A stretch of 64,000 bases of DNA from contig JAIELJ010000005.1 in assembly GCA_019753105.1 (NCBI GenBank), positions 124,001 through 188,000 on the forward strand, written 5' to 3'. Numbering within the stretch: the first letter of the stretch is position 1; each line of letters starts with the position of its first letter. This document shows positions 1-64,000 of this stretch, one piece after another. The DNA is from Hyphomonadaceae bacterium. GTDB lineage: Bacteria; Pseudomonadota; Alphaproteobacteria; Caulobacterales; Aquidulcibacteraceae. The notes under the pieces are model-generated. The model was not told the origin of the DNA. It was given only the letters and a program-made list of their open reading frames with translations, and made no database searches. Position numbers and translations under genes: made by a program.

Positions 1-395
1 TGAGCGATCTGCTGGTGCCGGCGCCGGCGGAGTTCGAGCGCGCCGACGAGCTTTGGAAAGAGACCTGCTTCGAGGCGTTCGTGCGCGGGCCGGGTGATGC
101 CTATTGCGAGTTCAATTTCGCGCCGTCGACGCGCTGGGCGGGGTATGCGTTCGATGGCTACCGAAGCGGCATGCGCAATTATGAAATCGCGCCGCTTTTT
201 CTTGAAACGAATGTCGGCGACGATTGGTTTGAGCTGAACACCGCGGTCGCGCCGGGCGCGGATGGCGTTTGGCGCGTCGGCTTGTCGGCGGTGATTGAAG
301 AGATGGACGGGACGAAGTCCTACTGGGCGCTGGCGCACGCGCGCGGCAAGCCGGATTTCCACCACGCGGATGCTTTCAGTTTGGAGCTTGCATGA
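1..395 (+). CDS. DOMON-like domain protein (5' end outside window)
   Basis: The frame is already open at base 3 (S-D-L-L-V-P-A-P-A), so the GTG at 15 is not a convincing start and the gene begins upstream of the window. About 130 residues remain. The segments LWKETCFEAFV and YCEFNFAPS resemble the DOMON-like beta-sandwich family often found beside NamZ-type genes in proteobacteria. DOMON folds bind sugars or heme in other proteins; no ligand is known here and no catalytic residue is visible. The TGA stop overlaps the next gene's ATG (ATGA), which suggests coupled translation. Family assignment is by recognition and moderately sure. Confidence 0.7.
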   Translation, partial: SDLLVPAPAEFERADELWKETCFEAFVRGPGDAYCEFNFAPSTRWAGYAFDGYRSGMRNYEIAPLFLETNVGDDWFELNTAVAPGADGVWRVGLSAVIEEMDGTKSYWALAHARGKPDFHHADAFSLELA

Positions 396-1597
396 AGTAC
401 GGCATTGAGCGGCTGCTTGAAGACGCGAGCTTGCGCGCGCCGCTGAAGGGCAAGCGCGTGGCGCTGGTGGCGCATCCGGCTTCGGTGACGCGCGATCTCA
501 CGCACTCGTTCGATGCGCTGATGGCGTGCGAGGACATTCGCATCACCGCTGTGTTCGGCCCGCAGCACGGTATGCGCGGCGAGAAGCAGGACAATATGGT
601 CGAGAGCGAGGACTACACCGATCCGCTGCACGGCGTGCCGGTGTTCTCGCTCTATGGCGAAGTGCGGCGGCCGACGGGGCAGATGCTGTCGACGTTCGAT
701 GTGGTGCTGATCGATCTGCAGGATCTCGGCTGCCGCATCTACACCTTCATCACGACGCTGCTCTACATGCTCGAAGCGGCGCACGAGCACGGCAAGGAAG
801 TCTGGGTGCTCGATCGCCCCAATCCTGCAGGACGCCCGATTGAAGGGCTGACGCTGCGTGCTGGCTGGGAGAGTTTTGTCGGCGCGGGGCCGATGCCGAT
901 GCGACATGGTTTGACGCTTGGCGAACTCGGTCACTGGTTCATCGACCACTTCAAACTCAACGTGCCGTATCGCGTGATTGAGATGGGAGGTTACAAGCCC
1001 GACGAAGCGCCAGGCTATGGCTGGCCGATTGGCGAGCGCACCTGGGTGAACCCATCGCCGAATGCGCCGAACCTTTGGATGGCGCGCGCCTATGCCGGGA
1101 CGGTGATGCTCGAAGGCGCGACCTTGAGCGAAGGACGCGGTACGACGCGGCCGCTGGAATTGTTTGGTGCGCCGGATATCAATGGGCGCGATGTGATCGC
1201 CGAGATGCAGGCGCTTGCGCCGCATTGGCTTGATGGCTGCAAGCTGCGCGAATGCTATTTCGAGCCGACGTTCCATAAGCACGTGAAAAAGCTCTGCAGC
1301 GGCGTGCAGATCCACGTCGAAGATCCGACGCACTATGATCACACGGCCTTCAAGCCGTGGCGCGTGCAGGCGCTTGGCTTCAAGGCCATTCGTCGCCTCT
1401 ATCCGAACTACGATCTGTGGCGTGATTTTCCGTACGAGTACGCGTTCGGCAAATTGCCGATCGACGTCATCAACGGCTCGCCGCTGCTGCGCGAATGGGT
1501 GGACGATCCGAACACTGGCCCCCGCGATCTCGACGCGCTCACGCTGCCGGATGAGCAGGCGTGGGCGGCGGAGCGGGCAAAGTATTTGATCTATTAA
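392..1597 (+). CDS. namZ: NamZ-type exo-beta-N-acetylmuramidase (DUF1343)
   Basis: A 401-residue protein of the DUF1343/YbbC family, whose Bacillus member NamZ removes terminal N-acetylmuramic acid from peptidoglycan fragments. Family segments are visible in order: VALVAHPASVT near residue 30, VFGPQHGMRGE near 60, VVLIDLQDLGCRIYTFITT near 110, VLDRPNPAGRP near 145 and EGRGTTRPLELFGAPD near 250. No signal peptide is seen, so it may act in the cytoplasm in cell-wall recycling, unlike secreted relatives. It overlaps the preceding DOMON-like gene by four bases and is convergent with the protease gene after it (4-base overlap). The substrate is inferred from the family only. Confidence 0.85.
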   Translation: MKYGIERLLEDASLRAPLKGKRVALVAHPASVTRDLTHSFDALMACEDIRITAVFGPQHGMRGEKQDNMVESEDYTDPLHGVPVFSLYGEVRRPTGQMLSTFDVVLIDLQDLGCRIYTFITTLLYMLEAAHEHGKEVWVLDRPNPAGRPIEGLTLRAGWESFVGAGPMPMRHGLTLGELGHWFIDHFKLNVPYRVIEMGGYKPDEAPGYGWPIGERTWVNPSPNAPNLWMARAYAGTVMLEGATLSEGRGTTRPLELFGAPDINGRDVIAEMQALAPHWLDGCKLRECYFEPTFHKHVKKLCSGVQIHVEDPTHYDHTAFKPWRVQALGFKAIRRLYPNYDLWRDFPYEYAFGKLPIDVINGSPLLREWVDDPNTGPRDLDALTLPDEQAWAAERAKYLIY

Positions 1598-2496
1598 TCG
1601 CCCGGGCGCCAGCCGCTTGCCGCGAGGAAGGCGCGGGCGTCCGTGCCTTGCAGGATGTCGCGGATAGCTTGGCGCTTGTCGGGTGCGCGCTCGTAGTAGG
1701 CGCGCACGATGCGATAGCCGACCCAATAGCCGAGATCGCCGGGCGCTTCGCGCGTGCCGACGCCATTATAGAGCCATTGCGAAAGATCGCGGCTATCCAT
1801 ATTGGCGGCGAAGCGTTGTTCGATCTCGGCTTCGCGTCCGGCGGTCCAGTCGATGAGATGGTTGTTTGAGATGCGCCCTGTCATCAGTTCGGCGATGAAC
1901 TCGGCCGCACCCTCGTTGAGGGATTGAGAGAGCACCGTCTCGCCCGCGAAGCCGCTCTGCAGCGAATGCACCATTTCGTGCGCGATGATGTGGGTGAGGC
2001 GGATGTCGAGTTGCGCAGGATCGGGCGAGCCGGCGCGGCACATGACTTCGAGACCGATCATCAAGGCATCTGTGTTGGCCGTTCCGCCGGAAGTATCTGC
2101 GCCGATCAGGATGTAAGTCTGCGGATAGGTCGCTTCGGGATAGAGCGCTTCGAGCGCTAGGAACGCGGCGCGGACGCGGGCGCGCACGTCGCCGAGGTTC
2201 TGCGCGCAGGCGCGGGCGTCGCTGTAGATTTGCGGACGTTGCGCGATCCGCGCGGCTAAACGTTCCGCTGAGACGATGCGGTTCGGGATGAAGCCGCGCA
2301 CGCCAGCGCTGCCGTTGTCGATATAGGGCTGAAGCGCTGCTGCGTCGGGGCGGCCGCCTGCGGCGTCGTAGATGCGAAAGAAGGCGTCGACGTCAGCGGT
2401 TTCGATTCTGGCGTCGAGCGGATCGGCGGCGCGCTGCGCGTGGGCAGCTGTGGTCCCGGCGGCGAAGACGGCGGCGGCGATGAGAATGGTGCGCAT
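1594..2496 (-). CDS. Predicted secreted zinc metalloprotease (gluzincin-like)
   Basis: The ATG at 2496 is chosen because AGGAGGG lies just upstream and translation then begins with a signal peptide (MRTILIAAAVFAAGTTAAHA). The longer frame to 2598 would bury it. The mature protein carries HEMVH at residues 173-177, and NEGAAEF about 20 residues later supplies a probable third zinc ligand, the gluzincin layout seen in DUF2268-like peptidases. The product is 300 residues and probably periplasmic. Substrate unknown. It is divergent from the OYE gene; its own 5' region overlaps only spurious extensions of that gene. Zinc-protease fold is fairly sure, family membership less so. Confidence 0.7.
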   Translation of the reverse strand: MRTILIAAAVFAAGTTAAHAQRAADPLDARIETADVDAFFRIYDAAGGRPDAAALQPYIDNGSAGVRGFIPNRIVSAERLAARIAQRPQIYSDARACAQNLGDVRARVRAAFLALEALYPEATYPQTYILIGADTSGGTANTDALMIGLEVMCRAGSPDPAQLDIRLTHIIAHEMVHSLQSGFAGETVLSQSLNEGAAEFIAELMTGRISNNHLIDWTAGREAEIEQRFAANMDSRDLSQWLYNGVGTREAPGDLGYWVGYRIVRAYYERAPDKRQAIRDILQGTDARAFLAASGWRPGD

Positions 2497-2613
2497 GGGT
2501 CCCTCCTGTCCGTGGGATGCGGTGGGTCGCGCGGTTGGATGCGTTTCGGCAGAGTGGCGCTCGCGCCTTTGGTCTGTCAAAGCTCTGAGCGCCAACAAAT
2601 CGAGACCTCCACC

Positions 2614-3909
2614 ATGACCACTCCCGCATTCGCCGCGCCGCTTCAGTTGCCTAGCGAGACGTTGCCGAACCGTCTGGCGAAGGCGGCGATGACGGAAGGC
2701 ATGTCAGACCCTCAGGGGCGGCCATCGGATGATCTTGTGCGGCTCTATGAAAAGTGGGGGCGCGGTGGCGCGGGGTTGCTCATTAGCGGCAACGTGCCCG
2801 TTGATGCACATCACCTTGAGCGGCCCGGAAACGTCATCATCGCGGGCGTGCAGGATGATGCGGCGAAGGCAGCGTTGCGGCGCTTAGCGCAGGCGGCGCG
2901 GAGTGGCGGGGCCGGATTCTGGGTGCAGCTTAGTCATGCGGGACGGCAGACGCCCGCTTTGGTCAATCCGACACCGAAGGCGCCGTCGGCTGTGCCGTTG
3001 GCGTTGCCCGGCAAATTGTACGGCGTGCCCGTAGCGCTCACAGGCGTGGAGATCCGCGCAATCATCCAGGCGTTTGCGGACGCTGCCGCTGTGTGCCGCG
3101 AAGCAGGTTGCACCGGCGTGCAGATACACGGCGCGCACGGCTATCTTATTTCGCAATTCCTTTCGCCGCTTGCGAACAAGCGCGAGGATGAGTGGGGTGG
3201 CTCGCTTGAGAACCGCGCGCGTTTGCTACTGGAGATCGTGCGCACCACACGCGCTGCAGTGGGGCGCGATTTCACGCTCGCGGTGAAGCTTAACTCGGCC
3301 GACTTCCAGCGCGGCGGCTTTGCGCCGGGCGAGAGCATGCAGGTCGCGCAATGGCTGGAGGCGGAGGGCGTCGATCTGCTGGAAGTCTCCGGCGGCAATT
3401 ACGAGCAGCCGCGCATGATGAAGATGGAAGGGCTGGAAGCGGCCGATCTCAGCGGCCTGCCGCCTTCAACGGCGGCGCGGGAAGCATACTTCCTCGATTT
3501 TGCCGTCGAACTGCGCAAGCAGGTGAAGACGCCACTGATGGTGACGGGCGGGATGCGCTCAGCGGCGGCGATGAATGAGGCGATTGAGCGCGATGGTGTT
3601 GCGCTGATTGGCATCGGCCGTCCGATGGTGGTCGATCCGGATGCGCCGCAGCGTTTGCTTGAAGGTGCGGCGTCGCTGGATCGTTACGAAGAACGGCTGC
3701 GCTTGGGGCCGGGATTCTTCAGCCCGCGTTCCTCTTCGAAAACGATGCGGGCGCTGAACGGGTTCGGCGCGCTTTATTGGCAGTACCAACAATTGCGCCG
3801 CATTGGACGCGGGCAGGCGGCGGATATGAGACTTGGTCTGCTGAAGGCGCTGATGGCCGAGAGGCGTGAGCAAGAAGCCTGGATGGCGCGGCGCGGGGGT
3901 GGTGTGTGA
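2614..3909 (+). CDS. NADH:flavin oxidoreductase (Old Yellow Enzyme family)
   Basis: A 431-residue FMN TIM-barrel enzyme. The N-terminus NRLAKAAMTEGMSDPQGRPS, the segment IHGAHGYLISQFLSPLANKR near residue 170, GGSLENRARLLLEIV after it, and the C-terminal phosphate-binding part GIGRPMVVDPD are typical of the NADH:flavin oxidoreductase/NADH oxidase branch that reduces activated C=C bonds. The start at 2614 (MTTPAF) gives the normal family length; the longer frame from 2440 would run over the divergent protease gene's start. The stop overlaps the GTG start of the next FMN enzyme, so the two are probably made together. Natural substrate unknown. Confidence 0.85.
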   Translation: MTTPAFAAPLQLPSETLPNRLAKAAMTEGMSDPQGRPSDDLVRLYEKWGRGGAGLLISGNVPVDAHHLERPGNVIIAGVQDDAAKAALRRLAQAARSGGAGFWVQLSHAGRQTPALVNPTPKAPSAVPLALPGKLYGVPVALTGVEIRAIIQAFADAAAVCREAGCTGVQIHGAHGYLISQFLSPLANKREDEWGGSLENRARLLLEIVRTTRAAVGRDFTLAVKLNSADFQRGGFAPGESMQVAQWLEAEGVDLLEVSGGNYEQPRMMKMEGLEAADLSGLPPSTAAREAYFLDFAVELRKQVKTPLMVTGGMRSAAAMNEAIERDGVALIGIGRPMVVDPDAPQRLLEGAASLDRYEERLRLGPGFFSPRSSSKTMRALNGFGALYWQYQQLRRIGRGQAADMRLGLLKALMAERREQEAWMARRGGGV

Positions 3910-5060
3910 GCTCGCTCGATCGCGCCAACAATATTGCTGACCTGCGCAAGCTGGCGAAGCGGCGCCTGCCGCCAGCGATCTTTGATTACATTGATGGCGG
4001 CGCAGATGATGAGTGGACGCTTGCGCGCAATTCGAGCGCGTTTGCACGCTATGAGATCGTGCCGGATGTGCTGACGGATGTGTCGCGCATCGAGACGGCT
4101 GCCACGGTGTTTGGCCAACGTGTCGCGCGGCCGTTGATGCTCGCGCCGACCGGGCTGACGCGGATGTTTCACGGGCAAGCTGAGCTTGCTGTCGCGCGCG
4201 CGGCGGCGAAGCATGGCCTGCTCTATTCGCTCTCGACGCTGGGGACGACGACGCTGGAAGATCTCGCGCAAGCGTTCGGCGGCCCGAAGGTGTTTCAGGT
4301 TTACATTTTCAAGGATCGCGGGCTGACGGCAGAGTTCGTGCAGCGCTGCAAGGCGGCGGGCTTTCATGGATTGGCGCTGACGGTCGATACGCCGGTCGCC
4401 GGCAATCGTGAGCGCGATCGCGTCAACGGCTTGTCGATCCCGCCAAAGCTGACGCTGAAATCGATGCTTGGCTTTGCAATGCATCCGGGCTGGTCGCTGC
4501 CGGCTCTGACCGGCGCGAAGTTCGATTTTGCGAATGTGAGCCATAAGGTCGATGCGTTGGCCGAAGGGCCGATGAGCCTGTTCGACTATATTGGCGGGCA
4601 GTTCGATCGCTCGCTGACGTGGAAAGATGTCGAATGGCTGGCGCGCGAATGGGGCGGGCCATTGGCAATTAAGGGTGTGATGACGCCGGAGGATGCGAAA
4701 CGCTCCATCGCGAGCGGCGCGACCGGCGTGATGATCTCCAATCATGGCGGCCGGCAACTCGATGGGGCGCCGGCGCCGATTGATCAGGTGGCGGCCGTGC
4801 GCGACGCGTTGGGAGATGGGCCTGACGTGATCTGCGACGGCGGCGTCCGGCGCGGCAGTGATATTGTGAAAGCTGTCGCGCTCGGTGCGACGGCGTGTTC
4901 GATCGGGCGGCCGTATCTGTTTGGACTCGCCGCAGGCGGCGAAGCAGGCGTCGATCGCGCGCTGACTTTGCTTGGCGAAGAGTTCGAACGCACGCTCGCG
5001 CTTGCTGGCGTCAACGATGTGCGCGCGCTTTCGCGCCGGCATGTGCGCGTGGCGGCGTGA
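3906..5060 (+). CDS. FMN-dependent alpha-hydroxy-acid oxidase/dehydrogenase
   Basis: A 384-residue member of the LldD/glycolate oxidase family, which oxidises 2-hydroxy acids to 2-keto acids with FMN. The signature SNHGGRQLDGAPAPID is complete, with the active-site base at His280, and GVMTPEDAKRSIASGATG precedes it. The N-terminus has FDYIDGGADDEWTL, the usual FMN-domain entry. The GTG start at 3906 overlaps the upstream OYE stop (GTGA). Lactate, mandelate or another hydroxy acid cannot be distinguished by eye. A strong hairpin terminator lies about 250 bases downstream. Confidence 0.88.
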   Translation: MSSLDRANNIADLRKLAKRRLPPAIFDYIDGGADDEWTLARNSSAFARYEIVPDVLTDVSRIETAATVFGQRVARPLMLAPTGLTRMFHGQAELAVARAAAKHGLLYSLSTLGTTTLEDLAQAFGGPKVFQVYIFKDRGLTAEFVQRCKAAGFHGLALTVDTPVAGNRERDRVNGLSIPPKLTLKSMLGFAMHPGWSLPALTGAKFDFANVSHKVDALAEGPMSLFDYIGGQFDRSLTWKDVEWLAREWGGPLAIKGVMTPEDAKRSIASGATGVMISNHGGRQLDGAPAPIDQVAAVRDALGDGPDVICDGGVRRGSDIVKAVALGATACSIGRPYLFGLAAGGEAGVDRALTLLGEEFERTLALAGVNDVRALSRRHVRVAA

Positions 5061-5100
5061 ACGCTGCTTTCTAAAAAGCTTGCAACCACGCGTTTTTCCA

Positions 5101-5130
5101 TTGACCGGCGCGCATCATCGCATCATATAC
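5101..5130 (+). promoter_or_regulatory. Candidate housekeeping promoter
   Basis: TTGACC at 5101-5106 is followed after about 18 bases by ATATAC at 5125-5130. This is a fair -35/-10 pair, 40 bases after the hydroxy-acid oxidase stop and about 180 bases before the terminator at 5308. It could drive a short transcript between the two. Assignment is by consensus only. Confidence 0.35.
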
Positions 5131-5345
5131 GCGGCCCTTCGCACGTGATTGTCGCGTGCGGGCAGAGTTGAGAACGATGAAGCGCGAGAGATTGAATTCG
5201 CAGCCAACGTGCACCGTCATTGAGCTATTTGCTCATGGCGTGGACGCACGCGCGCACAATCGTGGAGGCGAAATAGGTTAGTCCTGTTTCGAAGTGTTCG
5301 AGTTTCGAACCCCTCCCGAGCCTGACGCTCCGGAGGGGTTTTTGT
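5131..5345 (+). ncRNA. Possible small RNA or short leader between promoter and terminator
   Basis: About 210 bases lie between a promoter-like pair and a strong terminator. They contain only a 34-codon ATG frame (5177-5281, MKRERLNSQPTC...) with a poor ribosome site, and a small hairpin GTTCGA-gtt-TCGAAC near 5297. I do not recognise the RNA. It may simply be the 3' untranslated region of the upstream oxidase gene. Confidence 0.25.
5308..5344 (+). terminator. Intrinsic terminator before the Y RNA array
   Basis: AACCCCTCC (5308-5316) pairs with GGAGGGGTT (5332-5340) and is followed by a run of T. It separates the oxidase transcript from the Y RNA array. Confidence 0.8.
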
Positions 5346-5430
5346 TTCCAGCCTCTCCGAAGTCTTCGTCATGAGGAAACGCCGGAAGGCGAAAGGAGAG
5401 TTTTGCCTGAGCGATTTCGCTTGGGCGCCA

Positions 5431-5624
5431 GTTTGTCGGTGGTGAAGAGTACGGGTACTTCGTTCTGGATAAAGCGGGTTCGAATCCCGCCGGCTTCAGT
5501 CACGTACCGTGGAGGCGGCCTCACGAGGGCCGTCGTGTCGCGGGTTCGAGCACAGGCGTTCGCGTTTGGGTTCTGCGTTGATTGCGGTTTGGCAAAACCG
5601 TTCTCGAATTTTCCCCGACAAAAC
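5431..5624 (+). ncRNA. Y RNA-like gene, unit A (expanded)
   Basis: Unit A opens with GTTTGTC (5431-5437), then CGGTGGTGAAG. It closes with TTCCCCG (5611-5617) and GACAAAAC, so TTTGTC pairs with GACAAA as a terminal stem. GAG-t-ACGG (5447-5454) pairs with CCGT-t-CTC (5598-5605), continuing the helix. Inside is a perfect T-arm (GCGGG-TTCGAAT-CCCGC, 5474-5490). The next bases GGCTTCA can pair six of seven with TGGAGGC (5510-5516), an acceptor stem closed by a loop. No clear D-arm follows; instead there are extra hairpins, including one with a second GCGGGTTCGAG. At about 194 nt it is the longest unit. Y RNA assignment rests on shared motifs and the adjacent Ro gene. Confidence 0.65.
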
Positions 5625-5628
5625 AGCT

Positions 5629-5791
5629 GCCGATACGGTGGTGAAGAGATCTGTTACTTCGCTTAGGACGACGGTGTCGCGGGTTCGAATCCCGCCAGGT
5701 CCAACACTTGGGGGCCTGTAGCTCAGCCTGGTAGAGCACGTGCTGCCGCAAGGCAGCGTCTCAGATTTCGCCCGTTCCCCGGATCGGCTTT
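5629..5791 (+). ncRNA. Y RNA-like gene, unit B with permuted tRNA-like module
   Basis: The terminal stem is GCCGAT (5629-5634) with ATCGGC (5783-5788), followed by TTT. The motif CGGTGGTGAAG lies at 5636-5646 and TTCCCCG at 5775-5781. ATCTG (5649-5653) pairs with CAGAT (5762-5766). The central module runs in tRNA 3'-half then 5'-half order: T-arm GCGGG-TTCGAAT-CCCGC (5679-5695), acceptor strand AGGTCC (5697-5702), a loop, acceptor strand GGGCCT (5712-5717, one G-U pair), then a D-arm with GCTC (5721-5724) and GAGC (5734-5737). A GCAA-capped hairpin GCTGCC/GGCAGC (5742-5757) follows. This permuted layout matches what is known of the YrlA class of bacterial Y RNA. Confidence 0.75.
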
Positions 5792-5793
5792 CA

Positions 5794-5937
5794 GTTTGGC
5801 GGTGGTGAAGAATACGAGTGCATCGGTAAGAGCGCCGCATCCTTGATGCGGAGGTCGCGCGTTCGAGTCGCGCCGGGGCAACCCGTAGCTCAGTTGGCCC
5901 GCAAGGGACCTCGAGTTCGCTTTTTCCCCGCCAAAAC
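5794..5937 (+). ncRNA. Y RNA-like gene, unit C with GNRA-capped acceptor stem
   Basis: GTTTGGC (5794-5800) pairs with GCCAAAAC (5930-5937, one extra A). The motif is at 5800-5810 and TTCCCCG at 5924-5930. CGAG (5815-5818) pairs with CTCG (5910-5913). The module has the end of a D-arm (GGTAAGAGC), a long hairpin CCGCATC/GATGCGG in the anticodon-arm place, a T-arm (GCGCG-TTCGAGT-CGCGC, 5857-5873), and a short acceptor CGGG-gcaa-CCCG (5874-5885) closed by a GCAA tetraloop. It continues into GTAGCTCAGTTGG, a canonical D-arm start, then a second GCAA hairpin (CCC/GGG). The end of one RNA abuts the next: unit B stops about three bases earlier. Confidence 0.75.
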
Positions 5938-5948
5938 CCAAAATCTTC

Positions 5949-5967
5949 GCGGCGCGTCGCGCCGCGT
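5949..5967. repeat. Perfect hairpin between units C and D
   Basis: CGCGGCG pairs with CGCCGCG across a 5-base loop. There is no T run, so it is not a typical terminator; it could be a processing site or an insulator between RNA units. Confidence 0.4.
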
Positions 5968-5969
5968 GG

Positions 5970-6071
5970 CCAAGTCAATCGGTGGTGAAGACGTCCGCTA
6001 CTTCTTGAGGTGAAGCTCGACCCAAAGGGTCGAGATCGCGGAAGTTGAAGTGTTCCCCGGTTGACGCTTGG
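5970..6071 (+). ncRNA. Y RNA-like gene, unit D without a tRNA-like module
   Basis: CCAAG-TCAAT (5970-5979) pairs with GTTGA (6060-6064) and CTTGG (6067-6071), leaving two bulged bases. The motif CGGTGGTGAAG is at 5980-5990 and TTCCCCG at 6053-6059. TACTTC (5999-6004) pairs with GAAGTG (6047-6052). The centre is a simple perfect hairpin, CTCGACCC-aaa-GGGTCGAG (6016-6034), in place of T-arm, acceptor and D-arm. At about 102 nt it is the shortest unit. It keeps only the presumed Ro-binding helix, like the compact Y RNAs of animals. Confidence 0.65.
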
Positions 6072-6106
6072 ATTGACGAAATTTGGCGCGGTGAGCGTCA
6101 GATCGT

Positions 6107-6251
6107 GTCAGCCGGTGGTGAAGGGAGTCCGTTACTTCGACTCTTAATCGCGTGGTCGCGGGTTCGAGTCCCGCCAGGTCCAACACTGTGGACCTGTAGC
6201 TCAGTTGGATAGAGCACGAACGGTCCCGTATGTTCCCCGGGCTGACGTTTT
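6107..6251 (+). ncRNA. Y RNA-like gene, unit E with Lys-type anticodon loop
   Basis: GTCAGCC (6107-6113) pairs with GGCTGAC (6240-6246), followed by TTTT (6248-6251), so this unit may terminate itself. The motif is at 6113-6123 and TTCCCCG at 6233-6239. GGGA (6123-6126) pairs with TCCC (6224-6227) and CCGTT (6129-6133) with AACGG (6219-6223). The module contains a CTCTTAA loop (6141-6147, CTT in the anticodon position), T-arm GCGGG-TTCGAGT-CCCGC (6158-6174), a perfect seven-pair acceptor AGGTCCA/TGGACCT (6176-6182, 6189-6195) closed by a 6-base loop, and a D-arm GCTC/GAGC (6199-6215). The gene ends 37 bases before the Ro60-like ATG. Confidence 0.78.
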
Positions 6252-6288
6252 GAAACGATGATGGAGTAGGAAGTGTAGGTGATGTGAG

Positions 6289-7608
6289 ATGGCGACGATT
6301 AACAAGGCCAAGAGCGTGCGCACGCACGAGGGCGCCAAGGGGCGCGCCTTTGCGCCGGAGCAGGAACTGCGCCGGGCGGTGATGAATTGCATGCTCTGGG
6401 AAGACCAGTTCTATGAAAGCGGCGTCGCCATCGGCGAACGCATCGGGCAACTTGTGCCGAAGGTGAAAGCCGAATTGGTTGCCGCGATCGCGATCGACGC
6501 GCGCGAGAAGATGAAGCTGCGCCACGCGCCGCTTTTGATCGTGCGCGAGATGGCGCGTCACGAGGGCCATAAGGCGCTCGTGGCCGACACGCTCGAACGC
6601 GTCATCCAACGTCCGGACGAACTGACCGAATTCCTCGCCATCTACTGGTCCGACGTGCTTGGCCCGATGAAGCAACGCAAAGCGCGTGCTCTGTCGGCGC
6701 AAGCCAAGAAAGGTCTGGCGCGGGCGTTCGCGAAGTTCGATGCCTACCAGCTGGCAAAGTACGATCGCGACGGCGCTGTGCGTCTGCGCGACGTCTTGTT
6801 CATTACGCACGCCAAACCGAAGGACGAGGCGCAAGCCAAAGTCTGGAAGCAGCTGGCGGAAGGTAAGCTGGCCGCGCCCGACACGTGGGAAGTCTCGCTC
6901 TCGGGCGGGGCCGATAAGCGCGAGACGTTCGAGCGCTTGATTGCCGAGAACAAGCTTGGCGCACTGGCCTTGCTGCGTAACCTGCGCGGCATGCAACTGG
7001 CCGGCGTGCCGAAGAAGACGATCGGCAAGGCGCTCGATGCGATGCGTACCGACCGTGTGTTGCCGTACCGCTTCATCGCGGCTGCGCAGCACGCGCCGGA
7101 CCTCGAACCCGAACTCGAACACGCCATGTTCCGTTCGATCGAGGGCCACGCCAAGCTCACGGGCAAGACGCGGCTCCTGGTCGACGTCTCGGGCTCGATG
7201 GACGGGCCGCTCTCGGCGCGTTCAGCGATGCGGCGTCTCGATGCTGCGTGTGGTCTTGCCGTGCTGGCGCGGGAGATCGGCGATGACGTCGAGGTGTTCA
7301 CGTTCTCCAACGCTGTGAAGAAAGTCCCGGCGCGCCGCGGCTTTGCGCTGCGCGATGCGATCGTGACCTCGCAGCCGCACGGTGGCACCGAACTCGGCAA
7401 GGCGATCCGTGAGGTCGACCAGAAGGGCGTGCGCTTAATCGTCTTTACCGACGAACAAAGCCACGACCGTGTCGATGCGCCGAAGGGCGTGGGCTACATG
7501 GTCAATGTCGCGTCGTACCAAAACGGCGTCGGCATTGGCGATTGGCGCCGTGTCGACGGCTTCTCGGAAAAGATCCTCGATTGGATCATTGCGTCCGAGC
7601 AGGACTAA
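6289..7608 (+). CDS. rsr: Ro60/Rsr homologue (TROVE and vWA domains)
   Basis: A 439-residue protein with an N-terminal TROVE (telomerase, Ro, vault) helical-repeat domain and a C-terminal von Willebrand A domain. The vWA metal site is intact: D299-V-S-G-S303, then GGTELGKAI and VFTDEQS. Bacterial Ro proteins bind Y RNAs and, in Deinococcus and Salmonella, work with exoribonucleases in rRNA maturation and RNA decay. Ro60 is usually near 530 residues, so this is a short version. No rtcB/rtcA ligase-cyclase genes, a common bacterial partner, are nearby; instead five Y RNA-like genes lie directly upstream on the same strand. The ATG at 6289 is preceded by AGGTGATGTGAG. Confidence 0.92.
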   Translation: MATINKAKSVRTHEGAKGRAFAPEQELRRAVMNCMLWEDQFYESGVAIGERIGQLVPKVKAELVAAIAIDAREKMKLRHAPLLIVREMARHEGHKALVADTLERVIQRPDELTEFLAIYWSDVLGPMKQRKARALSAQAKKGLARAFAKFDAYQLAKYDRDGAVRLRDVLFITHAKPKDEAQAKVWKQLAEGKLAAPDTWEVSLSGGADKRETFERLIAENKLGALALLRNLRGMQLAGVPKKTIGKALDAMRTDRVLPYRFIAAAQHAPDLEPELEHAMFRSIEGHAKLTGKTRLLVDVSGSMDGPLSARSAMRRLDAACGLAVLAREIGDDVEVFTFSNAVKKVPARRGFALRDAIVTSQPHGGTELGKAIREVDQKGVRLIVFTDEQSHDRVDAPKGVGYMVNVASYQNGVGIGDWRRVDGFSEKILDWIIASEQD

Positions 7609-7610
7609 GG

Positions 7611-7647
7611 ACGGCCTCGTGCATCAGAAGATGCGCGGGGCCGTTTT
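7611..7647. terminator. Shared terminator of the Ro gene and the hybrid kinase
   Basis: ACGGCC (7611-7616) pairs with GGCCGT (7639-7644), with an inner stem GCATC/GATGC and a TTTT run on the plus strand. It lies between two convergent genes only 40 bases apart. Confidence 0.75.
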
Positions 7648-7648
7648 G

Positions 7649-10600
7649 CTATTTCGCGTCGATCATATCGCGCACCTTCTGGCTGAAGGCCGCGATTTCG
7701 AAGGGCTTGGTCATCACTTGCATGCCGGGGTCGAGGTGGCCGTTGCCGATTACAGCGTTCTCGGCGTAGCCAGTGATAAAGAGCACCTTGAGACTTGGGT
7801 GCGTCCGTCGCGCGGCGTCGGCGATTTGGCGGCCGTTCAGGCCGCCGGGCAGGCCGACGTCAGTGATCAAAAGATCGATGCGCGCACCGGACTCCAAAAT
7901 CTTCAGCGCATTCGGTCCGTCCGGCGCCTCAAGCGCGCGATAGCCGCTCTCTTGCAGCACATCCAACATGAGCATGCGCAGCACCGTTTCATCGTCGACA
8001 ACGAGCACGACTTCGCCTTGCCCGTGTTCGATCGCGGCATGCACCGCACCATCTTCGACCTTCTCAGCTTCACCAAAGTGACGTGGCAGATATAGGCACA
8101 CGGTAGTGCCTTGGCCGACTTCGGAATAAATGCGGATTTGGCCGCCGGATTGGCGCACGAAGCCGTACACCATCGACAGGCCAAGACCCGTGCCTTGGCC
8201 GAGCGGCTTTGTGGTGAAGAACGGATCGAAGGCGCGGCTGATGGTTTCTTGCGTCATACCAACGCCAGTGTCGGTAACGCAAAGTGCAACATATTGCCCG
8301 GGCGGCAAATCGCGATCGCGCGCGGCTCGTTCATCGAGCCATTTGTTGGCGGTTTCAATCGTGAGTCGCCCGCCGTTAGGCGCCATAGCGTCACGGCCGT
8401 TGATGCAGAGATTGAGCAGCGCGTTTTCGAGTTGCGGCGCGTCGATCTTAGTCGCCCAAAGCCCACCAGCTTGCACGACTTCCACGGCGATGTCGGGGCC
8501 AACAGAGCGGCGGATCAGCTCTTCCATGCCGACGATAAGCTTGTTTACGTCAATCGCGCGAGGATCGAGCGTCTGGCGGCGCGAGAAAGCGAGCAGGCGC
8601 TGCGTGAGCGCTGCGGCGCGGCGCGTGGAGTCTTGTGCGCCCGAGAGATAGCGCTCCAAGCCTTGTGTGCGGCCTTCGGCCAGGCGCTTGGCGAGGAGCT
8701 CCAGGCTTCCCGAAATGCCCGCGAGCAAATTGTTGAAGTCGTGCGCCAGACCGCCGGTGAGTTGGCCCACCGCTTCCATCTTCTGCGATTGCCGTAGCGC
8801 TTCTTGGGCGTGCAGCAGTTCACGCGTGCGTTCTTCGACAGCTTGTTCGAGGATCGCTGAGGCTTCCTTCTGATCGTGTATGTCGGTGTTGGTGCCGATC
8901 CATTTGACGATCGCGCCGCGCTCGTCCTTGATCGGTGCTGCGCGTGAGAGGTGCCATCGGTAGGCGCCGTCGCCGCGCCGAAGACGAAATTGCGTTTCGT
9001 ACGCTTCGCCGGACTGGAGCGCGCCAAGCCAGCGCGCCTGCGCGTGGGGAATATCCTCGGGGTGAACGATGGTGGCCCATTCGACGCCATCAAGCGAGCC
9101 GGGCGCTTGGCCGCTATAATCGTAGACGCCTTCGTTAAACCAATCGAGTAAGCCGTTGGGGTTCGCTGTCCAGGCTTGGTTGGGCATGGCGCGGGCGAGT
9201 GTGCGAAAGCGCTCTTCGCTCTCGCGCAAGGCGCTTTCAGCGAGCCTTCGCGCAGTCAGGTCTCGAAACAGGACCGCGACTTGCGCGCGGTCTACGGGTT
9301 CGATTCTGAAGGCGGCGAGTTCCAACCAGCGGCCTGTTGTTTCCAGCTCTCGTTCGATCCGTATGGGTTCTCCTGTTTGGAGGACGCCAGCGTAGAGATT
9401 GACCAGCTCGTCCGCCTCGTCGCCGAGCAACTCGCGGGCGGTTTTGCCAACCACGTCGGGTGTGCCGGCATTGATGGAGGTCGCGGGATTAGCTTCCAAA
9501 TGGATATAGTCGCTGAGCGGGCCGTGAGGGCCATCGATGAACTCGATGATGCAAAATCCCTCGTCAATGGCGTCGAACAAAGCGCGATAGCGGCGTTCGC
9601 GTTCGCGCAGTTCGGCCTCAGCGCGGCGGCGTTCGACGGCGGTGCGAATGCGCTCGGCGACATCGCGGATGAAGGTGAGATCTTCCGCGGACCAATGGCG
9701 CGCATCGGCGTGGTTCAGATAGAGCAGTGCGACCATCCCGCCCTGTTCGGTCACGGGCATGTTGACGAAGCCTTGCGCGCTGATCGCTTTCAAGGCATCG
9801 GCGCCATCGGCGGTTCGAGGATCTTTGTAGGCGTCCGCGACGACGACGGTCTCGCCGCGCTTTAGGTTTTCGATGTAGCTACCATAGTCGCGAAAATTCA
9901 GCACGCCGGCGAGGCTTTGTACGCCCGGCATGTTCCAGTCGCGCGTGATGTGAATGGTCTCGGCGATCGGATCAATTGTGCCGTACCCTGCGCGGCTTAC
10001 GCGAAGCGCGCGTCCTAGAACTTCCGCGGCGGCGTAAGCGAGTTCGTCGGCATCTTCGATATCTCGTATGCAATCGGCGAGTTCGGCCAGCGCTTTATCG
10101 CGAAGCGCCGCGAATTCCCGGCCGGTAACGTCGACGCCGGCGACGAAAATGCCGTCGATCTCGCCCTGGGCGTTTCGGGTCGGCTGGTAGACGAAGTCGA
10201 CATAACGATCATCGAATGGCGCGCCCGGTGTCCGTTGCATCGCGTATTTGAGGCCACGGCCATTATAGACCTCGCCGGTGCGGTACACGTTGTCCAAGAG
10301 TTCGATGTAGCCTTGCGCAGCGGCGTCCGGCAGCGCTTCGGCGACGGGGCGGCCTACCACTTCCCGGTGGCCAACGAGGGTGTGGTACCCCGGGTTTGCA
10401 TACTCGATGCGGTGTTGCGGGCCGCGCAGCACCGCCATGAATGTCGGCGCCTGATCAAAGAGCTGTTGGAAGCGCTGACCTTCGTCCTTCGCTCGTTGCT
10501 CTGCTTTCACCCGCTCAGTGGTTTCAATGCATGCGCCGAAGAGACCAACGACCGCACCACGCTCATCACGGATAGGCGTGTAGGAAAAAGCGAAATGGGC

Positions 10601-10996
10601 TTCTTCAAATTTGCCGTTTCGGTCCAGTGCCAGCCCAATGTCGTCCATCTGGACGGATGCGCCCTGGAACACCTCGGTGAAGAGCGGCGCGAGCGCTTCG
10701 CGCGCCTCAGCCCAGACGACATCTAGAGCGTGCTGGCCAAGCGCTCGGGGATGCTTGGTTCCCAAAACGGGGATCATCGCGTCGTTGTGCAACCAGACGC
10801 GTTCGTCGCCCCAGATGATGAACATCGGCTGGTTTGACGACAGCATCAGGCCGGCAAGCGTCGTCAGCGTCTGGGGCCAGGCCTCGATCGGGCCGAGCAC
10901 GGTTTTGTTCCAATCGTGCGCGCGGATAAGCGCCTTCATGGCGCCGCCGCCTTGAAGAAAGGCGTGTGGAACCGATGTGTCAGAGTTGGAAGCCAT
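7649..10996 (-). CDS. Multi-PAS/GAF hybrid histidine kinase with C-terminal receiver
   Basis: About 1,115 residues from the ATG at 10996; a GTG 14 codons upstream is the alternative. In order: several PAS domains (one ends in GLFGACIETTERVKAEQ, another contains WFNEGVYDYSGQAPGSLDGV), a GAF domain, HisKA with GGLAHDFNNLLAGI (His752), HATPase with DTGVGMTQETISRAFDPFF and GTGLGLSMVYG, and a receiver with the phospho-acceptor in LLITDVGLPGG (Asp1046). No transmembrane segment is seen, so it is probably a cytosolic sensor. The final receiver suggests a phosphorelay or self-regulation. Signal and partner unknown. It is convergent with the Ro gene. Confidence 0.9.
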   Translation of the reverse strand: MASNSDTSVPHAFLQGGGAMKALIRAHDWNKTVLGPIEAWPQTLTTLAGLMLSSNQPMFIIWGDERVWLHNDAMIPVLGTKHPRALGQHALDVVWAEAREALAPLFTEVFQGASVQMDDIGLALDRNGKFEEAHFAFSYTPIRDERGAVVGLFGACIETTERVKAEQRAKDEGQRFQQLFDQAPTFMAVLRGPQHRIEYANPGYHTLVGHREVVGRPVAEALPDAAAQGYIELLDNVYRTGEVYNGRGLKYAMQRTPGAPFDDRYVDFVYQPTRNAQGEIDGIFVAGVDVTGREFAALRDKALAELADCIRDIEDADELAYAAAEVLGRALRVSRAGYGTIDPIAETIHITRDWNMPGVQSLAGVLNFRDYGSYIENLKRGETVVVADAYKDPRTADGADALKAISAQGFVNMPVTEQGGMVALLYLNHADARHWSAEDLTFIRDVAERIRTAVERRRAEAELRERERRYRALFDAIDEGFCIIEFIDGPHGPLSDYIHLEANPATSINAGTPDVVGKTARELLGDEADELVNLYAGVLQTGEPIRIERELETTGRWLELAAFRIEPVDRAQVAVLFRDLTARRLAESALRESEERFRTLARAMPNQAWTANPNGLLDWFNEGVYDYSGQAPGSLDGVEWATIVHPEDIPHAQARWLGALQSGEAYETQFRLRRGDGAYRWHLSRAAPIKDERGAIVKWIGTNTDIHDQKEASAILEQAVEERTRELLHAQEALRQSQKMEAVGQLTGGLAHDFNNLLAGISGSLELLAKRLAEGRTQGLERYLSGAQDSTRRAAALTQRLLAFSRRQTLDPRAIDVNKLIVGMEELIRRSVGPDIAVEVVQAGGLWATKIDAPQLENALLNLCINGRDAMAPNGGRLTIETANKWLDERAARDRDLPPGQYVALCVTDTGVGMTQETISRAFDPFFTTKPLGQGTGLGLSMVYGFVRQSGGQIRIYSEVGQGTTVCLYLPRHFGEAEKVEDGAVHAAIEHGQGEVVLVVDDETVLRMLMLDVLQESGYRALEAPDGPNALKILESGARIDLLITDVGLPGGLNGRQIADAARRTHPSLKVLFITGYAENAVIGNGHLDPGMQVMTKPFEIAAFSQKVRDMIDAK

Positions 10997-11060
10997 TGAT
11001 CCCCGGTGACGCACGTAGCCCCGGAGGAGATAGCTCACCTCGACGCGCCGTCAAATGTCC

Positions 11061-11257
11061 GCTTAGCGCGGCGCGCGCTTGGCCAAGATGCGCTGCAGCG
11101 TGCGGCGGTGCATGTTGAGGCGGCGGCCTGTCTCGCTGACATTGTGGCCGCAGAGCTCGTAGACGCGCTGGATGTGTTCCCAGCGCATCCGATCGGCGGA
11201 CATCGGATTGTCCGGCGGCTCAGGCTTTTCGTCGGGCGAAGCGAGCAGCGCTTTCAC
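11061..11257 (-). repeat. Direct repeat copy 1 (regA 3' end)
   Basis: This is the shorter partner of a segmental duplication whose other copy is 12753-12949. The ndh gene lies between the two copies in the same orientation, so recombination between them could delete ndh. Confidence 0.8.
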
Positions 11258-11302
11258 GTGGGCGATGGCATGCGCGGCAGCAGTGGCCTTTGCCGCGTCC
11301 AT
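11063..11302 (-). CDS. Orphan RegA-type Fis/HTH DNA-binding domain (79 aa)
   Basis: Residues 17-79 nearly repeat the C-terminal third of the RegA regulator encoded at 12756-13304: both contain KPEPPDNPMSADR, WEHIQRVYELCGHNVSET and end RRTLQRILAKRAPR. The DNA matches over 11061-11257 versus 12753-12949 with roughly a dozen differences by hand count. The first 16 residues are unrelated, and there is no receiver domain. It has its own ATG with GAGAAAAG upstream and sits 53 bases after the ndh stop on the same strand. It could be a working small DNA-binding protein that competes with RegA, or a decaying duplication. The intact frame favours the first. Confidence 0.7.
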   Translation of the reverse strand: MDAAKATAAAHAIAHVKALLASPDEKPEPPDNPMSADRMRWEHIQRVYELCGHNVSETGRRLNMHRRTLQRILAKRAPR

Positions 11303-11355
11303 GTTGCTTTTCTCGAACGCCGCCGGGTCCGTCCGGCGGCGTAACCGTCGATCGC

Positions 11356-12711
11356 TCAGTGCAGTTTGAGCTTTGGCCGGATGATCTGATTAACGTGGCC
11401 GATGGCGATCATGGCGAGACCGCGCAGCCAGCCGTGGATGGCGAGGAGATGCATGCGATAAAGCGAAACGTAAACGAAGCGCGCGAGGCGTCCTTCAACC
11501 GCCATGCGCCCGCCGACGAGATTGCCCATCAGGCTGCCGACGGTCGAGAACTCGCTCAATGAGACGAGCGAGCCGTGGTCGACGTATTTAAACGGCTTCA
11601 GCGGGCGCCCATTCATCGCGGCGCAGAGATTGTCGAACACCGTGTCGGCCATTTGATGCGCGGCCTGCGCGCGCGGCGGCACCGCACGTGTTTCTCCGGG
11701 TAAGGTGCAGCTGCAGCAATCACCGAGCGCAAAGATGAGATCGTCGCTCGTGGTTTGCAGCGTTGGGCGGACGACGATCTGATTGGAACGCGAGGCCTCT
11801 AGGCCGTCCAGATCGGCGAGCACGTCGGGGCCTTTGACGCCCGCCGCCCAGACGCGCATCTCTGCCGGGATGAACTCGCCCGCCTTAGTGACGATGCCGT
11901 TTGCATTAGCTTCCACGACCGCCGCGCTGGTGATGATGCGGACGCCGAGGGCTTCCAACTCTGCTTGCGCTGCAGCTGCGAGTTGTTCGGGCAAAGCTGG
12001 CAAAATGCGCGGGCCGGCTTCGATCAGCGTCACCTTGAGCCGGGATTCATCGAACACTTCGAGGCCGTAGTGGCGCAAGCCTGCCGCGGCATTGTAAAGC
12101 TCGGCCGCGAGTTCGACGCCGGTCGCGCCGCCACCGACGATGGCGACACGCACGAGTGCATCCGCATTGGGATCAGTGCTGATCGTGCGGGAGACGCGCA
12201 GGCATTGGTTCAACAGGCGCTGGCGGAAGCGATCGGCTTGGGCGCGGGTGTCCAAGAAGATGCAGTGCTCGCGGACGCCGGGCGTGCCGAAATCGTTGGA
12301 GACAGAGCCTACGGCGAGCACGAGATAATCGTACCGAATCTCATGCGGGCCCATGATCTCGCGCCCGTCTTCGTCAACGATCGGCGCAATACGGACGCGT
12401 TTGCGCTTGCGGTCGATGCCGGCCATCACGCCGGGAAAATAGCGATAGCCCCAGCGGCGGCCGTGGCTGCGATAGCCGACTTCATCAAGGTTGGCGTCGA
12501 GCGAGCCTGCGGCGACTTCGTGCAGCAGCGGCTTCCAGATATGGGTGGCGTTGCGCTCGACCAGGATGATGTCGTGGCGCTCACGGCCAAAGCGAGCGCC
12601 CAAGCGGCGCACCAACTCGAGCCCGCCCGCGCCGCCACCAACGACGACGATCTGCGTCTTCAAAGCAGAACACGCCGCAGCATTCTGCGACTCACGCGCG
12701 CTTGTATCCAT
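11356..12711 (-). CDS. ndh: Type II NADH dehydrogenase-like FAD oxidoreductase
   Basis: A 451-residue flavoprotein with two dinucleotide-binding motifs: VVVGGGAGGLELVRRLG near residue 25 for FAD and VAIVGGGATGVELAAEL near 185 for NAD(P)H. FALGDCCSC near residue 340 is the second FAD contact, and a C-terminal helical tail could serve as membrane anchor. Type II enzymes pass electrons from NADH to quinone without pumping protons. The start at 12711 (MDTSARES) is preferred over 12747, which lies inside the 3' end of regA's repeat region. It sits just downstream of regB-regA, whose sensor reads the quinone pool this enzyme would reduce. Confidence 0.82.
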   Translation of the reverse strand: MDTSARESQNAAACSALKTQIVVVGGGAGGLELVRRLGARFGRERHDIILVERNATHIWKPLLHEVAAGSLDANLDEVGYRSHGRRWGYRYFPGVMAGIDRKRKRVRIAPIVDEDGREIMGPHEIRYDYLVLAVGSVSNDFGTPGVREHCIFLDTRAQADRFRQRLLNQCLRVSRTISTDPNADALVRVAIVGGGATGVELAAELYNAAAGLRHYGLEVFDESRLKVTLIEAGPRILPALPEQLAAAAQAELEALGVRIITSAAVVEANANGIVTKAGEFIPAEMRVWAAGVKGPDVLADLDGLEASRSNQIVVRPTLQTTSDDLIFALGDCCSCTLPGETRAVPPRAQAAHQMADTVFDNLCAAMNGRPLKPFKYVDHGSLVSLSEFSTVGSLMGNLVGGRMAVEGRLARFVYVSLYRMHLLAIHGWLRGLAMIAIGHVNQIIRPKLKLH

Positions 12712-12755
12712 GACGCGATGCTTCCACTGCCCACGGGTGTGGCGCAAGCTTGGGC

Positions 12756-13304
12756 TTAGCGCGGCGCGCGCTTGGCCAGGATGCGCTGGAGCGTGCGGCG
12801 GTGCATGTTGAGGCGGCGGGCGGTCTCGCTGACATTGTGGCCGCAGAGCTCGTAGACGCGCTGGATGTGTTCCCAGCGGATGCGATCGGCCGACATCGGA
12901 TTGTCCGGCGGCTCGGGCTTTTCGTCAGGCGAGGCGAGCAACGCTTTGACGATGTCTTCGGGATCGGCGGGCTTGGCGAGATAGTCGAGCGCGCCAGCTT
13001 TCACGGCGGCGACGGCGGTGGCGATGGCGCCATAGCCAGTCAGCATCACGACGCGCACGTCGGGGCGATGCTTGCTGAGCGCTTCAACCACGGCGAGGCC
13101 AGAGCCGTCTTCGAGGCGCAGATCGAGCACAGCGTAAGCGGGCGGCGCCTTGGCGGCGATGTCGTTGGCTTCGGCGACGCTGCCTACGGCGGTCACTTCA
13201 AAGCCGCGCCCTTCAAGCGCGCGCGCCAAGCGCGTGCGGAAAGGGGCGTCGTCATCGAGAATGAGAAGGGATTTGTCGCCTTCTTGGGGCGCTTCGAGGG
13301 TCAT
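12756..13304 (-). CDS. regA: Redox response regulator, RegA/ActR/PrrA type
   Basis: A 182-residue regulator with an N-terminal receiver (LLILDDD, phospho-acceptor in AVLDLRLEDG near residue 57, switch residues in VMLTGYGAIATAV and the Lys of YLAKPAD) and a C-terminal Fis-type helix-turn-helix (HNVSETARRLNMHRRTLQRI). This small architecture, with a proline-rich linker KPEPPDNP, is typical of the RegA/PrrA/ActR family that controls respiration and energy genes. The ATG at 13304 is preferred to the TTG at 13322. It lies 48 bases downstream of regB. Its 3' end is duplicated at 11061-11257. Confidence 0.92.
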   Translation of the reverse strand: MTLEAPQEGDKSLLILDDDAPFRTRLARALEGRGFEVTAVGSVAEANDIAAKAPPAYAVLDLRLEDGSGLAVVEALSKHRPDVRVVMLTGYGAIATAVAAVKAGALDYLAKPADPEDIVKALLASPDEKPEPPDNPMSADRIRWEHIQRVYELCGHNVSETARRLNMHRRTLQRILAKRAPR

Positions 13305-13352
13305 CACTCTAACCTGTTCCAATAGTGAGTATTTAGCGCACTTTGCGCGAGA

Positions 13353-14666
13353 TCAAAGCGCTGGCGCCTCAATTGCCGCACGCGCCCAGCGCGCCTTTAC
13401 CATTGCGCCGACATTGGGCGGTCGGCGGTTGCGCATTTCGAGCTTCGCGCCGGTTCGTTCCAGTAACGTCTTCGAGATGAAGAAGCCCAAACCTAGCCCG
13501 CCGGCGGCGCCTCCTTCGTCGCGTTCGGTTAGATAGGGTTCGCCGAGGCGGCTTAACACGCCTGGGGCGAATCCAGGCCCGTCGTCTCGGATGACGATCT
13601 CGATCTGCTCATTGTCCCAACGGGCTTCGAACTCGACACGAGACTTAGCAAAACCGACTGCGTTCTCCAGAATTCCTCCAAGAGAGTGTACGATCTCCGG
13701 CATCCGCCGGATTTCCAGCGCGCCTTCGCCTGTCGTGATGATGACGATCTCGGCGCCCAGGCCCTGATGCGGCTCTGCGACTTCTTCGAGTAACGCGCGG
13801 ATTGGCGCGCGTTGGAGCATGACGTCGCCCTGTTCGCGATTGGCCGAGAGCTGCTGCAGGATCGCACGGCAGCGTTCGCTTTGCGTAACGAGGAGTTGCA
13901 GGTCTTCCGTGCGTGGATCGTCGGCCGGCATGGTGCGCGCCATTTCCTTGGCGACGAGGTGAATGGTGGCGAGCGGGGTGCCGAGTTCGTGCGCGGCAGC
14001 TGCGGCGAGGCCGCCGAGCGCGGAGAGTGTTTGCTCCCGCGCAAGCACCGCTTGAACGGCGGCGAGCGCGATGTTTAAGCGTTCTTCTTCCGCCGCGACC
14101 CGCCAAGCATACACGCTGGTAAAGCCCAGCCCGACAAGCATCGCCGCAGCAATGCCCATTTGGTAAAGCGGCGGCAGATCGAACGAAAGCCCTTCCGGCC
14201 AAGGCAACGGCAAGCGCAGCACCGTGATGGCCCCGACGCACGCGAAGGTGAGCGTCGCCAACATCGCGGTAACGGCCGGGCGCAGTATCGTTGCCGACAC
14301 CGCAACTGGTGCGACGAACAAAAACACAAACGGATTTTGAATCCCGCCGGTGAGAGCCAGCAATACGGCGAGTTGGATCACGTCGAATGCAAGCTGAGCG
14401 GCGGCTTCCCACTCGCGTGCGAGTTCTTGCGACCGGCGCGAAGCGATCAGCCCGACATTGAGCGCGATCGAAACGCCGATAGCGGCCAGCGCCCAGCCGA
14501 AGGGAAACTCGACGTTGAGGCCGTAGCGAACGAACAAAACCGCCGACGTCTGGCCCACGATCGCGAGCCAACGAAGCAGGATGAGAGTGCGAACCCGCAC
14601 GCGGCTCTGGGCCGTCCAGAAGCTGGGAACGGCAGGGGGCGGCATGCGGACGTCTTGGACGACCAT
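13353..14666 (-). CDS. regB: Redox sensor histidine kinase, RegB/ActS/PrrB type
   Basis: A 437-residue membrane kinase with about six transmembrane segments in residues 25-190. It carries the quinone-site motif GGIQNPF at 107-113, the H-box AAAHELGTPLATIHL with His226, and Cys266 in ERCRAIL. His226 and Cys266 line up almost exactly with His225 and the redox-active Cys265 of Rhodobacter RegB. The ATPase part has DDGPGFAPGV and GGLGLGFFISKTLLER. It senses the quinone redox state and phosphorylates RegA. The ATG at 14666 has AGGGGG just upstream. It is divergent from the TonB receptor gene. Confidence 0.93.
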   Translation of the reverse strand: MVVQDVRMPPPAVPSFWTAQSRVRVRTLILLRWLAIVGQTSAVLFVRYGLNVEFPFGWALAAIGVSIALNVGLIASRRSQELAREWEAAAQLAFDVIQLAVLLALTGGIQNPFVFLFVAPVAVSATILRPAVTAMLATLTFACVGAITVLRLPLPWPEGLSFDLPPLYQMGIAAAMLVGLGFTSVYAWRVAAEEERLNIALAAVQAVLAREQTLSALGGLAAAAAHELGTPLATIHLVAKEMARTMPADDPRTEDLQLLVTQSERCRAILQQLSANREQGDVMLQRAPIRALLEEVAEPHQGLGAEIVIITTGEGALEIRRMPEIVHSLGGILENAVGFAKSRVEFEARWDNEQIEIVIRDDGPGFAPGVLSRLGEPYLTERDEGGAAGGLGLGFFISKTLLERTGAKLEMRNRRPPNVGAMVKARWARAAIEAPAL

Positions 14667-14727
14667 GCCCCCTCATGCGCTGACCAAGGGCCGCCCGGCA
14701 ATACAGCGCATTTCTTGCAGTTGAGTC

Positions 14728-14742
14728 TGCGAAGCAGTCGCA
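14728..14742. promoter_or_regulatory. Palindromic operator, possibly a Fur-type iron box
   Basis: TGCGA-agcag-TCGCA lies 65 bases before the TonB receptor start, in the regB/TonB intergenic region. The same TGCGA-N5-TCGCA form, also followed by A-T, occurs in front of acnA at 35359. Heme uptake and aconitase are classic iron-regulon members, so Fur or a related regulator is the natural candidate. Confidence 0.5.
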
Positions 14743-14806
14743 ATAAGGAGGCTTGGCGAAGATTTGAGGGGCGGGCTCACGGGCCGCCGGCAAGGAGCGA
14801 GTTTCG

Positions 14807-17056
14807 ATGCGGGGTGGTTTGGGGAAAAGGGCTGTCTGGAGCACGGCGGCTGTCGCCTTGGCGCTGGGCGCGTCCGCACTGCCGGCGGCGGCGGAAGAGG
14901 ACAGCGGCGACGGTGAGCAAGTAACGGTAACGGCGACGCGCTCGGCTCTGAACGTCGATGCCGCCCCGAGCGTCGTCACGGTGATCGACGCGGACGAGAT
15001 CGAGGAAAACCTCGCCACCGACATCAAGGATTTGGTTCGCTTTGAGCCTGGCGTTTCGGTGCCAACCTCGCCGTCGCGCTTTGGCGCGGCGCTGGGCGCC
15101 ACTGGCCGCGACGGCAATTCGGGTTTCACCATCCGAGGCATGGGCGGCAACCGCGTCCTGTTTCAAGTCGACGGCATACGCGTGCCGGACGGCTTCAGCT
15201 TTGGTCCGAACGCCTTCGGCCGCGGTGACTATGTCGATCTTGACCTGCTGCAAGCGGTCGAAATCGTGCGGGGCCCTGCATCGGTGTTGTACGGCAGCGA
15301 TGGCCTTGCCGGCGTGGTGAGCTTCATCACCCGCGATCCGGCAGACTTTCTGCGTGATGATGAAGCCTTCGTGGCGCGCGCACGGCTTTCTTACGCAAGC
15401 GCCGACGACAGTTTCGCGCAGAACCTGACCGGCGCGTTTCGTTTGAACGCACAGGTCTCCGCGCTTGTCGCGTACACGCATCGCGACGCGAGCGAGACTG
15501 AAAACCAGGGTTCAATCGACACGCCGGATTCACGCCGCACCGTGCCGAATCCACAGGATATCAGCAGCGACTCGGTGTTGGCGCGTGTCGTGTTCGAGCC
15601 CAGGGAGCAGCATCGCTTCCGCCTCACTGGCGATTACAGCGATCGCCAGATCGTCACCGAAGCGCTTTCAGGCCGCGCCATTCTGCCCCCGGTTGGTCCG
15701 CCGCTGTCGGCGGGCAGCGTGATCGATCTCGACGGCCTCGACGAAAGCGAGCGGTCGCGCATCACGCTCGACTATACGTTCACCGACGACGGTGGACTGA
15801 TCGATCGCGCGTTTATCGCCCTCTACGCCCAGGAGAGCTGGCTGCGTCAGTTCAGCGACGAAGATCGCAACACGTCGGCTGATCGCACGCGCGACACGAC
15901 GTACGACAACGATGTCTGGGGCGTCACCGCGCAAGGCGAGAGTCAGTTTGAAGCCGGCGCCATCAATCATCGCTTGGTGTACGGCGTCGACTATTCGGTG
16001 ACGACGCAAGGCGCGATCCGAGACGGCACAGTGCCAACGCCGCCTGCGGTTTTCCCAGACCGCCCGTTTCCGGAGACCGAATACACCCGCACGGGCATCT
16101 TCCTGGTCGATGAGATTTCGCTTGCGAATGGCGCGATCACGCTCTTCCCGGGCTTGCGCTACGACGAATACGAACTCAGCCCGCGCGACGATGCGCTTTA
16201 TGCTGGCCTGCTCTCGGGCCAGAGCGGCGATCACGTCTCGCCGAAGTTCGGCATCGTTGCATGGCCGACGGATAATCTCGGGGTGTTCTTCAACTACGCC
16301 GAAGGCTTTAAGGCGCCGGCGCCGAGCGAAGTGAACAATTACTTCGAGAACCTCTCGCTTGGCGCATTTGGCCAAGCCTACACATCGATCCCAAACCCTG
16401 ATCTCGATCCTGAAACCAGTAACGGTTTCGAAGCGGGCATCCGCGGTCGAAACTGGATGATGTTCGCCGGCACGTGGGATTGGAGTGCATCAGCGTTCTC
16501 GTCCTTTTACGAGGACTTCATCAGCCAGCAGATCGTGAGCGGCGCGGGTTCGGCGATCGATCCGTTCGTCTATCAATACATCAATCTCAACGAAGTTGAG
16601 ATCTGGGGGCTCGAAGCGCGGGCCAACGGCGATTGGGGCAATGGCTGGGGGCTCACCGTCGCCGCGTCGTTCGCCGAAGGTGAACAGACAACGCCTGCCG
16701 GCACTGCGCCGCTGGAGACCGTCGATCCATTCCGCCTGGTGACAGGGCTTCGCTTCGACGCGCCGAGCGGCAATTGGGGCGGCCAAGCGATCTGGACGTA
16801 TTCGTCACAAGTCGATGAGGACGATGTGACCACTCCCGCGACAGCGTTTCGCCCAGGCGCGGTCAGCATCGTTGATCTCACCGCCTATTGGAACGTCACC
16901 GATGCGGCGACCGTGCGCGCCGGAATCTTCAATGTGACCGACGCGACCTATTGGTGGTGGAGCGATGCGCGCGGCTTGAGCGCCGCATCGCCGGCGCGCG
17001 ACGCCTTCACCCAACCTGGGCGGAATTACTCGGTTTCTGTGGCGTATCGGTTCTGA
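14807..17056 (+). CDS. TonB-dependent outer membrane receptor, hemoglobin/heme type
   Basis: A 749-residue outer membrane receptor: signal peptide (cleavage near LPAAAEE), TonB box EQVTVTATRS, plug domain with SVVTVIDADEIEENLATDIK and FTIRGMGGNRVLFQVDGIRV, then a 22-strand barrel ending SVAYRF with the terminal Phe needed for assembly. LYGSDGLAGVVSFITRDP and the tail arrangement fit the hemoglobin/transferrin/lactoferrin subfamily. AAGGAG precedes the ATG. A TGCGA-N5-TCGCA palindrome lies upstream, and a DUF6607 gene follows 13 bases after the stop. Heme as ligand is inferred; the NPNL and FRAP signatures were not seen. Confidence 0.85.
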   Translation: MRGGLGKRAVWSTAAVALALGASALPAAAEEDSGDGEQVTVTATRSALNVDAAPSVVTVIDADEIEENLATDIKDLVRFEPGVSVPTSPSRFGAALGATGRDGNSGFTIRGMGGNRVLFQVDGIRVPDGFSFGPNAFGRGDYVDLDLLQAVEIVRGPASVLYGSDGLAGVVSFITRDPADFLRDDEAFVARARLSYASADDSFAQNLTGAFRLNAQVSALVAYTHRDASETENQGSIDTPDSRRTVPNPQDISSDSVLARVVFEPREQHRFRLTGDYSDRQIVTEALSGRAILPPVGPPLSAGSVIDLDGLDESERSRITLDYTFTDDGGLIDRAFIALYAQESWLRQFSDEDRNTSADRTRDTTYDNDVWGVTAQGESQFEAGAINHRLVYGVDYSVTTQGAIRDGTVPTPPAVFPDRPFPETEYTRTGIFLVDEISLANGAITLFPGLRYDEYELSPRDDALYAGLLSGQSGDHVSPKFGIVAWPTDNLGVFFNYAEGFKAPAPSEVNNYFENLSLGAFGQAYTSIPNPDLDPETSNGFEAGIRGRNWMMFAGTWDWSASAFSSFYEDFISQQIVSGAGSAIDPFVYQYINLNEVEIWGLEARANGDWGNGWGLTVAASFAEGEQTTPAGTAPLETVDPFRLVTGLRFDAPSGNWGGQAIWTYSSQVDEDDVTTPATAFRPGAVSIVDLTAYWNVTDAATVRAGIFNVTDATYWWWSDARGLSAASPARDAFTQPGRNYSVSVAYRF

Positions 17057-17069
17057 GGAGGATGGAACG

Positions 17070-18047
17070 ATGCAAGTGAATGTAACGCGGCGCGCGTCGC
17101 TAATGGCGTTTGCCGGCGCTGGTTTGGCCCTCGCCGCACCCGGCGTCGCACTCGCGCAAGCGCGGCGCCTGCCTGCAAACGTGGAGCGCGATCGGCAATC
17201 GATTCTGGCTATGGCCGGCGACTATCGCGTGCGCTTCAATTTCGATGAAACAGTGCCGTTCGTGAGCGATTACACGCCGCGCGAACCGACCACGAGCGGC
17301 GGCTACGAGAGCGTGCGCGTGATCGAGGATCGTGGCGAGTTCATCTCGCTGCAACACCTGCTCGTCGCCGAACACGAGGGGCAGACGTTCATCATCAAGC
17401 ATTGGCGTCAGGACTGGACATACCAGCCGCGCACCGTGCTCGTGTACGATCGCTTGAACTATTGGTCGCTCGCGAATGTCTCGTCAGCCGACCGCAGGAG
17501 CGCGTGGTCGCAGACTGTTTGGCAGACGGATGATTCACCGCGTTATGGCGGCGTCGGTTCGTGGAACTACGATAACAACCGCACGATCTGGATCAGCGGC
17601 GGCACCGCGCGTCCGTTGGCGCGCCGCGATGCGATCCGCAACCCGCCCTACATCCGCTACACGTCGATCAATCGCCATGCATTGACGCCGACCGGCTGGG
17701 TACATGAGCAGGACAACGAGAAGATTGGCGAGCGCGGAGGTGCGATGGTGGCCATCGTCCATGAGGACGGTGTGAACACTTACGATCGGTTCAGCGACTA
17801 TCCTGTCGCTGCAGCTGACGCGTACTGGCAATCGACCGCAGATTATTGGGCGGGCGTGCGCGGCGCCTGGGACGAGGCGATCGCGCGCCGCCGCGGCGTG
17901 TGGGTCGAGGAAGAAGCGCAAAACGGCGCCATCACGGGCCCTACGCTGATGGGCCTCGCCGACCGCATCCACGCCGGCGAGATCACCACTCCACCGGCCA
18001 TCACCGAAGCGCGCTCGGCCATAGCGATCGCGACGAGCCAAGCTTAA
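17070..18047 (+). CDS. DUF6607 family secreted protein
   Basis: A 325-residue exported protein. The N-terminus has a Tat-like signal (TRRASLMAFAG followed by a hydrophobic stretch and ALAQA). The body is rich in Trp, Tyr and Asp (HWRQDWTYQPRTVLVYD, WSQTVWQTDDSPRYGGVGSW), as in DUF6607 proteins, which often accompany TonB heme receptors. Two conserved histidines and many aromatics could suit a heme-binding role, but this is not demonstrated. GGAGGATGG precedes the ATG, and it is almost certainly co-transcribed with the receptor. It overlaps the convergent NAGPA-type gene by four bases. Confidence 0.72.
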   Translation: MQVNVTRRASLMAFAGAGLALAAPGVALAQARRLPANVERDRQSILAMAGDYRVRFNFDETVPFVSDYTPREPTTSGGYESVRVIEDRGEFISLQHLLVAEHEGQTFIIKHWRQDWTYQPRTVLVYDRLNYWSLANVSSADRRSAWSQTVWQTDDSPRYGGVGSWNYDNNRTIWISGGTARPLARRDAIRNPPYIRYTSINRHALTPTGWVHEQDNEKIGERGGAMVAIVHEDGVNTYDRFSDYPVAAADAYWQSTADYWAGVRGAWDEAIARRRGVWVEEEAQNGAITGPTLMGLADRIHAGEITTPPAITEARSAIAIATSQA

Positions 18048-18820
18048 TCGCGTGCGAGAACGGCAATCAGGGGCCCAAGCTCTTGGTTGCCGTCTCTGCG
18101 CTCCATGTGGGGCGCCCAGAGGCTTGAGACCGAGCCGTCCAAAAAGAGCGCATCATCGCAGCCGAGTTCGTCGCGAAAGAAGCGCGCGAAGCGGCCGAAT
18201 GAGACGGCGCCCGAGCTGATGACAAAATACGCCGTGTTTCCGCCGCGGACGCCGACCCCGTTGCGCACATAGCGCGAGGGGCCGTCGTCCTGGAAGCGCG
18301 GATGCAGCGCGCCATCAATTACCAGCATCGGCCCCGATTGCGTGGCCCAGCGCGTCGCGCGGGGCTCCGCAGCATAGACTTCGGACGTGCTGACATGCAC
18401 CTCGCCATTTTCGTTCTGCCAGAACACGCCGTTCGGCATCATGTGAAAATTGCCTGGGCCGTCGTTCAAATTGATCCGATGTTCTTGCGCGCCATCGGCG
18501 ATGTAGAGGCCTATTGGTGCGCCTCTGTCGTCATACATGCCGGCATTCATGGCGAAGCGTAAGCGCGCGGCGTCGTCGCCGAGAAACGTAGAGAGGCGTT
18601 CGAAACCACGCAAATAAGCGCCTTCCGCGTCACGTGACGCGAACACCAGATCCTCGCTGCGCGCGTCGAACACGCACACCGTGAAGCGCGAACCCTCGAA
18701 CGTGCGCACGCTGCAGGGCGGCGGTTCGCTTTCGCGTGGCCAAGCAGACCACGCGGTTAAGCCGAGCACGAGAACGGCAACACTGACGCCGAGCGCCAAG
18801 ATCCGACGTGACACTTTCAT
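18044..18820 (-). CDS. Phosphodiester glycosidase family protein (NAGPA/DUF2233)
   Basis: A 258-residue protein with an N-terminal membrane anchor or signal (residues 7-26) and the NAGPA-like domain: FAMNAGMYDDRGAPIGLYI near 90, NFHMMPNGVFW near 125, QSGPMLVIDGALHP near 160, and GCDDALFLDGSVSSLW near 220. Relatives remove blocking sugars from phosphodiesters. It is probably periplasmic. No functional link to the convergent heme genes is evident. Confidence 0.8.
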   Translation of the reverse strand: MKVSRRILALGVSVAVLVLGLTAWSAWPRESEPPPCSVRTFEGSRFTVCVFDARSEDLVFASRDAEGAYLRGFERLSTFLGDDAARLRFAMNAGMYDDRGAPIGLYIADGAQEHRINLNDGPGNFHMMPNGVFWQNENGEVHVSTSEVYAAEPRATRWATQSGPMLVIDGALHPRFQDDGPSRYVRNGVGVRGGNTAYFVISSGAVSFGRFARFFRDELGCDDALFLDGSVSSLWAPHMERRDGNQELGPLIAVLARD

Positions 18821-18936
18821 TAGCGCCCGTAAAAGCCTGCTTTGCGTGTCGGCTCAAGCACAAGCTGCGGCATTGCGCCCCCTGTGCGCTCGCGCCGCGT
18901 TGCTAGTGCAGGGCGCGCCGGGCTTAGCTTTAAACC

Positions 18937-19620
18937 ATGAACGAGCCGGTTGAGACGCCGCGGCGCAGGCTGACGGGGGCGGTTGTGCCTGCGATTGCGG
19001 CTGCGCTTTTGGCGGCGCTCGCCGTGATGCTGCTCGTCGGCCGCAATGGTGGCGCGGAGAAGAGCGCCTCGAACGGCGTCTCAATGGAGAACTGCATCCT
19101 CAATAATGCCGACGCCGTGGGCGGGCCGATTGAGTTGCAGGATTCAAATGGCGCGCGCGTAACGCAGGCCGATTTCGCGGGCCAGCCCGCGGTCATCTAT
19201 TTTGGCTTTACGCATTGCCCGGATATCTGCCCGACATCGATGTACGCGCTCGCCGCAGCACAAGCGTTGCCTGGCGGCTTTGACGTCCAGCCAATTTTGA
19301 TCAGCGTCGATCCCGCGCGTGATACGCCTGAAGTCATGGGCCTTTATGCGCGCACCGAGGGTTTTCCCTCTGGTCTAACCGGCCTCACTGGAACGCCTGA
19401 GCAGGTCGAGGCGGCAAAGCGTTCTTTCCAGGTCTTCTCGCAGCGCGTCGACATCCCGGACGCGCCGGCCGGCGTCTACAACGTGGATCACTCGTCATTT
19501 TTCTACGTCCTGGATGATCAATGGCGCACGCGCTCGATTATCCGCACGAACGGCGCGAGCCCCGAGCAGGTGGCTGCTTGCATCGCCGCCGGGCTTGAGC
19601 GGACGGACCTGCCCAGCTGA
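18937..19620 (+). CDS. SCO1/SenC family copper chaperone
   Basis: A 227-residue protein with one N-terminal transmembrane helix (residues 13-32) and a thioredoxin fold. The copper site is complete: FTHCPDICPTS (CxxxC) and the distal His in YNVDHSSFFY. SCO proteins deliver copper to the CuA centre of cytochrome oxidase, or act as periplasmic thiol reductases. It stands alone, with no oxidase genes beside it. Confidence 0.9.
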   Translation: MNEPVETPRRRLTGAVVPAIAAALLAALAVMLLVGRNGGAEKSASNGVSMENCILNNADAVGGPIELQDSNGARVTQADFAGQPAVIYFGFTHCPDICPTSMYALAAAQALPGGFDVQPILISVDPARDTPEVMGLYARTEGFPSGLTGLTGTPEQVEAAKRSFQVFSQRVDIPDAPAGVYNVDHSSFFYVLDDQWRTRSIIRTNGASPEQVAACIAAGLERTDLPS

Positions 19621-19851
19621 CATTATGGGAAGCGGCGGGGCATTCGGCGCTTGCGGCGCTGGTAACTAACATTACGTTTATCGGTACGGCCGGGCGGGGA
19701 ACCCTTTGGTCTGCTAGGGCTTGAGGCTAGTTCGCCCGTCTGGCACCGCAGTGCAGCGTTTGCGGCTATCAGGCGTCTTAGCTTGTTGGAAATGGGGGAG
19801 CGCGCACGATCCGAGACTCGGATTGCTGCGGCGCAGCACGGAAGGGCCGGA

Positions 19852-21147
19852 ATGCTCTACTCGCTTTATGAACTGGGCCACATGTCTGTGGCGCCCCTTC
19901 GCATTGCCGCTTTGATGCAATCGACGGTGCTGCGCTCGCCTATGAACCCGATGGCCGACACTGAAATCGGGCGCACGGCCGCGGCCGCTTCGGACCTCTT
20001 TGAATCGGTGACGCGACGCTATGCGAAGCCGAAGTGGAAATTGCCGACGACGTCGGTGAACGATGTTGAAGTGCCAGTGAGCGTCGAGATCGCTTGGTCG
20101 ACGCCGTGGTGCAACATGCTGCACTTCGCGCGCGATGCAGAGGCGCTCAACGCCGCTCGCGGCGAGCGCGTCGATCCAACGGTGTTGATCGTCGCCCCGA
20201 TGTCGGGTCACTACGCGACCTTGCTTCGCGATACCGTGATGGCGTTCCTGCCGGAGCATGAAGTTTACGTCACCGATTGGGCCGATGCGCGCATGGTGCC
20301 GGTGCTCGCGGGGCGCTTCGATCTCAACGACTACATCGATCACGTCATGGGCATGCTGCGCGCGCTCGGGCCGGACACGCATGTCGTGGCTGTCTGCCAA
20401 CCGGGGCCTGCTGTGCTCGCCGCTGTTTCTTTGATGGCGGAGGAAGACGATCCGTGCGCGCCGGCGACGATGACGATCATGGGCTCGCCCATCGATGCGC
20501 GCAAATCGCCGACGGCGCCGAACAAGCTCGCCGAAACGCGCGATCTCGACTGGTTCAAGAACAATATGATCCACTCGGTGCCGGCGATTTATCCGGGCGC
20601 GTTCCGGCGGGTGTATCCGGGCTTCGTGCAGCTCGCTTCGTTCATGGGCATGAACCTGTCGCGCCACGTCGATGCGCATTGGTCCTACTTCCAGAACCTG
20701 GTGAAGGAAGACGGTGACTCGACCGATAAGCACCGCGACTTCTACGACGAATATCTCGCTGTCATGGATCTTTCCGAAGAGTTCTACATCCAGACTCTCG
20801 TCGAAGTGTTTCAGGACTACACGCTCGCCAACGGCACGATGAAGCATCGTGGCCGCAGCGTCGATCCAGGCAAGATCACCAAGACGGCGTTGCTCACTGT
20901 CGAAGGCGAGAACGACGATATCTCCGGCATTGGCCAAACGCAAGCCGCGCACGATCTCTGCGTAAACATTCCAGAGCACATGCGCCGCGATTACATTCAG
21001 CCGGCCGTCGGCCACTATGGCGTGTTCTCCGGTCGTCGCTTCCGCACGGAAATTTATCCGCGCGTGCGCGACTTCATGCGAGGCTTTCAAAGCGCTGCGT
21101 CACGCGCAGACAAACGCGCGAAGCTGAAGTTGGTAAGCGAAGGCTAA
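19852..21147 (+). CDS. phaZ: Intracellular polyhydroxybutyrate depolymerase
   Basis: A 431-residue alpha/beta hydrolase of the intracellular PHA depolymerase family, which mobilises storage granules. The nucleophile is the Cys of VVAVCQPGPAV (in place of the usual lipase-box Ser), with Asp in VEGENDDISGIG and His in AVGHYGVFSGRRF. The ATG at 19852 (MLYSLYELGH) is chosen because GAAGGG lies upstream and the family begins with this LYELxH stretch. The longer frame from 19783 adds unrelated residues. No phaC or phasin gene is adjacent. It overlaps the convergent GFA gene by four bases. Confidence 0.92.
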   Translation: MLYSLYELGHMSVAPLRIAALMQSTVLRSPMNPMADTEIGRTAAAASDLFESVTRRYAKPKWKLPTTSVNDVEVPVSVEIAWSTPWCNMLHFARDAEALNAARGERVDPTVLIVAPMSGHYATLLRDTVMAFLPEHEVYVTDWADARMVPVLAGRFDLNDYIDHVMGMLRALGPDTHVVAVCQPGPAVLAAVSLMAEEDDPCAPATMTIMGSPIDARKSPTAPNKLAETRDLDWFKNNMIHSVPAIYPGAFRRVYPGFVQLASFMGMNLSRHVDAHWSYFQNLVKEDGDSTDKHRDFYDEYLAVMDLSEEFYIQTLVEVFQDYTLANGTMKHRGRSVDPGKITKTALLTVEGENDDISGIGQTQAAHDLCVNIPEHMRRDYIQPAVGHYGVFSGRRFRTEIYPRVRDFMRGFQSAASRADKRAKLKLVSEG

Positions 21148-21536
21148 GCTTTCGGGCCGGACCATCCACCTGCCGGATTGCCTTCAACGAGAGACATGCC
21201 TTTCCCCTCCGCTGCGCGGACAGGGATAGCGGCGATGTCCAGCCCTTCGAGGCAGCGCACGTTGACGCCGTAATGATCAGGCATCGAGCGTTTGCGGTGA
21301 AACGGGTAGATGCCGCAGACGCTGCAAAAGTAGTGGCGCGCGATTTTGGTGTTCCACTGATAGAGCGTGAGTTTGTCGGCGCCGGCGAGCACTTTGAGCG
21401 CGCTTTCATGTAGGTTCGTCATCAGCGCGTTTTTCTTGCTGCAGAGCGAGCAATCGCATGTGTAGAGTTCCGTGATGTCGGCATCGACTTGGAATTGAAC
21501 ACCGCCGCAATGGCACGATCCGCGATAGACAGGCAT
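21144..21536 (-). CDS. GFA family zinc protein
   Basis: A 130-residue protein of the glutathione-dependent formaldehyde-activating (GFA) fold. Zinc ligands are visible in GSCHCGGVQF near residue 8, CDCSLCSKK near 30 and FCSVCGIYPFH near 72. Many GFA proteins have no proven formaldehyde activity, so only the fold and zinc sites are claimed. Compact single-domain length is normal. It is divergent from the YgjP-like gene, 72 bases away. Confidence 0.85.
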   Translation of the reverse strand: MPVYRGSCHCGGVQFQVDADITELYTCDCSLCSKKNALMTNLHESALKVLAGADKLTLYQWNTKIARHYFCSVCGIYPFHRKRSMPDHYGVNVRCLEGLDIAAIPVRAAEGKGMSLVEGNPAGGWSGPKA

Positions 21537-21608
21537 TTGCTCACCCTTTGGCGAAAGCTAACGCATGCGCGACAGTGCGTTAATGGGCGCGACGTGAGAT
21601 TCTTGCGT

Positions 21609-22355
21609 ATGCGTTTTGATTCGCACCGCAAGGCAGAAGAGCCAACTCAAACCGAGATCGAAACGATCGACGGTAAGCGCGTGCCGGTGAAGCTGATCGT
21701 CAATCCGCGCGCGCGGCATGTGTCGGTGCGTATCGATCCAACGCGGCGCGAAGCGATCGCGACGGCGCCGTCCAAGCGTTATCTGAAACATGCCGCGCAG
21801 TTCGCGGCGGAGCGCGCGGGCTGGATCGCAGCGGAGCTCTCACGGCTGCCGAAGGGTGTGAACCTTTCGCCAGGCTCCTTCGTGACATTTCGCGGCGTCG
21901 AGCATGAATTGATGATCGAGCGCGGCCGCGGGCACGCGCGGATCGAGCAGGATCTCATCCCGCGCATCGTCGTGCCGACGCTTGACCCGGCGCTCTTCGA
22001 GTCTCGGCTGATGCGGTACTTCAAAGATCAGGCGCGCGAAGATCTGATTGATCGCGTCGCCCACCATGCGGTGACGCTCGGCGTGAAGCCGGTGAAGATC
22101 CAGGTGAAGGAATTACGCTCGCGCTGGGGTTCATGCTCGGTCGATGGCGTACTCTCGTTCTCGTGGCGGCTTATTCTGGCGCCGCCTTACGTGCTCGATT
22201 ATCTCGCGGCGCATGAAGTCTCGCACCTGCGCGAGATGAACCACTCGCGCCGCTTTTGGGCGCAGGTGAAACGCTGCATGCCTGAGTACGAACGCGGCCG
22301 TGATTGGCTGCACGAGCACGGCTACGCGCTGCACGCAGTGGGACTGGCGCGTTAG
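21609..22355 (+). CDS. YgjP-like zinc metallopeptidase (DUF45/M48-type)
   Basis: A 248-residue protein of the YgjP/DUF45 family. HEVSHLREMNHSRRFW holds the HExxH zinc site and the downstream His; SRWGSCSVDGVLSFSWRLIL just before it is the family signature. The start at 21609 (MRFDSHRK) avoids an upstream stretch that runs over the GFA gene's 5' end. Substrates of the family are not known. No signal peptide, so cytoplasmic. It overlaps the cytochrome b561 gene by four bases at the 3' ends. Confidence 0.88.
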   Translation: MRFDSHRKAEEPTQTEIETIDGKRVPVKLIVNPRARHVSVRIDPTRREAIATAPSKRYLKHAAQFAAERAGWIAAELSRLPKGVNLSPGSFVTFRGVEHELMIERGRGHARIEQDLIPRIVVPTLDPALFESRLMRYFKDQAREDLIDRVAHHAVTLGVKPVKIQVKELRSRWGSCSVDGVLSFSWRLILAPPYVLDYLAAHEVSHLREMNHSRRFWAQVKRCMPEYERGRDWLHEHGYALHAVGLAR

Positions 22356-22915
22356 GCGTTTTTCGGCGGCGCCAGCATACGGCGCATGATCCCGTCGCGA
22401 TCGATGAAGACATGCTTCAGCGCACCTAGCACGTGCAGGCCGATGAAGACGATCAGCGCCCATCGGCCAACAGCGTGCATGAGTTCCGCGATTTCGTGGA
22501 TGCTCTCGTTGCGCTCAGCGAATGGGCTTGGGATCGAGAACACGTCGAACACATTGATCGCGCGCCCGCCTGACCAGATCGCCAGCGGGCCGCTGATGAT
22601 CTGGATCAGGATGCCGAGCAGCAAAATCTGGTGCGTCGCCACTGAGAGAAACTTCAGCAACGGCGTTTGTTCGGGCGGAGTTGGGCGCGGCTGTGCGTAG
22701 CTCGACACCACGCGCAACAACAGAATGAGAAAGAAGCTGGCGCCGAGACCGATGTGCCAGCCCATCAGGGCGGCGCGCGCCGCGCGATCACCCGCTTCTG
22801 CCGCCATGTCGGCGCGGAAGCCGGTGACCAACATGAGGATGACGGCGATGGCCGCCGTCCAATGGAGCGCGATCGAGAGCCAGCCGTAGCCGTCTTTGCT
22901 GTTGGTCCACTGCAT
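22352..22915 (-). CDS. Cytochrome b561 family membrane protein
   Basis: A 187-residue protein with four transmembrane helices. Heme-ligand histidines are in the usual places: IALHWTAA in helix 1, MGWHIGLG in helix 2, and LMHAVGRWALIVFIGLHVLGALKHVF in helices 3-4 (written here as separate segments LMHAVGRW and GLHVLGALKH). Family members pass electrons between quinone and periplasmic acceptors. AGGAACG precedes the ATG. Acceptor unknown. Confidence 0.88.
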   Translation of the reverse strand: MQWTNSKDGYGWLSIALHWTAAIAVILMLVTGFRADMAAEAGDRAARAALMGWHIGLGASFFLILLLRVVSSYAQPRPTPPEQTPLLKFLSVATHQILLLGILIQIISGPLAIWSGGRAINVFDVFSIPSPFAERNESIHEIAELMHAVGRWALIVFIGLHVLGALKHVFIDRDGIMRRMLAPPKNA

Positions 22916-23016
22916 TGATCGCGTTCCTGGTGCTGCTGAGCGAAGAGCTTATGCGCTAGCCCTATAACATCCAACGCGTCGCGATGGCGCCAATGCGTGT
23001 CAAAAGCGGCGACTTG

Positions 23017-25392
23017 CTAGCCTTCGGGCCCGAAATCGAGTGAGCGATCTTGCTCGTCCGGCGGCGCGACTGCGGGGGGGCCGCCGATAACCGCGCCGAC
23101 AGGGGCGCCAACGGCCGTCAGCTCAGGCGAGGCGTTTGGATCGCTCAAGCCGACATCGTAGTCGCTATCGCGCGGCATCTGTAATTGGCGCGCCTGCGTA
23201 TTGCGCAGCACGGTTGGTGCGATGCGCGCCCAGATATCGGCCGGTAGCGAGCCGCCGGTGACACGGGCGGTCGTGGTGAAGTTGTCGTTGCCGACCCAGA
23301 CGCCGCCGACCATGCCAGGCGTGAAGCCGATGAACCAAGCATCGCGATAATCGTTGCCGGTGCCGGTTTTTCCCGCGACTTGGAAATTGTCCATGCGCGC
23401 GCGTGTGCCCGTGCCGCGTTGGACCACAGAACTCATCATCATGTTCATGTAGCGCAGCGGGCGCTCTTCGATGACGCGCGAGCGGTTGGTCGGTCGCCAA
23501 GACCACATCGTCTCGTTTGAGTTCGCGCGGCGAATGCGGGCGACGCCGTGACCTTCAACGCGATAGCCCTCAGACGCCATGGCGCCATAAGCCTGCGTCA
23601 TCTCAAAGAGGGTGATCTCCTGCGCGCCGAGCGAGAGCGAGTGATAGTTCGACAGTGGCGAGGTGACGCCCAAGCGGCGCGCGACATCGATGACATTCTG
23701 ACCGCCGATCTCGTTCGAAACACGGATAGCGACCATGTTGAACGAGTTGGCGAACGCCGAATTGAGCGACACCGGTCCGTGATACTCGCCGGTGTAATTG
23801 CCGGGAGACCAGGGCGGCTGGCCGTCGATATAGATCGTGATCGGCGCGTCCTCGCGCACGGTCCACGGCGTCAGGCCGTTTTCCATCGCCGCGAGATAGA
23901 TGAAGTACTTGAACGACGACCCGGGCTGGCGGCGGGCTTGGGTGACGCGGTTGAACTGGCTCTGATCGTAGTCACGACCGCCGACCATGACGCGGACGCC
24001 GCCCTCATCGTCCATGAAGAGCGCGGCTGCTTGATCGACGCGGCGCTCTTCGCCTTGCTCTGCGAGCAGCGTCTCGACAGCTTCGGTTGCGCTGCGTTGC
24101 GCGGCGATGTCGATGGTGGTTTCGACGATGAAGTCGTCGCGCTGCTGGCCGATCACTTCGTTGAGGAGCGGATCGATCCAGTCGCGGAAGTAAGAGAGCA
24201 CGCCCGCTGGGTTACGGCGGCTGATGATGAGTTCTTCTTGCAGCGCCGCATCGCGTTCAGTGGCGCTGATGTATCCCATAGCGACCATTTCGTTGAGCAC
24301 GACGGTGGCGCGCTCGCGCGCCGCCCCGATGTCCTGGCGCGCTGGATTGAGACGTGAGGGCGCTTTGACGAGGCCTGCGAGCATCGAGGCTTGCAGCAAC
24401 GTGAGTTCGCGCGCAGGGCGATCGAAATAGCGCTCTGACGCCGCTTCGATGCCATAGGCGCCAGCGCCGAAATACACGCGGCTCAGATAGAGAGCCATGA
24501 TCTCTTCTTTGGTGAAGCGGCTCTCCAACCAAAGCGCCAGCACCACTTCCTGGGCTTTCCGCCGCCACGTGCGGTCGTTGGTGAGGAAGAGGTTTTTGGC
24601 GAGCTGTTGCGTGATCGTTGAGCCGCCTTGCACGACGCGGCCGGCGCGTAAGTTCTCCGCGCCCGCGCGCATCAGGCCGCTAATGTCGATGCCAAAGTGG
24701 TCGTAGAAGCGGCGGTCTTCGATGGCGAGGAACGCTTGCTCGACATAAGGCGGCAGTGTCTCGAGATCGACGGGCGGTGCGTTTTGCGCGCCTTCGCGCA
24801 AAATCACATTGCCGTTGCGATCAAGGAAGGTGATCGACTGGCCTTGGCGCGCTTCCCATAGATCGTCGGTCGAGGGCATGCCCCACGTGACGTAGAAGAA
24901 GAAGCCGACAACGAAGAGCACGCCCGCGCCGGCGGCGTAGCCGGTCCAGACGGCTGCTTCTTTCAGATTGCGCGGGCTTCGAACGCCGCGAATGCGATCC
25001 CAGAGCGTGCGGAAAAAGGCGCCGACAGCGCCCCAGAAGGCCACCCACTTGGGCTCGACTATGCGCCAAACATCGCGCGCCGTTTCACTGATGCGTGTCT
25101 TGATCCGTTCCCATTGTGAGGGCGGCGGCTCGACTTCGCTCTCGTCAGGATCGCCCGCAGCGCGAAAGAAGGTGGGCGGCAAGTCACCGCTTTGTTCAGT
25201 CGGTTCGACGGCGCTGACCATCGGCTCTGACGCGTCAGCTGCCTCCGGCTCTGTGCGTTCGAGTTCCGGAGACTCCTCTGGGGTTTCAGACGCAGACGAT
25301 TGCTCGGCGCTGGCTTCAGCCTGCGGCGGCGCGCCCTCAGGAGGGTCGACCGGACCATCGCCCGGCTTGTTTGGATCGTTCTCGTCAGCCAC
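23017..25392 (-). CDS. Class A penicillin-binding protein (PBP1A family)
   Basis: A 791-residue bifunctional peptidoglycan synthase. An acidic, disordered cytoplasmic region (residues 1-130) leads to a transmembrane helix near 160-175. The GT51 glycosyltransferase follows (FLAIEDRRFYDHFGIDI, GGSTITQQLAKNLFL), then the transpeptidase: PGSSFKYF with the active Ser, a second motif in NSAFANSFN, and AGKTGTGNDYRDAW. The GTG at 25392 has GGAGGT upstream. The long acidic N-terminus is a little unusual for PBP1A. It is divergent from the Bax-inhibitor gene. Confidence 0.92.
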   Translation of the reverse strand: MADENDPNKPGDGPVDPPEGAPPQAEASAEQSSASETPEESPELERTEPEAADASEPMVSAVEPTEQSGDLPPTFFRAAGDPDESEVEPPPSQWERIKTRISETARDVWRIVEPKWVAFWGAVGAFFRTLWDRIRGVRSPRNLKEAAVWTGYAAGAGVLFVVGFFFYVTWGMPSTDDLWEARQGQSITFLDRNGNVILREGAQNAPPVDLETLPPYVEQAFLAIEDRRFYDHFGIDISGLMRAGAENLRAGRVVQGGSTITQQLAKNLFLTNDRTWRRKAQEVVLALWLESRFTKEEIMALYLSRVYFGAGAYGIEAASERYFDRPARELTLLQASMLAGLVKAPSRLNPARQDIGAARERATVVLNEMVAMGYISATERDAALQEELIISRRNPAGVLSYFRDWIDPLLNEVIGQQRDDFIVETTIDIAAQRSATEAVETLLAEQGEERRVDQAAALFMDDEGGVRVMVGGRDYDQSQFNRVTQARRQPGSSFKYFIYLAAMENGLTPWTVREDAPITIYIDGQPPWSPGNYTGEYHGPVSLNSAFANSFNMVAIRVSNEIGGQNVIDVARRLGVTSPLSNYHSLSLGAQEITLFEMTQAYGAMASEGYRVEGHGVARIRRANSNETMWSWRPTNRSRVIEERPLRYMNMMMSSVVQRGTGTRARMDNFQVAGKTGTGNDYRDAWFIGFTPGMVGGVWVGNDNFTTTARVTGGSLPADIWARIAPTVLRNTQARQLQMPRDSDYDVGLSDPNASPELTAVGAPVGAVIGGPPAVAPPDEQDRSLDFGPEG

Positions 25393-25647
25393 CCCGGCCT
25401 ACCTCCGAGCCATGACCTAGCGCGATTCGAGCCGCTGCCCGCCCCGCGCCTGTCAGGCGGTAACCACCTGAACAGGTGAACGCGCGGCAGGTGGAACAAG
25501 TTTCTCGGCTTCGTCCTGAGAGATTTTGGGCCGATGCGACGCTTTCGGCAATGGCGATGATCGCCTGGCCGCTTGCCCGGCGTGGAGAGCCCGCCATATA
25601 AAGGAGCAACGTCCGCGGGAATCCCTGCGGCAAGGAGGTTATTTCGG

Positions 25648-26400
25648 ATGAACGACTACCTATCCCAGGCCCGATCTATCCCGACCGGCCGGGCGGACAT
25701 GGCGGTCGACGCCGGCCTGCGGGCCTTCATGCTGGGCGTCTACAACAAAATGGCGCTCGGCCTGCTGGTTTCGGCGGGGCTTGCGTACGCTGCGGCCACA
25801 ATTGAGCCGCTCCGTCAGTTTTTCTTCTTCACGCCAATGCTTTACGTGGTGATGTTCGGCCCGCTGGCGCTGATCTTCATCTCCATGTTCGCGATGCGTA
25901 ATCCGTCGCCGACCGGCGCGAACATTCTCTATTGGTCGATCGTGGCTCTGATCGGCATCGGCTTGGGCGCCACGTTGATGTTTTACGCAGGCCGCCCGGG
26001 CGGTTTGATGGACGTCGTCAAGGCCTTCCTGGTGACGTCGGCCACCTTCGGCGCGCTCAGCCTCTGGGGCTACACGACCAAGAAGGATATGTCCGGCTGG
26101 GGCGTGTTCTTGATGATGGGCGTCATCGGCATGGTGATCGCCTCGCTCGTGAACTTCGGCTTCGCTGCCTTCACGGGCGCCGGCATCGAGAATTTCTCGT
26201 TCATCATCAGCATTATCGGCGTTCTGTTGTTCTCGGCCATTACGGCCTGGGAAACGCAGCAGCTGAAGTACCAGTACTATCAGTTGGGCGGTGATCAGCG
26301 CGCGATGTCGGTCGCGACAACCTATGGCGCGCTCAACCTCTACATCACCTTCATCAACCTGTTCCGGTTCATCCTGACCCTGTTGTCGCCACGCGAATAG
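25648..26400 (+). CDS. Bax inhibitor-1/YccA family membrane protein
   Basis: A 250-residue protein with seven transmembrane segments, from the BI-1/YccA family of membrane stress and ion-leak modulators. YCCA-type features include SLWGYTTKKDMSGWG near the middle and the C-terminal INLFRFIL. An ideal AAGGAGGT seven bases before the ATG at 25648 fixes the start; the frame from 25573 adds unrelated residues. A strong terminator follows. Bacterial function is not settled; interaction with FtsH is known for E. coli YccA. Confidence 0.9.
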   Translation: MNDYLSQARSIPTGRADMAVDAGLRAFMLGVYNKMALGLLVSAGLAYAAATIEPLRQFFFFTPMLYVVMFGPLALIFISMFAMRNPSPTGANILYWSIVALIGIGLGATLMFYAGRPGGLMDVVKAFLVTSATFGALSLWGYTTKKDMSGWGVFLMMGVIGMVIASLVNFGFAAFTGAGIENFSFIISIIGVLLFSAITAWETQQLKYQYYQLGGDQRAMSVATTYGALNLYITFINLFRFILTLLSPRE

Positions 26401-26422
26401 GCGATCGCTAGGTGTAAGAACC

Positions 26423-26456
26423 AACGCCCCGGCCTCAAAGCCGGGGCGTTTTGTTT
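26423..26456. terminator. Terminator between the BI-1 gene and DUF2794
   Basis: AACGCCCCGGC (26423-26433) pairs with GCCGGGGCGTT (26440-26450) around CTCAAA, followed by TTGTTT on the plus strand. It ends the BI-1 transcript and abuts the DUF2794 stop. Confidence 0.88.
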
Positions 26457-26766
26457 AGTCGCCAATCACCCGCATGCGCTTGGGCTCCAGCACGGCCAGC
26501 ACGGGCTCAAGCTCGTGGCCGCGACGTAGGATGCGGCCATCGACGGCGCGCACGGAGAACGCGCCTTGCCGGCGTGCGTCTTCAGGACGTTTTTCGATCT
26601 GAAAAAGCGGCGCTTCGCTCGCACGGCGATAGACGCTGAAAACTGCGCGGTCTGGTAGAGCGTCGAGCGCGTAGTCGCGCCACTCGCCGGCGGCGACCAT
26701 GCGACCGTAGAAACGGAGCAGAAGATCAAACTCGGGACGCGAGAAGAATATCGTCCTTGCGCTCAT
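26455..26766 (-). CDS. DUF2794 family protein
   Basis: A 103-residue cytoplasmic protein. IFFSRPEFDLLLRFYGRMVAAGEWRDYA, written in parts as FSRPEFDLLL and YGRMVAAGEWRDYA, is characteristic of DUF2794, which is found almost only in alphaproteobacteria. The ATG at 26766 has GAGGAG upstream; the frame from 26814 lacks one. Function unknown. Confidence 0.85.
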   Translation of the reverse strand: MSARTIFFSRPEFDLLLRFYGRMVAAGEWRDYALDALPDRAVFSVYRRASEAPLFQIEKRPEDARRQGAFSVRAVDGRILRRGHELEPVLAVLEPKRMRVIGD

Positions 26767-27290
26767 GCCGAACGACTCCTCATGTGAGCATCCTGTGTAG
26801 AACTTTCCTGGCAAAACAACGTCTTCATTAAAGTTTCGATCACGTCCGCATTTAGCCTTGCTTACGCCGCTTTAGAGAGCAAGCTTACTCATGTGGCCGG
26901 CCGGAGAAAGGCTCGTGCTGGGTATCCATCAGCCCCCCCAGCCCCCCCAGTACGCGCTTCGGTCGGTCCACACTTTATTCTCCAAAAGCCCGCGAACCTC
27001 GCGGGCTTTTGTGCATCAAGGGTGCCGCTTTTTCCTTTGAAATGAGCCGTTTTGCGCATCTGCAGTGGGCGAAGCGGTAGAGACGTTTCGGCGTGTAGCG
27101 GGCGCCACGCACGCGCATGTTTGCTATCAGCGGCGCTCGACGGAATCGGCTTTAACCGGGTCGAAACCGGAGACGGAATAACACGCATTGATTCGTCCGC
27201 GACCATGCGCCTCTGTGGATAAAGAGCGGTGGTGTTTTCGCGCGAAGGGCCGTAAGAGCGGCGCTCATTTCTGACGGGGTATCCATCCAC
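26767..27290. other. 524-base gap without a convincing gene
   Basis: This stretch holds the DUF2794 promoter side, a direct repeat of CAGCCCCCCC at 26931-26950, a good terminator at 26984-27010 that no gene upstream accounts for, and a 48-codon frame at 26894 that runs through that terminator. The remaining 280 bases lead into the ABC operon; I see no riboswitch or ORF of quality. A plus-strand small RNA ending at the terminator is possible. Confidence 0.4.
26984..27010. terminator. Orphan intrinsic terminator
   Basis: AAAAGCCCGCG (26984-26994) pairs with CGCGGGCTTTT (27000-27010) across a 5-base loop, ending in four T on either strand. No gene ends immediately before it on either strand. 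Confidence 0.8.
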
Positions 27291-28013
27291 ATGCTGTTGC
27301 AGGTCGATGGCTTGCGTAAGAGTTTCGGCCGCCGCCAGGCAGTCGACGGCATCGGGTTCTCGCTGGACGTCGGTGAAATCGTCGGCTTCTTGGGGCCGAA
27401 CGGCGCGGGCAAAACTACAACCATGCGCATGATCGCGGGCTATCTTGAGCCCGACGAGGGATCCGCGAAGATTTTCAACATCGATGTCGCCCAGGAGCGC
27501 CGCCGCGCGCAGGAGCGCGTGGGCTATTTGCCCGAAGGCGCTCCGCTCTATGGTGAGATGACGCCGTGGACGTTCCTGCGCTTTGTCGCTGAAACGCGCG
27601 GCATGAGCCGCGAAGCCGCGCGCCACGCCGTGCGCCGTTCTGCCCAGGATGCGCGCTTAGGCGAGACCATCGATCAGCCGATCGATACGCTTTCCAAAGG
27701 CTACCGCCGCCGCGTGGGCCTCGCTGCCGCGCTGCTGCATGATCCGATGCTGCTCATTCTGGACGAGCCCACTGACGGCCTCGATCCCAACCAGCGCCAC
27801 GCCGTGCGCGATCTCATCCGCAAGCTCGGCGAGGAACGAGGTCTCATCATCTCAACGCACTCGTTGGAAGAGGTGGATGCGGTCTGCACGCGCGCCATCG
27901 TCATCGATAAGGGCCGCATCGTTGCGGACAAAACGCCGGCCGAACTCCGCGACGAGCACGGCAGCTTAGAGCGCGCCTTCACGACGCTCACCGGCGGGGA
28001 GGAACGGGTGTGA
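27291..28013 (+). CDS. ABC transporter ATP-binding protein (GldA-like)
   Basis: A 240-residue ATPase with Walker A GPNGAGKTTT near residue 37, signature LSKGYRRRVGLAAAL near 135, Walker B LLILDEPTDGLDP near 155 and H-loop STHSLEE. Gene order with a GldF-like permease and a GldG-like protein identifies it as the ATPase of the Gld-type ABC exporter. In Bacteroidetes this serves gliding; many non-gliding proteobacteria carry it with unknown cargo. The GTG of the next gene overlaps the stop. Confidence 0.9.
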   Translation: MLLQVDGLRKSFGRRQAVDGIGFSLDVGEIVGFLGPNGAGKTTTMRMIAGYLEPDEGSAKIFNIDVAQERRRAQERVGYLPEGAPLYGEMTPWTFLRFVAETRGMSREAARHAVRRSAQDARLGETIDQPIDTLSKGYRRRVGLAAALLHDPMLLILDEPTDGLDPNQRHAVRDLIRKLGEERGLIISTHSLEEVDAVCTRAIVIDKGRIVADKTPAELRDEHGSLERAFTTLTGGEERV

Positions 28014-28762
28014 AGAAGCGTCCCGGTCTTGCCAGCATGGCAGCGATTTATCGCCGCGAGATGCTTTCTTACGTCACCACGCCAACGGCTTACGTCTTTG
28101 TCGCGGTGTTTCTGTTCGCGATTGGCCTCTTCACCTTCCAGGTGGGTGGCTTCTTCGAGACGCGCCGCGCTGACTTGACGGCGTTCTTCGCGTTCCATCC
28201 GTGGATCTTCATGGTGTTTCTGCCCGCAGTCTCCATGCGGCTGTGGGCCGAGGAGAGCCGCTCTGGCGCGATCGAGCTTCTGCTGACGCTGCCCGCGCCC
28301 ACTTGGTCGCTCGTGCTGGGCAAGTATCTGGCGGCGTGGACGGTGGCTGCGGTAGCGCTGTTCTTGACCTTCCCGCTCTGGATCACGGTCAACGTGCTAG
28401 GCGATCCAGATAACGCCGCGATCTTCACAGCGTATCTTTCTAGCTTGCTGATGGCCGGCGCCTATTTGGCGATCGGCACGGTGATGTCCGCACTGACGCC
28501 GGCGCAAGTGATCGCGTTCGTGCTCTCTGTGTTGATCTCGTTCCTGCTCACCTCGCTTGGCCTGCCAATGGTACAGGATGCGTTCCGTGACGTAACGGGT
28601 GGCCCGTTTGCGGAAGCGGTGTCGCGCTTCTCGATCCTGCATCATTTCGATGCGGCGCAACGCGGCGTCGTTGAGTTTCGTTCGCTCTTTTATTTCGGTT
28701 CGCTGATTGCGCTGTGTCTCGGGTTCACGGCGCTGGCGGTTGATGCGCGGCGGGGAGGCTAA
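28010..28762 (+). CDS. ABC transporter permease (GldF-like)
   Basis: A 250-residue ABC-2 type permease with six transmembrane helices. The segment YRREMLSYVTTPTAYVF at residues 11-27 is the family's N-terminal signature, and ESRSGAIELLLTLPAP follows near 85. It should form the membrane channel for the GldA-like ATPase. A GTG start is coupled to the upstream stop, and the next ATG is four bases after its own stop. Confidence 0.9.
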   Translation: MKKRPGLASMAAIYRREMLSYVTTPTAYVFVAVFLFAIGLFTFQVGGFFETRRADLTAFFAFHPWIFMVFLPAVSMRLWAEESRSGAIELLLTLPAPTWSLVLGKYLAAWTVAAVALFLTFPLWITVNVLGDPDNAAIFTAYLSSLLMAGAYLAIGTVMSALTPAQVIAFVLSVLISFLLTSLGLPMVQDAFRDVTGGPFAEAVSRFSILHHFDAAQRGVVEFRSLFYFGSLIALCLGFTALAVDARRGG

Positions 28763-28765
28763 CAC

Positions 28766-30712
28766 ATGACCGCACGCCGTTACGCATTGCTCGCAGCGCT
28801 TGCGCTGTTCGTCATGTTCATCGCCGCGAACGTGACCAGCACGACCTGGTTTCGCTCTTGGCGCTTGGACCTGACCGAGAGCCAGCTTTATTCGATCTCG
28901 CGCGGCACCCAGCAGACGCTGGATGAACTAAGCGAGCCGATCACGCTCACGCTCTATTTCTCGCGTGATGCGGCCGCCGCGCGGCCCGACATCGTGGCCT
29001 ATGCCGGGCGCGTGCGTGAAATTCTGCAGACCTATGCCGCGCGCAGCCACGGCCGCGTGCGATTCGTGGAAGTCGATGTCGAGGCTTTCTCCGACGCCGA
29101 AGACGATGCGCTTGAGATGGGCATCGAGCCGGTGCGTCTCTATCAAGGCGCTGACCCGATCTATTTCGGTATTGTCGGCGTCAATGCGATCGACGAACGC
29201 CAGCTCATCCCACTGCTCGATCCGGCGCAGGAGCCGACGCTGGAATACTTGCTGACGCGTCTGATCTGGGGGCTTGAGAACCCGGACCGCACGCGCGTTG
29301 CGCTGATCACGTCGCTCCCGATCGATCCGCCGGCCGATCCGCGCATGATGAGTGCTGGCGCGCAGTCTACGTTTGCGATCGAGATGGGCCGCTTCTTCGA
29401 AGTGACGAAGCTCACGGCGGATTTCACCGAAATTCCGGATGTGGACGTTCTTGCCATTATCCACCCCGGTGCGCTGAGCGAACGCCAACTCTACGCCATC
29501 GACCAGTTCGCGCTGCGGCGCGGGCGTGTGTTCTTGGCGCTCGATCCTGCATCGATGGAGAGCGTGCAGCAGCCGCAAAACTTCGATCCGTTCGGCGGCC
29601 CGCCAAGCATGATCCCGCAAGCATCGACGCTTGAGCCTCTGCTGTCGCGTTGGGGCGTAACGATGCAGCCCACCGTCGTGCTCGACGGCCAGTACGCGTT
29701 GCCTGTGCAGGTGCAAGACCCGATGACGGGCGCGCCCGGACAAGCGCCGCAGCCGCTCTTCTTCACGGTGCCGCGCGAAGGCCTCAACAGCGACGATCTG
29801 ATGACCTCGTGGCTTCGCCGCGGCATCAATTTCGGAACTGCCGGTGGTTTGAGTTGGAGCGAACGCGACGGCATTGAAGTCACGAATCTGGTCGAGACCA
29901 GCGGCCAGACGATGCGCCTGCCGGCGCAGACGGCGCTGATGAATCCGTCGCCTTACGACATCGCCGCTATGTGGCCGCCCGCTGCTGGGCGCATCGAGAC
30001 AATCGCTATCCGCGTCGCCGGCAACATTGAGAGCGCCTACCCGGAAGGCCGCCCGGCCGCCGAAGCAGCGCCTGCGCCGCTTGAGGGCGAAGAAACGCCA
30101 GCGCCGCAAGCCGCGCCAACGGAAGAGCCCGCGCCAGCCGAGCATCTCGCGCGTTCGGAAACGCCTGCGCAAATCGTCGTCGTTGCTGACGCCGATTTCT
30201 TGAATGACGCATTTTATGTGAATCCGGCGGACGGCGCGTCTGGGATGGACAATGCGTCTTTCGTGATTAACGCCATCGAAGTGCTGGCAGGTTCCGATGC
30301 GCTCGTCTCATTGCGTTCGCGTGCGGCGCCGACGCGGCGCATGGAAATGCTCGACGAGATGGAACGGGACGCGGATCGCCAAATCCGCGACCGGCAGGAA
30401 GAACTGCAGATTGAGTTACAACAGGCCGAGCAGCGCCTCGCAGAAGTGCAGGCGCGCAGCGGTGGTGCGTTCTCTGGCAATCTCGGCGCCGAGATGACGC
30501 CGGAAGAAACCGCAGTGGTCGAGGGATTCCGTCAGGAGGTGATCCGGGCGCGTACAGAGTTACGCGGTGTGGAGCGCAGCTTGCGGGCCGACATCAACAA
30601 TCTCGAGGCGCTGCTCGTGTTCATCAACGTCTGGCTAGCGCCGTTGCTGATAGCGGGCGCTGGCATGTTCTTGTTCTGGCGCCGGCAACGCCGCGGGAGG
30701 GGCCGGTCATGA
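28766..30712 (+). CDS. Gld-family auxiliary ABC transporter protein (GldG-like)
   Basis: A 648-residue protein with one N-terminal transmembrane helix, a large periplasmic domain starting LDLTESQLYSISRGTQQTL (the ABC_transp_aux/GldG signature), a proline/alanine/glutamate-rich linker near residues 430-465, a coiled coil near 520-610 (ELQIELQQAEQRLAEVQ), and a C-terminal helix (VWLAPLLIAGAGMFLFW). It is the presumed periplasmic sensor or adaptor of the exporter. GGGGAGG precedes the ATG. The stop overlaps the DUF4340 start (ATGA). Confidence 0.9.
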   Translation: MTARRYALLAALALFVMFIAANVTSTTWFRSWRLDLTESQLYSISRGTQQTLDELSEPITLTLYFSRDAAAARPDIVAYAGRVREILQTYAARSHGRVRFVEVDVEAFSDAEDDALEMGIEPVRLYQGADPIYFGIVGVNAIDERQLIPLLDPAQEPTLEYLLTRLIWGLENPDRTRVALITSLPIDPPADPRMMSAGAQSTFAIEMGRFFEVTKLTADFTEIPDVDVLAIIHPGALSERQLYAIDQFALRRGRVFLALDPASMESVQQPQNFDPFGGPPSMIPQASTLEPLLSRWGVTMQPTVVLDGQYALPVQVQDPMTGAPGQAPQPLFFTVPREGLNSDDLMTSWLRRGINFGTAGGLSWSERDGIEVTNLVETSGQTMRLPAQTALMNPSPYDIAAMWPPAAGRIETIAIRVAGNIESAYPEGRPAAEAAPAPLEGEETPAPQAAPTEEPAPAEHLARSETPAQIVVVADADFLNDAFYVNPADGASGMDNASFVINAIEVLAGSDALVSLRSRAAPTRRMEMLDEMERDADRQIRDRQEELQIELQQAEQRLAEVQARSGGAFSGNLGAEMTPEETAVVEGFRQEVIRARTELRGVERSLRADINNLEALLVFINVWLAPLLIAGAGMFLFWRRQRRGRGRS

Positions 30713-31734
30713 TCTCCACTCTGGCTGAACGGCGCCGCAACCGGCTGCTGACCCTGTTCATCATCGCCGGCGCGCTGATTGCGATCGCAGCGGTGACGAC
30801 GGCGATCACGATGCGCGGCGCGAGTTCAAACGCAGTCTCAGGCCCCGTTGTGCCGGGGCTTTCCGAGACGATCAGCGGCGGCACCCGCATCATCATCACC
30901 AGTGCTGACGAGAGCTACCGCATCGAGCGCGCCGAACGTGGCGAACAAACGCTCTGGGTGATGCGCGATCGCGGTGACTTCCCGGTGCAAGCGGCGCGCT
31001 TGGCGCAGCTTACGGAGGGGCTGCAGAACCTCCGCTTCACCCGCCGCATGACGAGCGATCCGAATAAGCATGCGCGCCTCGGTGTCGAGGATCCGCGCCA
31101 AGGCGGCCGTGGGATCCTGGTGCAGGTCGAGGATGGCCGCGGCGCTTTGCTGGTGAACCTGATCCTAGGCGTCGAGCCTGCCGGCCTTTATGTGCGCCGG
31201 CCGGACAATGATCAGACCTGGGCTGCGGAGGGTGAGTTGCCGCCGTTGCGCGATATTGCGTCGTGGCTTGACCTACGCCCAATCGATACGGGGGCCGACC
31301 AACTGTCGCGCGTCGAGATCGTGCCGCCGGAAGGCCGCGCTTACATTCTTGCGCGCGATAGCGCCGACGCGCCGTGGCGTATCGTGTCGCCTGCGCTGGC
31401 GACCCTCGCGCAGACCAGCGTCAACAGCACTGCGGAGGCGATAACGGCGCTCACGCCAGTCGATGTGCAGCCCGCGCCGGCCATTCAAGGCGCCCCGCGC
31501 GCCCGCGTTCGTGCGCTCACCTTTGATGGCGTCACCATCGACGCGGAGCTGATCGAGGCTGACGGTGGTGTTTGGCTGAAGCTCGTGGCGCGCGCTGGCG
31601 CGCCGGAGCAAGAGCAGGCCGCGCTTGCGATCAACAATCGCGTCGCGGCTTGGGCCTACCGCTTGAGTGAGCAGGATGTAGCAGTGTTCGCGGCGCCGCT
31701 ATCGAGCCTCGTGCCTAGCGCCGGCGGCGAATAA
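30709..31734 (+). CDS. DUF4340 domain protein of the Gld-type operon
   Basis: A 341-residue protein anchored by one N-terminal helix (residues 13-33) with a periplasmic domain. DUF4340 proteins usually follow GldG-like genes, and segments such as YRIERAERGEQTLWVMRDRG and RLGVEDP match the family pattern. Possibly an exporter accessory subunit. It is the last gene of the operon and converges on the DUF1223 gene with no gap. Confidence 0.85.
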   Translation: MISTLAERRRNRLLTLFIIAGALIAIAAVTTAITMRGASSNAVSGPVVPGLSETISGGTRIIITSADESYRIERAERGEQTLWVMRDRGDFPVQAARLAQLTEGLQNLRFTRRMTSDPNKHARLGVEDPRQGGRGILVQVEDGRGALLVNLILGVEPAGLYVRRPDNDQTWAAEGELPPLRDIASWLDLRPIDTGADQLSRVEIVPPEGRAYILARDSADAPWRIVSPALATLAQTSVNSTAEAITALTPVDVQPAPAIQGAPRARVRALTFDGVTIDAELIEADGGVWLKLVARAGAPEQEQAALAINNRVAAWAYRLSEQDVAVFAAPLSSLVPSAGGE

Positions 31735-32469
31735 TCAGCGTTCCGGCAGATAAGCTGCCGCGAGCACGCGTCCGCCATAGGGTTCTTGCACGATCACGGC
31801 GCACGAAGGCGAACAGCGGGTTCGATCGAACCATACTGGCCCGCCGTTCCAGGCGCCGAGATTGTCGATTGAGGTCACCACATTGTAGTGGAAGACGCGT
31901 CGGTAGCGGTTGATGCCGCGCGACACGTACACGTCGATCGGCCCCTCGTCGTACGACATCACCCACACATCGGCCGGCGTCGTGCGCGGGCGTCCCGCGC
32001 CGACAGTGACGCGCACGCTGTTGGTGCGGAAGCGTGTAATGGTGATCTCGGGCGCCAAAGTCGCGCGCTGGGCTTTCGCCTGATCAAACGCCGCGCGCGC
32101 TTCATCCCAGGACGACGCGCTCATCTGTGATGCGCCGTTGAACACAAGTTGCGGCGTGAACCGCCCGCGCACGCGCAACGTGCGCGAAAAAGCGCGTTGG
32201 CGATCGGCGTAGGCCGGATGCGCCAGCGTATCTTCCCAGCCGAGATAATCCCAGATGCCGACCGGGAAAGTCAGCGCGAGCACGTTCTCCTCGCGCGCCA
32301 GCATGCCGAGCAGGCGATTGGCGCGTGGGCACTGGTCACAGCCCTGAGCGGTGTAGAGCTCGACAACCACTTCCGCCTGACGGGACGTCTGCGCGTTCGC
32401 CACAGGAGCGAACAGCGCCAGTCCAAGCAGGGCGGCGGCGATAGTTCGACCGATCATGCGACCAAGCAT
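31735..32469 (-). CDS. DUF1223 secreted thioredoxin-like protein
   Basis: A 244-residue protein with a signal peptide (AALLGLALFAPVANAQ) and a thioredoxin-like fold. VVELYTAQGCDQCPRAN holds a CxxC near residue 43-46. DUF1223 genes commonly lie next to acnA in alphaproteobacteria, as here (54 bases downstream on the same strand), although the reason is unknown. A later Cys pair (TRCSPSCAV) could form a disulfide. Confidence 0.85.
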   Translation of the reverse strand: MLGRMIGRTIAAALLGLALFAPVANAQTSRQAEVVVELYTAQGCDQCPRANRLLGMLAREENVLALTFPVGIWDYLGWEDTLAHPAYADRQRAFSRTLRVRGRFTPQLVFNGASQMSASSWDEARAAFDQAKAQRATLAPEITITRFRTNSVRVTVGAGRPRTTPADVWVMSYDEGPIDVYVSRGINRYRRVFHYNVVTSIDNLGAWNGGPVWFDRTRCSPSCAVIVQEPYGGRVLAAAYLPER

Positions 32470-32523
32470 GACCGGACCGTCACGCGGGTTCTAATCAAAC
32501 CAGCGTGACGGGCTGAGTTTCGC

Positions 32524-35220
<2,697 letters not shown>

Positions 35221-35324
35221 GGGTCTGCATCCAGGCTTTAGAGCTTCAGAGATGCAAGCGCGTTGGGGAGCGCCCCAAATCCGGAATCAAACCGGGCGCG
35301 CGGCAAGGCTTGTGTAACGCCGTT

Positions 35325-35374
35325 TTGCGAACGCGCAATTAAACCGCTGAACTCTTTTTGCGAGCGACTCGCAA
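35325..35374. promoter_or_regulatory. Two palindromes in the acnA promoter region
   Basis: TTGCGAG-cga-CTCGCAA (35358-35374) contains TGCGA-N5-TCGCA, the same form as at 14728. A second inverted repeat, TTGCG-aacg-CGCAA, is at 35325-35338. Both lie 105-155 bases before the acnA start, in the gap after the DUF4349 gene. They are candidate sites for an iron regulator. Confidence 0.5.
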
Positions 35375-35433
35375 TCCTGCGCGTGCCGGATCGCGCCCCG
35401 GCTTAAGGCCGGGATCGCGTCCGGGAAACGACA

Positions 35434-36417
35434 CTAGGTTTGGGAAGGCGGCGGCGCCGGTGTGCGGTTGAAGAACCGCCCGCCCCGCGCGCGCCGCCAG
35501 CGGAGTAGGAGCCAAGCGACGGGGATCACCACAACCGCGATCGGGATAAGCGCTGCGATGATGCCAATGATGGCCGCGAAGCCGATCACGACGATGTTGA
35601 GGAAATTGGCGAAGGCGTCGCGCAGCGGACGGAACGTGTCGCTGCCGACAGAGCGCGGCGCCGATTGATACGAGAGATCAAGCTGCGACATCGCTACGCG
35701 CGTGCGCATCACGGCCAGCGATGAAGTGATGCCGTCCAACTCGGCTTGCACGCGTGCGAGTTCGCGCTCGACTTCGAGTAGGTCAGATAAGCGCCCCGGC
35801 CGGTCGCGCAGCAATGCTTGCAGCCGGTCGCGCAGCGACGTCAGCGCGCGCAACCGTGCTTCTGTATCAACGATTTGGCGCGTGAGATCCTCGCTGTTCA
35901 CCGAGCGAGACTGCAAACGTCCGCCAGCTTGCTCGGCGTCTGCATTGATGCCCGACATGAAAGTCTGCAGCCATGCGGGTTCGGCGCGCAGCGAGACGTT
36001 GCCTTGCATCTGCGACTCGGGATCGCCGTAGCGATTGGAGCCGATCAGCTGGCACAAGCGCGGGCCGGCGGTCTGGCACGTTTCTATATGGCGATCCATG
36101 ACGTTTGAGAGCCGGTCGCTCGGCACTTCGAGACCCATCGCATACGAGTAAGCGAGATAGAGCACCGGCATTGGCCCGCCTGCTTGACCGGGCGTAGCTG
36201 GTCCCTGGGCTCCCGCAGCGCCGCCATCGGCGTCCATGGGCGGAGACGCGGCGGGCGCAGGCGCGGCGGCGGGTTCAGACTCGGCCCGGCCCTGGGCCAT
36301 GTCGGCCATGCCGCCATAGGAGGCGGATTCTTCGGTGGCGGTTCCTGGAGACTGCTCGGCCTGTCCGCAGGCCGCCAACAGACTGACCAAAGCCAGTCCG
36401 GCCATAAATCGACGCAT
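35434..36417 (-). CDS. DUF4349 lipoprotein
   Basis: A 327-residue lipoprotein. The start at 36417 is preceded by GGGAGGAAG and gives a clear lipobox, LLAAC at residues 13-17; the frame from 36468 would hide it. A Gly/Ala/Pro-rich linker is followed by the DUF4349 core (SVNSEDLTRQIVDTEARLRAL, LSDLLEVERELARVQAELDG), a coiled coil, and a C-terminal transmembrane helix (IGFAAIIGIIAALIPIAVVV). Function unknown; probably spans the periplasm. Confidence 0.82.
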   Translation of the reverse strand: MRRFMAGLALVSLLAACGQAEQSPGTATEESASYGGMADMAQGRAESEPAAAPAPAASPPMDADGGAAGAQGPATPGQAGGPMPVLYLAYSYAMGLEVPSDRLSNVMDRHIETCQTAGPRLCQLIGSNRYGDPESQMQGNVSLRAEPAWLQTFMSGINADAEQAGGRLQSRSVNSEDLTRQIVDTEARLRALTSLRDRLQALLRDRPGRLSDLLEVERELARVQAELDGITSSLAVMRTRVAMSQLDLSYQSAPRSVGSDTFRPLRDAFANFLNIVVIGFAAIIGIIAALIPIAVVVIPVAWLLLRWRRARGGRFFNRTPAPPPSQT

Positions 36418-36493
36418 TGCAGCTTCCTCCCTCACTGCTAACCAAGGCCCGCTTGGCGCAACGCGCAAGCCTTTCTAGAACCGGGGCCGGATT

Positions 36494-37111
36494 ATGAGCG
36501 GCGCCAGACCTTTCCAAGACAACCCGGCTTTACGCGTCGATGGCCTCGCCGTCGCCCGTGGGGGCCGTGTGCTGTTCTCGGGCCTCAGCTTCGCGGCGGG
36601 GGCGGGCGATTACGTCGAACTGCGCGGCGCCAATGGGTCGGGGAAGACCTCGCTCATTCGCGCTTTGGCAGGATTCCTGCCGCCGCGTGCTGGGACGATC
36701 GTGTTCGAGCGCATCGAAGAACCGGCTCTGGCGCTTCACTATGTGGGGCACAGCAACGGGCTAAAGAGCAATGCAAGCGTCGCCTCGCATGCGCGCTATT
36801 GGGCAGGGCTGTTCGGCGGTGTTGGCGATGCTGAGGGCGCGCTTGTGCGTGTTGGCCTGAGCGGCGCGCGCGATCGTTTGGCGCGGACGTTGAGCCAAGG
36901 GCAGGCGCGGCGTTTGGCGTTGTCGCGTCTCGTGATCGCGCCGCGGCCGATCTGGCTTTTGGATGAACCGGCAGCGGCGCTTGATGCTCAAGGACGCGAA
37001 ACGCTAGGCGCGCTTGTTGCTGCGCATCGCGCCGATGGCGGCATCGTCGTCGCCGCCGTGCACGAACCTCTCGGCCCAGAACCATCGCTTGCGCTGAAGG
37101 TCGGCGCATGA
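36494..37111 (+). CDS. ccmA: Heme exporter ATPase CcmA
   Basis: A 205-residue ABC ATPase: Walker A GANGSGKTSLIRAL, signature LSQGQARRLALSRL, Walker B IWLLDEPAAALD. With CcmB it powers the heme-handling step of cytochrome c maturation system I, releasing heme-loaded CcmE. First gene of the ccm block, coupled to ccmB by a 4-base overlap. Confidence 0.93.
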   Translation: MSGARPFQDNPALRVDGLAVARGGRVLFSGLSFAAGAGDYVELRGANGSGKTSLIRALAGFLPPRAGTIVFERIEEPALALHYVGHSNGLKSNASVASHARYWAGLFGGVGDAEGALVRVGLSGARDRLARTLSQGQARRLALSRLVIAPRPIWLLDEPAAALDAQGRETLGALVAAHRADGGIVVAAVHEPLGPEPSLALKVGA

Positions 37112-37758
37112 ACGCGTTCTCCGTTACCTTTCGCCGCGATCTCGCGATGATGTGGAGCGGCGGCGGCGCACTCACGCCGATCGGCTTCTTTCTCGGTGCG
37201 ACATTGCTCGTGCCTTTGGCGATGGGGCCGGAGCGTTCGCTGCTTGAGTCCGCAGGCCCGCCGCTTGTTTGGATCGCCGCAGCGCTGGCCGTGCTCGCAA
37301 CATTGGAGCGTCTCTTCCAAGCCGATCTGGAGGACGGCTCGCTCGATCAAATGCTGCTTTCGCGCGCTCCGCTCGAATGGCTGGTGCTGGCAAAGGCTTG
37401 TGCGCTGTGGTGCGCGGTGGGCTTGCCGCTGGCGCTTGCAGCCGCACCTGCTGCGATCGCGCTTCAGGCGCCGGTCGATCGGGTAGCGGCTATTGTGCTC
37501 AGTCTGGCGCTGGGGACGGCGGCGTTTATCGGCATTGGCTTGGTGGGCGCTGCGATCACTGCCGGCGTTAAGCGCGGCGGCGTCTTGATCGCGCTCATTG
37601 TGCTGCCGTTTTTTGCGCCACCTATCATTTTTGGCGCCGCGGTGGCATCGGGCGAGGATGTTGGCGCAGCACTGGCGGTGCTGACAGGGTGTGCGCTGGG
37701 CGCGATGGCGCTAGGGCCGATCGCGGCTGCCGCCGCGTTGCGGTTGCAGGCGGAGTAG
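37108..37758 (+). CDS. ccmB: Heme exporter permease CcmB
   Basis: A 216-residue integral membrane protein with six transmembrane helices. The N-terminus FRRDLAMMWSGGGALTPIGFF and the segment DLEDGSLDQMLLSRAPLEW are CcmB signatures. It partners CcmA and CcmC. Downstream, an inverted repeat GGTGTCA/TGACACC spans the short gap to ccmC. Confidence 0.92.
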   Translation: MNAFSVTFRRDLAMMWSGGGALTPIGFFLGATLLVPLAMGPERSLLESAGPPLVWIAAALAVLATLERLFQADLEDGSLDQMLLSRAPLEWLVLAKACALWCAVGLPLALAAAPAAIALQAPVDRVAAIVLSLALGTAAFIGIGLVGAAITAGVKRGGVLIALIVLPFFAPPIIFGAAVASGEDVGAALAVLTGCALGAMALGPIAAAAALRLQAE

Positions 37759-37819
37759 GTGTCACAATGTCCACTGCCTGCGCCGCCAGTTTTCTGGCAA
37801 CTGACACCCGACACCTGAC

Positions 37820-38539
37820 ATGCTGAGCTATCTTTCGAACCCGCTGCGCTTCATGCGCTTTTCGGCCTGGGCCGCGCCGCTGTTTGCGGCGTTGGCGGCG
37901 CTGTTGTTTGCGATCGGGCTGCCATGGGCGCTCGTCTATTCGCCGGCCGACTACCAGATGGGCGAGACCGCGCGGATCATGTACGTCCACGTCCCCGCCG
38001 CTTGGTGGGGTATGGGAGCGTACGCCTTTATGGGCGTCGCCAGTTTCGTCAGCCTCGTTTGGCGCCATGCGCTTGCCGATGTCGCCGCGCGCGCCGCAGC
38101 CCCAGTCGGAGCGACGTTCGCCGCAGTCTGCCTCATTACCGGCTCGTTCTGGGGCGCACCGACTTGGGGCACGTGGTGGGAGTGGGATGGGCGCCTCACG
38201 TCCATGCTCGTGCTCTTCATCATTTATCTCGGCTACATCGCGCTTTGGAGCGCGATCGAGGATGAGGAGAAGGCCGCACGCATGGCTGCGATCCTCTGCC
38301 TCGTCGGCCTCATCAATTTGCCGATCATCAAATTCTCGGTCGATTGGTGGAGCACGCTACATCAGCCGGCGAGCATCATGCGCGCCGAGGGCTCATCGAT
38401 CGATCCCAGCATGATGGGCCCGCTCTTCACGATGGCAGGCGCATATCTGGCGCTTTTCGCGGCGCTTACGCTTTACGGTATGCGCACCGCAATCTTCCGC
38501 AGGCGCGTTGAAGCCGCTGAACTGAGGGCAGGCGCATGA
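37820..38539 (+). CDS. ccmC: Heme-binding protein CcmC
   Basis: A 239-residue protein with six transmembrane helices and the tryptophan-rich WWD motif (GTWWEWDGRLTS near residue 120). Periplasmic loop histidines for heme are in YVHVPAAWW and TLHQPASI. CcmC loads heme onto CcmE. The stop overlaps the ccmD start (ATGA). Confidence 0.95.
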   Translation: MLSYLSNPLRFMRFSAWAAPLFAALAALLFAIGLPWALVYSPADYQMGETARIMYVHVPAAWWGMGAYAFMGVASFVSLVWRHALADVAARAAAPVGATFAAVCLITGSFWGAPTWGTWWEWDGRLTSMLVLFIIYLGYIALWSAIEDEEKAARMAAILCLVGLINLPIIKFSVDWWSTLHQPASIMRAEGSSIDPSMMGPLFTMAGAYLALFAALTLYGMRTAIFRRRVEAAELRAGA

Positions 38540-38679
38540 TCGAGGGCGGTTGGGATTATGTGACGCCGGCGTACGCCATCGCGCTCGTGGCGCTGGCGGC
38601 CGTGACGATTGGCGTTGGGCTTAATGCGATGCACTGGGCCAAGCGCGCCAAGGCGCTGGAGAAGGATCAAGCGAAGTGA
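38536..38679 (+). CDS. ccmD: CcmD small membrane protein
   Basis: A 47-residue protein (MIEGGWDYVTPAYAIAL...) with a single transmembrane helix and a basic C-terminus (AKRAKALEKDQAK), the normal CcmD form. It is missed by length-limited gene finding, but position between ccmC and ccmG and 4-base overlaps at both ends support it. CcmD assists CcmABC in releasing holo-CcmE. Confidence 0.88.
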   Translation: MIEGGWDYVTPAYAIALVALAAVTIGVGLNAMHWAKRAKALEKDQAK

Positions 38680-39200
38680 ACCGCTGGCTTGCCTTCATCC
38701 CGCTCGCGGCGCTGGCGCTGCTCGTCATCGTCGGTGCGTTCTTGCTAACGCGCGAGGGTGAGCGCGAGACGTTCTCCGAGGGACGCATCGGGCGTGCCGC
38801 GCCCGCTTACGCGCTCGCAGCGCTCGATGGCGGGGCGACAGTTGAAAGCGCGACGTTCTCGGGGCGTCCTTATGTGATCAACGTCTTCGCGTCGTGGTGC
38901 ACGCCATGCCGGGCCGAACATCCGCAATTGATGGCGCTCCAAGCGAGCGGCGTGGAAATCCTCGGCGTCGCCTACAAAGACCGCCCCGCCGCAACCATGC
39001 AATTTCTGAACGGGCTCGGCGATCCGTTCAGCGCCGTTGGGCAAGACCCAGAAGGGCGCTTTGCGCTTGAGCTTGGCATCGTTGGCGTACCCGAAACTTT
39101 CGTAATCGGCGCCGACGGCACAATCCGCGCGGTGCACCGCGGGCCGCTGACGCCGGAAGTGGTTGAAGAGGTTATTCGCCCGGCGCTAAACGCGCGCTAA
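38676..39200 (+). CDS. ccmG: Thiol:disulfide reductase CcmG/DsbE
   Basis: A 174-residue periplasmic thioredoxin with an N-terminal anchor helix and the active site FASWCTPCRAEHP near residue 70. GVPETFVIGADG holds the cis-Pro. It reduces apocytochrome c for heme attachment. The GTG start overlaps the ccmD stop (GTGA). No ccmE, ccmF or ccmH lies in this window, so they must be elsewhere. Confidence 0.93.
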   Translation: MNRWLAFIPLAALALLVIVGAFLLTREGERETFSEGRIGRAAPAYALAALDGGATVESATFSGRPYVINVFASWCTPCRAEHPQLMALQASGVEILGVAYKDRPAATMQFLNGLGDPFSAVGQDPEGRFALELGIVGVPETFVIGADGTIRAVHRGPLTPEVVEEVIRPALNAR

Positions 39201-39763
39201 CGGCGCGGCTTGCGCCCGCTCTTTTCCGCTTTTGGTTTGGCCTTTTCACGCGCGGCGCGCGCTTGCTTCTTGGCCTCGCGCTTGGCGGCGCGCTCGGCCT
39301 TCTCGGCTTGCTCAACGGAGAGCTTGGCGAGCTTTGCCAGCGTCGACAGGAAAGACTTGCCCTTGGTGCGCGGCAAAAGATCGAGGATTGCCGCATCAGC
39401 GGCGCGTGCGTGTTGTGTTGTGGCGGAGAGGACGGCTGCACCCGATTGCGTGAGACGCACAGCATTGGCGCGCGCGTCATCGCTCGATTGCGTGCGGTGA
39501 ACGAGATCGCGCTTTTCGAGCGCCTTCATCATGTCCGCCAAGGTCGAGCGATCGATGCCAGTGACTTTGACGAGATCGCTTTGGCTCGCGCCCGAATTCT
39601 CGGCAACCGCGGCAAGCACTGCGAACTGGCGCAGTGTCACTGAACCATCAACGAGCTGATTGAAGCGATCGGACGCGAGTTGCTCGGCGCGATGCAACAA
39701 ATGGCTCGCCGAGTTCGCGAGCCGGTAGGGCTCGGAGTCCGTGTCCGCATTTGACCGAGCCAT
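39197..39763 (-). CDS. MarR family transcriptional regulator
   Basis: About 188 residues from the ATG at 39763 (MARSNAD); an earlier start at 39844 is possible. The winged helix contains SGASQSDLVKVTGIDRSTLADMMKALE, within the MarR core. The C-terminal 55 residues are a Lys/Ala/Arg-rich tail (AKREAKKQARAAREK) that could bind nucleic acid. It is convergent with ccmG and divergently placed from nothing obvious; targets unknown. Confidence 0.85.
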   Translation of the reverse strand: MARSNADTDSEPYRLANSASHLLHRAEQLASDRFNQLVDGSVTLRQFAVLAAVAENSGASQSDLVKVTGIDRSTLADMMKALEKRDLVHRTQSSDDARANAVRLTQSGAAVLSATTQHARAADAAILDLLPRTKGKSFLSTLAKLAKLSVEQAEKAERAAKREAKKQARAAREKAKPKAEKSGRKPRR

Positions 39764-39873
39764 GCGCCGCCGCCCCAAATCCGGGCGGACCTTAGCGCTG
39801 CGGACAATGCGATCAATCATCAGATCAAGCCTCATTCGCCACAAAGGCGAAAATCAGCCCGAAAACGGATCAA

Positions 39874-40518
39874 TCAGGCGCCGGGTGCAGGCGCCTGAGC
39901 TTCTTCCTCTTCTTCCTTCGCGTGCTTCAACACCAACGGCGTGTTGATCACCGCGAACACGATCACGAGCGGAAAAACAACGAAGGGTCGCGAGTTCAAC
40001 CAGAACTCGAATGTCTGCGTGTTGCGTATGACCTCGTTCAAAACCGCCTGAAACGCGAAGAAACCAGCCCAACGCCAAGCGAGAATGCGCCAAATCTTAT
40101 CGGGCAGATTGAACGCGTGACTGAACAACAGCTTCCAAATGTTGTGGCCCATCAGCAGCGAGCCGACGATGGCTACAACATAAAAGACGTAGGTGACGGT
40201 AGGCTTCACCTGGATGAAGGTCGGATCACGGAAGGCCAGCGTCAGCGCGCCGAAAGCCGTCACCAGTACGCCGGTGACGATTAGAACCGGCGGGATGCGC
40301 TTGTGCTTGAACCATGAGTAAGCGAGCGCGATCAGCGTCGCGACCATGAAGACGCCGGTGGCAATGTAGACAGCGTCGTCTTTGGTAGACTCGATGCGCT
40401 GCAAAATGTTGAACGCAACGACGTAGGCCGCGACCGGGCCAAGATCGATCAGCAACTGGTTGATGCCGCCCTGCTTGAAGGGCTTGGCGGTGTCGAGGGC
40501 AGTCAGATCTTCGCTCAT
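39874..40518 (-). CDS. yciB: Inner membrane protein YciB/IspZ (septation protein A)
   Basis: A 214-residue protein with five to six transmembrane helices. INQLLIDLGPVAAYVVAFN and GHNIWKLLFSHAFNLPDKIW are family hallmarks, and the WR-WAGFF stretch follows. YciB works in septation and envelope synthesis in enterobacteria. An acidic tail EEEEEAQAPAPGA ends it. AGGTC precedes the ATG. Confidence 0.92.
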   Translation of the reverse strand: MSEDLTALDTAKPFKQGGINQLLIDLGPVAAYVVAFNILQRIESTKDDAVYIATGVFMVATLIALAYSWFKHKRIPPVLIVTGVLVTAFGALTLAFRDPTFIQVKPTVTYVFYVVAIVGSLLMGHNIWKLLFSHAFNLPDKIWRILAWRWAGFFAFQAVLNEVIRNTQTFEFWLNSRPFVVFPLVIVFAVINTPLVLKHAKEEEEEAQAPAPGA

Positions 40519-40616
40519 GGGACCTGATACGCCGAACCGGCCTCAAGAGACCAGCGGCTTGCGCTGAAAGCCGTTTAGCGGCCAGATCGCGAGCTGAGGA
40601 TATGGGAGGACGCGCT

Positions 40617-41513
40617 ATGCGGGCAGGGGTTTTGGCGGCTGCGGCGATGCTGGCGGCCTGTGCGAGTGCGGTGGCGCCGGAAGCGGGAGCGCAGGCGCAG
40701 GTGCGCTCGCTGGGCGAGATATTGGAACAATCGCCGGCCTCTGATTGGCAACTCGTCGATCCTGAGAACACGCTCTACATGGACCTGCCGGCAGGCCGCG
40801 TGATCATCGAACTGGCGGACGAATACACGCCCGGCCACGCCGCCAACATTCGCGCGCTGGTGCGTGCTGGCTATTTCGACGGTTCCTTCATTTTGCGCAG
40901 CCAGGACAATTACGTCGTCCAATGGGGCCGCGATGACGGCGACACGACGCCGATGGGCGAAGGGCAAGCGGCATTGCCGCCGGAATTCGATCGCCCGAGA
41001 CGCGGCGTAGACATCACGCGTCTACGCGATCCGGACTCGTACGCCCGCGAAGTCGGCTTCGCTTACGGCTTCCCGGTTGCCAGCAACGGCCAGCGCACTT
41101 GGCTCACGCATTGCTACGGCATGGTCGGCGCCGGGCGCGGCGATACCGCCGACAGCGGGAGCGGCTCTTCGCTTTATGTCGTTATCGGCCAAGCGCCGCG
41201 CCACCTGGATCGCAACATCACGACTGTAGGCCGCGTGCTGCAAGGCATGGAACTGCTCTCGGTCATGCCGCGTGGCACGGGCGCTCTGGGTTTCTATGAA
41301 ACGCCGGAAGAGCGCACGACGATCACGCGCGTGCGCCTGGCTGCTGATGTGCCGGCGAGCGAGCGCATCAATCTGGAGGCGCTGCGCACCGATAGCGCGA
41401 CGTTCCGCGATGTGATCGAGTCACGCCGCTTCCGCCGCGAAAGCTGGTTTTTGGACCCCGTCGGTCACGTCAATCTGTGCAACGTGCCGCTACCGGTGCG
41501 CGTGCGCCAGTAA
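40617..41513 (+). CDS. Cyclophilin-type peptidylprolyl isomerase lipoprotein
   Basis: A 298-residue exported protein. The start at 40617 has GGAGGA six bases upstream and gives a lipobox LAAC near residue 15. The cyclophilin domain is visible in [20 protein letters not shown] and [20 protein letters not shown], with [10 protein letters not shown] later. Proline isomerase for periplasmic folding is inferred; several classical active-site residues are changed, so activity is uncertain. Confidence 0.85.
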
Positions 41514-42482
41514 CTAGCCGAGCCCGACCAACGCGCGCGAGAAATCGAGCGCGTTGAAGGGCTTCAGGTCTTCCGCGCTTTCGCCAACGCCTACGAAATG
41601 GATCGGGATTGCGTGCCGCTGAGCAAGCGCCACGAGCACGCCGCCCTTAGCGGTGCCGTCGAGTTTCGTCATCACGAGGCCCGTAATGTCGGTGACGGAG
41701 CGAAAGCTCTCGACTTGGCTGAGCGCGTTTTGGCCAACCGTGGCATCGAGCACGAGCAGGGTTTCGTGCGGCGCGTCTTCGTCGATCTTGCGGATCGAGC
41801 GCACGATCTTGGCGAGCTCTGCCATGAGCTCTGACTTGTTTTGCAGACGGCCTGCAGTGTCGATCAGCACGACATCGGCGTTCTCGTCCTTGCCGCGCTT
41901 GACCGCTTCGTAGGCGATGCCCGCAGCATCCGCCCCTTGCTTGGACGCGACGAACGAGGCGCCGGTGCGTTGGGCCCAGACTTGCAGTTGTTCGATCGCG
42001 GCGGCGCGGAAGGTATCGGCTGCGCCGATGACGACTTTGGCCTGTGCGTCGCCGAGCAGCTTCGAGAGCTTGCCGATTGTGGTGGTCTTGCCCGAGCCGT
42101 TGACGCCGATAACCAGGACAATGCGCGGTTTGGGATCGACGGAGAGATCGAGCGCAGCTTCGCGCGGCTTCAGAATGCGCGCGACTTCCGCAGCCAACGC
42201 CTCGCGCGCTTCTGTGTCGCCGTTCTCTTTGCTGAAGCGCTGATCGGCGAGAGCGGATGCGATGCGGGCAGCAGCGCTTGCGCCCATGTCGGATGTGACG
42301 AGCGCGTCTTCGAGTTCGGCGAGCGATGCGGCGTCGAGCTTTTCCTTGGTGAAAACCGCGCCGATGCTTTCGGCGAGCTTCGATGATGATTTGCGCAAGC
42401 CGTCGAAGAGACCCTTCGACTCCGCTTCTTTTGCCTTCGCCTGCTCAGCCGGGCTCTTCTTGTTGAACAAACCCCAGATCAT
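41514..42482 (-). CDS. ftsY: Signal recognition particle receptor FtsY
   Basis: A 322-residue SRP GTPase: N domain, then G1 GVNGSGKTTTIGKLS near residue 130, G3 DTAGRLQNKSELM near 210, G4 TKLDGTAKGG near 270. FtsY docks ribosome-SRP complexes at the membrane. The N-terminal acidic domain of the E. coli protein is nearly absent, as is usual in alphaproteobacteria. It overlaps mtaB by four bases. Confidence 0.95.
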   Translation of the reverse strand: MIWGLFNKKSPAEQAKAKEAESKGLFDGLRKSSSKLAESIGAVFTKEKLDAASLAELEDALVTSDMGASAAARIASALADQRFSKENGDTEAREALAAEVARILKPREAALDLSVDPKPRIVLVIGVNGSGKTTTIGKLSKLLGDAQAKVVIGAADTFRAAAIEQLQVWAQRTGASFVASKQGADAAGIAYEAVKRGKDENADVVLIDTAGRLQNKSELMAELAKIVRSIRKIDEDAPHETLLVLDATVGQNALSQVESFRSVTDITGLVMTKLDGTAKGGVLVALAQRHAIPIHFVGVGESAEDLKPFNALDFSRALVGLG

Positions 42483-43738
42483 GCAGCAACGCCAATCAGA
42501 TGCGCGCCGTCATGATGCGTGAAGCGCAGGCGCTGTGTCGGTGCGGCGACGACATCGCAGCGCACCGTGGTGAAATCGGAAAGCCGGCCCATCCCGTCGC
42601 GCTCGATCAGCGCGTCTGCCTCACGGCCAACCCAGGCGCTCAAGTGCCGCGCCAGCGCCGCTTCGCCCGCTGCGCGCAAACGCGCCGCGCGCGCTTTGAT
42701 CACGTGGCGCTCGTTTTGCGGCATGCGCGCCGCTGGCGTGCCGGGGCGGGGGCTGTAAGGGAAGGCGTGGACGTAAGCCAGATGCGCTGCTTCGATGATC
42801 GAGAGCGTGCTGGCGAAATGCTCTTCCGTCTCAGTCGGGAAGCCCGCGATGAAATCGGCGCCGAGCGCGATCTCCGGACGCGCCGTCTTCAGCCGCTCGC
42901 ACAGCGCAATCGCCTGCGCGCGCGAGTGACGGCGCTTCATGCGCTTCAGGATGAGATCATCGCCGTGTTGCAGCGAAAGATGCAGATGCGGCGCGATGCG
43001 GTCGTGCTGGGTGACCAACTCGAAGAGCTGATCATCCATCTCAGCGGAGTCGATCGAAGAAAGGCGCAGCATACGTAGCTCAGGCACAAGCTTCAGAATG
43101 CGCGCGACCAGCGAACCGAGTTGCGGCTGCCCTGGCAGATCGTGACCCCACGACGTGAGATCAACGCCTGTCAGCACCACTTCCGGCACGCCGTTGGCAG
43201 CGAGGCGGCGCACTTGCTCAACCACTTCACCTGCGGGCGATGAACGCGAGTTTCCGCGGCCATACGGAATGATGCAGAACGTGCAGCGGTGATCGCAGCC
43301 GTTTTGCACTTGGATGTAAGCGCGTGTGCGCTCGTGGAAGCCGTCAATCAAATGCGATGCGGTTTCGCGCACGCCCATAATGTCGGCGACTTGCACGCGC
43401 TCGTGCCCGGGCGCGAAACTCTCAGCACGCATTTTCTCGGCATTGCCGATGACGCGGCTGACTTCCGGCATGTCGGCGAAGCTCTGCGGATCGATTTGCG
43501 CCGCACAGCCAGTGACGATGATCTCCGCGTCAGGCCGCTCGCGCCGCGCCCGGCGGATCGCTTGGCGCGCTTGGCGCACCGCTTCGCCGGTGACAGCGCA
43601 GGTGTTGAAGATCACGGCATCGTTCAAGCCAGCCTCGCCCGCGAGCGCGCGCATGGCTTCGCTCTCATAAGCGTTGAGGCGGCAGCCGAGCGTGACGATC
43701 TCGACGTCCGCTTTCGGAGGCTTTGTGGGCGCGTTCAT
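42479..43738 (-). CDS. mtaB: tRNA t6A37 methylthiotransferase MtaB
   Basis: A 419-residue radical SAM enzyme. The UPF0004 N-terminal domain has GCRLNAYESEAMR, NTCAVT and VTGCAAQ; the radical SAM cluster is NGCDHRCTFCIIPYGRG (CxxxCxxC) near residue 150. It adds a methylthio group to t6A at position 37 of tRNAs such as tRNA-Lys(UUU). The ftsY neighbour is common in alphaproteobacteria. Confidence 0.94.
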   Translation of the reverse strand: MNAPTKPPKADVEIVTLGCRLNAYESEAMRALAGEAGLNDAVIFNTCAVTGEAVRQARQAIRRARRERPDAEIIVTGCAAQIDPQSFADMPEVSRVIGNAEKMRAESFAPGHERVQVADIMGVRETASHLIDGFHERTRAYIQVQNGCDHRCTFCIIPYGRGNSRSSPAGEVVEQVRRLAANGVPEVVLTGVDLTSWGHDLPGQPQLGSLVARILKLVPELRMLRLSSIDSAEMDDQLFELVTQHDRIAPHLHLSLQHGDDLILKRMKRRHSRAQAIALCERLKTARPEIALGADFIAGFPTETEEHFASTLSIIEAAHLAYVHAFPYSPRPGTPAARMPQNERHVIKARAARLRAAGEAALARHLSAWVGREADALIERDGMGRLSDFTTVRCDVVAAPTQRLRFTHHDGAHLIGVAA

Positions 43739-43789
43739 GCGTGGAGGTCAGGTGAGCGTGTGAGCCGGTGAGGTCAAGCGTCGCAAATG

Positions 43790-43822
43790 AAAAGCCCCGC
43801 GAGGTGACCCGCGGGGCTTTTG
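43790..43822. terminator. Terminator of the rplS operon
   Basis: AAAGCCCCGCG (43791-43801) pairs with CGCGGGGCTTT (43810-43820), with T runs on both sides. It lies 22 bases after the rplS stop (minus strand) and before mtaB. Confidence 0.9.
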
Positions 43823-43843
43823 AACTCTTGCGTCGCGAGAGGC

Positions 43844-44251
43844 TTATTCAGCAGCGTCAGCAGCTTCGCCGACGAAGTCTTCTTCGCGGGCGCCGCCGGC
43901 GCGTTCAGCGATACGGGCCGACTTACCGCGGCGATCGCGCAGATAGTAGAGCTTCGCACGGCGGACAGCGCCACGGCGCACGACTTCGATCGAGTCGACC
44001 GTCGGCGAGAACAGCGGGAACACGCGCTCGACGCCTTCGCCGAAGCTGATCTTGCGGACCGTGAAGCTCGCATTCAGATCCGAACCCGAACGGGCGATGC
44101 AGATGCCTTCATAGGCCTGCACGCGCTCACGATCGCCTTCCTTGATCTTGACGTTCACGCGCAGCGTGTCGCCCGGATCGAATGAGGGAACGGTCTTGCC
44201 CTTGGTGATGCGGGCGACTTCTTCTTGTTGGAGCGTCTGGATCAGGTTCAT
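43844..44251 (-). CDS. rplS: 50S ribosomal protein L19
   Basis: A 135-residue L19. [34 protein letters not shown] and [20 protein letters not shown] are the family core. The last 20 residues are an acidic extension ([15 protein letters not shown]). It sits at the end of the ffh-rpsP-rimM-trmD-rplS run, here separated from trmD by one unknown gene. Confidence 0.97.
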
Positions 44252-44351
44252 CGAAACTACCGGAGCGCACAGGCTTTAGGCCGGCGCTTCCTTCTGGAAA
44301 CCACGGGAAAGCGGGGCGTATAGGGGATGAGGTCGGCCCTGTCGAGGGGCT

Positions 44352-44867
44352 TTAGGTTCCCCAGGTGGGCGCACAGGCCACAAAAGTCAGGAGCTGTCCC
44401 TCGGGATTGCGAAGGCGCATGACACCCCTGCCGCCGGCGGTGCCGATCTGGACGGCGACATCGTGGCCAGCCGCGTCACGAATGCCGATGAAGCCCTCAG
44501 CCTCGCTAACCACGCCAATGGCCCCAAGGCCGGGCGTCAGCCAGGGGAGGCTCATGTCGGGGAAGATGTAGGACACTGCGGGGTCATCCGTCGGGATGAC
44601 GAGCAGACCCCAGAGCGCCCGGACGTTCGCCAATGATTCCTGCGTCAGAACCGGCGGCATTGCGGATTCCACCGCCTCGATCTCTTCAGCAGCGCCGCTG
44701 CAGGCGCGGGTGATTTGCTCGGTGTTGAGCGCCGTCACCGGCCGCCACAACATAGCGAGCGCGCGTGATGCGCGTGCGGCCTGAGCTTGTGTCTCGGCCG
44801 GCGTCGTCTGCGCCGCAGCTGGAGCGGCGGCGAGGCAGGCGAGGGCGAGGATGAGGGCGCGGAGCAT
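44352..44867 (-). CDS. Unknown secreted protein inserted between trmD and rplS
   Basis: A 171-residue protein with a clear signal peptide ([20 protein letters not shown]). I do not recognise the mature part. It has two cysteines that could pair (TRACSGAAEE and FVACAPTWGT). The ATG overlaps the trmD stop by one base (TAATG), so it is translated with the ribosomal-protein operon. A periplasmic product at this position is odd and probably lineage specific. Confidence 0.65.
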   Translation of the reverse strand: MLRALILALACLAAAPAAAQTTPAETQAQAARASRALAMLWRPVTALNTEQITRACSGAAEEIEAVESAMPPVLTQESLANVRALWGLLVIPTDDPAVSYIFPDMSLPWLTPGLGAIGVVSEAEGFIGIRDAAGHDVAVQIGTAGGRGVMRLRNPEGQLLTFVACAPTWGT

Positions 44868-45550
44868 TAGTCTCCCCGCGTGCCGGGCAAATCGGGCCGT
44901 CTTTGGGCGGTGAGCTTTTGGCGCTGAGCTTTGCGCCAGGCCTCGACCTTGCCGTGATCGCCGGAGGTGAGGATGTCAGGGATCGTGCGGCCCTCGAACT
45001 CACGCGGGCGGGTGTATTGCGGATGCTCAAGCAGGCCGTCGCTGAAGCTTTCTTCGACGGTGGACGCTTCATTGCCTAGCACGCCGGGCAGGAGCCGTAC
45101 GCAGGCTTCCAGCAGCACGAGTGCTGCCGCCTCGCCGCCCGCGAGCACAGCATCGCCAACGCAGACTTCCTGCATCTCGCGCGCTTCGATGACGCGTTCG
45201 TCCAGACCTTCGAAGCGGCCGCAGAAGAGGATCACGCCTGGCCCCGCTGCCCACTCGCGCGCCATAGCTTGGCTGAGCGGTTTGCCGCGCGGTGAGAGAT
45301 AGATGATCGGGCGGTGGTTGCGCGGGATAGAGTCGATCGCCGCCGCCGCCACATCTGCGCGCAGCACCATGCCGGCGCCGCCGCCCGCAGGCGTATCGTC
45401 CACGTTCTTATGCGGGCCTTGGCCGAAGTCGCGCAGCTGCACAGTCTCAAGTGACCACACGCCATCGCGCAGCGCCTTGCCGATCAGCGAAACGCCAAGC
45501 GTACCCGGAAACGCTTCCGGGAAGAGCGTGATAATGGACGCGGCGAACAT
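44867..45550 (-). CDS. trmD: tRNA (guanine-N1)-methyltransferase TrmD
   Basis: A 227-residue knotted SAM methyltransferase that makes m1G37 in tRNAs. [39 protein letters not shown] and [12 protein letters not shown] are the family segments, including the knot region. It lies between rimM and the unknown secreted gene. Confidence 0.96.
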
Positions 45551-45583
45551 TGCTTCATCCGTACGCGCGCGTCGCGCGCAAGA

Positions 45584-46876
45584 CTACTTCCCGTTCGCCG
45601 GTTCCGGCGGCGGCGGGTCCAGGACGACGCGCTTGCCGGCGAGATCGACGAGTGGCGCGGTTTCCTTGGTGAAGGTGATCCGCACGTTCGGCGCGCCGTT
45701 CGGCGGGCGATATTCGATGATGTCGCCAGCGCCGAAATTCCACACCGCGCAAATGACGCCGAGCACCTGGCCGTCGAGCGACTCCGCTTTGCAGCCGAGC
45801 AGATCAACGATGTAGAACTCGTCTTCATCGGTCGCGGGGAGATTGGCGCGCGGCACGAAGAGCTTCACGCCTTTCAGCGCGTCCGCTTCTTCCTTCGTCT
45901 TGATCTCGGCCGCGACGACAGCGACGCCGTCATTCAACTCGCGCCAGCTCTTCGGCTTCAGAAGCAGCTTGCCGTCTTCTCCGTAAAGCGGGCCGTACGA
46001 GATGACGCCGTCCTTCTTCTCGGTGAAGGCGCGCAAACGCACTTCGCCTTTGACGCCGAACGCGCCAGCGATGGCGCCAACCATCACCATGCCGCCCTTG
46101 CCGTTGGCTTTGGCTTTGAACGCGGGCACGGCCTTGGAGTCACCAACCACTTCAGCTTCCTGTACGGGCTTCGGCGCCGCGAGCGGCTTGGGTGCTGCGC
46201 GTACGGGCGCTGCGATCGGCGCACGCGTCACCGGTTGTGCGCGGCCAGCAGCGACCGCCAGCGGCTTCGACGGGATCGGGCCTGCAAACGCCGCCGCGAC
46301 CGGCGCAAGCTTCGGTGGCTTGGGCGGCTTCGGGGCCTTAGCGGGCTTCGGCGGCTTCTCAGCCTTGGCTGGTTTCTCGGCGACGACCTTCGCGGGCTTT
46401 TCCGGTTTGGCCGGTTTTTCCGCCTTTGGGGCCGCAGCTGGCTTTGCGGCTTTCTCCGGCTTTTCCGCCTTACCCTTCACCGCCTTCGCTGCAGGAGCTG
46501 GCTTTGCCTCCGGCGCCGGGGCCTTCGCGCCCTTTGACGGCTTGGCGTCCACCTTGGCCTTTTCCGGCTTCGCGGCCGGTGCTGGCTTCACGGGCTTGGC
46601 TTCAGCCTTCTTCGGCGCAGCAGCCTTGGCTTTGGCCTGGGCCGGCGCCTTAGGCTCCGGCTTTGGCGGCGCGGCCGTCTTGGCGGCAGCCTTCGCCGGC
46701 GGCGCTTTTGGCGCGGGCTTTGGCGGCGCAGCTTTAGCGGTGGCCTTCACCTGCTTCGGTGCGGGCGCAGCCGCCTTCTTTGGCGCGGCAGCGACCGGGG
46801 CAGCCTTTTTGGCTGCCGCCGGGGCGGGTTTAGAGGCCGGCTTCGCGGCCTTCGCGGCGGTTTTCTTCTCGGGCAC
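45584..46876 (-). CDS. rimM: 16S rRNA processing protein RimM with a 260-residue basic N-terminal extension
   Basis: The RimM core occupies residues 263-430: VMVGAIAGAFGVKGEVRLRA, then the PRC-barrel part DEDEFYIVDLLGCKAESLDG. Residues 1-262 are a low-complexity Lys/Ala/Pro tail (repeats such as KPAKPEKPAK, PKPPKPPK) with no fold. Normal RimM is about 170-180 residues. The extension is in frame from a start nine bases after rpsP. An internal ATG at 46090 with AAGGGCGG upstream could yield a normal-length RimM. RimM matures the 30S head. The tail resembles basic, histone H1-like disordered tails and may bind rRNA. Confidence 0.9.
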   Translation of the reverse strand: MPEKKTAAKAAKPASKPAPAAAKKAAPVAAAPKKAAAPAPKQVKATAKAAPPKPAPKAPPAKAAAKTAAPPKPEPKAPAQAKAKAAAPKKAEAKPVKPAPAAKPEKAKVDAKPSKGAKAPAPEAKPAPAAKAVKGKAEKPEKAAKPAAAPKAEKPAKPEKPAKVVAEKPAKAEKPPKPAKAPKPPKPPKLAPVAAAFAGPIPSKPLAVAAGRAQPVTRAPIAAPVRAAPKPLAAPKPVQEAEVVGDSKAVPAFKAKANGKGGMVMVGAIAGAFGVKGEVRLRAFTEKKDGVISYGPLYGEDGKLLLKPKSWRELNDGVAVVAAEIKTKEEADALKGVKLFVPRANLPATDEDEFYIVDLLGCKAESLDGQVLGVICAVWNFGAGDIIEYRPPNGAPNVRITFTKETAPLVDLAGKRVVLDPPPPEPANGK

Positions 46877-46885
46877 GTGCTTTCC

Positions 46886-47248
46886 TTACGCCTCCGGCGT
46901 GGTCTCACCCTCAGCGGCCGGCGGGTTTTGGGCGGCGTAACGCTCCGCCATCTTCTTGCCGGGCTGAGACTTGTTGGGGTTGTTCTTCGCTTCGCGCTTC
47001 ATGACGCCAGCCTGGTCCAGGAACCGGGCGACGCGATCGGTCGGCAAAGCGCCTTTCTTCATCCACTCTTGGATCCGCTCGAGCTTTAGGAGGACCCGGT
47101 TCGGGTCATCGGACTTCAATATAGGATTGTAAGTTCCGACTTTCTCGATGAAACGCCCGTCGCGAGGGCTACGGCTGTCGGCCACAACGATGGAGTAGAA
47201 CGGACGCTTCTTCGCGCCGCCACGGGCCAGACGGATTTTCAGGGACAT
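46886..47248 (-). CDS. rpsP: 30S ribosomal protein S16
   Basis: A 120-residue S16 with the canonical start [20 protein letters not shown] and [20 protein letters not shown]. The C-terminal 40 residues extend beyond the E. coli protein, as in other alphaproteobacteria. AAAGGAG lies upstream. It sits between ffh and rimM. Confidence 0.97.
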
Positions 47249-47271
47249 TTCAGTGCTTCTCCTTTGAACTC

Positions 47272-48744
47272 TTAGCTTTTTTTGTTGCTTCCGGGAAGTC
47301 CCGGCAGGCCGCCGGGAAGCCCTGGAAGCCCAGATTGAGGGTTAAGACCGGGTAGGGGTTTGCCCGAACCGAGCTGTTTGAGTGCTTCCGGTGACGGCAT
47401 ACCGCCACCAGGCATGCCTGGCATGCCGAAGGGCATTTTTCCCTTACCCATGGCCTTGGCCATGTCGGACATGTTCCGGTGCATCTTGAGGAGGCGGTTG
47501 ACCTCCGCGACCTCGACGCCCGCGCCTTTGGCGATGCGGGCGCGGCGCTTGCCGTTCAGCAGGTCGGGTTTTGACCGCTCGGCCTTGGTCATCGAGCGGA
47601 TGATGGCGATCTGGCGGTGGACCTGTTTGTCGTCAAGCGCGGAGTCCGCGATCTGGTTTTTCATCTTCTGGACGCCGGGCAACATGCCCATGACGCCCTT
47701 CAGCCCGCCGATCTGAATGATCTGCGCCAGCTGCTTTTCCATGTCGTCGAAGTCGAACTTGCCCTTGGCCAGCTTCTTGGCGAGCTTTTCGTTCTCTTCA
47801 CGGTCGGCGGATTCAACGGCCTTCTCAACGAGGCCGACAATATCGCCTTGGCCGAGGATGCGCCCGGCGATGCGGCGGGCGTCGAACACTTCGAGCGCTT
47901 CGGCGCGTTCGCCGGCGCCGAGGAACTTGATCGGCAGGCCTGTGACCGAGCGCATCGAGAGCGCTGCACCGCCGCGTCCGTCGCCATCAGCGCGGGTGAG
48001 CACGAGCCCGGTCAGCGGCAGGCGCTCGTGGAAGCGCTTGGCGGTTTCGACCGCGTCTTGACCGGTGAGACTATCGGCGACCAACAGCACTTCGTTCGGC
48101 TTGGCGATGCTGGCGATCGAAGCCGCTTCGGCCATTAATTCTTCGTCGAGCGTCGTGCGGCCGGCGGTGTCGAGGATAAGAACGTCGTGGCCCGATTGGC
48201 GCGCCGTGGTGAGCGCGCGCCTGGCGATGTCTTGCGGTGTTTGGCCGGCAACGATCGGCAGCACATCGACGCCGATAGTCTTGCCGAGCGTGACCAGCTG
48301 TTCCATCGCCGCTGGGCGGCGGGTGTCGAGCGAGGCCATCAGAACGCGCTTTTTGTCCGTTTTCGTCAGACGCAGCGCGATTTTGGCGGCGGTGGTGGTT
48401 TTGCCCGAACCTTGAAGGCCGGCCATCATGATGACGTTCGGCGGCTCGCCATTAATGCGCAGACCTTCCGGCGCGCCGTCGCCGCCAAGCGTCTCGACCA
48501 GAGCGTCATAGACGATCTTGATGACCTGTTGGCCTGGCTTCACCGCCTTGATGACGTTTTCGCCGACCGCCTCAAGCCGCACCTTGGCGATGAAATCCTT
48601 CACCACCGGCAGCGCGACGTCGGCCTCCAGAAGCGCCACGCGCACCTCGCGCAGCGCCGCATCGACGTCCGCTTCACTGAGCGCGCCGCGCCCGGTGAGC
48701 TTGTCGAAGACGCCGCCAAGGCGTTCTGTTAGGGCCTCAAACAA
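47272..48744 (-). CDS. ffh: Signal recognition particle protein Ffh
   Basis: A 490-residue SRP54 GTPase. N domain [21 protein letters not shown]1 [15 protein letters not shown] near 105, [23 protein letters not shown], and a Met-rich M domain ending in a Gly/Pro/Met tail. No ATG is available. A TTG at 48750 touches the AAGGAG, so the TTG at 48744 ([12 protein letters not shown]), six bases after AAGGAG, is the better start and matches the family N-terminus. It works with FtsY, encoded 5 kb away on the same strand. Confidence 0.95.
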
Positions 48745-48772
48745 ATCCAACTCCTTGCGCCAAAAACAGTTT

Positions 48773-48803
48773 TACCCCGCCGGACGATCACGTCGGGCGG
48801 GGT
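48773..48803 (-). promoter_or_regulatory. GC-rich hairpin upstream of ffh
   Basis: ACCCCGCC (48774-48781) pairs with GGGCGGGGT across a 13-base loop, 30 bases before the ffh start. It may be a leader structure. No T run supports termination. Confidence 0.35.
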
Positions 48804-48985
48804 GCCTCGCCAGCCTCCGGACCCAAATATGGGACCTGTGCCGGTCAAAGCGCAGCTTAGAGCTGGCGCATGGACGGGCTTTTAGCTCGCAGTAGCGCTG
48901 TGGTCAAACCGCAGCGGCCACAACTAGCGCGCGATGCATCGCTGTGGTTGAAACACTTTTAGGAAACACGCCCTGGGGGGAACTC

Positions 48986-50998
48986 ATGAGACGTTTGTTG
49001 GCGGCCGTCGCGGCGCTCGTCACATTAGGCGCGACCAGCTCGATGCCGGCGACGGCGCAGAACCAGCAGGCGCCAACAATCGCGGCGTTCACCGCAGCGC
49101 CGGCGCTGCGCTCGGTGACGCTGTCGCCGAACGGTCAGTTCGTCGCCTACATCCGCGACACCGCCGAACAACAAGTGCTGTTCGTGGCCGACCTCACCAC
49201 AAACCAGACTCGCCCCATCCAATCCGCGCGCGCTGGCAACGCCATTAACTGGGTGCGCTGGAAGTCGGATGACCGGCTGATCTTCGGCGTGCAGCAGGAG
49301 GCCGTCGTCGCCGACCGCGCCTCCACCGGCACGCGTCTCAACAATGTCGAAGGCTTCACCTTCCGCCGCTGGCGTGTGTTCTCTATCGGACGCGACGGCA
49401 CCGGCGGCGTCGAGATGTTCGCGGAGCAGCAACGGCGCCTTGTGAACGGTCTTGGCTCGACCTTCCTCATTGATCGTTTGCCGAACAATCCAACCAGCGT
49501 TTTGTTGAGCGCCATCGATAATGATGGCGTCGGCATTTGGCGCGCAGATATCACCACCGGTCGTGCCGAACGCATCCTCGACGGCTCCTACGATACGATC
49601 GATTACGGCACCGATGGCGAAGGCAATCCGGTTGTGCGTATGGACGCGCCGGAGAACGAAGCAGCGATCCGCATCATGCGCCGGGCGCCTGATCAGCGCG
49701 GCTGGACGCTTTATCGCGAAGTGCGTCGCGCCGCGGGCGCCACCAATTCGCCGGACTTCCAAGTGCTAGGCCCCGCGCCGGGCGCTGGCCGAGTGTATGC
49801 GCTCGCACGCTTGGACAATCAGGATCTGCTCAGCCTCCATATCTTCGACACGACCACCGGCCAATTGGGCGAAGCGCTGCAGCAGGGCCAGCAGGCCGAC
49901 GTCGATGCGCCCTGGGTCGATCCGCGCACGCGTGAAGTGATCGCACACTGCGAATACGCAACGCGCATGCGCTGCACCTCGCAAGATCGCGACACCGAGC
50001 GCCATTTGAGAGCGGTTGAGCAATTCCTAGGCGAGGACGTCACGGTCTATCTTTCCGGCATCTCCGTTGATGGAAACGTCTGGCTCCTATATGCCGATGG
50101 CCCGCGTGAGCCGGGCGGCTTCTTCATTTATGACCGCGCAGCGGCTAACGTTCGTTCGCTCGCCGAACTCTATCCAGAAGCGCCCATCGACTCGCTTTCG
50201 CCAACGCGTGTGGTCGAATACGCGACACGCGACGGGCAGCGGCAGTGGGCCTACGTTACCGCGCAAGCCGGTGTCGAGGGGCCGCGCCCAACTGTGATCA
50301 TGCCGCACGGCGGTCCGGAAGCGCGCGATTACTTTGAATACGATGCGTACGTGCAATTCCTGGCGTCGCGCGGTTATGTCGTCGTTCAGCCAAACTTCCG
50401 CGGTGGCGATGGTTTCGGACGCGCATTCGCCGACGCTGGCCGCGGTCAGTGGGGCCAACGCATGCAGCACGATATCGAAGACGCGACACGTCACGTCATC
50501 GAAGCTGGCATTGCGGATGCACAGCGCGTCTGCATCGTCGGCGCATCCTACGGCGGCTACGCCGCGCTCGCGGGCGTTACGCTAACGCCAGACCTTTATC
50601 GCTGCGCGATCTCGATCTCGGGCGTCTCCGATCTCGTCGAAACGTTGCGCCAAGAGCGGCTTTCAAACGGGCGGGTGTCGCTGAGCTATCATTACTGGCT
50701 GCGTTCGATCGGCGATCCGCGCGAAAACCGCGATGCGTTGCGCGCTGTCTCGCCGGCCTTGCTGGCGGATCGCGTCACGGCGCCGGTGCTGCTCATCCAC
50801 GGCACAGCGGATGAAGTCGTGCTGCCGCGTCAATCGGAGCTGATGCAGCGCGCGCTTGAGCGCGCCGGCAAGCCGGTGCGTCACATCACGCTAGAGGGCG
50901 CTGGTCACGCGTGGGCCGCGTGGACCGTCGAACAACGCACGCAGCTGTTCACCGAGACCGAGTCTTTCCTCGCTCAGCACCTGCGCGGCGGCAACTAG
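48986..50998 (+). CDS. Secreted S9 family serine peptidase
   Basis: A 670-residue exported peptidase. The start at 48986 is chosen since GGGGGG lies five bases upstream and it opens a signal peptide (RRLLAAVAALVTLGATSSMPATAQ). A WD-like beta propeller region is followed by the alpha/beta hydrolase: Ser in IVGASYGGYAAL, Asp in LLIHGTADEVV, His in GAGHAWAAW. Resembles dipeptidyl/acylaminoacyl peptidases for periplasmic peptide breakdown. A perfect palindrome GCGATGCATCGC lies 44 bases upstream. Confidence 0.88.
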   Translation: MRRLLAAVAALVTLGATSSMPATAQNQQAPTIAAFTAAPALRSVTLSPNGQFVAYIRDTAEQQVLFVADLTTNQTRPIQSARAGNAINWVRWKSDDRLIFGVQQEAVVADRASTGTRLNNVEGFTFRRWRVFSIGRDGTGGVEMFAEQQRRLVNGLGSTFLIDRLPNNPTSVLLSAIDNDGVGIWRADITTGRAERILDGSYDTIDYGTDGEGNPVVRMDAPENEAAIRIMRRAPDQRGWTLYREVRRAAGATNSPDFQVLGPAPGAGRVYALARLDNQDLLSLHIFDTTTGQLGEALQQGQQADVDAPWVDPRTREVIAHCEYATRMRCTSQDRDTERHLRAVEQFLGEDVTVYLSGISVDGNVWLLYADGPREPGGFFIYDRAAANVRSLAELYPEAPIDSLSPTRVVEYATRDGQRQWAYVTAQAGVEGPRPTVIMPHGGPEARDYFEYDAYVQFLASRGYVVVQPNFRGGDGFGRAFADAGRGQWGQRMQHDIEDATRHVIEAGIADAQRVCIVGASYGGYAALAGVTLTPDLYRCAISISGVSDLVETLRQERLSNGRVSLSYHYWLRSIGDPRENRDALRAVSPALLADRVTAPVLLIHGTADEVVLPRQSELMQRALERAGKPVRHITLEGAGHAWAAWTVEQRTQLFTETESFLAQHLRGGN

Positions 50999-52092
50999 CG
51001 CGCCTCGATCCTGCGCCTCACCTCTTCGCCGATGGCGAGCGATGAGGTGAGGCCGGGGCTTTCTATGCCGAAGAGGCAGATCAGATTATCGACGCTGTCG
51101 TCGATGATGAAATCGCCTTGGCGCTCGCCCGGGCCGTGCAGCTTCGGGCGAATGCCCGCGTAATCCGGCTGTAGCGCGCCATCGGGCAGGCCGGGCCAAA
51201 ACCGGCGCACGGTTTCGTAGAAGCTTGCCGCGCGTGCGGGATCGACGGTGTAATCCTCACGCGACACGAACTCGAGGTCAGGCCCGAACCGGGCGACGCC
51301 ACCGAGATCGCGGCGATAGTGCGTGCCGAGCGCGCCGGGAATGGGCGGCGGGTAAATCAAACGTTGAAAGGGCGCTTTGACGCCGTGCAGGGCGAAGTAA
51401 TTGCCTTTGCCGTAGTGTAGCGCCGGAATGCGCGTCTCCGGAAAGTTGGCGACGCCGCGCGCGCACGCTTGCGCGCCAAGCCCGGCGGCGATCACGAGCA
51501 TGCGTACGCTCACTTGCATCGGCGCCTCACCGCCGACTTCAACGGTGTAACCATCATCGCTAGGCGCAGCGCCCAAGAAGGGGGCCTGCAACACAACCGC
51601 GCCGCCACGCGCTTCGATCTCGCCTTGCAGCGCGAGCATGTATCCGTGCGCATCCATCACGCCGCTCTCGCGGCTTTCGAGTGCTGCCGCGGCGTTGAGC
51701 TGCGGCTCAAGCAAGCGCGCTTCTGCCCCGCTCAGCCAGCGCACGCCTTCAACGCCGTTGATTTCAGCTTGGCGCGCTAGCTTTTCGAGCGCCGGGATTT
51801 CGCGATCTTCTGTCGCCACGATGAGTTTGCCGCACTTGTTGTAGGCGACGGCGTGGGCGTCGAGAAAATCATAGAGCGCCCGTCGCCCTTCGACGCAGAG
51901 CCGCGCCTTAAGCGAGCCCGTGGCATAGTGGAGACCAGCGTGAATGACCTCGGAATTGCGCGACGAAACGCCCGCGCCGATCAATGATTCCTTCTCGATG
52001 ACCGCAACGCTCATACCGGCGCGGGCAAGGGCATAACCGCAGGCGAGCCCTACCGCGCCCGCGCCGACGATCAGAACGTCAAAATCGCTCAT
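50995..52092 (-). CDS. FAD-dependent oxidase, L-2-hydroxyglutarate oxidase-like (LhgO)
   Basis: A 365-residue DAO-fold flavoprotein. FAD motif VLIVGAGAVGLACGYALARAG at the N-terminus, SSRNSEVIHAGLHYATGS near 45 and FGIESPGLTSSLAIGEEV at the C-terminus match the LhgO/YgaF group. These oxidise L-2-hydroxyglutarate to 2-oxoglutarate. The substrate is inferred. It is convergent with the S9 peptidase gene (4-base overlap). Confidence 0.85.
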   Translation of the reverse strand: MSDFDVLIVGAGAVGLACGYALARAGMSVAVIEKESLIGAGVSSRNSEVIHAGLHYATGSLKARLCVEGRRALYDFLDAHAVAYNKCGKLIVATEDREIPALEKLARQAEINGVEGVRWLSGAEARLLEPQLNAAAALESRESGVMDAHGYMLALQGEIEARGGAVVLQAPFLGAAPSDDGYTVEVGGEAPMQVSVRMLVIAAGLGAQACARGVANFPETRIPALHYGKGNYFALHGVKAPFQRLIYPPPIPGALGTHYRRDLGGVARFGPDLEFVSREDYTVDPARAASFYETVRRFWPGLPDGALQPDYAGIRPKLHGPGERQGDFIIDDSVDNLICLFGIESPGLTSSLAIGEEVRRRIEAR

Positions 52093-52224
52093 GCCACCAG
52101 TTACCTTCGTCCCGGCGCAAAATCCTTAATCGAACTTTCCCAAGAAGCGCCGATTACGAATGCCGGGTTAATCAACCGGAAAGCAAGCTGCGATTAGTTT
52201 CGCCACCAGTCACGAGGGGCGAGC

Positions 52225-53598
52225 GTGCTGAAGTTTTCTGATCCAACCATGCTTGCGGCCGCGCGTGGGCGCGTGTCCTCGCTGCGTTGGCGCATGCTTA
52301 TCGGCGCGCTGTTCGCTGTCGGCGCCATGAGCGTGCTGAACTCCGTCGAGGCGGGCATCAGCTGGTACCTCGTGCTCTGCCTGGCGATGGGCCTCGATTA
52401 CATGCTGGGCAGCTCGTACCTAGAGTCGCGCGGCGACGAAGCGCGCCGCACCGCCGGCCCGCTCTTCGTATGGGGCTGCGTCTTCAGCATTTGTGTTTTT
52501 GTGACGTTGCCGTTGGTTCTAGCCTCGTTCGGGGGCGCGCCGGGTGAGGTGCTGGGCGTTCTGATGGCGTCGAGTTCGCTGGTCAGCGTGATGCTGTTCT
52601 CGTTCCAAGCGCCGCGTTTCATGTATCTGTGCGCCGCGCCGGCGGTGGTCGCGCTCTTGGCGATGCCGTTTATTCCGCTCCACGAGGCGCCGGCATCGGC
52701 GATGCAGGGCGCACTTGGCGTCGGTTGCGGCGTCGTGGGCTTCCTAGCCTATATTGCGCGTTCTGCGCTCAACAACACCAAGATGATCAATGGCTGGCGC
52801 GCTGCGAACCAAGCGGCGAAAGATCGCCAGCTGGAAGCTGAACTGAAGCGCGCGGAGGCGGAAGAGGCGAACCGCGCGAAGTCCGAGTTCTTGGCCGTGA
52901 TGACGCATGAATTGCGCACCCCGCTCAACGCCGTGATCGGTTACGCTGAAATCATTCAGGAAGACCTCGACGCGGAGGGACGCAAGGAATTGTCCGAAGA
53001 CGCCGGCCGCATCACCGGCTCGGCGCGCCACCTGCTGGGCCTCATCGACCAAATTCTCAATCTCTCTAGCATTGACGCGGGCAATGAGAGTCTGGCGGTC
53101 CGAGACGTCGATGTGCGTAAGCTTCTCGAAGATGCGGTGAATGCTGCGCAGGACGATGCGCGTGAAGCCGGCAATCGCATCTCGCTGCGCGTGAGCGCCG
53201 ACGCCGAGCGCGCCCATACAGATGGCAACAAACTGACTGTCGCCGTGGCGGCGCTAGTCTCGAATGCCGTGAAGTTCACATCGCAAGGGCTCATTGCAGT
53301 GACCGCCGAGCTTGATCGCGTCGACGCGATAGACATGCTCGTGATCGCCATTTCCGACACCGGGCGTGGTATCGCTCGCGAAAACTTGGCCTCGATCTTC
53401 AAGCCCTTCACGCAAATCGACCACGGCGCGACGCGCAGCAAGGGCGGCATGGGGCTCGGTTTGTCTATCGCTCAGCGCATGGCGAACGCGCTTGGGGGAG
53501 AAGTGAGCGTTGTCAGTGAACTCGGTTCGGGCTCCACATTCACGCTGCGCACCCCTCTACGCGTAAAGCATCAGCACGCCGTTCGCGCTGCCGCCTAA
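52225..53598 (+). CDS. Membrane sensor histidine kinase
   Basis: A 457-residue kinase with about five or six transmembrane segments in residues 20-180, a short coiled coil (ELKRAEAEEANRAKSEFL), the H-box MTHELRTPLNAVIGYAE with His228, and an ATPase with DTGRGIARENLASIFKPF and GMGLGLSIAQRMANALGG. The layout resembles the PleC/DivJ-like kinases of Caulobacterales. It has no separate sensor domain, so signals probably come through the membrane region. GTG start with GAGGGG upstream. No response regulator is adjacent. Confidence 0.9.
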   Translation: MLKFSDPTMLAAARGRVSSLRWRMLIGALFAVGAMSVLNSVEAGISWYLVLCLAMGLDYMLGSSYLESRGDEARRTAGPLFVWGCVFSICVFVTLPLVLASFGGAPGEVLGVLMASSSLVSVMLFSFQAPRFMYLCAAPAVVALLAMPFIPLHEAPASAMQGALGVGCGVVGFLAYIARSALNNTKMINGWRAANQAAKDRQLEAELKRAEAEEANRAKSEFLAVMTHELRTPLNAVIGYAEIIQEDLDAEGRKELSEDAGRITGSARHLLGLIDQILNLSSIDAGNESLAVRDVDVRKLLEDAVNAAQDDAREAGNRISLRVSADAERAHTDGNKLTVAVAALVSNAVKFTSQGLIAVTAELDRVDAIDMLVIAISDTGRGIARENLASIFKPFTQIDHGATRSKGGMGLGLSIAQRMANALGGEVSVVSELGSGSTFTLRTPLRVKHQHAVRAAA

Positions 53599-53644
53599 AC
53601 TCGTCACAAGCGCCGAAAACCTCGTCGCCGCGTGTCCCCGCCCC

Positions 53645-53700
53645 CTCCCCAAGGGGGAGAGGCGCGCCCAGGTGCGGGGGAGGGTTTGGGCGCTCGCGGG
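53645..53700. repeat. GC-rich intergenic inverted repeat
   Basis: CTCCCC-aa-GGGGGAG is followed by GCGGGGGAGGG, so C and G tracts can fold in more than one way. Such G/C-tract elements are dispersed in many GC-rich proteobacterial genomes. It lies between the kinase and oxyR. Confidence 0.45.
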
Positions 53701-53792
53701 GTACGAGGGAATAACGTGAGCGGCTGAAAATCGTTCCGAACGCTGCCAGGGCGATGGGCTATTGGAATTTAGCTCTTATATAGGCCCTCCCT

Positions 53793-54707
53793 ATGGAAGA
53801 TCGTTTGCCCGCCTCCTCGATGCCGACCCTTCGGCAGCTCCAATTTCTCGTCGCGCTACGCGCTGAGGGGAGTTTCGTCGCTGCCGCCGAAGCGGTTGGC
53901 GTGACACAGCCCACGCTGTCGGCGGGCATCAAGGATCTGGAGACGGCGCTCGGCGCGGTGCTCGTTGAGCGCGGCCGGAACGGGGCCTCGCTGACGCCCG
54001 CGGGCGAAGACGCGGCGGAGCGCGCGTCGCGTGCGCTGAGCGAAGTCGAAGAAATGGTGCGCACGGTGCAGAGCGCTGGCGAGCCGTTCACCGGTGTCTT
54101 TCGTCTCGGCGCCATTCCAACAATCGCGCCGTTCTTGTTGCCGCGCGCATTGCCGCTGCTGAAGCGCACGTTTCCGAAGCTGCGGCTTCAGATGCGCGAG
54201 GATTTGACCACGCGCCTTATCGAGGCATTGCGCGCGCGCACGCTCGATGCGGCGCTGATCGCGCTGCCTTACGAAGCACATGGCGTCGCCACTGCGTCCA
54301 TCGCGGACGATGAGTTTCTATTTCTGTGCCCGGAGACGCATCCGCTGGCGCGGCGCAACGATCTCTCGCCGGATCAAATGAAGAGCGAGGAGATGCTGCT
54401 GCTCGAGGACGGGCATTGTTTGCGCGAGCACGCCCTATCCGCCTGTAGAATTGCGCCGGGGCGGCGTTCGAGCGAAGTCGGCGCAACGAGCTTACATACG
54501 CTGGTGCAGATGGTAGCCGGCGGCATGGGCGTCACGTTGCTGCCGAAGATCGCGGCTGAAGGCGGCGCGATAGCGGGCGCACACGTTTCGGTACGCCCGT
54601 TCTCGACGCCGTTGATTGGGCGTTCGATTGGCGTTGCTTGGCGTGAAGGCGGACCGCGCGAAGATGAAGCGCGCAAGCTCGCTGAGGTGCTGCGCGAATT
54701 GTTTTAG
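53793..54707 (+). CDS. oxyR: Hydrogen peroxide sensor regulator OxyR
   Basis: A 304-residue LysR-type regulator. HTH in SFVAAAEAVGVTQPTLSAGI and effector domain from about 95. The peroxide-reactive pair is present: LLLEDGHCLREHALSAC gives Cys209 and Cys218, the same nine-residue spacing as Cys199/Cys208 of E. coli OxyR. It should activate catalase and related genes on oxidation, though no target gene is adjacent. Convergent with the small membrane gene by a 4-base overlap. Confidence 0.92.
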   Translation: MEDRLPASSMPTLRQLQFLVALRAEGSFVAAAEAVGVTQPTLSAGIKDLETALGAVLVERGRNGASLTPAGEDAAERASRALSEVEEMVRTVQSAGEPFTGVFRLGAIPTIAPFLLPRALPLLKRTFPKLRLQMREDLTTRLIEALRARTLDAALIALPYEAHGVATASIADDEFLFLCPETHPLARRNDLSPDQMKSEEMLLLEDGHCLREHALSACRIAPGRRSSEVGATSLHTLVQMVAGGMGVTLLPKIAAEGGAIAGAHVSVRPFSTPLIGRSIGVAWREGGPREDEARKLAEVLRELF

Positions 54708-55042
54708 GACGTCGGCCAGTCTGGCTTGGAGAGCTGCTTGGCTAAGTGCGGCAGGCGGATGACGAGCCAGACCGCCGCCCAAATGTTGCCGAGCACAAAC
54801 ACCGGCAACGCCCATGCAGCCGCCACCAACCACGAGCGCTCGGTCAAAAACACGATGACCGCGAAAAAGAGAAAGCCGATGTAAAGATCGACGAGCGAGA
54901 CGACGCCCCACGGCAGCGTCGTCACCACGGCGAACTGATCCATGAACGTGCCGTGCAACTCTTGGCGCGCCATGAACGCCCAGATCACCAGCCCAAGCAG
55001 GGCCAGACCCAGAATGCCAATCGCCGCGCGGACAACGTTCAT
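54704..55042 (-). CDS. Small integral membrane protein, DUF1475-like
   Basis: A 112-residue protein with three or four transmembrane helices (AAIGILGLALLGLVIWAF; VVSLVDLYIGFLFFAVIVF; LVAAAWALPVFVLGNIWAAV). The family label DUF1475 or DUF2834 is a guess from the pattern. Function unknown. It is convergent with oxyR and downstream of nothing; the S9 peptidase gene starts behind it on the same strand. Confidence 0.65.
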   Translation of the reverse strand: MNVVRAAIGILGLALLGLVIWAFMARQELHGTFMDQFAVVTTLPWGVVSLVDLYIGFLFFAVIVFLTERSWLVAAAWALPVFVLGNIWAAVWLVIRLPHLAKQLSKPDWPTS

Positions 55043-55118
55043 GTGCTACTCTCTTCTTGGCGCGTATTTGCCTCACCGGCTTGTTGGCAGCCCGGACGCT
55101 GCCGTCAAGCCGTAGTGC

Positions 55119-57215
55119 TCAGTCCATGAGCCGTTGCATCAGGTAGGTGTATTCAAGCGCACGCCGGCGCGCCGCTTCATTCAAGTTCGCCGCCGCCGAG
55201 TGGCCGCCGTCGATGTTCTCGTAATAGAGCACCGGCAGCCCAAGCTCGAGCATGCGCGCCACGTACTTGCGTGCGTGGCCGGGATGGACGCGGTCGTCCT
55301 TGGTTGAGGTCAGCACGAACGGGATCGGGAAGTCGTCGCGCGCGCGGAGATTTTGGTAGGGCGAGATCGTCTCCAAGAACGCACGCTCTTCCGGATTGCT
55401 CGGCGAACCATACTCATCGACCCACGAGGCGCCGGCGAGCAATTGGTCGTAGCGCAGCATGTCGAGTAGCGGCACTTGCACGACAGCTGCGTTGACCATC
55501 TCCGGATGCTGGTTGAGCATGACGCCCATCAGCAAGCCGCCATTCGATCCGCCCATAATGCCAAGCCGGCGCGGGCTGGTGATGCGGCGGTCTACGAGAT
55601 CGCGTTGAACGGCGTAGAAGTCGTCATAGATGACCTGGCGATTGGTGCGCAGACCCGCTTGGTGCCAAGCAGGACCGAACTCGCCGCCGCCGCGGATATT
55701 GGCGAGCACGTAAACACCGCCCCGCTCAAGCCAAAGCTTGCCGACGGACGCGCTGTAAGTTGGCGGATACGAGACCTGGAAGCCGCCATAGGCGTAAAGC
55801 AGTGTCGGGTTATCGCCGTCGAACTCCATGTCGCGTGGGCGCACGATGTAATACGGCACGCGCGTGCCATCGCGGCTCACCGCTTCATGCTGCTCAGCGA
55901 TGAAGCGCGAAGCGTCGAACAACGCCGGCAGCGAGCGGATCGCGCGCGGGCTCGTGGCGTTGTTGTCGAGCGCATAGAGCGTCGAGGGCGTCGTGTAGTC
56001 TTGATAGGTCGCGAACGCGAGCGGCTCCGTTGGCGACGAGCCGGCGAAATAGACCGAGCCGGTTGTCGGCAGGCTGATTTGCGTCGTGGTCCAGCTGTTG
56101 CCGTTCGGGGCGATGCGCAGAATGCGTCCGCACACGTTTTCGTAGCCGGCGACGAGGATCGCATCGCGCGTTATCGCAACTCCTTCGACCGATTGGCGAT
56201 CGGTTGGCGCAAACAATGTCGTCGCGCGCGGCGCTTCCGCGCCGGTGTCCGAGACCGGATAGCTCGCCAGCGCGCCTTGCGCCAAGCCGCGCCACGCTTC
56301 GTTCAGCGTAAAGACGAGATTGCCGCGGAAGAGGCCGACGATCGAGGATTTGGCGGGCAGGTTGATTTGCTGCGGCGTCGCAGCGTCCAAGCGCCAATAG
56401 CTGGTTTCGAAGAACGTGTTGGCTTCATAGGCGACGGGCAGGCGCGAGCCGTCCGTGTCTTGGAAGACGCCGATGAAAACGCCGACGTCGCTGGTTTGCC
56501 CGCGCATCACCTCGGTCGCGGTCGAAAGCGCCGTGCCGCGGCGCCAGCGCTTCACGACCATGGCGTAGCCACTCTCGGTCATCGTGCCCGGTCCCCAATC
56601 GGTGGCGACGAGCAGCGTGTCGCGATCGAGCCACGCCACCGAGCTCTTAGCCTCCGGCACAACAAAGCCGCCTTCGACGAAGCTACGTGTTGCGATGTCG
56701 TATTCGCGCACCGTGTTGGCGTCGCGGCCGCCGTCGGAGAGCGAGATCAGGCAACGCGTCGTCCCTTCAAGACAATCGGCGCCTTGATAGACCCAGTTGG
56801 CGTTCTCAGCCGTTGCGAGCGCATCGACGTCGAGCAGGGTTTCCCAACGCGGTTGGCCGCGCGCGTAATCGGCCAGCGGCGAGCGGCGCCAGATGCCGCG
56901 TACATGCGTCTCGTCCTGCCAGAAGTTATAGTAGTAGCCCTCTTGGATGCCGCCGAGCGGCAGGCGGTCGCGATTGTTGGCGATGGCGAGTGCGTCTTGG
57001 TAGAGGCCTTGATAGCGGGGGTCGGCTTCGAGCACGCCCAGCGAGCGCTCGTTTTGTTCGCGCACCCAGGCGAGCGCCCGTTCGCCTTCGACTTCTTCAA
57101 GCCAGAGATAAGGGTCTTCAGTCATTGCGGGCGTACTCGGGGCTTGTGCGCTCTGGGTCGAGGCGCAGGCGGTTAGGAAAATGGCGGCAAGGCCGGCCAG
57201 GACGGCTGAACGCAT
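55119..57215 (-). CDS. Prolyl oligopeptidase family serine peptidase
   Basis: A 698-residue S9A peptidase. A signal peptide with possible lipobox (LTACAST near residue 16) precedes the propeller (DPYLWLEEVEGERALAWVR start). The catalytic domain has YAYGGFQVSYPPTY, IMGGSNGGLLMGVML with the Ser, STKDDRVHPGHARK with Asp and DGGHSAAANL with His. It cleaves after proline in short peptides. A second S9 peptidase lies 4 kb away at 48986. Confidence 0.92.
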   Translation of the reverse strand: MRSAVLAGLAAIFLTACASTQSAQAPSTPAMTEDPYLWLEEVEGERALAWVREQNERSLGVLEADPRYQGLYQDALAIANNRDRLPLGGIQEGYYYNFWQDETHVRGIWRRSPLADYARGQPRWETLLDVDALATAENANWVYQGADCLEGTTRCLISLSDGGRDANTVREYDIATRSFVEGGFVVPEAKSSVAWLDRDTLLVATDWGPGTMTESGYAMVVKRWRRGTALSTATEVMRGQTSDVGVFIGVFQDTDGSRLPVAYEANTFFETSYWRLDAATPQQINLPAKSSIVGLFRGNLVFTLNEAWRGLAQGALASYPVSDTGAEAPRATTLFAPTDRQSVEGVAITRDAILVAGYENVCGRILRIAPNGNSWTTTQISLPTTGSVYFAGSSPTEPLAFATYQDYTTPSTLYALDNNATSPRAIRSLPALFDASRFIAEQHEAVSRDGTRVPYYIVRPRDMEFDGDNPTLLYAYGGFQVSYPPTYSASVGKLWLERGGVYVLANIRGGGEFGPAWHQAGLRTNRQVIYDDFYAVQRDLVDRRITSPRRLGIMGGSNGGLLMGVMLNQHPEMVNAAVVQVPLLDMLRYDQLLAGASWVDEYGSPSNPEERAFLETISPYQNLRARDDFPIPFVLTSTKDDRVHPGHARKYVARMLELGLPVLYYENIDGGHSAAANLNEAARRRALEYTYLMQRLMD

Positions 57216-57342
57216 ATGGTGAGGTCCCCTCGGAATCTTGAGGGCCTACCAAGCAGCCAGGGCGCGCCAGGGCAAGGCCGGGTCGACTATTGGGGGCGCG
57301 CGATAGGTGCGTTTGGCTCGCGAAGCGCTTACATTGGTTCCG

Positions 57343-58158
57343 ATGCGCTATTTCAAGATGAACGGTTGCGGCAACGATTTCGTCATTATCGACGCACGCT
57401 CGCGCGGCGCGCTGCCGCTATCGCAGGCGCAAGCCGCCGCCATCGCCGATCGCCGAACTGGCGTTGGCTGCGATCAGGTGATCGCCGTCGAGCGCTCCAT
57501 GCGCGGCGACGCCTTCATGCGCATCTGGAACGCGAATGGCGGCGAGGTCGAAGCCTGCGGAAACGCGACCCGCTGCGTGGCGTGGTTGCTGATGGAAGAA
57601 GGTGGCGCCGTTTCTCGCCGCATCGAGACGCCGGCTGGCATGCTTTACGCGGAACGCGCTGGCGACAACCTCATCACCGTCGACATGGGCTCGCCTCTTC
57701 TGCGCTGGGAGGAAATTCCGATCGCCAAGGCGATGGATACGGCGCGTCTCGATTTCGAAGCTGGGGGCTTAAGCGCGCCGGGCGCGGTCAATATGGGCAA
57801 TCCGCATGTCGTCTTCTTCGTCAATGACGTGCGCGCTGTGCCGATCGAAACGCTTGGGCCCAAAATCGAGCACGACCCGCTTTTCCCTCAGAAGGTGAAT
57901 GTCGGCTTCGCGGAAGTGCGCTCGGCCGACGAGATACGACTGCGTGTATGGGAGCGCGGCACGGGGCTTACGAAAGCGTGCGGCACTGGCGCGTGCGCCG
58001 CAGTGGTCGCCGCGCATCGCCAGGGTCTCACAGGACGCAAGGTCAACGTCATCGTGGACGGTGGTTCACTTGAGATTGAATGGCGCGCGGGCGATGACCG
58101 GGTTCTTATGACCGGGCCGATCGAACTGGAAAACACCGGGGAGTTGCCTGCCGTATGA
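57343..58158 (+). CDS. dapF: Diaminopimelate epimerase
   Basis: A 271-residue DapF converting LL- to meso-diaminopimelate for lysine and peptidoglycan. The two catalytic cysteines are present: EACGNATRC and KACGTGACAAV. MRYFKMNGCGNDFVIID fixes the start at 57343; the GTG at 57307 is upstream read-through. In many alphaproteobacteria dapF precedes mtaB-ftsY; here it is 14 kb away. It overlaps the next gene by ATGA. Confidence 0.95.
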   Translation: MRYFKMNGCGNDFVIIDARSRGALPLSQAQAAAIADRRTGVGCDQVIAVERSMRGDAFMRIWNANGGEVEACGNATRCVAWLLMEEGGAVSRRIETPAGMLYAERAGDNLITVDMGSPLLRWEEIPIAKAMDTARLDFEAGGLSAPGAVNMGNPHVVFFVNDVRAVPIETLGPKIEHDPLFPQKVNVGFAEVRSADEIRLRVWERGTGLTKACGTGACAAVVAAHRQGLTGRKVNVIVDGGSLEIEWRAGDDRVLMTGPIELENTGELPAV

Positions 58159-58565
58159 GAGCCATCGCTGCCCTCCTGCTGCTCAGCGCGTGCGCCACAA
58201 CGCAAGCGCCGCCAGCCGAGCGGCTGCGCGGCTGCTGGATCGAGCGCAGCAATGTCGGCGGTGCGGTGACCATGCGTTGGCTGCCGGACGCGAGCGGCGA
58301 GTTGCGCGGTGATCTCTTGCGCTACAGCACATCCGGCGCCTCGGGCCGTGAGCGCTACGTGCTGCGCAATCGCGATGGCGCGGACGTCCTCTGCCAGATT
58401 GGCGACACCGAAACCTGCTGGGCCGTGGCGCAAGGCGCCGGCGGCTCGCTTGAAGGCGGACGCGCCTTTATTGATCAATTTGGCGGCGACCGCATTCGCA
58501 TCTCCGTTATCGACGACAGCGGCCAGCGTCTGATTTTCCAGGGCAACCGCGACGGTTGCGACTGA
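58155..58565 (+). CDS. Small unknown lipoprotein
   Basis: A 136-residue lipoprotein with lipobox LLSAC (MRAIAALLLLSAC). The mature part, with GCWIERSNVGGAVTMRWLPD near residue 27, resembles small DUF6265-like beta-barrel proteins, but I would not assign a family. Four cysteines in the mature part may pair. Coupled to dapF by a 4-base overlap. Confidence 0.7.
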   Translation: MRAIAALLLLSACATTQAPPAERLRGCWIERSNVGGAVTMRWLPDASGELRGDLLRYSTSGASGRERYVLRNRDGADVLCQIGDTETCWAVAQGAGGSLEGGRAFIDQFGGDRIRISVIDDSGQRLIFQGNRDGCD

Positions 58566-58569
58566 CGCG

Positions 58570-59355
58570 ATGATCACCGGCATCGATCATGTCGTCATCG
58601 GCGTCCACGATCTGGATGCCGGCGTTGCCGCCTACGAACGCCTCCTCAATCGCAGCATTGCGCTTCGTTACGAGCGTGACGGCGTTGCGACCGCGCTGAT
58701 TGCAACCGCCAATGTCGCGGTGGAACTTATGGCGCCGGTGGGCGACGCGCCTATGGCTGAGCGATTACGGAGTGCAATCCGGGAGCGCGGCGAAGGGCTG
58801 CTGAGTATGGCCTTCGCCGTGAGCGACATAGAGCGCATGCACCGCCGCATCGAACGCGTAGGGCTCGCGCCAGACGCAATCAGCGACGGCGAGGCGGGCG
58901 CTCTTCGGTGGCGGCGTTTCCGTGCAAGTACTGAAGCGGCGAATGGCGTCAGGCTATTTTTCATCGAGCGCGAGACACCGCTGAGCGACGTGAACGCACT
59001 CGACCACGTGGTGATACATACCAACGACATGGAGCGCGCCGCAGCGCTTTATGGTGCGCGTCTCGGCCTCGACATGCGTCTAGATCGCCATGTCGGTGAC
59101 CGGCGCTTGATGTTCTTTCGGTGTGGCGACCTGATCGTGGAAGTCGCGCAGGCGAGCGAGCCCGCGCACCGGCTTTGGGGGCTCTCCTGGCGCGTTCGCG
59201 ACGCCGCTGCCACGCAAGCGCGCTTGGCGAGCGAGGGCGTGAACGTTACCGCCGTACGCGATGGCTTTAAGCCTGGAACACGCGTGTTTTCAGTGCGTGA
59301 CAACACATGCGGCGTGCCGACCTTGATGCTTCAACCGTCGCCAAACCGCGATTGA
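58570..59355 (+). CDS. VOC/glyoxalase superfamily protein, two domains
   Basis: A 261-residue protein made of two VOC modules: ITGIDHVVIGVHDLDAGVAA at the start and ALDHVVIHTNDMERAAALYG near residue 143. His at each module start and Glu at LIVEVAQ could bind metal. Family members include glyoxalase, dioxygenases and antibiotic-binding proteins; substrate unknown. It starts four bases after the lipoprotein stop. Confidence 0.85.
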   Translation: MITGIDHVVIGVHDLDAGVAAYERLLNRSIALRYERDGVATALIATANVAVELMAPVGDAPMAERLRSAIRERGEGLLSMAFAVSDIERMHRRIERVGLAPDAISDGEAGALRWRRFRASTEAANGVRLFFIERETPLSDVNALDHVVIHTNDMERAAALYGARLGLDMRLDRHVGDRRLMFFRCGDLIVEVAQASEPAHRLWGLSWRVRDAAATQARLASEGVNVTAVRDGFKPGTRVFSVRDNTCGVPTLMLQPSPNRD

Positions 59356-59403
59356 CTCTGCCGCCCTCCGCGCCATTCTTCCGGCGCGCCAAAGGGGGAC
59401 ATT

Positions 59404-60381
59404 ATGGCCGAGCCGCTGAACGCCACATTCTTCACGCTGAAGAAGCGTGACCGCGCGGTGCTATTGCCTGCGACGCTGATGCTGATCGTGTTGGTGGCTG
59501 TGATCTTTGGTCTCTACGTCGCGTTCAACTGGGCGTTTTTCGACAATCTGATCGACATGGTGCGCAGAGGCGAAACCGCGCCGATGGACGAGGAGGCCGC
59601 CAGCGCGTTCGGCTTCGGCATTATGGGGCTGTTTTTCAGCGCTATTCTGTTCTTGATACCATTTTATCTCGTGATGGCTGCTTACGAAGCGGCGTGTTTG
59701 CGCTGGATGATACGGGGTGAAGCGCCGGGGCTTTTCGGCTTCACGTTCAATCACGACACTTGGCGCGTTTACGGCATCTATTGGTGTTGGCTGATCACGC
59801 AGTTCGCGGTCTCGATGGTGGTGTCGGTCGTGACACCGATCGTCTTCATGATGATGGGCGACATTTACGCCGCCGGCGCCGATCCGGAGTCTCCGGAGAT
59901 CTGGAGTTTGCAGATGCGTGTGCAGGCGCTGTCGTTGCTGCAATACATTCCGCTCGCCATCATCGGCCTTCGGTTGGGGCCCGCCGCCGCGACATCGATC
60001 GCGCGAAAGCGTTTCTCGTTCTTCGACGCATGGGTCGTGACACGCGACCGCTTCTGGGCGCTCTTGGGCTCATACGCGTTGTTATGGATCGTGCTGATCG
60101 TTGTTTGTGCGGGGCTTCTTGGCGCGTTCTGGTGGCATATGGCTGGCCAGGAAATCATCAGCATTGTTCAAGCGCCTAACGAGGATCACTCCGATACCGT
60201 TCGCACCATCTTCGAGCGCGTATGGACGGCGGAGGGTTTCGCCTTGGGCGGCGGGGTTTACGCGGTCTATTTCGCCGTCTCGCTTGTGTACGTTTTGTTG
60301 AGCTACGGCATCAATTCGCGGGCCGCCCTCGCGGCGCTCGATGAGGGCAAGATCAGCGTCTATCAAGGCGACGACGATTAG
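59404..60381 (+). CDS. Unknown multi-pass membrane protein
   Basis: A 325-residue protein with about six transmembrane helices, among them LPATLMLIVLVAVIFGLYVA, GLFFSAILFLIPFYLVM and LLWIVLIVVCAGLLGAFWW. No family recognised. Between helices it has aromatic-rich segments (FTFNHDTWRVYGIYWCW). GGGGGA lies before the ATG. The following gene encodes a secreted protein of unknown type and may be a partner. Confidence 0.7.
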   Translation: MAEPLNATFFTLKKRDRAVLLPATLMLIVLVAVIFGLYVAFNWAFFDNLIDMVRRGETAPMDEEAASAFGFGIMGLFFSAILFLIPFYLVMAAYEAACLRWMIRGEAPGLFGFTFNHDTWRVYGIYWCWLITQFAVSMVVSVVTPIVFMMMGDIYAAGADPESPEIWSLQMRVQALSLLQYIPLAIIGLRLGPAAATSIARKRFSFFDAWVVTRDRFWALLGSYALLWIVLIVVCAGLLGAFWWHMAGQEIISIVQAPNEDHSDTVRTIFERVWTAEGFALGGGVYAVYFAVSLVYVLLSYGINSRAALAALDEGKISVYQGDDD

Positions 60382-60453
60382 AACCGCCGCCTGGCGCTTG
60401 CCACACGTCTGGATTGATGAGAACAGACGAACGCGGACATTGAGGAGGGTGAA

Positions 60454-61614
60454 ATGCGGGGTATAGCGCGCGCGCTAGTCATGGCGAGCGTTCTGTTGAG
60501 TGCGCCTTCGGCGATGGCGCAAACGATCAGCGCGCCCGTGCGCGTGGAGACGGGTCAAGTCTACACGATCACGGTCGATCAGACGCAGACCAGCGAAATT
60601 GCCGGCCAAGACGTCGAAGCGACGCTCTCACACACATACGCCTTGCACATCGTCGATGCCGAGCGCGGAATTTGGCGCTACGTGCCGGCGAGCATCAGCT
60701 ACACGATGCCGACTGGCCTGCCGGCCCCTGAAGGAAGCGACCTGAACTGGACCCTGATCAATCAGGCCGTATCAGCGATGTACCGCGTCTCGACCGACAT
60801 CGGTTTTGAGTGCCGCGTCGACGAATACGGCCGCTGCACCGATCTGACCAACTGGCCGATGTGGCGCGCCCGCGTTGAGGACGTCGTCATCATGGGCGAC
60901 GCGTTCGCGCGCATGATGCCGCAAACGGCCAGTGCTGAAGAGACGGCGGAAGACGCTTCCGGCGCGCCGAAGAGCGACGAGAACAACGCCGTCCCGACTA
61001 CCCCCTACACCTGGGAACGGATGCGTGGCCCTGTTCTGCGCGGCGTCGCCACGATGCTGGATAATGTCGACTCGCGCGATGTCGCCGCTTCGTTGGCAAT
61101 GGCGCAGCCAGGCGCTTTGTTGCAGGGCCGTTCGCTGACCCGCCGTCAGCCTGTCGCGGTTTCTGACGAGTTCGAGATGCCGTTCGGTGCTCCATCCATG
61201 CGCTTCAACGGCACGCTGCAGCTGGAGCGCGTCAATCAGCGCGATAACACCGCAACAGTCGTGCGCCGTGTCTCCTTGGATGAAGCGAGTGCGCGAGCTT
61301 CCCTGAGCGGCATGGCGCAGTTCCTGACGACAAGCGTCGTGCAGCCAATCGCCAACTCAGTCGGTGAAGGGCAGACCGCCGAAGGATTATCGAGCATGAT
61401 CCAACCTGTGCTCGACGCCTTCTCGATGCGTTACGAGGAAACGACGACGGGCACAGTCGATCTGACCACCGGGCTCGCACGCGAGACCGTCACCGAATAC
61501 ACGGTGTCGCTCGCATACGCCGATAGCGCTACGCCGCCGGTGACGGCGAGTGGCCGCACAGTCATTCGGATCACGCCCGGCGCGCCGAACACCGAGCGCC
61601 TGCCGCGTCAGTAA
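60454..61614 (+). CDS. Unknown secreted protein
   Basis: A 386-residue exported protein with a signal peptide ending near ALVMASVLLSAPSAMAQ. A beta-rich body with no recognised domain. An acidic linker (SAEETAEDASGAPKSDENN) divides it near residue 160-180. GAGGAGGGTG is just before the ATG. It might belong with the preceding membrane protein. A terminator shared with uvrA follows. Confidence 0.65.
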   Translation: MRGIARALVMASVLLSAPSAMAQTISAPVRVETGQVYTITVDQTQTSEIAGQDVEATLSHTYALHIVDAERGIWRYVPASISYTMPTGLPAPEGSDLNWTLINQAVSAMYRVSTDIGFECRVDEYGRCTDLTNWPMWRARVEDVVIMGDAFARMMPQTASAEETAEDASGAPKSDENNAVPTTPYTWERMRGPVLRGVATMLDNVDSRDVAASLAMAQPGALLQGRSLTRRQPVAVSDEFEMPFGAPSMRFNGTLQLERVNQRDNTATVVRRVSLDEASARASLSGMAQFLTTSVVQPIANSVGEGQTAEGLSSMIQPVLDAFSMRYEETTTGTVDLTTGLARETVTEYTVSLAYADSATPPVTASGRTVIRITPGAPNTERLPRQ

Positions 61615-61632
61615 ATAGAAGAAGCAGCACGG

Positions 61633-61670
61633 AAAGCGCCGCGGGTCTCAGCCTGCGGCGCTTTTCTTTT
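61633..61670. terminator. Terminator between the unknown gene and uvrA
   Basis: AAAGCGCCGC (61633-61642) pairs with GCGGCGCTTTT (61654-61664), followed by CTTTTT on the plus strand. The stem overlaps the uvrA stop codon region. Confidence 0.8.
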
Positions 61671-64000
61671 TGCGTGTTGTCTTCGGCGCGGGCGCTTCGG
61701 CCGCTGCAGCCTTCTGCTTCGGCTTCTGCGCCGCGCTGCGCTCGCCGTGGCGCTTCAACGCTTCAGCGAGATAGCGGCCAGTATGGCTTGCCTTCACCTT
61801 CGCTACCTCATCCGGCGTGCCGGAAGCGACGACCATACCGCCGCCGTCTCCGCCTTCAGGGCCGAGATCGATGACGTAGTCGGCCGTCTTGATCACATCG
61901 AGATTGTGCTCGATCACCAGCACTGTGTTGCCGTTGTCGACCAACTCATGCAGCACTTCGAGCAGCTTCTTCACGTCCTCGAAGTGGAGGCCAGTCGTCG
62001 GTTCATCGAGAATGTAGAGCGTTCGCCCAGTGGCGCGTTTTGAGAGTTCCTTCGAGAGCTTCACCCGTTGCGCTTCGCCGCCCGAAAGCGTCGTCGCTTG
62101 CTGGCCGATGTGCACGTAGCCCAAGCCGACGCGCTTCAGTGTTTCAAGTTTATCGCGAATGCTCGGCACCGCCGTGAAGAGGTTCGCACCTTCTTCGACC
62201 GTCATGTCGAGCACATCCGAGATCGACTTGCCTTTGTAGAGGACCTCGAGCGTCTCGCGGTTGTAGCGTTTACCTTTGCAGGTATCGCAGGTCACGTAAA
62301 CGTCCGGGAGAAAGTGCATCTCGATCTTGATGACGCCATCGCCCTGGCACGCTTCGCAGCGTCCGCCTTTGACGTTGAACGAGAAGCGCCCTGGTCCGTA
62401 ACCGCGCGCCTTCGATTCCGGCAGCGCCGCGTACCAATCGCGGATCGGCGTAAACGCGCCGGTATAGGTCGCTGGGTTGGAGCGCGGCGTGCGGCCGATC
62501 GGCGATTGATCGATGTCGATGATCTTATCAATGTGTTCGAGACCGAGGATCGCGTCGTGCTCTGCGGGTACATCGCCCGAGCCATGCCATTGGCGCGACA
62601 CCGCTTTGAACAGCGTCTCGATTACGAGCGTGGATTTGCCGCCGCCGCTCACGCCGGTGACGCACGTGAACGTGCCGAGCGGAATCGTTGCATCGACATT
62701 CTGCAGATTATTGCCACGCGCGCCTTTTACCGTGATCCCGCGCTTCAGGTTCACCCAGCGCCGCTTCTCCGGGATTGAGATCTCGCGCGCGCCGGTGAGA
62801 TAGGCGCCGGTGATCGAGTTCTTGTTCTTTTGGATCTGCTCAGGCGTCCCCTCGGCGATGATCGTGCCGCCGTGAATGCCTGCTGCCGGTCCCATGTCGA
62901 TAACGTGATCGGCGTCGAGGATAGCTTCCTCGTCATGCTCGACAACGAGCACCGAATTGCCGAGATCGCGCAGGCGCTTGAGCGTTTCCAACAGTCGCGT
63001 GTTATCGCGTTGGTGTAGGCCAATGCTTGGTTCATCGAGAACGTAAAGCACGCCGGTGAGGCCCGAGCCGATCTGCGACGCAAGGCGAATGCGTTGGCTC
63101 TCCCCGCCCGAGAGCGTGCCGGAGGCGCGGCCGAGCGAGAGATAGTCGAGGCCGACATCGACCAGGAAGCGCAGACGATCGTTGATCTCTTTCAGAATAC
63201 GAACCGCGATTTCTTGGTGCTTGGGCGTCAGCTGATCGTTCAAGCCCGCGAACCAATCGCGCGCATCGCGGATAGAAAGCGTCGAGGCGGTGGCGATGTC
63301 AGACATCGCGACTTTCACCGCGAGCGCTTCGGGCTTCAGACGCTTGCCTTGGCATGTTGGGCACGGCGCTTCGGACTGATACTTCTCCAGTTCCTCGCGC
63401 ATCCATGCGGAATCGGTTTCCTTCCAGCGGCGCTCCAGGTTCGGCAGCACGCCTTCGAAGTTCTTCGTCGTTTCATAACGGCGGACGCCGTCGTCATAGA
63501 CAAACTTGATCGGCTCTTTGGTGCCGAACAGGATCGCGTCGCGCAGCGGCTTGGGGAGATCGCGCCACTTACCGGTCGTCTTCGCTTTGAAGTGTTTGGC
63601 CAGCGCTTCCAGTGTCTGGGCATAAAGCGGCGACGGACCCTTAGCCCAAGGCGCGACCGCGCCATCCTTCAGCGTCTTATCCTGATCCGGCACGACGCGT
63701 TCAGCGTCGAACTTCAATTGCACGCCCAGGCCATCGCACGCCGGGCAGGCGCCGGCCGGATTGTTGAATGAGAACAGGCGCGGCTCGATCTCTGGGATCG
63801 TGAAGCCGGAGACTGGGCAAGCGAACTTCTGGCTGAAGATCAATCGTTCCGGCGCAGCCGTTTTGTTTTTCAGCGTGGCTTTGCCCGTCGCGTCCTCAGT
63901 CTTGCCGGCGATCTCCGCGAAGGCGATGCCTTCAGCGAGCTTCAAAGCTTGCTCAAGCGAATCTGCGAGCCGCGTTTCGATGCCGGCTTTCACCGCGATG
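61648..64000 (-). CDS. uvrA: Excinuclease ABC subunit A (5' end outside window)
   Basis: About 784 residues of UvrA, lacking the N-terminal part, which lies beyond base 64000; the frame is open to the window edge ([10 protein letters not shown]). It contains the zinc motif [11 protein letters not shown], first ABC signature [16 protein letters not shown], second Walker [12 protein letters not shown], zinc motif CEACQGDG...CDTCKGKR, and signature [15 protein letters not shown]. UvrA finds bulky DNA lesions in nucleotide excision repair. The C-terminal 35 residues are a Lys/Ala-rich tail. Confidence 0.97.

What the first reader, a model, noticed from the sequence alone, without database searches (positions are those of the whole stretch)
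5431..6251. Tandem array of five Y RNA-like genes directly upstream of a bacterial Ro60 homologue
Five units carry the exact 11-base motif CGGTGGTGAAG (10-base core GGTGGTGAAG starting at 5438, 5637, 5801, 5981, 6114) and the exact motif TTCCCCG (5611, 5775, 5924, 6053, 6233). In every unit the outer flanks differ in sequence but pair with each other (TTTGTC/GACAAA, GCCGAT/ATCGGC, TTTGGC/GCCAAA, CCAAG..TCAAT/GTTGA..CTTGG, GTCAGCC/GGCTGAC). That covariation argues for a conserved helix with a bulge, as in Ro-binding stems. Bacterial Y RNAs beside rsr are known, with YrlA mimicking tRNA; an array of five distinct units is, to my knowledge, unusual.
Basis: partly seen in the sequence, partly recalled or inferred. 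Interest (0 to 1): 0.92.

Follow-up and report, generated by a model that had tools for sequence, protein, structure and literature searches.

The report
Tandem Y RNAs under shared attenuator
Next to its version of the Ro60 protein this bacterium carries five different small RNAs, three of them folded like scrambled transfer RNAs, behind a switch that may sense stalled translation and that seems to be shared with the RNA-repair gene rtcB.

Summary
In detail: five units at 5431-6246 lie on the same strand, directly upstream of a TROVE/Ro60 homologue (6289-7608). Their own outer stems beat every other assignment (1 of 120 permutations). In 80 rsr loci of relatives the 5' motif occurs 264 times upstream of rsr and 12 times on the opposite strand, so arrays are common in this Rsr clade. 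The units are distinct paralogues: 2 and 5 carry the known YrlA-type permuted tRNA module, 3 a second permutation (opened in the D loop, anticodon arm kept), 1 and 4 neither.

Window 5101-5344 holds a leader: promoter-like boxes, a 34-codon ORF whose stop codon sits in a covarying hairpin, a predicted antiterminator and a terminator. In 28 of 28 complete leaders an ATG lies 30-35 codons upstream in that frame (0 of 28 in each other frame). Related leaders precede rtcB, which often has extra tRNA genes behind it, and some MATE transporter genes. I infer a translation-stress regulon of Ro/Y RNPs, RNA ligase, spare tRNAs and exporter. Expression, Rsr binding and attenuation are untested.

The parts
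5101..5129 (+). promoter-like pair TTGACC-17-CATATA
   Evidence: TTGAC and CATA boxes line up in 12 of 13 aligned leaders, the 13th (G016) being cut by its contig end; the generic promoter scan did not call it
5177..5281 (+). leader ORF, 34 codons, MKRERLNSQPTCTVIELFAHGVDARAHNRGGEIG*
   Evidence: ATG 30-35 codons before the loop stop in 28 of 28 complete leaders, 0 of 28 in each other frame (my notebook gives this ORF one base too high)
5260..5268 (+). antiterminator strand UCGUGGAGG
   Evidence: predicted pairing with the terminator 5' arm in nascent RNA, at least 7 pairs in 28 of 29 leaders, 8 in the window
5270..5290 (+). hairpin GAAAUAGG-UUAGU-CCUGUUUC carrying the stop codon in its loop
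   Evidence: 6 of 7 pairs with changes on both sides over 29 leaders
5296..5310 (+). second leader hairpin GUUCGA..UCGAAC
   Evidence: seen in the predicted fold of the window leader and in the alignment by eye
5310..5344 (+). intrinsic terminator CCCCUCC-C-GAGC..GCUC-C-GGAGGGG-UUUUU
   Evidence: 10 of 10 counted pairs kept in 29 of 29 leaders
5431..5623 (+). Y RNA unit 1 (type C: T-arm-like hairpin and conserved GUACCGUGGAG)
5630..5787 (+). Y RNA unit 2 (type A, YrlA-like permuted tRNA module plus extra hairpin)
   Evidence: RF02553 45 bits, E 1.3e-8
5794..5936 (+). Y RNA unit 3 (type B, tRNA core permuted in the D loop)
   Evidence: RF02553 29.1 bits
5830..5891 (+). unit 3 tRNA core: D 3' strand GAGC 5830-5833, anticodon arm 5835-5851, T arm 5857-5873, acceptor-like hairpin, D 5' strand GCUC 5888-5891
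   Evidence: 95.1% of pair cells of the whole type B structure formed in 5 species, at most 45.3% when slid
5974..6065 (+). Y RNA unit 4 (type E, plain hairpin insert, no tRNA-like part seen)
6107..6246 (+). Y RNA unit 5 (type A, YrlA-like permuted tRNA module)
   Evidence: RF02553 47.5 bits, E 2.7e-9
6138..6150 (+). anticodon-loop look-alike CGACUCUUAAUCG in unit 5
   Evidence: shares GACTCTTAATC with the host tRNA-Lys(CUU); some other species carry the Asn or Lys(UUU) version
6289..7608 (+). rsr, TROVE/Ro60 homologue, 439 aa

Best explanation
The five units are bacterial Y RNAs. Each has a terminal stem with a bulged U (CGG-U-GG paired with CCCCG) of the Rsr-binding kind, and a different insert. 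They are made with Rsr from one transcription unit. Units 2 and 5 carry the known YrlA-type tRNA mimic, unit 3 a second, differently permuted tRNA mimic, and units 1 and 4 other domains, so one Rsr ring can be tethered to several partners (PNPase is the known one) or can present several tRNA-like faces. Expression is probably set by attenuation. A promoter drives a leader with a 34-codon ORF. A ribosome that finishes at the stop codon in the hairpin loop covers the antiterminator strand, and RNA polymerase stops at 5339-5344. A ribosome that stalls earlier leaves that strand free to pair with the terminator's 5' arm, and the array and rsr are transcribed. Related leaders before rtcB (often followed by extra tRNAs) and before some MATE transporters make this a translation-stress regulon. 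Shown by sequence: array, stems, tRNA permutations, leader ORF, hairpins, terminator, related leaders. Inferred: Rsr binding, attenuation, the inducing signal, the function of each Y RNA.
For: Array and stems. Rsr identity. tRNA modules: RF02553 matches; type A fold over 30 chosen units, 13 of 19 pairs with both sides changed; type B pairs. Leader: in-frame ATG in 28 of 28 against 0 of 28 (the 30-35 codon range was set, and the sequences are related); stop hairpin and terminator, 50 cells with both sides changed against 20.6 shuffled; antiterminator of at least 7 pairs in the nascent MFE 28 of 29 against 139 of 580 with the strand shuffled; terminator in the full MFE 26 of 29. Regulon: leader model R1, built only from rsr leaders, scores 90.4 bits at rsr; apart from that leader's reverse strand (22.8) the best other place found in the own genome is before rtcB (22.8 bits; 150 of 2099 first-look candidates were scored). 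Among 150 relatives 12 strong hits, 11 of them before Y arrays, and 11 weak hits, 5 before rtcB and 2 before MATE genes. Sense-strand hits upstream of rtcB in 34 of 34 rtcB loci scanned, of 65 genomes with an rtcB match. A second R1 hit downstream of rsr in 7 loci (L039-L041, L043-L045, L052), with a MATE gene behind it in the three read (L041, L043, L044), and both leaders in G153. Precedents: TrcR regulon of Anabaena (PMC10272220, passages), RtcR operon of Salmonella (PMC7790460, passages).
Against: No expression, binding or termination data. The leader peptide's sequence is only weakly conserved (differences at codon positions 470/473/510), so amino-acid-specific stalling is not supported. 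rtcB leaders score only 17-35 bits with R1, and my own terminator-plus-ORF scan found the pair in 19 of 30 rtcB loci. 4 of the 11 weak hits in relatives and 3 of the 4 genomes hit besides the own one in the class sample of 289 do not sit before such genes. The number of pairs changed on both sides (6) is reached by 57 of 500 shuffles, unlike the other four measures. Nine acidobacterial rsr loci and two others (L085, L089) have no R1 hit, nor have the three relatives with a more distant Rsr, so the leader is not part of every array. The generic promoter scan found nothing and its terminator count was near chance (5 against 3.4). At the permissive E of 1 the YrlA model also rings in 13 of 14 control genomes. 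Only 14 of 150 relatives, own genome included, have rsr, so the system is dispensable.
Confidence: 0.7

Rival explanations
1. Only one or two units work as Y RNAs; the rest are decaying duplicates or tRNA-gene debris kept by chance between a promoter and rsr.
For: Units differ strongly in length and insert; a partial element of the same motif lies between the last two units in four relatives; G014 kept a leader but no array in the stretch read.
Against: Own-stem pairing in all five units; types recur in a similar order across species, by my reading; double-sided changes keep pairs in types A and B.
Confidence: 0.1
2. The leader is a pure RNA element (riboswitch or protein-binding site) or a free-standing small gene, and the ORF is not what is sensed.
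For: Strong RNA covariation; weak peptide conservation; the terminator could simply end an independent sRNA or sORF transcript.
Against: ATG at 30-35 codons and no stop in 28 of 28, with 0 of 28 in the other frames; a stop codon in the hairpin loop region in all 29 leaders; alternative pairing of the terminator arm; ORF-plus-terminator also before rtcB in 19 of 30 loci.
Confidence: 0.2
3. The tRNA-like units are decoys or guarded substrates for anticodon nucleases or tRNA-processing enzymes rather than tethers of an exonuclease.
For: Several tRNA faces per array, an anticodon-loop look-alike in unit 5, related leader before rtcB and extra divergent tRNAs; the Salmonella study itself raises nuclease inhibition for YrlA (PMC7790460, passage).
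Against: Type B arms have short loops, not 7-base anticodon loops, in 4 of 5 species; units 1 and 4 have no such face; the Salmonella study detected no YrlA fragments (same passages).
Confidence: 0.3
4. The regulon link is an artefact: many alphaproteobacterial terminators of the CCCTCC..GGAGGG type score with R1.
For: Low scores at rtcB (17-35 bits); unrelated hits among weak matches; only part of the first-look candidates was scored per genome.
Against: In the own genome the only places found above 21 bits are the rsr and rtcB leaders and their reverse strands; 7 of 11 weak hits in relatives fall before rtcB or MATE genes.
Confidence: 0.12

Closest known systems
[quoted passage not shown]
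   Same: next to rsr, closed terminal stem, tRNA-like module of D, T and acceptor arms in circular permutation (PMC8394870 and PMC11472068, passages)
   Different: array of five with different inserts; terminal stem of another sequence; scores below the Rfam cut-off; unit 3 keeps an anticodon arm and is opened in the D loop; a leader attenuator is predicted, while the Salmonella operon is under RtcR (PMC7790460, passages)
D. radiodurans Rsr-Y RNA-PNPase machine (RYPER)
   Same: TROVE protein with a neighbouring Y RNA; tether model (PMC4726728, passages)
   Different: tRNA-like inserts of two topologies and many units here; PNPase binding not tested
TrcR regulon of Anabaena (trn operon of 26 extra tRNAs, rtcB, exporter operon)
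   Same: rtcB, extra tRNAs and an exporter under one control; trn and other TrcR targets turned on by translation inhibitors (PMC10272220, passages)
   Different: DNA-binding repressor there; leader attenuators predicted and Y RNAs present here
Leader-peptide attenuators of resistance genes, e.g. mef(E)/mel (PMC4335068, search listing and start of abstract only)
   Same: attenuation of an efflux operon
   Different: here noncoding RNAs, a Ro60 homologue and an RNA ligase
Vertebrate Y RNA set (Y1, Y3, Y4, Y5)
   Same: several Y RNAs per Ro60
   Different: bacterial Y RNAs are described as not homologous with them (PMC4726728, passage)

Membership tests
bacterial Y RNA (class, by function) | encoded beside a TROVE/Rsr gene | tested here: met
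bacterial Y RNA (class, by function) | ends pair in a stem with a conserved bulged part | tested here: met
   the bulge itself is read from the sequences
bacterial Y RNA (class, by function) | bound by Rsr in the cell | not testable with these tools
   needs pull-down
YrlA, Rfam RF02553 | score at or above the curated 69 bits | tested here: not met
   best 47.5 bits; so not filed as RF02553
YrlA, Rfam RF02553 | permuted tRNA module (T arm, acceptor, D arm) | tested here: met
   units 2 and 5; unit 3 in another permutation; units 1 and 4 not matched
YrlA, Rfam RF02553 | YrlA-type terminal stem sequence | tested here: not met
   only positions 23-85 of 114 matched in units 2 and 5
Ro60/Rsr (TROVE) | TROVE domain above Pfam cut-off, vWA-like C-terminus | tested here: met
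   TROVE 59 bits against cut-off 23, covering residues 193-280; vWA models 20.6 and 23.8 bits, below their cut-offs of 27.7 and 27
leader-peptide transcription attenuator | translated ORF upstream of an intrinsic terminator with a mutually exclusive antiterminator | tested here: met
   sequence and fold level only; peptide constraint weak
leader-peptide transcription attenuator | translation-dependent termination in vivo | not testable with these tools
   reporter needed
RtcR-controlled RNA repair operon | rtcR and sigma54 promoter beside rsr/rtcB | not tested
   rtcR was not searched for; the promoter-like boxes seen are of the TTGAC type

The most novel reading that the evidence does not exclude
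Alphaproteobacteria run a translation-damage regulon without a protein regulator: one class of leader-ORF attenuator senses stalled ribosomes and switches on (i) Rsr with a repertoire of decoding-dead tRNA mimics in two different circular permutations, (ii) RtcB with a set of divergent spare tRNAs, and (iii) a MATE exporter. The Y RNA repertoire presents different tRNA faces to tRNA-handling or tRNA-cutting enzymes while Rsr and PNPase clear broken RNA.
Probability: 0.45. Interest if true: 0.9.

Novelty: new variant of a known kind. Interest (0 to 1): 0.78.

Why it matters
What bacterial Ro60 and Y RNAs are for is open. I found nothing in print on a leader attenuator before rsr or rtcB (searches; only open-licence PMC papers are searchable). 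A related leader ties Ro/Y RNPs to rtcB, extra tRNAs and an exporter, which makes the proposal 'translation stress induces Ro/Y RNA' directly testable in culturable Bradyrhizobium. Arrays of paralogous Y RNAs in one cell would allow effector swapping on one Rsr, and unit 3 shows that tRNA mimicry in Y RNAs was built in more than one topology.

Tried and rejected
Single-sequence folding of unit 1 was uninformative (z -1.46, 15 of 200 shuffles fold as well). Rfam at gathering scores found nothing in the window and ARAGORN no tRNA. The first look at relatives wrongly suggested that six loci (L002, L003, L005, L006, L007, L010) lacked arrays, because they were read on the wrong strand; corrected. 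First leader coordinates were guesses (A3) and were replaced. Of the rsr leaders found I aligned 29 and left out 13 more Bradyrhizobium-type ones (L049, L050, L054, L056, L060, L062, L063, L065, L066, L070, L071, L072, L076) as close copies without measuring the likeness; MATE leaders were kept out of model R1. Of the 28 sources the window and nine others (L040, L042-L046, L052, L070, L074) gave a hit on the array side; the other 18 did not, some for lack of upstream sequence. Un-permuting type B RNAs gave ARAGORN calls in only 2 of 5 (0 of 5 as encoded, 0 of 250 shuffles), and the window's own unit was not among the two: partial support. For type B the measure 'further pair types' does not exceed shuffles (293 of 500). 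The type B script listed 8 of 212 units, of which I discount L049 and L051 (their GAGC is in the terminal stem); control 17 of 2560. The type A script found 66 of 212, several of them doubtful (acceptor score 4); it misses diverged modules, and I chose 30 of the 66 for the fold. A structure prediction of Rsr was not run because sequence profiles already reach solved TROVE proteins. NCBIfam's RtcB models stay under their curated cut-offs; Pfam RtcB is passed.
Full report
What is there. The window lies in a 3.87-Mb genome (G000, contig C7). The named genomes with the most similar Rsr are Hyphomonadaceae/Terricaulis MAGs, so it is most likely Hyphomonadaceae; this is inference from relatives. The 5' motif GGTGGTGAAG occurs five times in 5438-6123, against 0.05 expected in the whole window; each copy is followed by TTCCCCG, a heptamer that alone is not enriched. 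The units are 193, 158, 143, 92 and 140 bases long, outer stems included. The next gene on the same strand, 6289-7608, is a TROVE protein. A profile of 13 homologues finds two solved chains named TROVE domain-containing protein at 1e-38, RO60 at 2.2e-5 and Rsr at 0.0022.

The terminal stem. Reading CGG-U-GG against CCCCG gives a helix with one bulged U next to an outer stem whose sequence differs between units. Within the window the true partners give 32 of 35 pairs and no other of 120 assignments reaches that. Over 212 units of 68 named loci plus G000 and G012, defined by motif adjacency and not by pairing, 74 have at least 6 of 7 outer pairs, against 16.3 on average for shuffled partners. 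The script mis-joined some units (for example one in G012), which lowers the observed number.

Arrays in relatives. rsr is patchy: 14 of 150 relatives searched have it, own genome included. In 80 loci from the named genome collection (the best 80 of 215 confirmed) the 5' motif with at most one mismatch occurs 264 times upstream of rsr and 12 times on the opposite strand. Bradyrhizobium has about four motif sites; Hyphomonadaceae loci with enough upstream sequence have four to eight, a few of them far from the array, and up to seven paired units. Acidobacteria have fewer and more spread ones. Across Hyphomonadaceae the units recur as types in a similar order: a short first unit, type C (unit 1), type A (unit 2), a double-hairpin type absent from the window, type B (unit 3), type E (unit 4) and a last type A (unit 5). 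This is my reading of the sequences; the type names are mine.

tRNA-like inserts. Rfam's YrlA model matches unit 5 (47.5 bits, E 2.7e-9), unit 2 (45 bits) and weakly unit 3 (29.1 bits); all are under the curated 69 bits, and in units 2 and 5 only the tRNA-like part matches. At E up to 1 the model also rings in 13 of 14 control genomes, none over the cut-off. A strict script finds T arm, acceptor-like stem and D arm in 66 of 212 units, some of them doubtful. Thirty of these, aligned, fold into closing stem, T arm, acceptor hairpin and D arm with both sides changed in 13 of 19 pairs. That YrlA is a circularly permuted tRNA is known (PMC11472068, passages; PMC8394870, passages: D, T and acceptor arms).

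A second permutation. Unit 3 has the order D-stem 3' strand, hairpin in the anticodon-arm place, AGGTC variable loop, T arm, acceptor hairpin, UA, D-stem 5' strand: a tRNA opened in the D loop. In five species 95.1% of pair cells form, at most 45.3% when partners are slid, and seven pairs change on both sides (shuffles 2.3 on average), four of them in the anticodon arm. In four of five the arm has a loop of three to five bases instead of seven; the window's own unit can be read either as 7 bp with 3 bases or 5 bp with 7 bases. A covariance model of the five finds five further candidates at 62-77 bits; one of these, L085, is type A. A pattern script places the type also in Bradyrhizobium L057, and by eye it is in L075 (Acidobacteriaceae) and L039. 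Un-permuted, 2 of 5 are called tRNA by ARAGORN, none as encoded, none of 250 shuffles.

The leader. Upstream of the first unit, 13 Hyphomonadaceae leaders align with a TTGAC/CATA promoter-like pair (12 of 13; the 13th is cut by a contig end), an ORF, and a terminator with identical CCCCTCC and GGAGGGG arms. Twenty-nine leaders (one truncated) from Hyphomonadaceae, Bradyrhizobium and other Alphaproteobacteria were aligned. The stop codon lies in the loop of a 7-bp hairpin. Six of its pairs change on both sides; that number is reached by 57 of 500 shuffles, but the cells with both sides changed (50 against 20.6), the percentage paired (96.3 against 86.2), the further pair types and the covariation score are reached by none; these figures are for stop hairpin and terminator together. 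In 28 of 28 complete leaders an ATG lies 30-35 codons upstream with an open frame; in the two other frames 0 of 28 each (range set; sequences are related). The peptide itself is hardly constrained: 470, 473 and 510 pairwise differences at codon positions 1, 2 and 3 in nine leaders. So the position of translation, not the peptide, seems to be kept. Folding the nascent RNA up to the terminator loop pairs the strand before the stop hairpin with the terminator's 5' arm (at least 7 pairs) in 28 of 29, against 139 of 580 when that strand is shuffled; the full RNA folds the terminator in 26 of 29. By eye, the base between CCUCC and GAG, which faces a C in the terminator without pairing, is A instead of C in two genomes (L028, L032) whose antiterminator strand offers U for it; two other rows (L014, L038) offer neither partner clearly.

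A related leader elsewhere. Model R1, built only from rsr leaders, was run on 150 relatives (stricter filters, up to 26 candidates scored per genome): 12 genomes, own included, give strong hits (76-100 bits); 11 have a Y array and rsr, and G014 has a leader followed by neither in the stretch read. The three rsr genomes with more distant Rsr (G055, G110, G132) have no hit. Eleven weaker hits (31-46 bits) lie before rtcB in five cases, before MATE genes in two, and elsewhere in four. In the own genome, where 150 of 2099 first-look candidates were scored, the rtcB leader (22.8 bits, C2:338343-338436) is the best place after the rsr leader and its reverse strand. Thirty-four rtcB loci, of 65 genomes with an rtcB match, all give a sense-strand hit about 55-325 bases upstream of the rtcB match, at 17-35 bits and E up to 0.084. 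An independent scan finds a CCCTCC- or CCCCTTCC-type terminator with an ORF ending 29-48 bases before it in 19 of 30. Near rsr in other Alphaproteobacteria a second R1 hit lies downstream in seven loci; in the three that I read (L041, L043, L044) a MatE gene follows. In a class-wide sample of 289 genomes five hit, own genome included; G153 has both the array leader and a leader before a MatE gene, the other three look unrelated. In L043 and L044 rtcB follows rsr directly, as rtcB lies in the rsr operon of Salmonella (PMC7790460, passages).

Extra tRNAs. Downstream of rtcB in the own genome lie six tRNA genes (Asp GTC, Gln TTG, Tyr GTA, an 87-base tRNA with CAT, Pro CGG, Glu TTC). Each has another gene elsewhere for the same anticodon, and all six are among the 17 lowest of 52 tRNA scores. 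Eleven of 14 rtcB loci examined have one to six tRNA genes downstream.

Mechanism. The anatomy fits translation-controlled attenuation of a unit that makes Y RNAs and Rsr. The signal is likely general slowing of translation, since the peptide is not conserved. The grouping with rtcB, extra tRNAs and an exporter resembles the TrcR regulon of Anabaena, which is induced by antibiotics against translation (PMC10272220, passages read). In Salmonella, tRNA fragments activate rsr-yrlBA-rtcBA through RtcR (PMC7790460, passages read). I infer that Ro/Y RNPs here belong to the answer to translation and tRNA damage. What each insert binds is open; PNPase for tRNA-like inserts is an extrapolation from YrlA/RYPER (PMC8394870 and PMC4726728, passages).

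Novelty. Bacterial Y RNAs next to rsr, and their tRNA mimicry, are known. The 2014 survey that named them widespread (Chen et al., RNA) is not held here, so I cannot say whether it already lists large arrays; from memory it reports at least one tRNA-like Y RNA per species. In searches, which cover open-licence PMC papers only, and in the passages read, I met no text on arrays of this size, a D-loop permutation, or a leader attenuator before rsr or rtcB. Hence: new variant of a known kind, with a regulatory layer that may be new.

Noticed in passing
L165 (G000:C2:334500-339500), tRNAs at 581-2227 (-); rtcB 2333-3520 (-): rtcB is followed by six divergent second-copy tRNA genes; tRNA genes follow rtcB in 11 of 14 loci examined. 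Possible stress or nuclease-resistant set.
   Followed up: partly
window 6138-6150 and last units of L028, L032, L058, G012: A CGACUNUUAAUCG element copies an anticodon loop; N reads as Lys(CUU), Asn(GUU) or Lys(UUU) in different species; it is absent from the last units of others such as L029. Decoy or coincidence is open.
   Followed up: no
L175 (G014:C150), leader near base 3066 of the reverse strand: A good leader (92 bits) with no Y unit or rsr behind it in the stretch read: array lost, moved or mis-assembled.
   Followed up: partly
window 5431-5623 and type C units in A6: Conserved GUACCGUGGAG and GACGCGGG segments shared, with changes, from Hyphomonadaceae to Bradyrhizobium; no Rfam family explained unit 1.
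   Followed up: partly
between the last two units in L028, L032, L058 and G012; degenerate near window 6085-6102: A short perfect hairpin TTGGCGGTGGTGACCGCCAA, perhaps the remnant of a unit.
   Followed up: no
L034, L036, L041 type A modules: The loop between the acceptor strands contains CCACCA, like a tRNA 3' end, which hints at origin from tandem tRNA genes.
   Followed up: no
L041 and L042 arrays: By eye some modules have Leu-like or Glu-like D arms, and L042 has a tRNA-Gln-like sequence between the array and rsr; ARAGORN was not run on it.
   Followed up: no
Acidobacteria loci such as L103, L107: Candidate Y-like units are spread over up to about 3.6 kb upstream of rsr, with no R1 leader in the nine such loci scanned.
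   Followed up: partly
G015:C1:81907-83101 (-): The rtcB match behind the leader in G015 is split over two overlapping pieces in different frames; not examined.
   Followed up: no
window 48598-48607 (-): A sixth exact GGTGGTGAAG away from the array, not examined.
   Followed up: no
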